Assembly: GCA_937928015.1 (NCBI GenBank)
Contig: CALFXA010000182.1
Span: 1 to 39,647 of the forward strand
Origin: an uncultured Anaerolineales bacterium
GTDB lineage: Bacteria > Chloroflexota > Anaerolineae > Anaerolineales > Villigracilaceae
Direction of reading: 5' to 3'
DNA length: 39,647 nt
In this document: positions 1 through 39,647 of the stretch, piece by piece
How the letters are laid out: each line of letters starts with the position of its first letter
Position numbering within the stretch: position 1 is the stretch's first letter
Made by a program: the position numbers and the translations under genes
Notes under the pieces: model-generated
Told to the model about the DNA's origin: nothing
Seen by the model: only the letters and a program-made list of their open reading frames with translations
Database searches by the model: none

Positions 1-217
1 ATACCTACTCGGTCGAAGCAGACAATGCTGAACTGCGCCACTACTTGGCTCGGCTGGTTCGTAAATCTCGTTGCTTTTCTCGTTGTCCGTATGCTCTGGA
101 GTATGTCTTGCGTTTATTTGTCTTTTGCTTCAATAGCAGACAACTTCATAAGCAACGTTTCCCTGGTTATGCCTCTCATCTAATGGACTTCGTTAGCCCA
201 CGATTTTAGACACTCCC
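1..217 (+). mobile_element. Right end of an IS1-like insertion sequence, cut by the window edge
   Basis: The first bases encode the C-terminus of a DDE transposase on the plus strand. Just after its stop (207-209) comes gacactccc (209-217), a plausible outer end of the element, since IS1-type elements carry their terminal repeat immediately beyond the transposase stop. The left part lies outside the window, so neither the inverted repeat pairing nor the target duplication can be confirmed. Contigs often break at multicopy insertion sequences, which fits this position. The exact boundary at 217 is inferred. Confidence 0.5.
3..209 (+). CDS. IS1-family-like transposase, C-terminal fragment (5' end missing)
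   Basis: An open frame without a start runs from the window edge to a TAG at 207-209, giving 68 residues. It contains NAELRHYLARLVRKSRCFSR, followed by a Leu/Phe-rich helix and an Arg-Gln-Leu-His-Lys segment. This pattern (Glu/Asn-Ala-x-hydrophobic-Arg-His-x-Leu-Ala-Arg-Leu then Cys-Phe-Ser-Arg) resembles the end of IS1-type DDE transposases, where the last catalytic acidic residue lies in the same region. The gene is cut by the contig end and is not frameshifted in the visible part. The family is assigned from memory of the motif. Another small DDE family is possible. Confidence 0.6.
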   Translation, partial: TYSVEADNAELRHYLARLVRKSRCFSRCPYALEYVLRLFVFCFNSRQLHKQRFPGYASHLMDFVSPRF

Positions 218-407
218 GAAATTTCCTGAAATACTGAAATATTAAATTTAATGTTCTGGGTCTCTTGAAACTACCTGGCGGTGGAGGCATTGGCGGAGGA
301 TCAGAAGGAGGATCTGAAGCATTCAAAGATCCATTAGAGGCAACTTGATTTAAAACTCGTTGTTTTGAGTTAGCTTTGAAAGCAAATGCCTCTATGTTTA
401 TTTTCAT
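180..407 (-). CDS. Small proline-rich hypothetical protein, probably truncated by the IS
   Basis: This is a 75-residue ORF beginning 40 bp after the stop of the TIR-STAND-TPR gene, on the same strand and with the same AT-rich composition. Residues 33-45 form a proline-rich stretch (two SDPP units, then PPMPPPP), flanked by Ser/Asn-rich sequence and a basic C-terminal half. There is no signal peptide or membrane segment. The upstream sequence has only a weak ribosome binding site (GGTG about 10 nt before ATG). Its last 30 bases overlap the antisense strand of the transposase gene, so the C-terminal dozen residues are probably read from the inserted element and the original end lost. The function is unknown. 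It may be the fourth gene of the immune operon or a chance frame. Confidence 0.35.
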   Translation of the reverse strand: MKINIEAFAFKANSKQRVLNQVASNGSLNASDPPSDPPPMPPPPGSFKRPRTLNLIFQYFRKFRECLKSWANEVH

Positions 408-447
408 TGTTTATTCACCAAACCCATATTATAAAATAAGATGAAGA

Positions 448-3400
448 TTAATCCTTGAACGAATTCACTAAACCTTCAAGCCTTATCATTATCGCAGGGT
501 ATATCTCCCTTAATCCTTGGATAGTCCATGAATCATATAATTCTCTGCACCATTCCCCTTTTTTTATTTTTTCTTCTGGAAGACTATTTATTTTATTAAC
601 AAGATTGTCATAATGCCTGTCAAATCTATAAAACCCATACCCCTTTTGACGGACGAGCAAAGGGAAATATTCCTTATATTTACTTAACGCAGAAGCGTAG
701 TCTGTTTGTTCAAAAAGCAAATCTCCCAATGTGATATTAACCAGTGCGACAAAAAGGCCTTCCTGGTAATCAATACCTTTTGAAAATTCGACCCTTTCTG
801 CATATCTTTCCATTTCATCATATTTCTTTCTTCGAAGGGCAAACCTAATCGCTTCAAGAAGACTCTCCAAGCTCGCGTGAATTCGTTCTTTAGCATCTGC
901 TTCCAGATAACCAATCTCACAAAGTCTCTGCGCTAGTCCTAAAAGATTTTTCTCCTGCTTTAAATCCTTAAAAGGTGTACTAAAAACTAATTTCCTTCTA
1001 GTACGCCAAAAATCTTCTTCAGGAAGGTCGATTTCGTTAAGCACTTTACTGATAAAGATCTTTAGAGATTTATTAGCATTATTAATATCCACCTTGTCTT
1101 GGCTAGATAGTGGTTTGAATCCCTTCACTTCGTCTCTTAAATCGCCTATCTCAGCTATTACTCTTCCTAATCGATATAAACATTCTGGCAAATACGGTGA
1201 GAGACTATATTCGCGACATAGTCGGAGCGATTCACTCAATGATTGATATGCCGACATTTGAAAAGAGATTGATTCAGCTATTTTTTTGGCGTTTGGTATT
1301 TTTCGAGCTGCATGTCCTGATAAATATTGATTGGCCCCTAAACTCTGGAGGGCATTGCAAATCCATTCCTGTCCGCTTTCATTTGCTTGAAATATTCCAA
1401 TTGCTTCTTGGTAATATTGTTCTGCTACAGATGTATTGCCTTGATAACGGTTAATTTTTGCAAAAGCAAGAAATGCCTCTCCTTTATATTGAATATTGAG
1501 TTTTTTGTTATTAATTAAATTTATTGCAGCATCGCAGTGCCCTAAAGCCTCTGGATATTCCCCTAGCAAGGCTTGAAATTCACTATACTGGATCAAGAGT
1601 CGACATTCTAATGGTATGTTTTTGGATGAGCGAGCAAAAGATAAACCCTTCAAGTAGGAACTCTTTGCACCATCCCAATTGCCTAAGGCTTGATAAATAT
1701 AAGCAAAATAATTTTCGAACACGCCAAGCCAGTTATCATTAATTTTGTCTGTTACATTTTGATAGCCTAAAGAAAGGGTTTCCAAAGCCTCATGATATCT
1801 CCCTTGAAGGAGTAAACATGATCCCCAATACGCTAGATTGCTGAAATATAGCTCTGTTTCATGGTATTCATGAACTAATAATTTAAAAATATTTGCCGCC
1901 TGAGTGAACCGATTTTGTTTATAAAGCCATTCTGCTTGTTCCCTTAAGAAAATATACCCCTTATTTTCTAGCGTATGACGATGCGCTAAAAGCTCATTAA
2001 CAATTAATTCATTAAATGAAAACAGGTTGCGATTTACTGCTTGTGTAAAGTATTCCTTATACGTCTCAATGCCTGCATTATTATCGGCGCGGTCAAGTCG
2101 ATATCCGAGCTGTTCTGTCATCAAGAGATAACGGCGTTCATCGTCTGCTTTTAATTGCTCGATCCTATTGGAATACCAAGTCTCAACAACTGTATCAAAC
2201 AGTTGTCTTCCTATAAGATCGTTAATCCCAAAACTTGGTTTAGTTAAGACGTGCTCTTCAACAAGATCTTGTATGCGATCGTGTAAAGTAAATGACCCAT
2301 CAGGGTTAGATTTTACAATAAAGTGATCTGCTAGTTTTTTAGATATTTGTCCGTATGATTTGAATTCATATAAATTCTCGTCAGATTTAAGAAGGTAATT
2401 TATTATTTCCCGATCATACCGCCTTTTCAGAATTGCCATATCGCGAAGCACTGGATTAATGGATGGCGTTTCTGACTTGACAAAATGGATTAGATTTTTT
2501 TCAACATCTTGACGTGTTAGGTCTTTTGAAATAATGCTCTCTAATCCAGGATCCCCAGATGTGGAAAGATAATTAAGCGCTAATTCGAGACGAAGGGGTA
2601 AACCATCTATGCCTGGTTGATCCCGTAATTTTTTGATATTTTCTGTTGAGATTAAATTGATATCGTAATTAAACCTAGCCGCTTGACGCTTAAAAAACTC
2701 TTCTGTTTCTAAATAGTCAAAAGGCGCAAGATTGATTCTAATTGCTTTAAATGGCAAGGTTAATAAAGGTTTAGTTGGTCTGCCTGCGAATACCACAATA
2801 AGGTTTTCTGCCTTGATTAGAAAGTCATCTATAAACCATCTTCCTAGTTCTGTATTTTGAACGACTTCAAAAGTATCAAAAAGAAAAACGATCTCACGAT
2901 TCGCAGACAAGTCATTTAAGTCTTCAAAAAAGTCAAAGTCAGCCTTTTCTTTCTTAGCGGCCAAAATTGATGATGCTTTATTCATCTTTTCGGCAGTCAA
3001 TTGTTCTTCCTCTGATTTACGAAACTGCGCGAAGTTTTTTTGTCCCAATATATTTATTATTAATTCTCGTACGCCTTTAACTGTTCGGTTCTTTATTTCA
3101 GAAAAGTCGATTGGTCTTGCTACCATTCTGTTTTCGGAATCAAATTTGCTATCTTCGTAAATTCTTCTTAAAAGCCAACTTTTTCCAAGACCGCCACCCG
3201 CTTCATAGTAAATAATATTCTTTTGTCTGCGATAACTAAAAATACTGTAAAACTCTCTTAATGCATCAGCTCTACCAACAAAATACTTTGAAACATTCGA
3301 TGCTTGAGTTTGTTCAATCTCTTTTTCATTTGTCTTATATGGAATAGCAATTGTAGCGCTAGTGTTAGTTACATTATTTTTTTTTACACGATAGCTTTGT

Positions 3401-3795
3401 CGTATCGCATTTTCTAATCTTTGAAAACCATCTTTTGCATAATAATCAATATACTGACGGTCATTAAGTTCGTCAGGAACACTACATCTGTCAAGTTTAA
3501 GGGGGATAATAAAAATATCTAAACTAAACATCCCACTTGCTATTTCTTTTGCTAAATTCAGTTCCTCTACTAAAACACCTCTTTTGGCAACCGAATTCAT
3601 TGACATACAAAAGACAAAAGCATCCGACTCCTTGATTGCTTGTTTTATACTATCTTTCCAGTTTGCACCACCAAGAATTTTTTCGCGATCCATCCAAGGC
3701 TTTATGCCAGCAACTTCGAGTTTTTTATACAATACAGCTACTTTTTTTGCATCTTCCCTCGCATAACTAATGAACACCCTAGGTTTTCGATTCAT
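448..3795 (-). CDS. TIR domain - STAND NTPase - TPR protein (candidate antiphage immune receptor)
   Basis: This is a 1115-residue cytosolic protein. Residues 5-135 form a TIR_2-type domain (VFISYARED at 7-15; SDAFVFCMS at 57-65; an acidic VEEL at 76-79 where TIR NADases carry the catalytic Glu, most likely E78). A receptor-type ATPase follows: YFVGRADAL at 171-179, Walker A AGGGLGKS at 199-206, Walker B IVFLFDTFE at 302-310, a VFAGRP sensor strand, and a GLPLRLEL motif like the GxP of STAND/NB-ARC proteins. Residues from about 650 are helical TPR-like repeats, the usual sensor part. The W normally four residues before the TIR Glu is replaced by Val. The ribosome binding site AAAAGGTGAT precedes ATG. 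The gene starts 65 bp after another STAND ATPase gene. From family knowledge the likely role is ligand sensing by TPR, oligomerisation by STAND, and NAD+ cleavage by TIR. The trigger is unknown. Confidence 0.88.
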   Translation of the reverse strand: MNRKPRVFISYAREDAKKVAVLYKKLEVAGIKPWMDREKILGGANWKDSIKQAIKESDAFVFCMSMNSVAKRGVLVEELNLAKEIASGMFSLDIFIIPLKLDRCSVPDELNDRQYIDYYAKDGFQRLENAIRQSYRVKKNNVTNTSATIAIPYKTNEKEIEQTQASNVSKYFVGRADALREFYSIFSYRRQKNIIYYEAGGGLGKSWLLRRIYEDSKFDSENRMVARPIDFSEIKNRTVKGVRELIINILGQKNFAQFRKSEEEQLTAEKMNKASSILAAKKEKADFDFFEDLNDLSANREIVFLFDTFEVVQNTELGRWFIDDFLIKAENLIVVFAGRPTKPLLTLPFKAIRINLAPFDYLETEEFFKRQAARFNYDINLISTENIKKLRDQPGIDGLPLRLELALNYLSTSGDPGLESIISKDLTRQDVEKNLIHFVKSETPSINPVLRDMAILKRRYDREIINYLLKSDENLYEFKSYGQISKKLADHFIVKSNPDGSFTLHDRIQDLVEEHVLTKPSFGINDLIGRQLFDTVVETWYSNRIEQLKADDERRYLLMTEQLGYRLDRADNNAGIETYKEYFTQAVNRNLFSFNELIVNELLAHRHTLENKGYIFLREQAEWLYKQNRFTQAANIFKLLVHEYHETELYFSNLAYWGSCLLLQGRYHEALETLSLGYQNVTDKINDNWLGVFENYFAYIYQALGNWDGAKSSYLKGLSFARSSKNIPLECRLLIQYSEFQALLGEYPEALGHCDAAINLINNKKLNIQYKGEAFLAFAKINRYQGNTSVAEQYYQEAIGIFQANESGQEWICNALQSLGANQYLSGHAARKIPNAKKIAESISFQMSAYQSLSESLRLCREYSLSPYLPECLYRLGRVIAEIGDLRDEVKGFKPLSSQDKVDINNANKSLKIFISKVLNEIDLPEEDFWRTRRKLVFSTPFKDLKQEKNLLGLAQRLCEIGYLEADAKERIHASLESLLEAIRFALRRKKYDEMERYAERVEFSKGIDYQEGLFVALVNITLGDLLFEQTDYASALSKYKEYFPLLVRQKGYGFYRFDRHYDNLVNKINSLPEEKIKKGEWCRELYDSWTIQGLREIYPAIMIRLEGLVNSFKD

Positions 3796-3860
3796 ATATC
3801 ACCTTTTGAAAAAGCTTTGAAATCGTTGGAATAAAAACGATACATCGCACCGGAGTCTTA

Positions 3861-5303
3861 TCAAGATTCAGTATTCAATAATTTTTCGAGCTCGTAAAGT
3901 GAAGATTTTCGGATTAGCTCGACATACATACTGGGAACAACATCTTTGTATTCAGCTTCATTTGCGAGACGTATAATCTGTTCAAGAAGCGACATCTTTT
4001 CTAAGGGATTAATGTTTGAGCTTGCAATTTCATTGATTCCTTTATTGATTTCCAGTGATGCTGGTTCTAACTCATTAAATAGGGCTCTGTAATAGATTAA
4101 GTCTAAAAAAAATAAATAGGACGAATTGTATTGATCTGTAAGCCGTTTGAACCATTGAAGTACAATTTTTTGAACTTGAATGAACAGTGTTTTGTGATTT
4201 AACTTCAAATCCAAGGACAAAATTTTTCTCATTGTAAAATCCATGGCAAATCCCCTGTTTTGTATATCCCAGCTAATGTATTTTGTCTCTTCAAGCTGTC
4301 GGGTAATATCTCTATACTTTGACGCCTTCCCACTCGTATAAGATTCTGGGCGAGTCGAAACAAGAATTTCACGTAATAAAGCGTAATCAAACCACTTAAG
4401 TTGCGATACTATTCTTAAAACATATTTCAGTTCGGGTGTTAACTTACGTACCGTGTGCCTATAAAAAAACTGAACTTCGTCATGAACATACTTTGCCTTC
4501 TTCGTGTCACTGAATGCTGCCATTATTCCTTTTTTTTCATATACATTTTCAACAGCTTTGTATACTAAAGCATTGCATGCAGGAATTCCAAAAGATAATT
4601 CGAAGATCCGACTTGCTAACTCGTTTGCCGAATTACCATCATATCCAATTTGTTTTCGCACTGAATTAGTATTAAAAGGCTGAATGTGCCATTCTATTAA
4701 TTGTTGCTTGACATCAAAAGTCCGCCATTTATTTTGTGACTGACTAGCCAATACGATAAAAACCTTCTTGGTTGAGGTCAATGGAGAAAAAATAGTTTTT
4801 TCAAGCCAGTGAAAAACGTCGGGACGACAATACTCAGTAGAATCAAATAGAAAAATCAAAAAACGCTTTTCGTGTAAAAATAAATATTTTTTCGTACTAT
4901 TAACAAAATCCAAGGTTAAGTCGTTTATGGACTTTTCTGTCACCTGGAGTGAAAAAAGGTTTGTCGCTTGACGATGAGGGCTACTTAGTATTTTTTTATT
5001 CAATTCTGTAAAAATCATCTCACATGACTTTGTATATGAGATTCTATTTGCCCCCAAAAAAACGTCCTTAAAATCAATAAAAACTATCTCATGTTTATTA
5101 GCTAAACTTTTCTCCATGATTTCATGCATCAACGTGCTTTTGCCTATCCCTGGTATTCCCCAAAAATCTATGATGGATTTTGCAGTATTACTTTTATTCC
5201 GTAGTTTAAGGAAATAATCTTCAAATAGATTGATTTCTTCAAACCTGTTTACGATATTTATCGAATTTGTACTTGTTTCAGTTTTCATTTTTTTCTCGTG
5301 CAT
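3861..5303 (-). CDS. Stand-alone STAND-type P-loop ATPase
   Basis: This is a 480-residue protein with an ATPase core near the N-terminus. Counting from the chosen ATG, Walker A GIPGIGKS is at 49-56, Walker B FLIFLFDST with the acidic D154 follows, then a hydrophobic VFIVLASQS sensor strand and LSFGIPACN, matching the GxP motif of STAND ATPases. A winged-helix-like region and a helical tail follow. No effector or TPR domain is visible. The start is uncertain: a TTG at 5318, ATG at 5303 and ATG at 5288 are all in frame, and all overlap the end of the upstream MetE-like gene (stop at 5278-5280), so translation is probably coupled. The next gene downstream is a TIR-STAND-TPR receptor. It may act as a regulatory or co-oligomerising partner (inference). 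It is AT-rich, unlike the chromosomal background. Confidence 0.75.
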   Translation of the reverse strand: MHEKKMKTETSTNSINIVNRFEEINLFEDYFLKLRNKSNTAKSIIDFWGIPGIGKSTLMHEIMEKSLANKHEIVFIDFKDVFLGANRISYTKSCEMIFTELNKKILSSPHRQATNLFSLQVTEKSINDLTLDFVNSTKKYLFLHEKRFLIFLFDSTEYCRPDVFHWLEKTIFSPLTSTKKVFIVLASQSQNKWRTFDVKQQLIEWHIQPFNTNSVRKQIGYDGNSANELASRIFELSFGIPACNALVYKAVENVYEKKGIMAAFSDTKKAKYVHDEVQFFYRHTVRKLTPELKYVLRIVSQLKWFDYALLREILVSTRPESYTSGKASKYRDITRQLEETKYISWDIQNRGFAMDFTMRKILSLDLKLNHKTLFIQVQKIVLQWFKRLTDQYNSSYLFFLDLIYYRALFNELEPASLEINKGINEIASSNINPLEKMSLLEQIIRLANEAEYKDVVPSMYVELIRKSSLYELEKLLNTES

Positions 5304-6213
5304 TAATGAATTGCTCAACTTTACGCGCCACTTCTGCTAATCTACTTATTATTTTTAAGCCTAATCGCTCTCTTTGTGATTTTTCATCACTTTCAATAAG
5401 CCGAAGTCCGCAATTAGGGGTTATTGCCCATAAGTTATCGGCGCCATATAAGTCAACTGCTTCTACAATTTCTCTAATAAGACGGCGCGGGCTTTCAATA
5501 TGATTATCGTTTACGGGCATGCACCCATAGGCTATTTTTTTATGGCTATTAACCAAAGTTGTAGAATTGACACTTATAAGCCTTCTGAGATGTTGCCCTT
5601 CAACGCTTAATATATCTACCTTCGCAGAAAGTAATTTATTGAAAATATGCCTTGTGTCACTGCAAACATGCAGAATTGAATGTTTGATATGTTTGGCTAT
5701 TATTTCAATTGCCTCCAGACCAACTTCTACGTCTGCTCCATATGCAAATGATGGCTCATCAATTTGAATGTAATCAGCGCCAGCAGCAGATAGTGCTTTT
5801 GCTTCTTCAGCTAAGGCGAAAGCAATATCAATAACTAGTTTGCGGTCAGTGTTTTTTGAATAGTATGTGGGGTTACGTATTTCTGAAGATTGCGCTAAAA
5901 ATGTTGGACCTGTGAGGTGTGCCTTAAATTGCTTTTCAGGTGCTAGTGATTTTGCATATAAAAATGATGCAACTGTTATTGGATGCTCTGGCGGTTTAAC
6001 CTTGTTATCAATTGGATAACGCCCGACTCTGCTACTAAACCCATCTATATGCCCAGCAAAAATACCTGCTATATCCGATTCAACTTGACCGTCTACTAAG
6101 AGGTCTAAACCCGCCTCAAGCTGATCTTTAATCGCACGTTTAATTGAATCTTCGTTTGAAGCAGGTAGAGGAAGTGGTGGATAACTCCCCGTAGTAGTGG
6201 CTATTAGTTTCAT
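5278..6213 (-). CDS. MetE-like core methionine synthase / cobalamin-independent methyltransferase homologue
   Basis: This 311-residue protein matches only the C-terminal catalytic barrel of MetE; full-length MetE has about 750 residues. It begins ATTTGSYPPLP as the family does. The zinc ligands are all present in family order: H182 and C184 (HVCSD), E205 (VEGQ) and C268 (TPNCGL). GPTFLA (102-107) and QIDEP (150-154) are also conserved. It is therefore probably a catalytically competent methyl transferase from a folate or another methyl donor to a thiol. The substrate is not known: some archaeal and bacterial core enzymes use corrinoid proteins instead of folate. It is the first gene of the AT-rich operon and overlaps the STAND ATPase gene. 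The ribosome binding site is GGGTG, 4 nt before ATG. What a methionine-synthase-like enzyme does beside STAND/TIR proteins is unclear. Confidence 0.82.
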   Translation of the reverse strand: MKLIATTTGSYPPLPLPASNEDSIKRAIKDQLEAGLDLLVDGQVESDIAGIFAGHIDGFSSRVGRYPIDNKVKPPEHPITVASFLYAKSLAPEKQFKAHLTGPTFLAQSSEIRNPTYYSKNTDRKLVIDIAFALAEEAKALSAAGADYIQIDEPSFAYGADVEVGLEAIEIIAKHIKHSILHVCSDTRHIFNKLLSAKVDILSVEGQHLRRLISVNSTTLVNSHKKIAYGCMPVNDNHIESPRRLIREIVEAVDLYGADNLWAITPNCGLRLIESDEKSQRERLGLKIISRLAEVARKVEQFINAREKNEN

Positions 6214-6257
6214 GCTTCACCCAATTATTAGCCTCTTAATATATGAACGAGAAATTA

Positions 6258-6263
6258 ATTATA
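6258..6263 (-). promoter_or_regulatory. -10 element for the MetE-like/STAND/TIR operon
   Basis: Read on the minus strand this is a perfect TATAAT, 45 bp upstream of the ATG at 6213. No good -35 sequence lies 16-18 bp further upstream, so the promoter may be weak or activator-dependent. It lies at the AT-rich edge of the island, just before the GC-rich repeat region. Confidence 0.45.
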
Positions 6264-6289
6264 CTACCTTTTTCCGAATTAGATTGAAT

Positions 6290-6766
6290 GAAATATCAAA
6301 TCCAACCGGAGAGGGGAGAGATTGTAAATTGGAATCAAACCCTGCCAATTAATAGTTGGCCCCTTGCATACGTTGCGGGGAACACTGCCGAAATCCCATT
6401 GGAACCTCTGAGACATGGGTCTCCTCGGCGTCTTCGTGCCCTGTGGTTGGATTTTCTGGACCTTTTGCAGGAAGTCAATCCGCTCGATCTGCCATTTTGA
6501 GGGATTTTCACCGCGGAGACGCAGAGAACGCAAAGAAACCCTCGAAGAAATCTCCGCGACCTCCGTTCCTCCGCGGTTCGAGACAGGCAATGCCTCCCTT
6601 TTTCAAGGGTCGGGCTGCCTAATCACCTCAAAGACGACCCCGACCTCCTCTTCCACTCCCCCGACCCACTGCTGCGGGTCAACGAAGTGGGATGCAGGTT
6701 CGATTCAGACCCTGATATCCTTCCCCACAGCCTCTTAAACTCAAATAAACAGCCATTCACCTAAAC
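6290..6766. other. Gene-free, repeat-rich stretch with possible decayed coding sequence
   Basis: No convincing gene is seen. Short frames on both strands lack ribosome binding sites and family features. The stretch holds a dispersed hairpin repeat (6508-6578). From about 6618 to the TAA at 6762-6764 there is a plus-strand frame rich in Asp, Pro and Leu that could be the tail of a dead gene. The frame continues in phase into the 21-bp repeat array that follows. This is a graveyard between the AT-rich island and the coiled-coil gene. Confidence 0.5.
6508..6578. repeat. Dispersed hairpin-type repeat (CCGCGG ends)
   Basis: The sequence begins CCGCGGAGACGCAGAGAACG at 6511 and ends with CTCCGCG...TCCGCGG at about 6552-6576, forming a long imperfect inverted repeat with CCGCGG at both ends. 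Elements of this kind (accgcggagacgcagag...) are scattered in many bacterial and metagenomic genomes. Only one copy lies in this window, so the repeat status comes from recollection, not from the window. Confidence 0.45.
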
Positions 6767-6969
6767 TACGGAACTCCGTAACTCGAATACGGAGCTCCGT
6801 AGTTTGATTCCGCCGCATGAAATTCAAAGTACGGAGCTCCGTCATTTGAATCAGTAGCTCCGTCTTTTGAATCCATCCTTCCATATTAGAAATACGGACT
6901 ACCGTCATTTAGTTATGGACCTCCGTATTTTGATTACGGAGCTCCGTATTAAGAATTCATCGCTCCGTA
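6767..6969. repeat. Ten-unit array of 14-bp palindromes at exact 21-bp period
   Basis: Units start at 6767, 6788, 6809, 6830, 6851, 6872, 6893, 6914, 6935 and 6956. The consensus is TACGGAGCTCCGTA plus a 7-bp AT-rich linker such as gtttgat or ttttgaa. Units 2 and 9 are perfect palindromes and unit 4 differs at one base. Units 1, 5, 7, 8 and 10 are partial, while units 3 and 6 have largely decayed but keep the phase. Weak traces of two earlier units (from 6725) may exist. A period of 21 bp equals two helical turns, and also seven codons. One frame reads a heptad of TELRxLN type but carries a TAG at 6852-6854 region, so it is probably not translated now. The array ends about 100 bp before the start of the coiled-coil gene. 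Confidence 0.85.
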
Positions 6970-7073
6970 CTTAACTTTTTTGTAACTTGACAAGCCCTTT
7001 GCCCGCCTATATTCTAATCACAGGCAAGGAAATTCGACCCCAGGCACGCTTTAACTCAGGAGGAAAGCCGTTC

Positions 7074-7430
7074 ATGACCCCCAAACTCTATCCCACTCAG
7101 GTCCTCAGGCAGGCCGCCGACGCTCTCGTCGCCTGGAGGGAGATCGACGCCGACTTGACGCTTGGTCAGGCCAGTGTGCCCGCCCTGGAAGCCGAGCTAT
7201 TGCAGGCCGAACCGCTGCTGGCGCAGATCGCCTCCATCGAAGCGCAGTTGGTGGACCTGCGCAATCAGCGCGACAACCTGTTCCTCTCCATCTGGGACAA
7301 GGTCAAGCGGGCGCGAGGGGGCGTCAAGGCCATTTACGGCGACGACTCCTCCGAGTACGAGATGATGGGCGGCAAGCGCAGGAGCGAGCGGAAACGGCCT
7401 GTCCGCAAGAAGAAGACGAATTCCGATTGA
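7074..7430 (+). CDS. Small coiled-coil hypothetical protein with basic tail
   Basis: The protein has 118 residues from the ATG at 7074, which has a textbook ribosome binding site (AGGAGG). An upstream in-frame start exists but lacks this. Residues 5-75 form amphipathic helices rich in Ala, Leu and Glu (predicted coiled coil). They are followed by an IWDKVKRARGG segment, a conserved-looking YGDDSSEYEMMGG motif (about 87-99) and a very basic tail (KRRSERKRPVRKKK). There is no signal peptide or membrane segment. I believe this YGDDSxEYExxGG-SERK pattern recurs in hypothetical proteins of other phyla, but I cannot name a family. The basic tail suggests nucleic acid contact. The neighbouring 21-bp palindrome array is a possible partner (inference). 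Confidence 0.7.
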   Translation: MTPKLYPTQVLRQAADALVAWREIDADLTLGQASVPALEAELLQAEPLLAQIASIEAQLVDLRNQRDNLFLSIWDKVKRARGGVKAIYGDDSSEYEMMGGKRRSERKRPVRKKKTNSD

Positions 7431-7547
7431 CCTCTGACGAGGTGCGTTGCTTCACCGCAGAGGCGCGGGGCCCCTGGGAAAAATCATTATCCCCAAGGGC
7501 TGCCTTGCACTGGATTTTCACGGCTTTCGGCAAAGGCCCTCACCCTG

Positions 7548-7568
7548 CCCTCTCCCATCGGGAGAGGG
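7548..7568. repeat. GC-rich hairpin repeat CCCTCTCCC/GGGAGAGGG
   Basis: This is a perfect 9-bp stem (7548-7556 with 7560-7568) around a 3-nt loop, within a segment reading ccctcaccctgccctctccc. It is the common dispersed element of this sequence type, and it sits at the 5' side of the DUF559 remnant. It has no U-tract, so it is not a terminator for the plus strand. Confidence 0.5.
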
Positions 7569-7626
7569 GGGAAGGCATCCATGCAGAAAACGTCAAAAGG
7601 GGGGAGGGAGGCATGGGGAAGGGCTT

Positions 7627-7821
7627 TTTATTGTCATCGAGTTAGCACAGGTTATTGAAATGGATGGCGACATCCACAATTTACAGAAAGAGGAAGATGA
7701 ACGGTGGGAGAAGGTTTTGAATGAGATGGGGCTGAGGGTAGTCAGATTTCGGAATGAGGAGGTCGTGAGGAACCTGTCCGCGGTGGTGGGGAAAATCAAA
7801 GGGTTTATTGAAAAGCAGTAA
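7627..7821 (+). pseudogene. DUF559-type endonuclease remnant (C-terminal part only)
   Basis: The frame ending with TAA at 7819-7821 encodes IEMDGDIHNLQKEEDER, then a helix and GLRVVRFRNEEVVRNL. This is the ending of DUF559 / Vsr-like endonuclease proteins (VIExDGxxH ... LGxxVxRFxNxEV). The N-terminal half of the domain is missing. Upstream in the same frame comes the GC-rich hairpin repeat and low-complexity sequence with no ribosome binding site. It is therefore a truncated, probably non-expressed fragment. The family is clear from the motif. Where the homology begins (near 7627) is approximate. Confidence 0.65.
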
Positions 7822-7829
7822 TTCAGCCC

Positions 7830-7858
7830 TTGTCAAATATCTCAAATCGAGATATAAA
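7830..7858 (+). promoter_or_regulatory. higBA promoter with built-in operator
   Basis: The -35 is TTGTCA (7830-7835) and the -10 is TATAAA (7853-7858), with the ideal 17-bp spacer. Between and overlapping them lies a perfect inverted repeat ATATCTC-5-GAGATAT (7837-7843 and 7849-7855). This is where the HigA antitoxin would be expected to bind for autorepression. The start codon at 7867 is only about 8 bases after the -10, so the transcript is predicted to be almost leaderless. Confidence 0.8.
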
Positions 7859-7866
7859 ATAACCCC

Positions 7867-8175
7867 ATGCACATCATCACCCGCAAAACGCTCATTCAGT
7901 TCTGGGAAAAACATCCTGACAGCCATATGGCGTTACAACGTTGGTTCAAGATCGTGCAAAAAACTGAGTTTCACTCCTTCGCTGAATTGAGACAGGTTTT
8001 TCCTTCTGCCGACAAGCTTGACCATTGGGTCATCTTCAATATCGGCGGCAATAAATACAGGTTGATCACATCCATTCATTTCAACCGCGGCAAAGTGTAT
8101 GTTCGTCATGTTCTGACCCATGCGGAATATGACCGAGGAGACTGGAAAAATGACACTCGCAACGAAAGAACTTGA
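7867..8175 (+). CDS. higB: HigB-type mRNA interferase toxin
   Basis: The protein has 102 residues, the usual length of the HigB/COG4680 family. It starts MHIITRKTL and carries FWEKHP, the Trp/Phe-rich middle, VFNIGGNKYRLI (56-67) and VYVRHVLTHAEYD (77-89), which are the core strands and C-terminal catalytic region (His/Tyr/Arg) of this family. HigB cleaves translated mRNA at the ribosome and is neutralised by HigA. The toxin gene comes first, as is typical of this subfamily, and overlaps the antitoxin gene by 26 bp. There is no clear ribosome binding site, because the predicted transcript starts at the ATG. The reading frame is intact. Confidence 0.88.
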   Translation: MHIITRKTLIQFWEKHPDSHMALQRWFKIVQKTEFHSFAELRQVFPSADKLDHWVIFNIGGNKYRLITSIHFNRGKVYVRHVLTHAEYDRGDWKNDTRNERT

Positions 8176-8548
8176 AGTCCACTGGGCAAATATCGCGCCG
8201 TTACTGTCCATTCGCAACGAGCGCGAATACAATGCGGCGGTCAAACGGCTCAATGAGTTACTGGATGAGATCGGGGACAACGAGAAACATCCGCTTTACG
8301 GGTTGTTGGATACGCTCGGAACGCTTATTGAAATCTATGAAGAAGAGCATTATCCGATCCCTGATGCTATGGGCGCGGAAGTGTTGCGTTTTCTCATGGA
8401 AGAGCATGGTTTAACCCAATCCGATTTATCCGAAGTGGGTTCTCAAGGCGTGGTTTCTGAGATTTTGAATGGCAAGCGTGAACTGAATGTCCGCCAGATT
8501 CGGTTTCTTGCGGAGAAGTTCAAGGTTTCGAGCGCCGTGTTTTTGTAA
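8150..8548 (+). CDS. higA: HigA-type antitoxin with XRE helix-turn-helix
   Basis: The protein has 132 residues from the ATG at 8150, chosen because GAGGAG lies 10 nt upstream; an earlier in-frame start lacks this. The N-terminal half is an acidic helical toxin-binding region (NEREYNAAVKRLNELLDEI at 23-41). Residues 86-126 form a Cro/XRE DNA-binding fold (HGLTQSDLSEV, then VVSEILNGKRELNVRQIR). This is the COG5499 architecture. The protein should neutralise HigB and repress the operon through the inverted repeat in the promoter. The start codon lies inside the toxin gene, which suggests translational coupling. A strong terminator follows directly. Confidence 0.88.
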   Translation: MTLATKELEVHWANIAPLLSIRNEREYNAAVKRLNELLDEIGDNEKHPLYGLLDTLGTLIEIYEEEHYPIPDAMGAEVLRFLMEEHGLTQSDLSEVGSQGVVSEILNGKRELNVRQIRFLAEKFKVSSAVFL

Positions 8549-8553
8549 AGGAT

Positions 8554-8584
8554 AAAAAACTCCGAGTTCTCTCGGAGTTTTTTA
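8554..8584 (+). terminator. Terminator of higBA
   Basis: A hairpin ACTCCGAG (8559-8566), loop TTCT, CTCGGAGT (8571-8578) is followed by a run of T. It lies 6 bp after the higA stop. The A-run before the stem would also give a weak U-tract in the other direction. Confidence 0.88.
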
Positions 8585-8664
8585 TTACCACAGGCACGAG
8601 AAGACGTTATCCGCGGCAGCGGAAGAGATACGGACGCAGATTATTCATGGATGGGGGGCGAGTT

Positions 8665-8883
8665 CTATTTCTTCGTAAAAAGCTGATAGGCCAGCATGTT
8701 GATCATCCCCATTTGGGTCAGTTGATCGAAGGCCTGCTTCATCTGAGGACGAATCTCCTCGGGCATCTCTTCGAAACTCTTATAGGTCACCCCGCGAAAG
8801 ACGACTCCATCCGCGTTGCCTTTCATCATGCTTTGAAAATGCTCATCTTCCATAAAGTTGGGGGTCGGGTCAGTGGTGGACAT
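8665..8883 (-). CDS. Small acidic hypothetical protein
   Basis: The protein has 72 residues and a good ribosome binding site (AGGAG, 5-6 nt before ATG). It is soluble, Met- and Glu-rich (FEEMPEEIRPQMKQAFDQL at 37-55), with a probable helical C-terminal half and no cysteine or membrane segment. It stands alone, downstream of a membrane glycosyltransferase gene on the same strand but 159 bp away. I do not recognise the family. The ribosome binding site and GC-rich codon use support a real gene. Confidence 0.65.
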   Translation of the reverse strand: MSTTDPTPNFMEDEHFQSMMKGNADGVVFRGVTYKSFEEMPEEIRPQMKQAFDQLTQMGMINMLAYQLFTKK

Positions 8884-9042
8884 AGTCTCTCCTGTAAGTT
8901 ATTGCCAAATATATAAGATGTGAAGTGTGAATGCCGACCATTATAGGGCCCTGCCTGTCAATTTCATAGAGTACCTTGGTCTGATTTTGAAATTCATCGG
9001 GCCTTAATCGGCTATTCCACAGTTCCCTCCTTCTCCTGGCGT

Positions 9043-11265
9043 CTATGCGTTTTCCCCTTGATATCTCGTCTTCTTCCCTGCCAATTCCAGTATGCCTTGC
9101 CCCATCAAGGCCAACCAGCATAATGCCACGATCTGTAAGGGAATCCAGGCAGAGACTGTATAGCGCCAGTTGGAAAGCGCCATCAGGGCGGGGAGAAAGA
9201 TGCGTGTGGATACGATCAACACCGCCGCGGTCCACACCAAGGCAGGTCGGCGTAGCAGACTGAGGGTCAGCGCGGCAAGGCAGAACAGCACCCATGGAGA
9301 GAGAGCGGGGTACCTGGCCTTGACCGTTGCATTGATAGCGCGCTGAACCCCAATCAGCCGGGGCAGGTCTACGTTTTCTGCATCGAAGAATTGCGCCTTG
9401 ATTGGGTTGGTCCATGCGGGTTCACCGGGCAGGGAATAGGTCACAGTGTGGGTGATCTCAGGCCGCAGGCTGACTGTGAGTTTGAAGAAGGTCAGCTTTA
9501 GTGTTACTGCCCAATCTTTCTGGATCGAATCGAGCGCAGCCTCCTCGAGGAGTTGATAGATTTGTGGGTCACTGTAGCCAGCCTGGGTCAGGCTGGGGAT
9601 TAACTCCAGGCTGGTGGCGGCCCCCGTTTTATCAGAGACGGCCGCAGGATGAGCCTTCAACGCATCCTGGATCTTCTGTACGGCGGGCGAGTTGGGGTCC
9701 GAAAAGGAAAGCTTGCTGGCGTCCCCATAATAAACCCAACTATCATACATCACGATCCCTGGGTGATTTCCCAGGCTGTAGATCCCATATATGTTGTGAA
9801 CATGTCCCATCCACCAAAATAGCGGCAAGGCTGTGATCAAGCTCATCAAGCCGAGACCCAGAAGTAGGCGCACTCCTTGTAAGCCGTTCGGGGCCTTCAT
9901 CCACGCTGCCTTGAGCCATACAAGCAAGGACGGTAATGCAAGATAAACTATAGCCAGCCCAAACAGAATTAGATTCTCAGAGCGCAACAAGGTAGCCAGT
10001 GACCCCGTCAACAAGACGGCCATCTGATTGCGGCGAGTGGGCCGCTCGAAGGCTGCCAGCAGCAGCGTACAGAATAGCAGCACCATAAACAGATTAAACA
10101 GGTCGGACATGATGAAGCTGGAATACACATACAGATCTGGTGTCAGCACCCCAATCAGTCCGCTGACAAATGCCAGCGATTTGCGTTTGCTCAATTGCCA
10201 ACCCAGACGATAACTGATGGGGATGCAGGCCAGCGCTACCAGTTTGAGCAGCACCTTCATGCCCCACGGGTTGCGGCCGAAGGCCCATAGGATGGGTGTG
10301 AATAAAAAGGTGGTTAGGGGACCCCGAAAGACCGAGATGCCGTCGAGGTTGCCATATTGCAGCCAGTGGACCGCGCCCTGCAAATAAGCGGGACTATCCG
10401 CGTCCAGGATAAGAGGCGTGGATAGGAAATTCAACCCGTGTAACAGGAGACCCAATCCCAACAGGATGCCCAACTCCATGCGATGACTCGGGAGCCGTTC
10501 CGCCGACGGCTGGTCGGCCGCACTGCGCTCCCCCGCCTCCTGTACCAGCAGCAGGGCCAGGGTCAACGCCCCGAAGGCCAGCGCATCCACCAGAAAGAGG
10601 AAGGGCAGGAATATCTCGTTGGGCAGACCGCGATAACGTGTGGAGAATTCCAGCGTAGTGTTGCCGATCTCAGCACTATACATGTCCGCACTGATCGTCT
10701 GGTGCTCGAAGTCGATACGCACACTGCCGCTGTGTTCTGAGCGCAATAGCAACACCGTCACGGGTTGGGCGACGGTGCGGCGGAAGGTCAGGGTCAACGG
10801 CTGCGAGTGCTCATCTGCAATAACTGACTTCCCATCCACCTGCCAGCCCTGAGCGCGGGCCGTCTGTTCGAGTGGTACCAGGCTGTGCGCTGCCTTGATC
10901 TCGACCAGTGTGAGCGTTTGTCCTTGTGCGAGAGAAGGTGTGACTGTCAGGCTTTGATAATCCGCAGGGAGGTGCCACAGTCGCCAAGAGAGAAAACTCC
11001 CCGCCAGGATAGAAAAGGCCAGTAGTAATAGGAGCCTTCCTCTGGAAAGCATCCGTACCTGCGGCCCCAGTACGCGGAGCAGCCCCCAACTGGCTGCTGT
11101 CAGAACGAGGGTCCCTGCCGCGAAGATTCCCACCATGCGCGAGGCGGGTTGTTCCCAGAAGTGCAGCAGGTGATGGGCCAGGCTCAGACAGGCAAGACTG
11201 CCCAATGCAAGAGCAATGAGCAGGTTTGGAAGGTGAGGGGGGAGTTTTTTTAAGAGAGCGGCCAT
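9043..11265 (-). CDS. Large polytopic membrane protein, GT-C-type (GT39/ArnT-like) glycosyltransferase
   Basis: The protein has 740 residues. Membrane segments lie near 13-33, 44-64 and 77-93. An extracytoplasmic beta-rich insert spans about 100-215. A further set of ten or so helices starts at about 220. After the helix at 265-283 comes LDADSPAYL (D288/D290), matching the acidic motif in the first large loop of GT-C enzymes such as ArnT and PMT, which transfer sugars from polyprenyl-phosphate donors outside the membrane. YSLGNHPGIVMYDSWVYYG in the second half is typical of such proteins too. The acceptor cannot be read. The beta-rich insert before the GT-C core is unusual in position. The ribosome binding site is weak. 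The gene stands alone. Confidence 0.65.
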   Translation of the reverse strand: MAALLKKLPPHLPNLLIALALGSLACLSLAHHLLHFWEQPASRMVGIFAAGTLVLTAASWGLLRVLGPQVRMLSRGRLLLLLAFSILAGSFLSWRLWHLPADYQSLTVTPSLAQGQTLTLVEIKAAHSLVPLEQTARAQGWQVDGKSVIADEHSQPLTLTFRRTVAQPVTVLLLRSEHSGSVRIDFEHQTISADMYSAEIGNTTLEFSTRYRGLPNEIFLPFLFLVDALAFGALTLALLLVQEAGERSAADQPSAERLPSHRMELGILLGLGLLLHGLNFLSTPLILDADSPAYLQGAVHWLQYGNLDGISVFRGPLTTFLFTPILWAFGRNPWGMKVLLKLVALACIPISYRLGWQLSKRKSLAFVSGLIGVLTPDLYVYSSFIMSDLFNLFMVLLFCTLLLAAFERPTRRNQMAVLLTGSLATLLRSENLILFGLAIVYLALPSLLVWLKAAWMKAPNGLQGVRLLLGLGLMSLITALPLFWWMGHVHNIYGIYSLGNHPGIVMYDSWVYYGDASKLSFSDPNSPAVQKIQDALKAHPAAVSDKTGAATSLELIPSLTQAGYSDPQIYQLLEEAALDSIQKDWAVTLKLTFFKLTVSLRPEITHTVTYSLPGEPAWTNPIKAQFFDAENVDLPRLIGVQRAINATVKARYPALSPWVLFCLAALTLSLLRRPALVWTAAVLIVSTRIFLPALMALSNWRYTVSAWIPLQIVALCWLALMGQGILELAGKKTRYQGENA

Positions 11266-11955
11266 GAGACTTGCGGAATTGTAACAGAGAGTCTGCCCGC
11301 CTATCTTTGCCTGAACGCCTTCCGTGGCCCCATGCCCGAACTTTGTGTCATGATAGAAGAGAGGGAAGTGTCGTGCATGATTTGGTTATTAGGAGGGATA
11401 ATATATTCCATTTTGTTTATAAAGCAGATTGCAAGAGATTCTTAGTCATAGTGAGGTGATTTTACAGCAAAAGTAAATTTGGGATACGCTTGCAATTTAT
11501 ACTGAATAATTATGGAATTTGGTAATATTCTAGAAAGTTTATGCAAACTGATTTTGGTGGTGGCTCTTTGTAAGAGATGAATGGTTGATATCCAAAATGA
11601 TTGAGAAAACGACCTTTAGTAGCTATTTTCTGCGAGATTATACAATTTCTCGATACTTTATAGCAATTATAAAACCTTTCCACTCGCACTTATCTTGGAC
11701 CCGGGCTAAACTTGATGAGTGCAAGTTTCGGCTGAATAGTTTGTATCGTTTCAACTGGAATCAATGAAAACCAATCTATTTCTTTCTCGGCGAATGTAGC
11801 AATTTTTAGGGTCTGTTATGTTTGACAAAATATTTGAGTTTTCGACGTGAAATAGCCCAAAATATTATAGCCACTTGGAAGTGCTCAAAAATCGAGTTCT
11901 TTGCTTGAATAATACAACAAAAAACTATCCTAACCCTAGTTCATAACGGCCCTAG
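11266..11955. other. 690-bp gene-free stretch at a base-composition boundary
   Basis: No supported gene is seen. Short frames on the plus strand have no ribosome binding site or recognisable content. Base composition turns from GC-rich to strongly AT-rich at about 11370 and stays so until about 14930, marking the downstream edge of the second immune island. Near the gene end at 11938-11957 the octamer ccctagtt occurs twice. I see no RNA gene, no attachment site and no clear terminator. Confidence 0.6.
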
Positions 11956-14172
11956 TTATTTTCTTATTTTATGGACTAGTATAATATCACCTGAGATTTC
12001 ACAATGTAGTGTCGGCGTTTGACTCAGACCATTTTCAACTGACCAGAGTTTCACTTGATCTGTAACATATCGATTAGCATCTTGTATTGTGACAAAACCT
12101 TTGTTTTCATAATCAGCTTTACCCTGTAGGGCTTCTAGTAGGTAATGGGTAAATACACTTCTGCTGTTCTGAAGCCACTCATAGCTTCGTTGTCCTTGTT
12201 CACAAGATGCTAGTATCGCAAATCCCTTTGCATCATCAAAAACTCTCTGAATAAAAGATTCAGTCATTTTCTCTCCCCCTTTTCCAAAGTTTACTCCCGA
12301 ATGGCAAGCGTCAATTATAATCACCTTGGCTCTTGCCTGGGCAGAATTCATGATTTCTTTTATTGTTGAAATAGAAATAGAAGTCTCTTCTATTAGTACC
12401 TGATGGCCACTTCTTGTTACCAAATAAGACTCTCCATCTTTTTCTGTCCCATGACCACTATAATAAAATAGCAATAGGTCATCTGGTTCCGTAGCTGTCG
12501 CCATTGACTTAAGTGTAACTAAAATATTGTCACGAGTGGGGATCTCGGTGCCTTGATCAGTTATTGTTTTTACACGACTTTTTTCATAGCCGTTCTTAAC
12601 TATTAACTCACTCAGATCTGTTGCGTCTTTTGCGCAAACCTGCAGAGGTAGGAAGTTAGCCACATCTTCGTAATGATTTACACCAGCTAGAAGCGCCCAT
12701 TGTCTTCCTTTACCATAAATAACTTTTTGTAATTCCTCACTCTCAAAATCATTTTCCTTGGGTTTTTGCTCTATATTAACTAAATAAGAATCAATTGTAT
12801 TGACAATTTGATCAACCAACTCGGCTGTAGGTAAATTGTTTACAAAAGCACATTGAATATCGTCTTTAATCAATTCTGGTAGATAGGTCTTTTCAACAAT
12901 ATATGGTAATATTTCAATGTCTTTATCCTTCGCTTTCCACCTATCAAATGCAGTTTTTAATTCATACTTGCACCATTCGCTTTTGTGATAATCATCATTT
13001 ATTAGGGCAACAAAAATATTACAATCACGAAGCTCTTTCTGAAGTTCTTGTTGCCATGCTACGCCGATTGATAAGCTTGATTGATACTGAAAAAATTGGA
13101 TGTTTACAGTTTGAAAGCCTTTTACCAAGCTCAAGGCAAGGGCGTTTAAAGAATGTGGGTTGCTAATAAAAATTTTGGCGGGCATACGCCCAGCGCTTAA
13201 AAAATATTTCTTCCCTTTTTCGAAAGAATCCAAAAGGTTACGCGTTTGTAAGAACTTACTTAGGCATAGATAGATTTCGTAAATAAGATTTTCTTCGTTT
13301 TCCCACTTGATAATTGGAATATCCTCATCCCTAATGTGGTATTCTTTTAATAAATTTGGCAGTATTATTTTTGAATCGGCCACTCCATGTGAGGCTTTGG
13401 CGATTCGAATACATGGTAATCCTTTTGCGTGAATGAAACCAAGCGCATCAAAGGCAATATATGGTTGTTGAATATCCATTACAATTAATTCTAGTTCTGA
13501 AAGCTTTCGAGCAAATAACTGTGCATTTTTAAAGTTGGGAGAGATGACCTCACCTGTATAACCACCCACATTGCTAAGTACCGATTTTATGTTCTCAATT
13601 ACTTGAGACGAATAAACATCATCTTTTGTGGTATCAATAATTATCCCAGCCTTTGCAGTCGATTTTAGGATTCGACCCTCGTAGGCAACATAGTCTCTGA
13701 CCAATTCTGCAAACTTGCGTACTATGTCTTGATACTCATCCCTTTTTTTTTCTAGGGTTATTCTTTCAAAAATATGAACGCAATCTGAAGTACCAAACAT
13801 ATTGAAGTTGAGGCCACGTTCAATGAAAACCAGACGAGGTTTCCCAGCCAATTCTGCTAGATAGTTTTCAAAAGCTATATAGGAAGAATGCGTCACACCT
13901 TGTTTGCCTAAGGGTATATCTCCTATTTTTTCGATTCTTTCTGGGCGGCTTGTAACAACTGCAATAAAACACTCACTATACATCATCATTCTTTCTAGGT
14001 GCGGAACTACAAGTCTGTCAGACTTTGGATCCACGGTGAAGAAAAAATTTTCTTCACTAAATAGTTCCCAAAAGAAAAGGTTTACTTGTCTATCAATGGC
14101 ACGGTAGCTGTGGCTGAAGTATGCTTGGATTCCTTGCTTGCGAGTGGGTGAAATAGCAACTGTTTTTTTCAT
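11956..14172 (-). CDS. Multi-TIR and caspase-like (peptidase C14) fusion protein
   Basis: The 738-residue protein has four modules. (1) Residues 14-120 are TIR-like (IQAYFSHSYRAID at 15-27; ECFIAVVTSRP at 67-77). (2) Residues 174-260 form a second Rossmann-like domain (AGIIIDTTKDDVYSSQ; LELIVMDIQ; IAFDALGFIHAKGLPCIRI) resembling TIR or deoxyribosyltransferase-like folds. (3) Residues 331-430 are a clear TIR domain: AKIFISNP, CNIFVALINDDYHKSEWCKYEL, with S398, W400 and the candidate catalytic E404. (4) Residues 489-735 are a caspase-like protease: LLAGVNHYED, then LLLFYYSGHG with catalytic H574 and IIIDACHSG with C623. The protein is soluble. It overlaps the upstream SLOG-like gene by 4 nt. 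TIR domains commonly make or break NAD+-derived signals, and caspase-like proteases execute cell death in several bacterial defence systems. Activation of the protease by a TIR product is inferred. Confidence 0.87.
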   Translation of the reverse strand: MKKTVAISPTRKQGIQAYFSHSYRAIDRQVNLFFWELFSEENFFFTVDPKSDRLVVPHLERMMMYSECFIAVVTSRPERIEKIGDIPLGKQGVTHSSYIAFENYLAELAGKPRLVFIERGLNFNMFGTSDCVHIFERITLEKKRDEYQDIVRKFAELVRDYVAYEGRILKSTAKAGIIIDTTKDDVYSSQVIENIKSVLSNVGGYTGEVISPNFKNAQLFARKLSELELIVMDIQQPYIAFDALGFIHAKGLPCIRIAKASHGVADSKIILPNLLKEYHIRDEDIPIIKWENEENLIYEIYLCLSKFLQTRNLLDSFEKGKKYFLSAGRMPAKIFISNPHSLNALALSLVKGFQTVNIQFFQYQSSLSIGVAWQQELQKELRDCNIFVALINDDYHKSEWCKYELKTAFDRWKAKDKDIEILPYIVEKTYLPELIKDDIQCAFVNNLPTAELVDQIVNTIDSYLVNIEQKPKENDFESEELQKVIYGKGRQWALLAGVNHYEDVANFLPLQVCAKDATDLSELIVKNGYEKSRVKTITDQGTEIPTRDNILVTLKSMATATEPDDLLLFYYSGHGTEKDGESYLVTRSGHQVLIEETSISISTIKEIMNSAQARAKVIIIDACHSGVNFGKGGEKMTESFIQRVFDDAKGFAILASCEQGQRSYEWLQNSRSVFTHYLLEALQGKADYENKGFVTIQDANRYVTDQVKLWSVENGLSQTPTLHCEISGDIILVHKIRK

Positions 14173-14783
14173 ATGTCAATTTCCCAATATTTGTGTCCAT
14201 CACGAACTTCTTCCATACGAATTTTTTCGTGGACCAAAGAATACCCAGAACTTTCAAGACTTTCGCACAATTCTAAGAAACATTTTGTTCCCCCATTTCC
14301 CGTGCTTGGAGATTGCGAGTCGTACAAGACTATATTTACTATTTGAGCATTAAGAATCTCTTGAATGCCGAGTAAAAAGAAGATAATCGCATGTTGGTTG
14401 TCTTCGAAGTCTTTATCATTTGTGTATCCTTTGGGATTCACATAAAAAACATGCTTTGCATTTCCCAGTACATTATAAAATCGTTTGACCCATTTTTCAC
14501 CATCCTCTGGGAAGGAAACAGACTGAAGAATAAAATCTTCCTTATTCTCAAAGGGCAAAATTATGCAAACGGGGATTTTAAGGTTAATCGACTCCTCTGC
14601 AAAGATAATATCTCCTCCACACGCAGCAGAAGATACTGTGATTTCGGGGTTGTATCTCTCCAGGCATTGGCGAATAGCAAGACGAACAAGAGACTCGGCT
14701 GATGGAGGGAAGCGCGGTGGTTTTCGCGTTGGCTTATCTATCATATGTCCGGCAAATCCCATTATGCATCTTGCAATTTCCAT
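14169..14783 (-). CDS. SLOG/Rossmann-like predicted nucleotide-binding protein
   Basis: The 204-residue protein opens with a strand and glycine turn (CIMGFAGHMIDKP at 6-18). A long helix (SAESLVRLAIRQCL) follows, then VSSAACGGDIIFAEESINLKIPVCIILPF at about 50-78. The order of strand, GG-D loop, helix and IPVxxxLPF strand is typical of SLOG/LOG-like nucleotide-sensing folds (GGxxGxD-AEEA...). The last third (IVNIVLYD, then a variable loop) completes an alpha/beta fold. AAAGGA precedes ATG, and a good promoter lies upstream. The stop overlaps the TIR-caspase start (ATGA), so the two proteins are probably made in fixed ratio and act together. SLOG domains sense TIR-made nucleotides in type I Thoeris. 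Family assignment is from the fold pattern only, without a profile search. Confidence 0.62.
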   Translation of the reverse strand: MEIARCIMGFAGHMIDKPTRKPPRFPPSAESLVRLAIRQCLERYNPEITVSSAACGGDIIFAEESINLKIPVCIILPFENKEDFILQSVSFPEDGEKWVKRFYNVLGNAKHVFYVNPKGYTNDKDFEDNQHAIIFFLLGIQEILNAQIVNIVLYDSQSPSTGNGGTKCFLELCESLESSGYSLVHEKIRMEEVRDGHKYWEIDI

Positions 14784-14820
14784 TTGTGACTATCCTTTAC
14801 ATATACGAAACTGCATGAAA

Positions 14821-14849
14821 ATAATATATCATATTTATTCTTCAGTCAA
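14821..14849 (-). promoter_or_regulatory. Promoter of the SLOG / TIR-caspase operon
   Basis: Read on the minus strand: TTGACT (14844-14849), a 17-bp spacer, TATTAT (14821-14826). It lies about 37 bp before the ATG at 14783. Only one promoter of this quality occurs in the 145-bp gap, so the two-gene operon is probably expressed on its own. Confidence 0.65.
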
Positions 14850-14928
14850 CTTATTGAGGTGAAGCATGTTATTCTTTTCGTAATTTGAAATTTGTTTCAA
14901 TAATGACGAAAACTCACTCAACTTGTGT

Positions 14929-16668
14929 TTAATCCATACTTGTCACAGCCACCACACGCCCCTGCACATGGGCATCTCGCGTGATCAGGATGGGATTATG
15001 GTAACTGACGCCCGTCTTGGGATCCTGTTTGTAGGTCGATTCCGAGAACAATCCAAAGGTGACTGGCCTGTCTGTTGAGGAGGGATCCGTCCGTTCGAGG
15101 CGCTTGACCACCAGTTGCGGTACCTGCGTCTCGTCAGGTAGGACGGCCACCACGATCTGCCCCACGCAATCCTCCAGGTCACACGCCACCCGGAACAGCA
15201 CCATATCGCCTGGTTGCATAGGGATGGGTTCGGCCTTGTCCATGCTGTGGCCGTGGACTTTGAGCCAGCCATATTCCTGTCCGTCGTTGGGCGGCAGACA
15301 AATGCGGTCGTTGTGGACGAACGTCACATGATAGGCCTTCCCCTCGAAGGTGAAACTATGCGACTCATCCACGGCGTCCACCCAGACCAATTCGGATGGA
15401 TTGGGCAGCACGGGTTCCCCGTTGGGACCCGCCGCCACATGCCCATAATAGGGTGTGCTGGGGATGATGACCCTCGGCGGCGAGGCGGGCGGCACAGAAG
15501 TCTTTCTTGTTGAGCGTGTCCTATGGAACGCGGGTCCCCATGCGGAGCGCGGGATGGTGGAAGGCCTGCGTTTCCTCCAGGTCATAAGCAGGTGGTTGGC
15601 CAGATTGTGGACCGGGGCCCGCTCGGGTTGCGTAGATGGCCCATGCGGAAGCCGCACCGTGATCCGCTCAATCAGGTTCTCGATCTCCTGGTTCTTTTCG
15701 GCGTCACCATTGGCGGCATTCTTTTCCAACAATTCTTCGAGCAGGGAACGGGCCTTCTCCAGGTGGATGTGGCAGGAGATCTCGTCGCCGCGGCTCAAAT
15801 GCAGCAGGCCGCGCATCCAATGCGCAACGGCCTGGTTGCGCAGGTCATTTCCGCTCTCGAAACCGCGCACGGCGCTCCAGTTATGTTGCAAGGCCAACGC
15901 CTGCTGCTCCTCGCGGATGTGCGCCAGCAAGGCACGACAGTGAGCCAGAAACGCGTCGAGGAAGGGCTCGGGCGGCCGCTTCTCCCGCTTCAATTCGTTG
16001 AGCATGGAACTCAGGTCCGAGGCTGTGGCATGAATCTGTTCCTCGTCGTTCAGTTTCAACTGGCATACCGCGCGTCGCAAGTCTTCCACCAGCTTTGCGG
16101 AATGGGGTGGCCTGAAAAATTGGAATACATCTATGAGGTCCCCGGCGGGCACACGCCCCCCGCGCACGGTCAGCACGCCTAGCATGGCGCTGCTGCTCCC
16201 GCGAATGGCCTCCAGATGATCCTGGTACTGCCCGTCATACATCCCCTGGCGCCTGTCTTCCTTTCCAAGATCGGCGAGTATCTCGACCGATTCTTCGATC
16301 TGCTCCTCCGCGCTGGACGGGTCCCCCTGCTTGTAGTACAGCATCCCTCGAAACCAGCGACTGAAGGCATATTGCAGGTCCTTGCCCTGATTATTGAAAT
16401 GGTGCGCCGAAAGCTCGGCGGTCAGCAGGGCGTTCTCGAGATCGGCGGAATAATAATGCGTCAGGGCCAGGAGGATGTAATAGTAGGGAGTCTTCTTGGA
16501 ATGGCGGTCAGTATCCAGTTGAGCTTGCAGGTCGCGGATCAGGCTGTGACTGGTGGCACGGTCCAGGTGTGTGTTCAACATGCGCTCGAACAACGCCCGC
16601 ACCTCCCGTTCCTGGACCTCGGAGGAGGCCAGCCGATTAAGGGGTTGAGCCAGTTCTGGTAGTGTCAT
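14929..16668 (-). CDS. TPR-like helical protein with C-terminal LexA/S24-type self-cleaving domain
   Basis: The protein has 579 residues. Residues 1-315 are helical and TPR-like (YYYILLALTHYYSADLENAL; FSRWFRGMLYYKQGDPSSAEE; HWMRGLLHLSRGDEISCHIH). A basic Pro/Ser/Arg linker covers about 340-400. Residues 405-575 resemble peptidase S24: the cleavage-site tetrad VAAG (A413-G414, the same residues as in LexA), VHGHSMDKAEPIPMQPGDMVLF with nucleophile S475, and LVVKRL with general base K522. LexA and UmuD use Ala-Gly, Ser and Lys in this order. No DNA-binding domain is present, so it is not a LexA repressor. It is the last gene of an SPFH-SPFH operon, overlapping the second SPFH gene by 32 bp. A membrane-tethered stress switch is possible (inference). 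Confidence 0.8.
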   Translation of the reverse strand: MTLPELAQPLNRLASSEVQEREVRALFERMLNTHLDRATSHSLIRDLQAQLDTDRHSKKTPYYYILLALTHYYSADLENALLTAELSAHHFNNQGKDLQYAFSRWFRGMLYYKQGDPSSAEEQIEESVEILADLGKEDRRQGMYDGQYQDHLEAIRGSSSAMLGVLTVRGGRVPAGDLIDVFQFFRPPHSAKLVEDLRRAVCQLKLNDEEQIHATASDLSSMLNELKREKRPPEPFLDAFLAHCRALLAHIREEQQALALQHNWSAVRGFESGNDLRNQAVAHWMRGLLHLSRGDEISCHIHLEKARSLLEELLEKNAANGDAEKNQEIENLIERITVRLPHGPSTQPERAPVHNLANHLLMTWRKRRPSTIPRSAWGPAFHRTRSTRKTSVPPASPPRVIIPSTPYYGHVAAGPNGEPVLPNPSELVWVDAVDESHSFTFEGKAYHVTFVHNDRICLPPNDGQEYGWLKVHGHSMDKAEPIPMQPGDMVLFRVACDLEDCVGQIVVAVLPDETQVPQLVVKRLERTDPSSTDRPVTFGLFSESTYKQDPKTGVSYHNPILITRDAHVQGRVVAVTSMD

Positions 16669-18055
16669 CGGGTTTATCCAGGGTCTTCGGATTTCTGTCG
16701 AGGAAGGTCTGCAATTGTTCGAGCGTGTCGAGGGTTTCCTTGGCCAGGTAGGCGCGGATTAGGGGGTCCTTGAGGCTTTCGTCCAGGATGCTGGAGAGCG
16801 AGAGCAGCACCGGCTCGGTGAACTTGCCGTCCCGGTTGTTGTGTTCCAGACCCTCGGCGATGGCCAGGATCAACTCGTATTGCGCCTCGGCACGCGCCTC
16901 CTCACGGGCGCGGATGTCGAAGGCCTTGGCCTTGCCATCGATGATGGTGGAGATACCCTGCCGTTCGGCCTTCCACAACTCCTTCTGACGCTCCTCCACC
17001 GTCTTGGGAATGTCGATCTTGAGAATCTGGAAGTCGGTGATATACACTCCGAAGCCGTTGGTGATGTGGTTGAGCTTCTCGTAGATCTCGCGGACCGTCT
17101 GGGGCGAGAGGATCTGTCCGCTATGGCGGCTGGCGATGAACAGGTCGTCGAGCACGCGGCTGCCGATGTAGCCAGGCACCACGCCTGTTACCTGACCCCA
17201 GGCCGCATCCACCCAGTCGAATTCTTCGGGGTGACCCTCCTCACGCTTGGGCCAGCGGACGGCGTAACGCTCGATGGCTTTTTTTACCGCTAGCGGGTCG
17301 AATGGATACACCAAGTTGGCCTCGGAGTCCTTCACGGATGGATTGCCGATGCGGCACTCCATCCGCGCCTCAAGTTCGATCTTGATCCCGTCTTTGGTCC
17401 AGGCCCCGAACTTCCCCATCCTGACCTTGGGCCGCAGGTCCACCACATATTTGATGGTCTCGTACCATTCGAGCACGGGGACCCTGTCTCCGGGGCCGAC
17501 CACACGCGAGAAACGATTGCCACGCTCCAGGTACAGGGCAAAGCCATCGAAAATAATCAATTGAGCAGGGCCGCCCATGTGACGCGTCACCCAGGCGGGC
17601 CATTCATCCTCCTGGGTGATCTTTCCGTCGCGGACGAGGATGTAATCGAAGGGCGCGAACATGCTCAACGGCGGGGGCAGTTTTCCCTTGCCGTACAGCC
17701 GATGGTTGATGATCTTCGATGCAGATTCCGCGATGTGCCCGGGCGCATGGTAGAAGTCCTCGAAGAAATGGATGGCCGCAATCATGGCAGGCTGATAGGA
17801 CACCACGAGGAAAACTACCAGGACGAGGATGAACAGGATCAGCCCGAATGCCAGTTTGAATTCCCACGGATAGACGGATGTGGCAATCAGGATCAACAGG
17901 TTCCAACGCACCAGGAGGAAACCCAGCACACTCAGGAAGCTGAACATCAGCGTCACGCCCAGCAGGGAGGAGTGGCGGCTCGAGTCGAGGAACGCCTCAT
18001 CCTTGGTGTAGGCGGTCTGCCATTCAGCGGGGTTGGTGGTCGGCTGGATGGGCAT
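16637..18055 (-). CDS. SPFH/band-7 domain membrane protein (second of two)
   Basis: The protein has 472 residues. Two or three membrane segments lie at about 32-48, 51-62 and 68-88. A cytosolic or periplasmic SPFH domain spans about 150-350 (GDRVPVLEWYETIKYVVDLRPK; TKDGIKIELEARMECRIG; VYITDFQILKIDIPKTVEE). An Ala/Glu/Arg-rich coiled coil follows (about 355-400: KAKAFDIRAREEARAEAQYE), then a helical tail. This is the stomatin/flotillin-like plan, in which proteins oligomerise into membrane rings or microdomain scaffolds. The start lies one base after the stop of the first SPFH gene. Its 3' end overlaps the TPR-S24 gene. Paralogy with the upstream SPFH protein suggests a hetero-oligomer. Confidence 0.82.
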   Translation of the reverse strand: MPIQPTTNPAEWQTAYTKDEAFLDSSRHSSLLGVTLMFSFLSVLGFLLVRWNLLILIATSVYPWEFKLAFGLILFILVLVVFLVVSYQPAMIAAIHFFEDFYHAPGHIAESASKIINHRLYGKGKLPPPLSMFAPFDYILVRDGKITQEDEWPAWVTRHMGGPAQLIIFDGFALYLERGNRFSRVVGPGDRVPVLEWYETIKYVVDLRPKVRMGKFGAWTKDGIKIELEARMECRIGNPSVKDSEANLVYPFDPLAVKKAIERYAVRWPKREEGHPEEFDWVDAAWGQVTGVVPGYIGSRVLDDLFIASRHSGQILSPQTVREIYEKLNHITNGFGVYITDFQILKIDIPKTVEERQKELWKAERQGISTIIDGKAKAFDIRAREEARAEAQYELILAIAEGLEHNNRDGKFTEPVLLSLSSILDESLKDPLIRAYLAKETLDTLEQLQTFLDRNPKTLDKPDDTTRTGSTP

Positions 18056-18056
18056 G

Positions 18057-19697
18057 CTACTCCTCCGAGTCCGGGAAGAACTGGGATTGCCATTCCTTGA
18101 AGGTGTTGTCCAGGTCGGTGATGGTCTTCCCCTCGGGCTGTTTGTGCAGGTGATCCTGCAAGGTGCTCAGGAATCGGGTGGCAATCACGTAGCGCGGCAA
18201 CTGCGGATGCATCTCCTGGGTTTTGTGCAGGCCGTCGGCGATGGATTTCAACAGGCGCGCCTCGGCGAAAGCCCGCGCCTCCAGTTGAGTGCGCTCGGCC
18301 TCGGCTTCGGCCTCCGAGAGGATCTCCTGTCGCTTGCGCTCCCATTCCGAGCCCCAGGTGACCAACTGCTGCTGCGAGATCCCGTCCACCTTGGTTTCCT
18401 CGCCACGGTCATCGAAGTGGAAGTTGACCACCCGCCCGGCCACCAGCAGGATGCCCGCCGCCCGCAGGGTCAGCGCGGCCCCTTCGCGAATCTCCTGCGC
18501 CACGATGTCCATGGCGTTGGCGAAGCGAGTATCCTCGGCAGGACGCCAGAGCTCGTCCAGGTCCTTTTGTGAGATGACCTTGCGAGCCCGGTCCTCGATC
18601 ACGTTGACCGCCCACTGGTCCCAGTAAATGATGGTGTTCTCATTCCCTGACTTGGTCCCGGTCACACACATGGCGGCCTGCACCCGCTGCGGCGAGTAGG
18701 GGAAGCTGCCTGCTGTATGCGAGGGACGGTCCGCGCCGCGCAGAATGGGATTCATCCGCCGCAGCGTGTTGTACAGGTCGTGGTCCCAAGGCTCGGGGTC
18801 GATACGGAAAGCGGTGAAGACGATTGCCTTGAAGGGGATGCCGTCCTTGCTGATGACGTCGATCTCATGCGAACGTAATTGCAGGCGCAGGTCGAAAATC
18901 TGATCGGGACGTTCCATCTTGCCCGTGAACACCAGACCGGGTCCGGCCACCCGCGAGAACTTCAGCCCGGAACTCAGGGCCGTCACCTGGTGAGCGGGAG
19001 TCCACACCAGGCCCGGGCGCCACTGTAGCTTTTCGATGATAGGCACAGGGAAGTCCGAGAAGTCCCAGGTGAAGTCGCCGGGAATGCGTGTCTCGGGTGT
19101 CTGCCAGGCGTGTTCGCCCGCAACGATCATCGGCGACTGGATGCCCCAGGCATACGAAGCCAGCGCTTTGAAACGCATCCGCTTCTCGAAGCGGTCCTCG
19201 GGATTTGCAGCAGGCAGCAGGATGACCGCCACGCTGTACAGAGTCACATAATAGGAGAGCAGGATGGGCGCTGAAAGGAAGAGCAACCCAGGCCAATTGT
19301 CGAGCCAGTATCCCCCAAGAACCACGGCGATATGGAAGAGTGACGAGTACAGCCAGCGGCGTCCGCCGTGATCGCGCCCCAGGAGAAAGGTGAGAAATAG
19401 TAACAAACCACCCGCCAGGAGCCAACGGTAGAATGTTGGGTCTTTTATCAAGTTGATTTTGGCAAATTGATGGAGGAGTTCGGGGGCGGCCCATAGCGCC
19501 GCAACAATCAGGACTCCAACCCCCAGGATGATGGTCTGTTGCAAGGTGTCGATCAAGTCGGGACGGTTGTGTTTCTTTCTGGCTGTCTGGATTTTTTTGG
19601 CTGTATCACGTATCACGAACACAAGGAGATACCCCAGGATGGCCGCAAGGCCCCCGAACAGGAACAACAAGTCGAGGACGTAATTTACATTGTCCAT
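18057..19697 (-). CDS. SPFH/band-7 domain membrane protein (first of two)
   Basis: The protein has 546 residues. At least four membrane segments lie in the first 180 residues (7-27, 52-70, 88-104 and 115-176, the last holding two or three). An SPFH domain follows (RVAGPGLVFTGKMERPDQIFDLRLQ; SKDGIPFKAIVFTAFRID), then AGILLVAGRVVNFHFDD and an Ala/Glu-rich coiled coil (WERKRQEILSEAEAEAERTQ). It opens a three-gene operon and its stop almost touches the next start. It shares the SPFH plan with its neighbour but has more membrane helices. The operon starts 111 bp from the divergent PHP gene. No substrate or partner can be read directly. A scaffold for the TPR-S24 protein is inferred. Confidence 0.8.
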   Translation of the reverse strand: MDNVNYVLDLLFLFGGLAAILGYLLVFVIRDTAKKIQTARKKHNRPDLIDTLQQTIILGVGVLIVAALWAAPELLHQFAKINLIKDPTFYRWLLAGGLLLFLTFLLGRDHGGRRWLYSSLFHIAVVLGGYWLDNWPGLLFLSAPILLSYYVTLYSVAVILLPAANPEDRFEKRMRFKALASYAWGIQSPMIVAGEHAWQTPETRIPGDFTWDFSDFPVPIIEKLQWRPGLVWTPAHQVTALSSGLKFSRVAGPGLVFTGKMERPDQIFDLRLQLRSHEIDVISKDGIPFKAIVFTAFRIDPEPWDHDLYNTLRRMNPILRGADRPSHTAGSFPYSPQRVQAAMCVTGTKSGNENTIIYWDQWAVNVIEDRARKVISQKDLDELWRPAEDTRFANAMDIVAQEIREGAALTLRAAGILLVAGRVVNFHFDDRGEETKVDGISQQQLVTWGSEWERKRQEILSEAEAEAERTQLEARAFAEARLLKSIADGLHKTQEMHPQLPRYVIATRFLSTLQDHLHKQPEGKTITDLDNTFKEWQSQFFPDSEE

Positions 19698-19807
19698 GTA
19701 CTGGCGGTTTCCATAACGACCCTGAAAAAGATGCTACCCGGCCCGAATGTGACAAAATCAGTATATACTGGCGAAAACAGCCTTGTCAAGCATTTCTCCG
19801 GAGACAA

Positions 19808-20476
19808 ATGCCTATATCTGTCGAATTTCACTGCCATACGATTGCCTCGAAGGATTCGCTGACCCGCCCCACTGACCTGGTGGCAGCGGTGCGCCGTAAG
19901 GGGCTGAACCGCGTGATCGTGACTGACCACAACACCATCGCGGGTGCACGGGCGGCCCAGGCCTTGGATCCTGAGCTGGTCATCGTGGGGGAGGAGATTC
20001 TCACCACCCAGGGCGAGATCCTGGCCGCCTTCGTGACCGACAAGGTGCCTCCCTTCCTGTCGCCGCAGGAGACCATCCGCCGCCTGCGGGAACAGGGAGC
20101 CTTCATCAGCGTTTCGCATCCGTACGACCTGCAGCGTCACGGCTGGACGGAACCCCAACTGCTGGAGATTCTGCCGCTGGTGGACGCCATTGAGGTGTAC
20201 AACTCACGCTGCATGAATCCTGTTCACAACCGCAAGGCGCGGGAGTTTGCCGAGGCACACGACGTTGCAGGTACCGTCGGCTCGGACGCGCACGCCGCCT
20301 TCGAGTTGGGACGCTCCGTCCTCGTTCTGGAACCGTTCGAGGGTCCAGATGGGCTGCGGGGGGTCATCCGCCAGGGTATCCCGCAGACGCGCTGGTCGCC
20401 GCCCTGGGTGCATCTCACCTCCCGCTATGCCACCCTCCGCAAGAAGCTCAAATTCGGACTTGACATCACTTTTTAG
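19808..20476 (+). CDS. PHP-domain metal-dependent phosphoesterase
   Basis: The protein has 222 residues, within the range of small PHP-superfamily proteins. Metal ligands appear in the expected order: FHCH (H8, H10), TDHN (D40, H41), GEE (E62/E63), SHP (H104), EVYNSR and GSDAH (D160, H162). It should hydrolyse phosphoesters of a nucleotide or sugar with two or three metal ions in the cytosol. There is no polymerase or histidinol context, so the substrate is open. GGAG lies 5 nt before ATG. It is divergent from the SPFH operon and has GC-rich codon use. Confidence 0.85.
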
Positions 20477-20499
20477 GCATGATAACCTTGCCTCCGTCG

Positions 20500-20546
20500 T
20501 GCCCGAGCACCTGTGAACGTGCGAGTGCCCGGGCAAAATTTATTTT
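20500..20546 (+). terminator. Hairpin between the PHP and cold-shock genes (terminator or leader structure)
   Basis: TGCCCGAGCAC (20500-20510) pairs with GTGCCCGGGCA (20525-20535) with one mismatch, followed by aaatttatttt. It could end the PHP transcript or form part of the cold-shock gene leader, since csp leaders are often structured. The T-run is interrupted. Confidence 0.45.
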
Positions 20547-20565
20547 CCAGCAGGAGAAAAGTAAG

Positions 20566-20778
20566 ATGTCAGAACGTTTTGTTGGAACCGTCAAGTGGTT
20601 CAATGCGACCAAGGGCTACGGCTTCATTGGGCGCGAGGGCGGCGAGGATGTTTTCGTCCACTACACCGCGATCCAGACCGATGGCTACCGCAAGTTGGAA
20701 GCCGAGCAGAAGGTGGAGTTCTCCGTTGAGGATGGCCCCAAGGGTCTGCAGGCCGCCAACGTGGTCCCGCTCTCGTAA
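20566..20778 (+). CDS. Cold-shock protein (CspA family)
   Basis: The protein has 70 residues and is a single OB-fold cold-shock domain. It has [15 protein letters not shown] (RNP1 region, residues 9-23) and DVFVHYTAI (RNP2, 28-36), followed by the usual [17 protein letters not shown] ending. These proteins bind single-stranded RNA and melt secondary structure. The ATG at 20566 is chosen for AGGAG 9 nt upstream. The gene is monocistronic, with a hairpin in its leader and a clear terminator behind it. Confidence 0.95.
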
Positions 20779-20800
20779 GACTGCAAGGTTTTGCGAACAG

Positions 20801-20834
20801 ACAGGGTTGTCGTGAGACAGCCCTGTTTTTATTT
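20801..20834 (+). terminator. Terminator of the cold-shock gene
   Basis: ACAGGG-TTGTC (20801-20811), loop GTGA, GACAG-CCCTGT (20816-20826), followed by a T-run to 20830. One internal T-G/T mismatch lies in an otherwise 11-bp stem. Confidence 0.85.
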
Positions 20835-20926
20835 TGTAAACTCTTGGCGGGGGAAATGGGTCTATAATTTTTGGTACGAACCGTAACTTTTATTCGTGGC
20901 GGGCGACTATTTCTTCGGAGGCGTAG

Positions 20927-21193
20927 GTGTCTTTCATTAATCCATTTAAAAGCGATATAAAACGACGCACGGTGCTGACCTCGGGCCAGGTGGTGCCCGA
21001 GCCGTCCCGCTGCGTGCAATGTGGGATTTGCTCCTACAACTGTCCCATCGGGATCGACGTGCGCGCCCATGCCTGGCGCAACCAACCCGTCAAGCACAGC
21101 GAGTGCCTGACCTGCGGTGAGTGCGTGGCGCGCTGTCCGCGCGGGGTGCTGCGCTTCGCCCAGACCGACCTGTTCGAGGGGAGGAGCGCGTGA
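20927..21193 (+). CDS. Two-cluster [4Fe-4S] ferredoxin-like protein
   Basis: The protein has 88 residues and a GTG start with GGAGG 6 nt upstream. Two cysteine motifs are present: C29, C32, C35, C39P and C60, C63, C66, C70P, each CxxCxxCxxxCP for a [4Fe-4S] cluster. The spacing of 31 residues and the HAW helix between clusters resemble HdrC or 8Fe-8S linker subunits. The stop overlaps the GTG start of the FAD oxidoreductase (GTGA). A TATAAT at 20863-20868 probably serves the operon, without a clear -35. It should pass single electrons to or from the flavoprotein. Confidence 0.85.
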   Translation: MSFINPFKSDIKRRTVLTSGQVVPEPSRCVQCGICSYNCPIGIDVRAHAWRNQPVKHSECLTCGECVARCPRGVLRFAQTDLFEGRSA

Positions 21194-22503
21194 GATACGT
21201 CATCATTGGCTCGGGCGTGGCGGGCATGTCGGCTGTGGAGGCCATCCGCTCGGTGGACGGAGCTGGCGAGATCGTGATGGTCAGCGAGGACCCGCACGGA
21301 TATTATTCCCGCCCCGGGCTGGCCTATTATCTGACGGGGGAACTGCCAGACAAGGCGCTCTACCTGCGTTCCCGCGAGGACGCCAAAAAACTGAAATTGA
21401 CCTTCCTCAACGCGCGCGCGACACGCATCTTGCGCGCGGAGCACGCCCTCGAACTGGACGGCGGCAAATCGCGCCTGACCTACGACAAACTGCTGATTGC
21501 CGTCGGCGCGCAGGCTGTGCCGTTGCAAGTGCCAGGCGTGAACCTGCATGGGGTGGTCAAATTGGATCACATGAACGATGCCCGATCCATCCTCAACCTG
21601 GCAAAGCGCGGACGGACGGCCGTGGTGGTTGGCGGGGGTATCACAGCCCTCGAACTGACCGAGGGCCTGCTGGCGTGCGGCATGAAGGTCATCTACCTGC
21701 TGCGCGGCGACCGCTATTGGGGCAACGTGCTCGATCCGCACGAATCGCAGATCGTGGAGAAGCGGCTAGTGGAGGAGGGTGTGACCCTGCGTCACCACGC
21801 CGACCTGGACGAAATCCTCGGCAAAGGCGGGAAGGTTGCAGGCGTCCGCCTGAAAGACGGGCAGACGATCCAGTGTAATTTGTTGGCCTACGCCATCGGC
21901 ATTCGCCCGCGCATGGAATTGGTCGCCGAGACAGGTCTCGATTTCGAGCGCGGTATTCTGGTGGATGAGCATTTGCAGACCAATGACCCCGACATCTTTG
22001 CAGCAGGCGACGTGGCCCAGGCCTTCGATCCACTCTCGGGGCGGGCGGTGTTGGATAGTCTCTGGAATCCCGCACGGGAGCAGGGTCATGCCGCAGGGTT
22101 GAACATGGCGGGACGCAGGACGGCCTACCTGAAGTCCGCGCCGTTCAACGTCACGCGGCTGGCCGGGTTGACCACCACCATCATCGGCGCGGTGGGGCAC
22201 GGCACAGACGAGGATGTGTTCGGCATCGCGCGCGGCGACAGCGAGACCTGGCGCGACCTGCCGCACGCCATCGTGGCGCAAAGTGGTTTCGACGTCAACC
22301 ACATGCGCCTGCTGGTGGGGGAGCAGACCCTGGTCGGTGCGGTGCTGATGGGCGACCAGACCCTGTCCTGGCCGCTGCAAAAGATGGTTGCAGGTGGCGC
22401 GGACATCTCTCCCATCCGCGACAGGCTCCTGGCTCCCGATGCGCCCATCGCGGACCTGATCGTCGAGTATTGGATGGAGTGGCGGAAACAAATCGCTTTG
22501 TGA
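21190..22503 (+). CDS. FAD-dependent pyridine nucleotide-disulphide-type oxidoreductase
   Basis: The protein has 437 residues from the GTG at 21190, which has GAGGGGAGGAG upstream. An earlier ATG would read through the ferredoxin gene. The N-terminal FAD-binding motif is YVIIGSGVAGM (3-13), the NAD(P)-binding motif is VVVGGGITALEL (145-156), and the FAD-closing motif is IFAAGDVA. This is the two-dinucleotide-binding-domain plan of NADH:acceptor reductases such as rubredoxin or nitrite reductase flavoproteins. No CxxxxC disulphide is seen. Its place between a ferredoxin and membrane/multiheme cytochromes suggests it connects NAD(P)H to the electron conduit. Confidence 0.85.
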   Translation: MRYVIIGSGVAGMSAVEAIRSVDGAGEIVMVSEDPHGYYSRPGLAYYLTGELPDKALYLRSREDAKKLKLTFLNARATRILRAEHALELDGGKSRLTYDKLLIAVGAQAVPLQVPGVNLHGVVKLDHMNDARSILNLAKRGRTAVVVGGGITALELTEGLLACGMKVIYLLRGDRYWGNVLDPHESQIVEKRLVEEGVTLRHHADLDEILGKGGKVAGVRLKDGQTIQCNLLAYAIGIRPRMELVAETGLDFERGILVDEHLQTNDPDIFAAGDVAQAFDPLSGRAVLDSLWNPAREQGHAAGLNMAGRRTAYLKSAPFNVTRLAGLTTTIIGAVGHGTDEDVFGIARGDSETWRDLPHAIVAQSGFDVNHMRLLVGEQTLVGAVLMGDQTLSWPLQKMVAGGADISPIRDRLLAPDAPIADLIVEYWMEWRKQIAL

Positions 22504-22533
22504 GTGAATAAAACAGTAAGTGGAGAATGCAGA

Positions 22534-23088
22534 ATGCTTCGAGGAAATCGCGAATTGTGGGCGGCGTTCCTGACGGGGGTGCTGGTCACGGGACTGTATG
22601 CGGCCGTGGTCTTCTTCACCCGTCAGATTCCCGCCGCGGGGGAGTTTTTCGGTCATGCGTTGGGAATCTTTGGCTTCGTCCTGATGTTGATGACCGAGAT
22701 ATTGTATAGCCTGCGCAAACGCAGCCGCAGCGCGCGCTGGGGCAGGATGTCGTCCTGGCTGCAATTTCACATCTACACCGGGTTGGTGGGACCCTTCATG
22801 GTGTTGCTGCACACCTCGTGGAAGTTCAACGGGCTGGCGGGCGCCACCACACTGCTGACGGTCGTCATCGTGGTCAGCGGCTTCATCGGACGCTACATCT
22901 ACACCCGCATCCCGCGCACGCTGGACGGGCTGGAGATCGAGGGTTCGCTTTCAGAGGCGGCCTTGCGTCAGGCGCGGCGGCTGATGGCGCTCTGGCACAC
23001 GATCCACATCCCGATTGGTATGGCCTTGTTCCTGTCGGCGTTCGTACACATCGGCGCGGCGTTATATTACGCCACGTTCCTGAGATAG
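22534..23088 (+). CDS. Membrane b-type cytochrome-like protein
   Basis: The protein has 184 residues from the ATG at 22534 (GTGGAG upstream). A GTG at 22504 is the alternative. Five membrane segments lie at about 9-29, 38-59, 75-94, 101-118 and 152-180. Histidines sit in or near the helices at H41, H79, H93, H155, H158 and H172, enough for one or two b hemes. The LLHTSWKFNG turn is like those of ferric-reductase or formate-dehydrogenase gamma type cytochromes. It would carry electrons through the membrane between the cytosolic flavoprotein and the exported multiheme cytochrome encoded 9 bp downstream. Confidence 0.75.
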   Translation: MLRGNRELWAAFLTGVLVTGLYAAVVFFTRQIPAAGEFFGHALGIFGFVLMLMTEILYSLRKRSRSARWGRMSSWLQFHIYTGLVGPFMVLLHTSWKFNGLAGATTLLTVVIVVSGFIGRYIYTRIPRTLDGLEIEGSLSEAALRQARRLMALWHTIHIPIGMALFLSAFVHIGAALYYATFLR

Positions 23089-23097
23089 GAGGCCGCC

Positions 23098-24534
23098 ATG
23101 CAAAACAACCGACTTGGCTGCCTTACCAGCACGGGCATCGTCGCCGCCGTGGTGACCATCGCCGCAATCCTGGGCTTCGCCTTTTTTAGCGGAAACCAGA
23201 TGTTCTCGCCGGGGCCGTTGAACGCCCAGGCAGGCGAGGAGACCCTGGGTGGTGTGACCTCCCATGCGCAAATCCGCGATTGTTCGACCTGCCACGCGGG
23301 GCTGCGCCCATCTGATCGCATGGCCGACCACTGCGTGACTTGTCACACCGAAATCGCCGCGCAGATGATGGATGTGGCCAAGCTGCACGGCTCGATCACA
23401 AAGAAGAGTCCTGCGCTGGCCTGCCGCGATTGCCACCCCGATCACCGCGGTTCCACTGCCGCACTGACCGAGCTGGGCTCGAACGTCTTCCCGCACGAGG
23501 CGCTGGGATTCTCGCTGAATGGGCATCAACGCACGTCGGCGGGACAGCCTTTTACCTGTGCCGACTGTCACCCGGGAGATATCACCACTTTCACCGTTTC
23601 GACCTGCGAGGATTGTCACCGTCAAATCGACCCGGTCTTCACCCAGGCCCACATCATTTCGTATGGGGCGGCCTGCCTCGACTGTCACGACGGCGTGGAC
23701 CGGTTTGGCAAGGCATTCAGTCATGCAGGCTTCGCCTTCAAGACCGAGGGCGGCCACGCGGACGTAACCTGTGTCAAATGCCACACCGATGCGCGCTCCC
23801 TAGCCGATTTTCCCAAAGCCCCGTCGGATTGCTATTCCTGCCATCGCGTGGACGACAAGCATGAAGGGCAATTCGGCACGGACTGCGCCGCCTGCCACAA
23901 GCCCACGGCCTGGAAGGATGCCACCTTCGATCACAACCTTTCGGCCTTCAAACTCGAAGGCGGACATGCCCGGGTGGCCTGCGATAAATGCCACGTCAAC
24001 GGGGTCTTCAAAGGAACACACACCGACTGCTATTCCTGTCATAAGCAGAACGATGAACACAATGGTCAGTTCGGCACGGACTGCGCCGCTTGTCATAACC
24101 CCTCGCGTTGGGAGGACGCCTCCTTCGATCACAACCGTTCCAACTTCCCGCTGACAGGCGCGCACGTCAACGTCAAATGCGAGCAGTGTCACACGAACGG
24201 CCAGTTCAAGGGACTGGCATCCACGTGTGTTTCATGTCATGCGGAGCCCACGCAACATGCGGGTCAATTCGGCACGGACTGCGCCGCCTGTCACAGCACG
24301 AATGCCTGGAAGCCCGCTTCATTCAATGGAAAACATACTTTTCCGCTCAATCATGGCGAGGGCGGACAGGTCTCCTGCACCACCTGTCACCCGGTCAGTT
24401 ATAACGCGTACACATGTTACGGCTGCCACGAGCACGAAGAGTCACGTATTCGGTCAAAGCACCTGGAGGAAGGTATCTCGAATTTCCAGGACTGTGTGCG
24501 CTGTCATGCCGACGGCCGCGAGCACGACGATTAG
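23098..24534 (+). CDS. 18-heme c-type cytochrome, membrane-anchored
   Basis: The protein has 478 residues and an N-terminal hydrophobic anchor or uncleaved signal at about 13-31. I count 18 CxxCH heme motifs between about residue 62 and the end, a high density of one per 23 residues. Many extra histidines are available as distal ligands. Three repeats of about 65 residues carry GQFGTDCAACH, then W-x-x-A-x-FDHN-x-x-x-F and GGHxxVxCxxCHxNG, so the array grew by internal duplication. AGGAGG precedes ATG. It is the last gene of the redox operon and should act on the outer side of the cytoplasmic membrane as an electron wire. The partner or terminal acceptor is unknown. Confidence 0.92.
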   Translation: MQNNRLGCLTSTGIVAAVVTIAAILGFAFFSGNQMFSPGPLNAQAGEETLGGVTSHAQIRDCSTCHAGLRPSDRMADHCVTCHTEIAAQMMDVAKLHGSITKKSPALACRDCHPDHRGSTAALTELGSNVFPHEALGFSLNGHQRTSAGQPFTCADCHPGDITTFTVSTCEDCHRQIDPVFTQAHIISYGAACLDCHDGVDRFGKAFSHAGFAFKTEGGHADVTCVKCHTDARSLADFPKAPSDCYSCHRVDDKHEGQFGTDCAACHKPTAWKDATFDHNLSAFKLEGGHARVACDKCHVNGVFKGTHTDCYSCHKQNDEHNGQFGTDCAACHNPSRWEDASFDHNRSNFPLTGAHVNVKCEQCHTNGQFKGLASTCVSCHAEPTQHAGQFGTDCAACHSTNAWKPASFNGKHTFPLNHGEGGQVSCTTCHPVSYNAYTCYGCHEHEESRIRSKHLEEGISNFQDCVRCHADGREHDD

Positions 24535-24555
24535 GCACGGTTCCCTTTAAACGGG

Positions 24556-24600
24556 ATCAGGCCCGAGGTCCAGAAAATGGACTTCGGGCCTGATTTTTTG
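24556..24600 (+). terminator. Terminator of the redox operon
   Basis: ATCAGGCCCGAGGTCCA (24556-24572) pairs with TGGACTTCGGGCCTGAT (24578-24594) with one G-T pair, followed by TTTTTT. It lies between converging genes. Confidence 0.9.
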
Positions 24601-24609
24601 GGAGGAGAC

Positions 24610-25902
24610 TCAGTCGGCCGAGGTCAGCGCGGCCTGTGGCGGAAGGTCCGCTGAACCTTCGCGGTTGTTTTCCACGTTCATCACGGCGGGGATGAAGAAG
24701 CCTGCCAGCCCCATCAGGATGGTGAGCAGGCCCGCCACCCAATACCAGGCGCGGATCCCGAACAGGTCTGAGAACGGCCCGGCGATCATCAGGCCGAGCG
24801 GGGTCATGGCAGTCGCCACACTGTTAACCAGAGACATCACGCGTCCCTGCATGTCCGGGCGGATGTTGGCTTGCAGGATGGCGCCCAACGGACCGTTGGT
24901 GATGGGGGACATGAAGCTGCTCAACGCCGAACCGGCCACGGCCAGCCAGAACAAATTGGACGGGGCGGCGCCGCTCAGCATTACGCCAATGCCGATGCCG
25001 ACGATGCCGGTCAGGGAGGTGATAACTCGTTTCTTGAAGCCGCCCCAAATGCTCAGGGTCAGCCCGCCGATGATCATGCCCAGCCCGGAGATGGAGTCCA
25101 TCAGGCCGAACTCCAGGGCGCCCCTGCCGAAATGCTTGGTGATGAGCAACGGCATGAGTGAGCCTGTGGGGGTGAGCAGGAAGTTGAGGAAGAAGGCCAT
25201 GCCCAGGATGGCCATCAGCCCGGGCCAACTACGCACATAGCGGAAGCCCTCACGCACGTCGCTGAGCAGGCTGGGCTTTTCCTCGTGGGCCTCGCGCACT
25301 TTGCGCTCGGGTTGGGGAACGTTGAAGAAGAATAACGGCAGGATGGCGATGGCGGCGGTGACTACGTCGATCATCAGCACGCCCTGGGTGGACAGCACCC
25401 CGATCAGCATGGCGCCCACAGGTGGGGCGATCATGGCCATCAGGCCTTGCAGGGTCTGGTTCATGCCGCTGATGCGGGTGAGGTGTTTCTCGGGCACCAT
25501 CAACGGCGTCGAGGCGGACATGGCGGGGAAGTGGAACGCGCCACCCAGCGCGCGGATCGCCAGGATGACGTATACATGCCAGACCTGCACCTGACCCGTG
25601 ACGAAGAGCCAAGCCAGCAGTAACGTGAAGGCCGCAATTGAGCCATCGGCCAGCATCATGATCAGACGGCGGTTGCCACGATCCACCACGGCGCCAGCGA
25701 AGGGGCCAAGCACGACCTGGGGCAACATGCCGACCAGGGTGGCCATGGTCAGTACCACAGCGGAGCCCGTTTTTTCGGTCAGCCACCAGATGAGGGCGAA
25801 TTGCACCAGGGCGGAACCGAATAAAGAGAAGGCCTGGCCTGTCCAGATGGTGAAGAAACGGACAGCCCAATGTTGGGGGACGGAATGCTCAGGATTTTTC
25901 AT
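24610..25902 (-). CDS. MFS efflux transporter (MefA/enterobactin-exporter-like)
   Basis: The protein has 430 residues and twelve predicted membrane helices. Features typical of the MFS_3 group are IWTGQAFSLFGSALVQFALIW in helix 1, AGAVVDRGNRRLIM as motif A after helix 2, and MSASTPLMVPEKHL with NGPLGAILQANIRPDMQGRV later on. These transporters export drugs, macrolides or siderophores using the proton gradient. The specific substrate cannot be told. GAGGTT lies 5 nt before ATG. The gene is monocistronic, with about 180 AT-rich base pairs upstream. Confidence 0.85.
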   Translation of the reverse strand: MKNPEHSVPQHWAVRFFTIWTGQAFSLFGSALVQFALIWWLTEKTGSAVVLTMATLVGMLPQVVLGPFAGAVVDRGNRRLIMMLADGSIAAFTLLLAWLFVTGQVQVWHVYVILAIRALGGAFHFPAMSASTPLMVPEKHLTRISGMNQTLQGLMAMIAPPVGAMLIGVLSTQGVLMIDVVTAAIAILPLFFFNVPQPERKVREAHEEKPSLLSDVREGFRYVRSWPGLMAILGMAFFLNFLLTPTGSLMPLLITKHFGRGALEFGLMDSISGLGMIIGGLTLSIWGGFKKRVITSLTGIVGIGIGVMLSGAAPSNLFWLAVAGSALSSFMSPITNGPLGAILQANIRPDMQGRVMSLVNSVATAMTPLGLMIAGPFSDLFGIRAWYWVAGLLTILMGLAGFFIPAVMNVENNREGSADLPPQAALTSAD

Positions 25903-26052
25903 GGCAACCTCAATAATCTCAAAATTATCTTCCTATATTTTAAATTATTATAAACATAAATTTAACTTTGTCAAGATTCCGAAGAAATATTTTAGGGTTT
26001 TGAAGCTGTTTTTCAGAAAAATCAACCCTTTTGGGGATAGTTTTGAGGAATC

Positions 26053-26083
26053 AAAAGAGCCAGCCATACGGCTGGCTCTTTTT
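26053..26083 (-). terminator. Terminator of the DUF4405-like operon
   Basis: AAGAGCCAGCC (26055-26065), loop ATAC, GGCTGGCTCTT (26070-26080), with A- and T-runs on both sides. It follows the stop at 26085-26087 directly in the minus direction. Confidence 0.85.
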
Positions 26084-26084
26084 G

Positions 26085-26399
26085 TCAGGCTTGTGGGACA
26101 AAGCGCTTGCGGTTATCGGTCCATTTCAAGAGTTGGTAGAAGAGGGTGAGGATCAGGCCGATCACGCCGACGTTCTTGACCAGTTCGAGCAGCCCGAAGG
26201 CCCCGCCCCCGCCGCCGTCATGGTCGCCGCCTTCGGGCCGTTCCATCCCTGCAGGCGGATTGCCTGCGCTGAATTGACCGTTGGGCTGATCCGCATTCGA
26301 GGTGTTGCTGGAAACGGTCAGCGAGAAGCCTGCGATGACGATGCTTGCGACGATCAGGATGATCAGAATGCGTCCGAGGGTGTTGAGTGTCGATTTCAT
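26085..26399 (-). CDS. Small two-helix membrane protein with Gly/Asp/His-rich loop
   Basis: The protein has 104 residues from the ATG at 26399 (AAAGG upstream). A membrane segment or signal lies at about 10-27. A loop of about 45 residues follows with PPAGMERPEGGDHDGGGGG (metal-binding-like, acidic and Gly-rich), then a second membrane segment at about 72-92. It lies 4 bp after the DUF4405-like gene and before a terminator, so the two form an operon. I do not recognise a family. The context suggests a small partner of a membrane heme protein. Confidence 0.7.
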   Translation of the reverse strand: MKSTLNTLGRILIILIVASIVIAGFSLTVSSNTSNADQPNGQFSAGNPPAGMERPEGGDHDGGGGGAFGLLELVKNVGVIGLILTLFYQLLKWTDNRKRFVPQA

Positions 26400-26403
26400 G
26401 AGA

Positions 26404-26916
26404 TTACCTTTCGTTGATCTTGACGGGCATGGCCTGCGGCTGCAGTGGCTGAGGTTGGCGCCGGCGGAAAAGATTTCCGATGGGTTGAAGCATGTGGCGC
26501 ATGACCCACTTCCAGTTGACGGCCAGGTGCAGGCCGACGATGTACAGGGTGGCATCCGAGGACAGGGTGTGCAGGCTCTTCCAGCCCATGCCGCCTTCGA
26601 TGGACAATCCCAGTGCAGGCAGGGCCACCTTCGAGATCATCAGCCCTGAGTAGAACGCGACCGTCATGGCAATGAACAGCAGGGCACTGAAGATATAGTT
26701 TAGGCGCGTCTGCAGGGACTGCTTCTGGAAGAGGCGCTTGGTGACCGCGGCGAACCAGTCGAAACTGAGCAGCAGGTGAGTGAGGACAGCCGCCAGGGCG
26801 GCGACGCCCAGCCATTCGTGGATGGCTGTACCCGTCAGTTTCTCCGAGAGCAGGATGAGCGTAGAAGCCGCCACGACGAGGTCGGTGATGATTTTGTTGC
26901 GAGTTTTGGAATTCAT
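26404..26916 (-). CDS. DUF4405-like membrane cytochrome
   Basis: The protein has 170 residues from the ATG at 26916 (AAGGAG upstream). Four membrane helices contain paired histidines: IHEWLGV and LTHLLLSFDW in helices 1-2, then SLHTLSSDATLYIVGLHLAVNWKWV in helices 3-4. This layout (H-E-W-L-G ... T-H ... L-H-x-x ... G-L-H-L-x-x-N-W) matches DUF4405/cytochrome b561-like proteins that bind two hemes. The upstream hydrophobic extension of the frame lacks a ribosome binding site and is excluded. It probably shuttles electrons across the membrane. The partner is the small protein encoded just downstream. Confidence 0.8.
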   Translation of the reverse strand: MNSKTRNKIITDLVVAASTLILLSEKLTGTAIHEWLGVAALAAVLTHLLLSFDWFAAVTKRLFQKQSLQTRLNYIFSALLFIAMTVAFYSGLMISKVALPALGLSIEGGMGWKSLHTLSSDATLYIVGLHLAVNWKWVMRHMLQPIGNLFRRRQPQPLQPQAMPVKINER

Positions 26917-27008
26917 GATCGTCTCCTTTATGATGATTACAGAGACAATCTTAATTTCCGCATGTTGCCTGAAGGTGGGGTAGAAGTGGAGAGATTGTGA
27001 AGAAATCA

Positions 27009-27034
27009 AAAGAGCAGAGTCACCTCTGCTCTTT
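27009..27034 (-). terminator. Terminator of the alpha/beta hydrolase gene
   Basis: AAAGAGCAGAG (27009-27019), loop TCAC, CTCTGCTCTTT (27024-27034) lies 15 bp after the hydrolase stop. T-rich sequence follows on the minus strand. Confidence 0.8.
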
Positions 27035-27048
27035 GTTTTCTGCGAACC

Positions 27049-27978
27049 TTATGCGTTTAGAAACTTGCGCATCCCCTCGTAAACCAGTTCTTCGTGCTTA
27101 ATAAAACAATAATGATGTCCATGTGGAATCTCAACGATTCTGGCGTGTGGCACATTCCGCTGGAACTGCTCAAGGTTCTCTCTGGTCCACGGATCATCGA
27201 AGGCCTCTACGAATTCCCTGATCTGCGTTTTCTGTTCCTCGGTCATCCAGTCATCGGAGATGCCGTAGAGTGCTTTGGAAAAAGAGAAGAAAGACAACGT
27301 TGGAGCCTTGATCTTCGCATCTTCGGGCACATAACTATACAAGGTGTCTGTAATCGCCTGGGTGATCGTATCTCCCATGCGGTCGATGATCTTGCCTTCA
27401 GGCGTCTTGCTGATCTCGTGATAAGACTGATTCTCCATGGCCTGGTTCCAAATCGGCACAAACGATGGATACGCCCGTCTCGTCGCGGCGAAATAATCCT
27501 GCTCTGTGTAATAGTCATCATTCAGGCCCGGCGGCTGGATATTCTTCCAGGGACTCTTTTCTCGAAATTCCTTGGTGGATGCCGAACTGCGGTCGTAGGC
27601 GGCGTCCAAAAAGATCAGCTTGAGCATGCGCTCTGGATACAATGCCGAAAAATGAGACAACTCGATACTGGCCATGGAATGCCCCGCCAGGATGGCTCTC
27701 TGGATGTCGAGCGCATCCATGAACTGACGGATGTCCTCGGTCAGGGTGTCGACGTCGTAGCCTGTCTCGGGGTGATCCGATTCGCCATGCCCACGGCGGG
27801 TCAGCGCCAGGACGTGGAACTGGTCCACGAAGCGCGGGGCAAAGTCATCGAAGATGTGCGCGTTGCAGCCCATGCCCGCCAGGAACAGGAGCACGTCGCC
27901 GCTCCCGCCCCAATCCAGGTAGTGGAGCTTGATGCCGTTCACTTGAACAAAGTCGCTTTTGTGCGGGGAAGTATCCAT
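27049..27978 (-). CDS. Alpha/beta-hydrolase fold protein
   Basis: The protein has 309 residues from the ATG at 27978, with AAGGAG 7 nt upstream. An upstream frame extension lacks a ribosome binding site. It has the oxyanion region FLAGMGCNAHIFD (32-44), RRGHGESDHP (61-70), and the nucleophile elbow AGHSMAS with S101, where Ala replaces the usual second Gly. A C-terminal PHGHHYCF carries the likely catalytic His. There is no signal peptide. It is a soluble esterase or other hydrolase of unknown substrate, transcribed alone. Confidence 0.85.
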   Translation of the reverse strand: MDTSPHKSDFVQVNGIKLHYLDWGGSGDVLLFLAGMGCNAHIFDDFAPRFVDQFHVLALTRRGHGESDHPETGYDVDTLTEDIRQFMDALDIQRAILAGHSMASIELSHFSALYPERMLKLIFLDAAYDRSSASTKEFREKSPWKNIQPPGLNDDYYTEQDYFAATRRAYPSFVPIWNQAMENQSYHEISKTPEGKIIDRMGDTITQAITDTLYSYVPEDAKIKAPTLSFFSFSKALYGISDDWMTEEQKTQIREFVEAFDDPWTRENLEQFQRNVPHARIVEIPHGHHYCFIKHEELVYEGMRKFLNA

Positions 27979-28120
27979 ATCTATCTCCTTGGAAAGTTGG
28001 TTGTCGACCCCTTGCATTCTATGCTTCCCGCCCGTTCAAAAAAAGTATCATTGCCCACCAAATAAATATATTTTTTGTGTCTTGTAATTGATGCCTGAAT
28101 CCTATACAATGAAAACATAG

Positions 28121-28156
28121 AACAAGGCCAGTCCACAAATTGGGACTGGCCTTGTT
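28121..28156. repeat. Perfect 14-bp stem hairpin in an intergenic region
   Basis: AACAAGGCCAGTCC (28121-28134) pairs perfectly with GGACTGGCCTTGTT (28143-28156) across an 8-nt loop. There is no real T-run on either side. It lies in a 270-bp gap between the hydrolase and etfA. It may be a weak terminator or a mobile hairpin element. Confidence 0.6.
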
Positions 28157-28231
28157 GGTTTAAGATAAAAACTTTCGCTCGACCGTGTCCTTCGACTGCG
28201 CCGCGAAGAACACGCGGCTCCGCTCAGGACG

Positions 28232-28267
28232 AAAGACCCCCTCGCCATTTCCAGCAAGGAGGTCTTT
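28232..28267 (-). terminator. Probable terminator of etfBA
   Basis: AAAGACC-C-CCT (28232 on) pairs with AGG-A-GGTCTTT (ending 28266) around a loop of about 14 nt, with one internal mismatch. It lies just after the etfA stop on the minus strand. The sequence upstream of it (about 28183-28231), with cttcgactgcgcc and ctccgctcaggac, looks like a dispersed repeat. Confidence 0.55.
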
Positions 28268-28290
28268 TACTACCTTCCACTTTCTATTTT

Positions 28291-29280
28291 CTACTTCCCC
28301 AGTTTCTTCTTGAACGCCTCCGTCAACGCAGGCAGGATCGCGAATAAGTCACCGACCACACCGTAACGCGCCTGAGTAAAGATCGGCGCATCGGCGTCCT
28401 TGTTGATGGCGACGATCAGCTTGGCGTTGCGCATGCCCACCAGATGCTGGATCGCGCCCGAGATGCCCGCCGCGATGTACAAATCTGGGCTGACGACTTT
28501 GCCCGTCTGACCGACCTGATTGGAGTAGGGGATGTAACCCGCGTCGACGGCTGCACGCGAAGCGCCGACCGCCCCGCCCAGCACGGAAGCCAGCTCGCCG
28601 ACCAGCTCGAAGCCTTTGTGCGCGGTAGCCATTTCGTCCAGGCCGAGCGACGGGTTGTTCGACACGCCGCGTCCGCCCGAGACGATCACGCCTGCATCGG
28701 TCAGATTGACGACGTTCTCGGCCACGGCGTAGCCTTCCACATTGGTCAGGGCTTCGGCCCTTGCCTCAGCTTTGGTCAACGTGCCTGTGCGTCCCGCCTC
28801 GGCGGCGGGTTTGGGGAAGGCGCGCGCGCGCAGGGTCGCCATCACAGGCTTGCCCGAGCAGACGGTCTTCTCCAGCACCTTGCCTTCGTAGATCGGGCGC
28901 GTGGCGACCAACTGATTGCCATTCGCTTCGAGCGCGATGACATCGGTCAGCACGCCCGTGCCTAGGTCCACGGCGGACATGGCGGCCAGCTCACGGGTGC
29001 GGGCGGTCGTCGGGAACAGGATCAGGTCGGGGCTTGAGGCAGCAGCCAGTGCCGAAAGGGTGGAGGCAAATGGCTCGGCGCGATAATCCAACAGGGCGGG
29101 ATCATCCACCAGCAGGACTTCATCCGCGCCGAATTCGAACGCCGACTGGGCGATTCCATCCACGCCCGAGCCGAACACCAACGCGACGGCGCTGCCGAAG
29201 CTCTTGGCGAGGCCGAGCGCCTCCCACGAAGCAGGTTGGACCGCACCCTTGAAATGGTCGATGTAGACAAAAGTTTTCAT
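28291..29280 (-). CDS. etfA: Electron transfer flavoprotein, alpha subunit
   Basis: The protein has 329 residues and is complete. The N-terminal domain begins [12 protein letters not shown]. The C-terminal FAD-binding domain carries the family signature: [15 protein letters not shown], then [20 protein letters not shown] and [17 protein letters not shown]. With EtfB it accepts electrons from acyl-CoA dehydrogenases and passes them to the quinone pool or a ferredoxin partner. The ATG overlaps the etfB stop by 4 nt (ATGA), so the upstream frame extension is not used. An acyl-CoA dehydrogenase gene lies 2.5 kb upstream on the same strand. Confidence 0.95.
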
Positions 29281-30047
29281 AGCACCTTCTCCGCCAGGAT
29301 TTTGTCGGCCAGTTTGTCGGCGATCTCTGCGGGGCTTTCGCCCGTGATGATCTCGACCGTCGTCTCGCGGCTGGGTGGGTTCATCAACTCGGCGCGCGTC
29401 ACCACGGCAGCGGGAGCGGCGACACCCAGGTCGGCCAGCGACCAAACGGGGATGGTAGCCTTCGAGGCTTTGCGGATGCCCATGAACGACGGGTAGCGCG
29501 GCTCGCCGATGCTTTGCACGACGCTCAACACGGCGGGAAGTTTGGCGCTGACGGTTTGGCGACCCTCCTCGATGACACGCTCGACCGTCACGTTTCCACC
29601 GTCGACTTTGATCTGGCCCGCCAACCCGAGCATCGGCCACCCGAGGACGCGGGCGGTCTGCGCGGGGGTCAGGCCTGCGCCGTTGTCGAGGGTCTGACGG
29701 CCGAAGACGACCATGTCCGCGCCGCCGATCTTCTGGATGGCTGCCGCCAGGACGCGCGCCGCGCCGAGCGTATCCAGCCCATCCAGCGCGGGGTCAGAGA
29801 CGAGGACCGCCTCATCGGCGCCCATGGCTAGTGCGTGCTTGAGCGCCTCCTTCGCCGACTCAGGCCCGATGCATAGCGCCGTGACCGTGCCGTTCGTGGC
29901 TTCCTTCTGCTGAAGCGCGCCTTCGACGGCATACTCGTCGAACGGGTTGATCACCAGCGGCGCGTCCCCCCACGATACTTGTCCGTTCTCGGCCTTGACC
30001 TTCGCTTCCGAGTCAGGCACTTGCTTGATACAGGCGATGATTTTCAA
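29277..30047 (-). CDS. etfB: Electron transfer flavoprotein, beta subunit
   Basis: The protein has 256 residues and starts at a TTG (30045-30047) preceded by AAAGGAGG with 6-nt spacing; a GTG further upstream would put the ribosome binding site inside the gene. The sequence begins KIIACIKQVPDSEAKV, with INPFDEYAVEGAL (about 33-45) and VFGRQTLDNGAGLTPAQTA, which are EtfB hallmarks (AMP and ADP-loop regions). It is translated ahead of etfA with a 4-nt overlap and forms the heterodimer that carries FAD and AMP. Confidence 0.95.
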   Translation of the reverse strand: MKIIACIKQVPDSEAKVKAENGQVSWGDAPLVINPFDEYAVEGALQQKEATNGTVTALCIGPESAKEALKHALAMGADEAVLVSDPALDGLDTLGAARVLAAAIQKIGGADMVVFGRQTLDNGAGLTPAQTARVLGWPMLGLAGQIKVDGGNVTVERVIEEGRQTVSAKLPAVLSVVQSIGEPRYPSFMGIRKASKATIPVWSLADLGVAAPAAVVTRAELMNPPSRETTVEIITGESPAEIADKLADKILAEKVL

Positions 30048-30071
30048 GACGATCCTCCTTTGAGACACATC

Positions 30072-30635
30072 TTATTGGATGTTTGGATACCGTTTTCGTA
30101 ATTCGTTCGTGAACAGGGATTTTATTTTTTCCAATTCTTCAGAAAAATCATCCCGATTTACAAAAGTTAGAAGTTCATCGTAATGTGCTGCAAAGACGGC
30201 TGCCAGTTTTTGCATTTGAGTATTCAGGTCAGTCTGGCTTTCCTTTGTTATCACTGAAATGATTCGGCCATTTTCGATGTGTTCAAGAAACAGATCTACA
30301 CCGACAAAACCTTTTGAGGGAGAAATCTCACTTGAGGCCCAGGAAGGACCAATCTCCATTTGAATGTCGTTTCTGTCTTGAATGAACCGAACAATGCACT
30401 CCTTCGACCTGAGCACAATGATCCAATTTCCAAAAGCCTGGCTGTCGTACATTTTGTTGACGATCTCAAATCCGCGTTCGAACAGAAAACCAAAATTTGA
30501 TCTGATGAGTTGAATAGCCTGATTGATGCCTTTATTTTTGCTGTTTTGGGCTTTATCTCGAATGAAGGCAAAAATGAGTGCAATGATGAAAAGAATGGTC
30601 CAGAAGTACCAGGATGATTCTGAAGGCGTGTTCAT
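30072..30635 (-). CDS. Hypothetical membrane-anchored protein
   Basis: The 187-residue protein has one N-terminal membrane segment (about 8-25: WYFWTILFIIALIFAFI) and a soluble alpha/beta domain of about 160 residues (IIVLRSKECIVRFIQDRNDIQMEIG; GFVGVDLFLEHIENG; LTFVNRDDFSEELEK). It is AT-rich compared with the flanking etfBA genes and has no clear ribosome binding site, both pointing to recent arrival. I do not recognise the family. It ends 25 bp upstream of etfB, so cotranscription is possible but functional linkage is not indicated. Confidence 0.6.
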   Translation of the reverse strand: MNTPSESSWYFWTILFIIALIFAFIRDKAQNSKNKGINQAIQLIRSNFGFLFERGFEIVNKMYDSQAFGNWIIVLRSKECIVRFIQDRNDIQMEIGPSWASSEISPSKGFVGVDLFLEHIENGRIISVITKESQTDLNTQMQKLAAVFAAHYDELLTFVNRDDFSEELEKIKSLFTNELRKRYPNIQ

Positions 30636-30702
30636 TATTTATTCGTTTTGGCACCAAAAGTTCAATGAAAACGTATCTAGTGCATTCATCTTTAGGATAA
30701 TG

Positions 30703-30993
30703 TTATTGTCCTATGAATAGTGCAACAATTAGAAAGCTGGTAAGAATTATCATGATGATTGACATTATCGTCCCCATCACTCTTCCTTCTGTCATCCATG
30801 CTCTCTTGTTCTTGATTTTTTGAACTGCGTAGCTTTTGACTTGTGGGAACGCTGGTGTGTTTTTTGCTCTCTTGAGTGATTGCTTTTGGAAATTATCTGC
30901 ATCAAACCAAAATTTATAAGTGTTATAAAGAGATAATAGGGTCACCATAAAAACAGCGATGACAAAAAATAAAGAAGGTTTGATTATTGTCAT
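30703..30993 (-). CDS. Small two-helix membrane protein (paralogue A)
   Basis: The 96-residue protein has membrane segments at about 7-24 and 74-94 and a basic loop (KRAKNTPAFPQVKSYAVQK, then KNKRAW). YNTYKFWFDAD after helix 1 and the NKRAW motif before helix 2 match YKLWFRTD and NKKQW at the same places in the upstream neighbour. The two genes are therefore tandem paralogues, separated by 3 bp. This copy is more AT-rich. A GGA lies 9 nt before ATG. The family and role are unknown. Confidence 0.65.
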   Translation of the reverse strand: MTIIKPSLFFVIAVFMVTLLSLYNTYKFWFDADNFQKQSLKRAKNTPAFPQVKSYAVQKIKNKRAWMTEGRVMGTIMSIIMIILTSFLIVALFIGQ

Positions 30994-30996
30994 GAT

Positions 30997-31278
30997 TTAT
31001 CCGTTCAACCACATCATGACCACGAACACATCTGCTGCCAGCACGGCCGCCAGTCCGAGCGCGCTGAAGAGCTTCTGTTGCAGCACCCATTGCTTCTTAT
31101 TTTGCAATCCCTTGAGGAAGAAATCCCTGAACGGATAGGGAGAATTTGGCCTGGACAGGCTCTGATAAAGTTCCTCGTAATACTGGTCCGTTCGGAACCA
31201 GAGCTTGTACGAGTTCAGGAAGAACATCAGGCTGAACAGCAGGAAGACGAGCACGAAGCTGAAAGGAATTTCCGTCAT
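30997..31278 (-). CDS. Small two-helix membrane protein (paralogue B)
   Basis: The 93-residue protein has membrane segments at about 5-22 and 71-90. Between them lie YKLWFRTDQYYEEL and LQNKKQWVLQQKL, which align with paralogue A. The start codon lies inside the 15-bp terminal inverted repeat of the GIY-YIG element (the repeat supplies atgacggaa), and no ribosome binding site precedes it. The original start or promoter may have been replaced when the element arrived. Codon use is GC-richer than in paralogue A. Confidence 0.6.
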   Translation of the reverse strand: MTEIPFSFVLVFLLFSLMFFLNSYKLWFRTDQYYEELYQSLSRPNSPYPFRDFFLKGLQNKKQWVLQQKLFSALGLAAVLAADVFVVMMWLNG

Positions 31279-31775
31279 TGCGAGGAGGCCTGAACGAAGC
31301 GGAGCGATGTGAAGGCCGACGAAGCAATCTTGTATATCACGTACATCGCGTATGAGATTGCTTCGGGCAGAAGTGCGCCGCCCTCGCTATGATGAAGGTT
31401 GATGTGTTTAAGAAACAAAGAATTCCTCATACAAATCTTTCCATTCTGGATTGGCGCTATTGATCAGGTCGATCTTTTTCTTCCGTGAACCGCCTTTGAT
31501 CTGTTTCTCGCGGGCGATGGCCTCGGGCATGGTTTCATATTCTTCGCAATAAACCAACTTGACCATGTTATATCTACTGGTAAATCCAATAACCTCTTTG
31601 TTCTTGTGTTGTGCAACTCTTTGCAACAAATTGCTGGTCACACCCGTGTATAGCACCTTGTTATAAGGATTGGTCATGATGTAAATACACGGGCAAAGTT
31701 CTCTTTTCATGGCAATATAACTATGAGATTGCTTCGTCCCTCGCCGTTTAAGGCTCGGGGCTCGCAATGACGGAA
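31270..31775. mobile_element. GIY-YIG gene enclosed by perfect 15-bp inverted repeats
   Basis: The left end TTCCGTCATTGCGAG (31270-31284) and the right end CTCGCAATGACGGAA (31761-31775) are exact reverse complements. Each is followed inward by related sequence (ACGAAGCAATCT about 31319-31331 on the left, AGATTGCTTCGTC about 31727-31739 on the right). The left side also contains an inverted second half (AGATTGCTTCGGGC, then CCTCGCTATGATG, to about 31397), so it forms a complete hairpin-type repeat of its own. The whole 506-bp unit carries one gene, a GIY-YIG nuclease. No target duplication is evident. This could be a mobile unit, or two dispersed repeats flanking a gene. Confidence 0.6.
31408..31710 (-). 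CDS. Small GIY-YIG family endonuclease (UPF0213-like)
   Basis: The 100-residue protein has the compact GIY-YIG fold and nothing else: CIYIMTN (8-14, the GIY strand), YTGVT (21-25, the YIG strand), catalytic-type R31 in LLQRVAQHK, and EAIAREKQIKGGSRKKKIDLI with the acidic Glu typical of this group. The ATG at 31710 is preferred: the frame extends upstream through the repeat sequence but without homology. Related small proteins are single-strand or homing-type nucleases. It may act on its own flanking repeats (inference). Confidence 0.8.
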   Translation of the reverse strand: MKRELCPCIYIMTNPYNKVLYTGVTSNLLQRVAQHKNKEVIGFTSRYNMVKLVYCEEYETMPEAIAREKQIKGGSRKKKIDLINSANPEWKDLYEEFFVS

Positions 31776-31776
31776 T

Positions 31777-32985
31777 TTATCCTTGCCAATATTCCTCATC
31801 ATACGCAGGCAGCTCGCAGCGTAGCGGCTTGTCGGTTCGCTCGCCGAGGGCATAGCCCGCCTGGATCAACGACTGGATCTCGGAGCTGCCTTCGTAGATG
31901 ATGGCGCCCTTCGAGTTGCGCAGGTAGCGTTCCACATCGTACTCGTCACTGAAGCCGTACGCACCGTGGATCTGGATCGCCTCCGCCGCGGCATTGAACG
32001 ACGCCTCCGTGGCGAACTTCTTGGCATACGACGTCTCACGCGTGGGACGCTTACCTTCGTTCTTCAGCCAGCCGACCTGCGAATACAGCAGGCGCGCGAT
32101 CTCGTAATCCTGCGCCATTTTGGCGATCTTTTCCTGAATGAGCTGATGCTCTGCGATGGGCTTGCCGAAGGTCTTTCGCGTTTTAGCGTACTTCACGCTG
32201 GCTTCCAGACAGGCGCGGACGATGCCCGTCGCGCCCGAAGCCACGGTATAACGTCCGTGGTCGAAGCCAGACATGGTGATCTTGAAGCCTTCGCCCTCCT
32301 CGCCGATGCGATTGGCGACAGGCACTTTCACGTCTGTGAACGAGATCCAGCCCGTCGCGCCAGCGCGCACACCCAGCTTGCCGTGCAGGTCGCCTGTCTT
32401 CACGCCCTCGCTGTGCAGGTCCACGATGAAGGTGGACAATCCGTCCGAGGCCTTTCGTGCCGACGGATTCGTTTTAACGGTGACCATTGCCAGGTCCGCT
32501 TTGGAGGCGAGCGAGATCCACATCTTTTCGCCGTTCAGGATGTAAAAATCCCCATCGCGTTTGGCGGATGTCGTCATGGCGGCCACATCTGACCCCATGC
32601 CTGATTCCGTGAAAGCGCCGCAGCCGATCTTTTCGCCCTTTGCGAGCGGGATGAGAAATTTCTGCTTCTGTTCTTCGGTTCCCCACTGGAAGAGGTTCAG
32701 CGAACATAACCCCGTGTGCACCGACATCGCCACCCGCAGAGATGTGTCCACCGCTTCGAGTTCCTCGCAGGCCAGCCCCAGACTGATGTAGTCCATGCCC
32801 TGGCCGCCATAACGGACAGGCAGGCAGATGCCCAGGATGCCCAGTTCGCCCATGCGCTGGAGCGCAAACGGGATCGGCTCCTGCTTGCGGTCGTACTCCT
32901 TGATGACGGGCGCGATCTCCTTTCGGGCGAAATCGCGAACCATCTTTTGAACCATTTGATGTTCAGGGGAAAGGGAGAAGTCCAT
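31777..32985 (-). CDS. Acyl-CoA dehydrogenase
   Basis: The protein has 402 residues and is full length. It has an N-terminal helical domain (EHQMVQKMVRDFARKEIAP), the FAD/substrate motifs GCGAFTESGMGSD and WISLASKAD, a C-terminal helical domain with RKTFGKPIAEHQLIQ, and IYEGSSEIQ with catalytic base E365. It oxidises an acyl-CoA to the 2-enoyl-CoA and passes electrons to EtfBA, encoded nearby. AGGAG lies 7 nt before ATG, with TATAAT upstream and a TetR-like palindrome over the -35 region. It is probably repressed unless an acyl-CoA ligand is present. Chain-length preference cannot be read. Confidence 0.93.
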   Translation of the reverse strand: MDFSLSPEHQMVQKMVRDFARKEIAPVIKEYDRKQEPIPFALQRMGELGILGICLPVRYGGQGMDYISLGLACEELEAVDTSLRVAMSVHTGLCSLNLFQWGTEEQKQKFLIPLAKGEKIGCGAFTESGMGSDVAAMTTSAKRDGDFYILNGEKMWISLASKADLAMVTVKTNPSARKASDGLSTFIVDLHSEGVKTGDLHGKLGVRAGATGWISFTDVKVPVANRIGEEGEGFKITMSGFDHGRYTVASGATGIVRACLEASVKYAKTRKTFGKPIAEHQLIQEKIAKMAQDYEIARLLYSQVGWLKNEGKRPTRETSYAKKFATEASFNAAAEAIQIHGAYGFSDEYDVERYLRNSKGAIIYEGSSEIQSLIQAGYALGERTDKPLRCELPAYDEEYWQG

Positions 32986-33009
32986 GTGTGGCTCCTGTCA
33001 ATTTTTTGT

Positions 33010-33015
33010 ATTATA
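33010..33015 (-). promoter_or_regulatory. -10 element of the acyl-CoA dehydrogenase gene
   Basis: On the minus strand this reads TATAAT, 24 bp before the ATG. The -35 position (33033-33038) coincides with the palindromic operator, so repressor and polymerase would compete. Confidence 0.65.
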
Positions 33016-33032
33016 TCCCAAAAAAACAAAAT

Positions 33033-33050
33033 CTACCGACCGTTCGGTAG
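33033..33050. promoter_or_regulatory. TetR-family-like operator
   Basis: CTACCGACCGTTCGGTAG is an inverted repeat with perfect 7-bp arms (CTACCGA/TCGGTAG). The ACCGACCGNTCGGT-type core is typical of TetR-family regulators of fatty-acid and acyl-CoA genes. It overlaps the -35 of the dehydrogenase promoter. No regulator gene is present in the window. Confidence 0.75.
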
Positions 33051-33064
33051 ACAGAATTGACTAT

Positions 33065-33099
33065 AAAAAATGCCCGACGCCGTGAGGTGCGCGTCGGGC
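33065..33099 (-). terminator. Terminator of the 39-residue membrane peptide gene
   Basis: GCCCGACGC (33072-33080) pairs with GCGTCGGGC (33091-33099), and the minus-strand transcript then runs into TTTTTT (33065-33070). It lies 23 bp after the small gene's stop. Confidence 0.88.
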
Positions 33100-33121
33100 T
33101 AGGGAAGATCATGAGTATCAC

Positions 33122-33241
33122 TCATTTGGTTTCGATACCCATGTTGCTCAGTTCGTCTGCGTTGTACTGGGATACGACCAGATTGGTTCCAGCCAACAGA
33201 CCGATGAGCAGGATTGCGATCAGGACCACTGCGATCATCAT
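33122..33241 (-). CDS. 39-residue single-span membrane peptide
   Basis: This is a very short gene with a strong ribosome binding site (AAAGGAG 6 nt before ATG) and a terminator after its stop, so it is likely expressed. The product starts MMIAVVLIAILLIGLLAG (a membrane helix at 1-18) and continues with a short polar tail (SQYNADELSNMGIETK). The ending is outward or inward depending on topology; the acidic tail favours the outside. The second Met is an equally possible start. No family is recognised. A separate transcript in the gap between the acyl-CoA dehydrogenase and tRNA-Leu suggests a stand-alone small membrane regulator or toxin-like peptide (inference). Confidence 0.7.
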   Translation of the reverse strand: MMIAVVLIAILLIGLLAGTNLVVSQYNADELSNMGIETK

Positions 33242-33455
33242 TAGGTTCTCCTTTCTTCTATGAACAGTTTAACGAGATTTAAATAAAATGGTTGCTCCCC
33301 TATCAGTACTGTAATGCATTTAGCATACAGTTCTGATAAGAGCACGACGAGGACGAACGCGGGGGCGTTTTGGTTCCCATGTTCCACATTCTATTTCCCG
33401 CGTGTTTCCAGGGCATGTCGAATATGTGTGAAAATTGTCTCGATTTAATCCAAGG

Positions 33456-33483
33456 TTGACAAAAAAGGCATTTGGGATAAAAT
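33456..33483 (+). promoter_or_regulatory. Promoter of tRNA-Leu
   Basis: A consensus -35 TTGACA (33456-33461), a 16-bp spacer and a -10 TAAAAT (33478-33483). The predicted start lies about 8 bp before the mature tRNA 5' end. Confidence 0.8.
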
Positions 33484-33497
33484 AGGCAGGCACTCAA

Positions 33498-33584
<87 letters not shown>

Positions 33585-33586
33585 GC

Positions 33587-33612
33587 AAAACCCGCGCAAG
33601 CGGGTTTTTTGT
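33587..33612 (+). terminator. Terminator of tRNA-Leu
   Basis: AAACCCGC (33588-33595) pairs with GCGGGTTT after a GCAA-type loop and is followed by a T-run to 33610. It lies 3 bp after the encoded CCA. Confidence 0.88.
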
Positions 33613-33652
33613 TTCATTCATTGGGGTAACATCGAATGTTTCGACGCGTTCT

Positions 33653-34834
33653 ATGATGGAAATGATGAAACGTCCCCCGCTGATTTTCATCCTCGTCACC
33701 ATCTTCGTGGACATCCTCGGCTACAGCATGATGATCCCGCTGTTGCCGTTCTTTGTGCAGCGACAGGGCGGAGGCGCGGCCATTGCGGGGACGCTGGCCT
33801 CGCTTTATGCCTTCCTGCAACTCTTCAGCGGACCTGTGCTTGGCTCCCTTTCCGACCGCATCGGGCGCAAGCCGATCCTGCTGGCCTGTCTCTTCGGTAC
33901 GGCGGTTGCCTATGCCATGTTTGGACTGGCGAACTCGCTGGTCTTTCTCTTCCTGGCCGTGACCCTCGACGGCCTGACAGGCAACAACCTGACCACTGCC
34001 CACGCCTACATCGCCGACGTCACCCCGCCCGAGGAACGTTCACGCGGGCTGAGTCTGGCGGGCGCGGCCTTCGGTCTGGGAGTCATGGCGGGCCCCGTCT
34101 TGAGCGGATTCCTGAGCGGCTATGGCCTGTCGATCCCTGCCTTCGTCGCGGCAGGGATTGCCTTCGTCAACACGTTGTACGGCTTGTTCTTTTTACCCGA
34201 GTCGCTGACCCCCGAAAATCGCACGATGCACCCCGTCTCTTTCAACGCCTTTGCCCAACTCAAATCCCTGTTTGACCTGTCCTCTTTGCGCATTTTGCTG
34301 ATCGCTCTCTTTCTGCTCAACCTGGCTTTTGCGGGTTTGCAAACCAACTTCCCACTCTTCAGCAATGCCCGCTTTGGCTGGACGCCCCAGCAGAATGGTT
34401 TCTTTTTCGCCTTCGTCGGTGTGGTGGCGGTGATCGTGCAAGGGGTTCTCTATGCCCGTTTGCAGCCAATCTTGGGGGAGCGGCGGCTGGCCGCTATGGG
34501 CCTGGCCTGTCTTGCGTTGGGCATGGCGGGCATCGCCTTTACCTCCATTGCGTGGACACTCTATCCCTGGGTGGCGGTGGCAGCGCTGGGCAGCGGTTCG
34601 AGCATTCCATCGCTCTCGGGGCTGATCTCGGCGCGGGTGGGCGAGTCGCGCCAGGGCCAGTTGATGGGCGGGATGCAAACCCTGCTCGGGTTGACGACCA
34701 TCTTCGGGCCGACGCTGGCGGGCCTGTCCTTCGAGCAGATTGGCGTCAGCGCCCCCTACTGGATCGGCAGCGGATTGGCTCTGCTGGCCCTGCTATCCTT
34801 CACCCGCGTGGACCCTCAGCCTGTCACCGATTAA
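33653..34834 (+). CDS. MFS transporter, TetA/MFS_1-like drug exporter
   Basis: The protein has 393 residues from the ATG at 33653. ATGs at 33656, 33662 and 33665 are also possible, and GGAA before the last favours it. Any longer frame would start inside the tRNA. It has twelve helices, motif A GSLSDRIGRKPILL after helix 2, and DGLTGNNLTTAHAYIADVTP with EERSRG in the central part. These are hallmarks of the tetracycline-exporter branch of MFS, but many members export other compounds, so tetracycline resistance should not be assumed. The gene is not part of an operon. The UGT gene converges on it and the two ends overlap by 11 bp. Confidence 0.83.
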   Translation: MMEMMKRPPLIFILVTIFVDILGYSMMIPLLPFFVQRQGGGAAIAGTLASLYAFLQLFSGPVLGSLSDRIGRKPILLACLFGTAVAYAMFGLANSLVFLFLAVTLDGLTGNNLTTAHAYIADVTPPEERSRGLSLAGAAFGLGVMAGPVLSGFLSGYGLSIPAFVAAGIAFVNTLYGLFFLPESLTPENRTMHPVSFNAFAQLKSLFDLSSLRILLIALFLLNLAFAGLQTNFPLFSNARFGWTPQQNGFFFAFVGVVAVIVQGVLYARLQPILGERRLAAMGLACLALGMAGIAFTSIAWTLYPWVAVAALGSGSSIPSLSGLISARVGESRQGQLMGGMQTLLGLTTIFGPTLAGLSFEQIGVSAPYWIGSGLALLALLSFTRVDPQPVTD

Positions 34835-36089
34835 CCAGCGTTTCCAACGCCCGAACAGCGCACTCCACCCCATCCTCGTGCCGTAACCGTTCGCTCAACT
34901 CGCGCGCCGTCACTTTCATTTTCTCCTCTTTTATCATCCCCAACCCCTCTGCCAAATTTTTCACCTGCAACTCCCGCTGCGGAATCGGCTTCGGCCCAAC
35001 CCCCAGCGCGGAAACCCTCGCGCCCCAAAAGAACTGATCCACGGCCACGGGCGTCACCAGCGACGGGATTCCCGCCAGCAGGGCCGTGCCCGTCGTTCCC
35101 GCGCCGCCATGATGGACGGCACCCGCCAGTCGCGGGAAAAGCCTGTCGTGTGGGGTGTTTCCGCGCAGCAGGTGGATGTGCGCTGGCACCTCCTCGACTT
35201 GCGCGTCTTCGGACAGTGCCACCACTGCGCGCAGATCGGCTAGGCGTGTGGCCTGTGTGATGACCTCGAAGATTTTGTCAGGCTGATATGTGCCTGGGCT
35301 GCCAAAGCCAAAATACACGGGCGGTGGCCCCGCCTGGAGGAAGGCTTCGAGCGCATCATCCAACGGAGTGTGCGAGGTCAGCGGCCAATAGCCAGCGATG
35401 ACTGAGTCCGTGTTCCAATCCTGTGGGCGCGGCAGAACCTGTTCGCTAAAGCCGAACAGGTTGAGGGTCATGCGGCCAAAGGGACAAGGTGACTGTCCGC
35501 TGAACGGCAAGGGCCCCAGCCCAAGCGCCTGTGTCCGCCAGTCATTGATGACCTTGCGCCATGGCAGGAAGGTCGCCAGGCCCGCGAGAGAATAGGTTAG
35601 GCGGTTGTACGCGCCGCCCCAACTTCGCGCCGATGGCAGCACGGGACAGGGGAATTCACGCGTGGGGGTGAGTGGCTGCAAAAAAGCGCCGACGCAGGGG
35701 ATCTTGAGTCTCTCCGCAATAGACGTCCCCCAGATGGTTGGCAGGCCGAGGACGAGCAGGGAGGCATCCTCGCAGGCGGCCCAGGCGTTTGCGAGCATTT
35801 GCGCGTACACGGCTTGCGCTTCGTGCAGATAATGCAGGGTGGAACGCACGCTGCGGATCGGGTTGCCGTCGAATGTCAACGGGATTTCGCTGCCTCTGGC
35901 AATCATCAGGTCGGACGGGTTGCCGTCCACAGGCGCAAAAGAGACGCTGTGCGCTTCGACCAACTCGCGGAAGGCGGGCGGCGCGGCGATGCGCACAGTG
36001 TGACCGTCGGCCTGCAGGCGCTGGGCCAGCGGGATGACAGGTTGCACGTCGCCGCGCGTGCCGCTGGTGAGGAAAACGATAGGCCGCAT
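34824..36089 (-). CDS. GT1-family UDP-glycosyltransferase (UGT/sterol glucosyltransferase-like)
   Basis: The protein has 421 residues from the ATG at 36089; upstream codons in frame belong to the methyltransferase gene region and lack homology. The N-terminal acceptor domain starts RPIVFLTSGTRGDVQPVIPLA, the family hallmark of UGT-type enzymes (glycine-rich GTRGD loop). The C-terminal donor domain has HHGGAGTTGTAL at about 326-337 and VDQFFWGARV further on, which bind the nucleotide-sugar. It glycosylates small lipophilic molecules. It starts 5 bp after the stop of a methyltransferase gene, so a methylated and glycosylated lipid, carotenoid or polyketide product is plausible (inference). Its 3' end overlaps the converging MFS gene by 11 bp. 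Confidence 0.87.
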   Translation of the reverse strand: MRPIVFLTSGTRGDVQPVIPLAQRLQADGHTVRIAAPPAFRELVEAHSVSFAPVDGNPSDLMIARGSEIPLTFDGNPIRSVRSTLHYLHEAQAVYAQMLANAWAACEDASLLVLGLPTIWGTSIAERLKIPCVGAFLQPLTPTREFPCPVLPSARSWGGAYNRLTYSLAGLATFLPWRKVINDWRTQALGLGPLPFSGQSPCPFGRMTLNLFGFSEQVLPRPQDWNTDSVIAGYWPLTSHTPLDDALEAFLQAGPPPVYFGFGSPGTYQPDKIFEVITQATRLADLRAVVALSEDAQVEEVPAHIHLLRGNTPHDRLFPRLAGAVHHGGAGTTGTALLAGIPSLVTPVAVDQFFWGARVSALGVGPKPIPQRELQVKNLAEGLGMIKEEKMKVTARELSERLRHEDGVECAVRALETLVNR

Positions 36090-36094
36090 GAAAT

Positions 36095-36934
36095 CTACTG
36101 CTTCTCGAAGACCAGCCAGCGATATTCGATCCAGCCGGCGGCCAGGCATTGCTGCAAGGCCATGCTGCCCAGCATGGACGGGACGATGGGATGTCCCTGC
36201 GGCAGGCGTTGGCCGAGGTTCAGCAGGAAACGGGCTAGACCGTCGGGCAGGGCGCGCAGGCGCAACCACGGGGTGAGATTCCGCTCGGCCAACGGGACCA
36301 GCCCCAGGTCCAGGGCGGTGGCGCGGACGGTTTCCACGGTCTGAATGCGGGGCACGAACCAGCCCGTGCGGTAGGCCTCCAGCCAGACATCTGCCCTGGG
36401 GTCGGTCGTCGCCAGGAAATCGTCCAGCAGGATCAGCCGCCCACCTGGATTGAGTAGCCGCGCAGCCTCGCGCAGATATTGTTCGGGCTGTTGGGCGTGG
36501 ATGAAGGCCTCGATGGAATAGATCAGGTCGAAGCCGCCTGCCAGCGGAACGTGATGGAAATCGGCTTCAAGGAGATGGGCGGAGAGTCTCAGCCCGCGCC
36601 TGGCCTCGGCAGCGATGTGAGCCTGCACGGGGCTGAGCGTCAGACCGACGGCCTGGGCAGGAGCGGACAGGCCCGAGAGCACATGAAAGAGCGTCGCGCC
36701 GACGCCGCAGCCCAGATCGGCGAAGCGTAGGCGGCCAAGACGAGTTTGCAGGGCGCGGGCCTCTTCCAGCACCAGATCGTTCGAGACGGCCAGGGCCTGC
36801 TCGATGCGCGTCACGCCCTGCGGCCAGAGGGAACGATGGATGGTTTGCACCTCGGGGGAGGAGCCGTAGCGCAGGAACAGACGCGTGTTGCGGTCATAAT
36901 AGGCGCGGACTTCGTCGCGGGTGATCTGGGTCAT
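36095..36934 (-). CDS. SAM-dependent methyltransferase (class I)
   Basis: The protein has 279 residues. SAM-binding motif I is FADLGCGVGAT (71-81). LTLSPVQAHIA (post-I) and FDLIYSIEAFIHA follow, and NPGGRLILLDDFL is the motif III region. This resembles tocopherol/sterol-type or cyclopropane-type small-molecule methyltransferases (LSPVQ, EAFxH). It is the first gene of a two-gene operon with the GT1 glycosyltransferase. The start at 36934 lies near the divergent gyrA promoter (about 40 bp), so the two transcription units share a regulatory region. The substrate is unknown. Confidence 0.85.
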   Translation of the reverse strand: MTQITRDEVRAYYDRNTRLFLRYGSSPEVQTIHRSLWPQGVTRIEQALAVSNDLVLEEARALQTRLGRLRFADLGCGVGATLFHVLSGLSAPAQAVGLTLSPVQAHIAAEARRGLRLSAHLLEADFHHVPLAGGFDLIYSIEAFIHAQQPEQYLREAARLLNPGGRLILLDDFLATTDPRADVWLEAYRTGWFVPRIQTVETVRATALDLGLVPLAERNLTPWLRLRALPDGLARFLLNLGQRLPQGHPIVPSMLGSMALQQCLAAGWIEYRWLVFEKQ

Positions 36935-36971
36935 GAGGGTGATTATAGCCGAGCGGGAAAACGGACGGAGG

Positions 36972-36980
36972 TGGTATAAT
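36972..36980 (+). promoter_or_regulatory. Extended -10 promoter of gyrA
   Basis: TGG followed by TATAAT (36975-36980) makes an extended -10 element. The -35 region (around 36952) is poor, which is typical when TGn is present. The start site is predicted near 36987, giving a leader of about 85 nt. Confidence 0.65.
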
Positions 36981-37012
36981 TAGCCTATCTTGGTCGTGTG
37001 CTTCATCTAATG

Positions 37013-37048
37013 GACACGAAGTCAAACTCAGCGTCTTCGTGTCTTTTT
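37013..37048 (+). terminator. Terminator-like hairpin in the gyrA leader (possible attenuator)
   Basis: GACACGAAG (37013-37021) pairs perfectly with CTTCGTGTC (37035-37043) and is followed by TTTTT, 23 bp before the gyrA start codon. No plus-strand gene precedes it. An alternative pairing of CGTGT (36995-36999) with ACACG (37015-37019) would prevent it. This would fit conditional termination, but could be coincidence. Confidence 0.6.
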
Positions 37049-37070
37049 ATGCGTATAACTGAAGGAGCGT

Positions 37071-39578
<2,508 letters not shown>

Positions 39579-39612
39579 TTCCTGTTTGCGGCATTTAGGT
39601 TAAACAAAAAAA

Positions 39613-39647
39613 AGATCGGAAGAGCGTCGTGTAGGGAAAGAGTGTAG
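39613..39647. other. Illumina adapter sequence at the contig end (assembly artefact)
   Basis: From AGATCGGAAGAGCGTCGTGT (39613 on) to the last base, the sequence equals the standard Illumina TruSeq read-through adapter continuing with agggaaagagtgtag. It is preceded by an A-run. It is not genomic and should be trimmed. Confidence 0.97.

What the first reader, a model, noticed from the sequence alone, without database searches (positions are those of the whole stretch)
11956..14172. TIR-like modules fused to a caspase-like protease in one polypeptide
Directly seen: a clear TIR domain (331-430, SEWCKYEL with E404), two further TIR/Rossmann-like modules before it, and a C14-type protease with H574 in SGHG and C623 in DACHSG. 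Known: TIR domains make NAD+-derived signals in Thoeris, and type IV Thoeris pairs a separate TIR protein with a caspase-like protease. Inference: here signal generation or sensing and the protease executioner are joined in one chain, perhaps with self-activation in cis. The repeated Rossmann modules may divide roles between ligand binding and catalysis.
Basis: partly seen in the sequence, partly recalled or inferred. Interest (0 to 1): 0.88.

Follow-up and report, generated by a model that had tools for sequence, protein, structure and literature searches.

The report
Three-module TIR platform driving a caspase
A bacterial gene pair couples a small nucleotide-sensor-like protein to a chain of three TIR-type domains fused to a caspase-like protease, apparently a compact virus-triggered cell-suicide switch whose executioner end has been swapped repeatedly in evolution.

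Summary

Missed: (1) a dedicated SLOG (YpsA-like) gene overlaps its start by 4 bp; that family recurs beside relatives. (2) The ~470-residue platform carries exchangeable C-termini: caspase, CHAT, nSTAND ATPase, PNP, EAD8-CHAT or a second TIR. In three Chloroflexales loci a related caspase follows as a separate gene. (3) Putative catalytic Glu are kept (E102 54/54, E404 54/55), but the residue said to separate NADase TIRs (Phe/Ala) from deoxynucleotide N-hydrolases (Tyr) differs: Tyr18 53/53, Phe335 55/55.

Best reading: a probably horizontally acquired two-gene abortive-infection module in which a TIR-class nucleotide platform, gated by a SLOG partner, switches on a protease in cis. Function is inferred. 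TIR-caspase signalling is known (type IV Thoeris) and other TIR-caspase chains exist, so this is a new variant.

The parts
14169..14783 (-). SLOG (YpsA-like) partner gene, 204 aa; its stop overlaps the start of the TIR-caspase gene by 4 bp
   Evidence: ORF; 40 homologues at E<=1e-3, incl. P0059, a fragment of the window's own protein; hhalign of the extended family against YpsA-family SLOG proteins prob 96.7, E 3.4e-10 over 160 columns
11956..14172 (-). Platform-caspase protein, 738 aa
   Evidence: ORF; Pfam; AlphaFold2 model pLDDT 76.4, pTM 0.55
13678..14139 (-). Module 1 (residues 12-165): TIR/DrHyd-class domain, DNPH1-like fold, Y18 and E102
13243..13659 (-). Module 2 (residues 172-310): TIR-fold domain; no conserved Glu seen in its helix 241-250
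12769..13185 (-). Module 3 (residues 330-468): canonical TIR, F335 and E404
   Evidence: Pfam TIR_2 6.7e-14; hhalign against 21 TIR_2 proteins prob 99.6, E 5e-25; F335 55/55, C401 55/55, E404 54/55
12706..12768 (-). Low-confidence linker (residues 469-489) between platform and protease; holds four Lys but is not net basic
   Evidence: pLDDT 33-42; linker rows
11998..12705 (-). Caspase-like protease (residues 490-725), H574/C623, D621
14821..14849 (-). Promoter-like site TTGACT-17-TATTAT upstream of the pair (weak; a consensus match only)
   Evidence: 10 of 12 match, but 16 sites found against 11.3 (sd 4.0) in shuffles

Best explanation
A two-gene abortive-infection module. A platform of three TIR/DrHyd-class nucleotide-handling domains, regulated by a dedicated YpsA-like SLOG protein, is fused to a caspase-like protease. 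On an infection cue the platform assembles and/or processes NAD+ (module 3) and a second nucleotide (module 1). The SLOG partner binds the ligand and gates the switch. The protease, held on the same chain, is activated by proximity or by cleavage at a Lys in the loose linker, and cleaves cell proteins after Arg/Lys, stopping growth. Shown here: domain make-up by sequence and predicted fold, intact putative catalytic residues, association with SLOG, exchangeable C-termini, low GC. Inferred: horizontal origin, trigger, chemistry, order of steps, P1 specificity (from the metacaspase-type D621; recalled), anti-phage role.
For: Platform kept while the C-terminus changes: of 51 hits with all or part of the platform 8 caspase (P0005 is the window's own fragment), 20 nSTAND/AAA, 7 CHAT, 2 EAD8-CHAT, 4 PNP, 6 second TIR, 4 none recognised (labels mainly from the Pfam column; 14 of 51 rescanned); tree of 57 rows needs 10 label changes. 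SLOG link: 4-bp overlap here; SLOG directly upstream in L002 and L003, cut at the contig edge in L001; 13 of 51 platform proteins share the exact longest-contig length with a SLOG homologue (chance mean 0.16); 16 pairs co-vary (Mantel r 0.77, 0 of 9999). L005-L007 have another SLOG type, LSDAT_prok, in that slot. Putative catalytic Glu conserved over all C-terminal types, with one Asp (P0033) at 404. GC 0.378 between neighbours of 0.567 and 0.595. Papers: YpsA-like SLOG includes cADPR sensors, active TIR/DrHyd/SLOG domains cut N-glycosidic bonds (PMC9503650: section 15 whole, other passages); N7-cADPR activates a caspase-like protease in type IV Thoeris (PMC12847820 passage).
Confidence: 0.5

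Rival explanations
1. All-in-one Thoeris-like NADase-caspase: only module 3 is catalytic, makes a cADPR-type signal, and modules 1 and 2 are inert dimerisation or ligand-binding folds; the caspase answers that signal as in type IV Thoeris.
For: Module 3 is a canonical TIR with F335 and E404; TIR signal to caspase is precedented (passage in PMC12847820).
Against: E102, S96, R76, K111 and SHSYR of module 1 are invariant in all non-gap rows (54/54 or 53/53), hard to explain for an inert fold. The chain has no recognised separate ligand-binding domain next to the caspase; the C14 match fills 490-725.
Confidence: 0.25
2. Scaffold: the TIR modules are assembly devices only, as in TLR adaptors; the SLOG protein senses the ligand and nucleates filaments, and protease proximity is the output. 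No nucleotide is consumed.
For: Tandem TIR-fold modules and exchangeable outputs fit an assembly scaffold; initiator caspases are proximity-activated (recalled; not shown for this kind).
Against: Putative catalytic Glu kept in 54/54 and 54/55 rows, down to about 30% identity.
Confidence: 0.15
3. Not immunity: a stress- or development-linked proteolytic switch of multicellular-type bacteria, nucleotide-regulated.
For: Bacterial caspases are also linked to non-immune roles (recalled); nothing here tests phage defence.
Against: Patchy presence (3 of 82 genomes in the order of G002, 4 of 396 in the class of G004), exchangeable C-termini, low GC, and relatives fused to nSTAND, CHAT and EAD8, parts common in conflict systems.
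Confidence: 0.1

Closest known systems
Type IV Thoeris (TIR signal activates a caspase-like protease; Rousset 2025, seen only as cited in PMC12847820 and PMC12799240)
   Same: A TIR domain and a caspase-like protease in one system
   Different: There the TIR NADase and the effector are different genes of one operon (passage); here one chain with two further TIR-fold modules and a SLOG partner gene
TM-macro Thoeris with ThsB1/ThsB2 (PMC11204291: passages and section 11 read)
   Same: Two TIR types: a NADase type and a Tyr type resembling NDT and DNPH1 (EcThsB1, EcThsB2)
   Different: There two separate proteins and a membrane macro-domain effector; here Phe-type and Tyr-type modules on one chain with a protease
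SIR2-SLOG Thoeris (type I)
   Same: SLOG plus TIR, nucleotide-signal logic (passages of PMC11204291)
   Different: SLOG is fused to the SIR2 effector there; here a free YpsA-like SLOG and a caspase
Simple TIR-caspase proteins L022 and L016
   Same: TIR (in L016 just under the cut-off) and the same caspase family in one chain
   Different: A single short N-terminal TIR, no platform; L016 has a kinase-like C-terminus just under the cut-off
STAND/EAD/caspase conflict systems (Kaur 2020 PMC7159879, abstract and passages; Kaur 2021 PMC8195603, passages)
   Same: Exchange of TIR, caspase, PNP and EAD parts on constant cores
   Different: Their constant cores (MoxR-vWA, EACC1, NTPases) are not this platform; the passages shown do not describe it

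Membership tests
Peptidase C14 (caspase-like) | Family score and His/Cys dyad | tested here: met
   89.8 bits over cut-off 21.4; H574 and C623 in 7 of 7
TIR (module 3) | TIR_2 score and catalytic Glu in SxWCxxE | tested here: met
   52.9 bits over 28; E404 54/55
NDT/DNPH1 N-hydrolases (module 1) | Sequence family Nuc_deoxyrib_tr (PF05014) | tested here: not met
   No hit at E<=1 in the Pfam scan of the protein; hhalign against 17 family members prob 1.9, E 0.025
NDT/DNPH1 N-hydrolases (module 1) | Active-site Tyr after strand 1 with Glu on the helix after strand 3 | tested here: inconclusive
   Residues present: Y18 53/53, E102 54/54; NDT set Tyr 17/17; TIR_2 set Phe 21/21. Y18 lines up with the TIR Phe by hhalign; its register with DNPH1 Tyr24 is inferred from the constant offset of 6 at the start of several VIA rows, and with NDT by eye. 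Coordinates were not inspected
NDT/DNPH1 N-hydrolases (module 1) | N-glycosidic cleavage of (deoxy)nucleotides | not testable with these tools
   Needs enzyme assay
SLOG superfamily, YpsA-like (14169-14783) | Profile similarity to YpsA-family SLOG | tested here: met
   hhalign prob 96.7, E 3.4e-10 with the extended family; prob 49.4, E 1.7e-4 with A4 alone; 4 of the 5 YpsA-family hits used, 2 of these 4 over Pfam's cut-off
SLOG superfamily, YpsA-like (14169-14783) | Curated Pfam SLOG model over cut-off | tested here: not met
   No SLOG hit for the window protein; YpsA in 1 of 40 members at E 0.17
Type IV Thoeris | TIR NADase and caspase effector as separate genes of one operon | tested here: not met
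   Both on one chain
Thoeris ThsB / ThcB | NCBIfam Thoeris model cut-off | tested here: not met
   ThcB4 26.3 bits against 220; PADLOC ThsB best E 0.0028, no cut-off shown. No type IV model was seen in the output, so type IV itself was not tested this way
Type IV Thoeris | N7-cADPR made and activating the protease | not testable with these tools
   Needs biochemistry
EACC1-associated caspases | NF047832 cut-off | tested here: not met
   109.8 bits against 140

The most novel reading that the evidence does not exclude
A hard-wired nucleotide-to-protease relay: two different kinds of N-glycosidase site on one chain, a Tyr-type DNPH1-like site (module 1) and a Phe-type NADase TIR (module 3), with a ligand-binding TIR fold between them and a SLOG gate beside them. 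Because the best fold matches of module 1 are DNPH1 (entries with hydroxymethyl-dUMP among them) and, below it, the CMP/hmCMP hydrolase MilB, it may read deoxynucleotide pools that phages alter, and the platform would then trigger whichever output, protease, ATPase or PNP, is fused behind it.
Probability: 0.15. Interest if true: 0.85.

Novelty: new variant of a known kind. Interest (0 to 1): 0.62.

Why it matters
If right, it shows the TIR/DrHyd/SLOG class used four times in one two-gene switch, gives a single-chain system for studying how TIR chemistry turns on a caspase, and supplies natural swaps (caspase, CHAT, ATPase, PNP) that separate the sensing platform from its output. It also offers a test of what Tyr-type TIR domains do: the section on EcThsB2 that I read reports no NADase activity for it and names no substrate.

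Tried and rejected
Gene merger from the operon caspase: the L001-L003 operon (SLOG, platform-nSTAND, AAA_35-caspase) suggested a simple fusion, but the caspase tree puts the fused caspases next to a SIR2-caspase (L012, cut by its contig end; 94/92), not with those partners; rejected as stated.

SIS-domain matches: Foldseek ranks GFAT/SIS chains first for residues 1-318, but with TMq about 0.24 and rmsd about 21; taken as spurious tandem-Rossmann overlaps. The VIA list is filled mainly by residues 13-163, so families missing for module 2 are not excluded.

LSDAT as the same SLOG family: hhalign of the window's SLOG family with the L005-L007 LSDAT proteins found nothing (E 0.42 and 0.17). They hold the same genomic slot but are not shown to be one family.

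A basic linker: I first took residues 469-489 for Lys/Arg-rich; on recount they hold four Lys and five acidic residues, so only single Lys sites remain as candidates for self-cleavage.

Led nowhere: viral contigs (0 of 21 candidate stretches), plasmids and phages, PDB sequence profiles for SLOG and module 1, YAcAr/PF10686 in 9 genomes (2 weak hits, none over cut-off), structural RNA near the pair (one distant tRNA in the window). TIR1 against TIR2 within the family: E 3.1e-4, prob 39; suggestive, not decisive. TIR1 against other TIRs: E 0.0045, prob 7.7.

Not in print, as far as searched: papers searched (open-licence library only). Rousset 2025, Burroughs 2015 and a 2026 paper on TIR-Caspase signalling were not held, so a prior description there cannot be excluded.

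Full report
What is there. The minus strand carries a 204-aa ORF (14169-14783) followed, with a 4-bp ATGA overlap, by a 738-aa ORF (11956-14172). The pair has a GC of 0.378 between genes of 0.567 and 0.595. The source genome is not held. Of the 9 genome loci found, 7 are Chloroflexota, the others Actinomycetota and Acidobacteriota, so a Chloroflexota host is likely but untested.

Catalytic positions. In 55 aligned platform rows (gaps set aside) module 1 keeps SHSYR 53/53, R76 54/54, S96 54/54, E102 54/54 and K111 54/54; module 3 keeps S337, N338, Y363, W373, S398 and C401 55/55 and E404 54/55, one Asp. A profile comparison of module 1 with module 3 aligns S96..E102 with S398..E404 (E 3.1e-4, prob 39). 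Module 2 shows no conserved Glu in helix 241-250 in the 8 rows of A8, read by eye. PMC11204291 (section 11 read) says NADase TIRs usually have Phe or Ala, while EcThsB2, NDTs and DNPH1 have a Tyr hydrogen-bonded to the catalytic Glu. At that position module 1 has Tyr18 in 53/53 and module 3 Phe335 in 55/55; 17 of 17 Chloroflexota NDT proteins used have Tyr and 21 of 21 TIR_2 proteins used have Phe. That Tyr18 is this position follows from hhalign against TIRs and the offset of the DNPH1 rows; coordinates were not seen. I read modules 1 and 3 as two different active-site types on one chain. By sequence alone module 1 is not placed: E 0.0045 to TIRs, 0.025 to NDTs.

A swappable platform. The homologue search gave 58 hits (only the 7,996 best-sharing candidates were scored). 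Of these 51 carry all or part of the platform: 8 with caspase (one is the window's own fragment), 20 with nSTAND/AAA, 7 CHAT, 2 EAD8-CHAT, 4 PNP, 6 a second TIR, 4 with no recognised C-terminus. The labels rest on the precomputed Pfam column; 14 of the 51 were rescanned here. P0036 and P0038 were labelled 'second TIR', and L006 and L007 'EAD8-CHAT', without a scan of their own. In the platform tree (57 rows) the seven labels need 10 changes (least possible 6, shuffled mean 31.9). One supported clade (95/90) holds caspase, CHAT, second-TIR and platform-only proteins together. The platform is the constant part and the output is exchanged.

The partner. The 204-aa protein has 40 homologues, one of them its own fragment. 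A profile of the family, extended with genome relatives, matches YpsA-family SLOG proteins over 160 columns (prob 96.7, E 3.4e-10). It lies directly upstream of the platform in L002 and L003 and is cut by the contig edge in L001. Thirteen of 51 platform proteins have exactly the same longest-contig length as a SLOG homologue, against 0.16 expected. This is an inference from equal lengths; the contigs themselves were not seen. Four of the 13 are caspase-type relatives (P0001, P0002, P0004, P0006); P0003, P0007 and P0008 have no such match. Distances of 16 pairs correlate (Mantel r 0.77, 0 of 9999 permutations; an 8-pair subset r 0.57, 38 of 9999); shared ancestry alone would give some of this. 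In L005-L007 the same slot is held by LSDAT_prok, the SLOG of TRPM type. L004 has a SLOG-containing gene nearby but not directly upstream, and L008 and L009 none recognised. PMC9503650 states that the YpsA-like clade includes cADPR sensors and that active TIR/DrHyd/SLOG domains cut N-glycosidic bonds while inactive ones bind nucleotides.

Where the protease sits elsewhere. In L001-L003 the operon is SLOG (partial in L001), platform-nSTAND, then a separate AAA_35-caspase gene (3 of 3), whose caspase is 46-49% identical to the window's. In the caspase tree the fused caspases form one group (83/69, 87% of bootstrap trees) whose nearest relative is a SIR2-caspase, not those partners. The same caspase family is also fused to SIR2 (L012, L014), to a kinase (L015) and to a simple TIR (L022 over the TIR cut-off; L016 just under it).

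Distribution. Rare and patchy: 3 of 82 genomes in the order of G002 and 4 of 396 in the class of G004 have the platform at E<=1e-15; in 400 genomes of the phylum 11 match at E<=1e-25, 9 of them through the caspase alone. No match in plasmid, phage or viral collections. None of the 9 genome loci has the caspase fused to the platform; the fused form is known here only from the window and metagenome proteins.

Mechanism. Most likely an abortive-infection switch: nucleotide processing or binding by the TIR-class platform, gated by the SLOG partner, activates the protease on the same chain. The linker (469-489) is of low confidence and holds four Lys, so release by self-cleavage is possible. Established for relatives: TIR-made N7-cADPR activates a caspase-like protease in type IV Thoeris (passage in PMC12847820). 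Inferred: all dynamic steps. The window protein has no recognised NTPase or sensor domain, unlike its nSTAND relatives, so the trigger must act on the platform or the SLOG protein.

Standing. TIR-to-caspase signalling is known, TIR-caspase chains of another layout occur, and part exchange is a known theme. What I did not find described (searches; several key papers not held) is this three-module platform with Tyr-type and Phe-type sites, its dedicated SLOG partner and its set of outputs. I therefore rate it a new variant of a known kind.

Noticed in passing
448-6213 (-): A second low-GC stretch (0.36) with a TIR-TPR protein of 1115 aa (448-3795; TIR_2 4.6e-24) behind a 485-aa ORF with weak NB-ARC/NACHT-like matches below cut-off (3861-5318), next to a methionine-synthase-like gene (5278-6213): another possible TIR/NTPase conflict system.
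   Followed up: partly
14929-16668 (-): A 579-aa protein with a TPR-like N-terminus and an S24/LexA-like region near the C-terminus (both below Pfam cut-off), upstream of the pair and next to two SPFH/Band-7-like genes (16637-19697; the second weak).
   Followed up: no
L005:8718-9629, L006:9033-9926, L007:9086-9982: LSDAT_prok (SLOG of TRPM type) genes directly upstream of platform proteins (EAD8-CHAT type, scanned in L005): a bacterial TRPM-type sensor domain paired with a TIR platform.
   Followed up: partly
L008:8229-9239 and L009:8590-9138: Platform-PNP proteins have an unrecognised upstream ORF on the same strand (7 bases away in L009, about 640 in L008) with hydrophobic stretches by eye, instead of a SLOG gene.
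   Followed up: no
L004:182-6959: A row of TIR-WD40, SLATT_1 and SLOG/TPR-S/TRAF-binding genes beside a platform-CHAT gene: a dense conflict-gene cluster.
   Followed up: no
L016:922-3270: A TIR-like (just under cut-off), caspase and kinase-like (just under cut-off) region in one 782-aa chain.
   Followed up: partly
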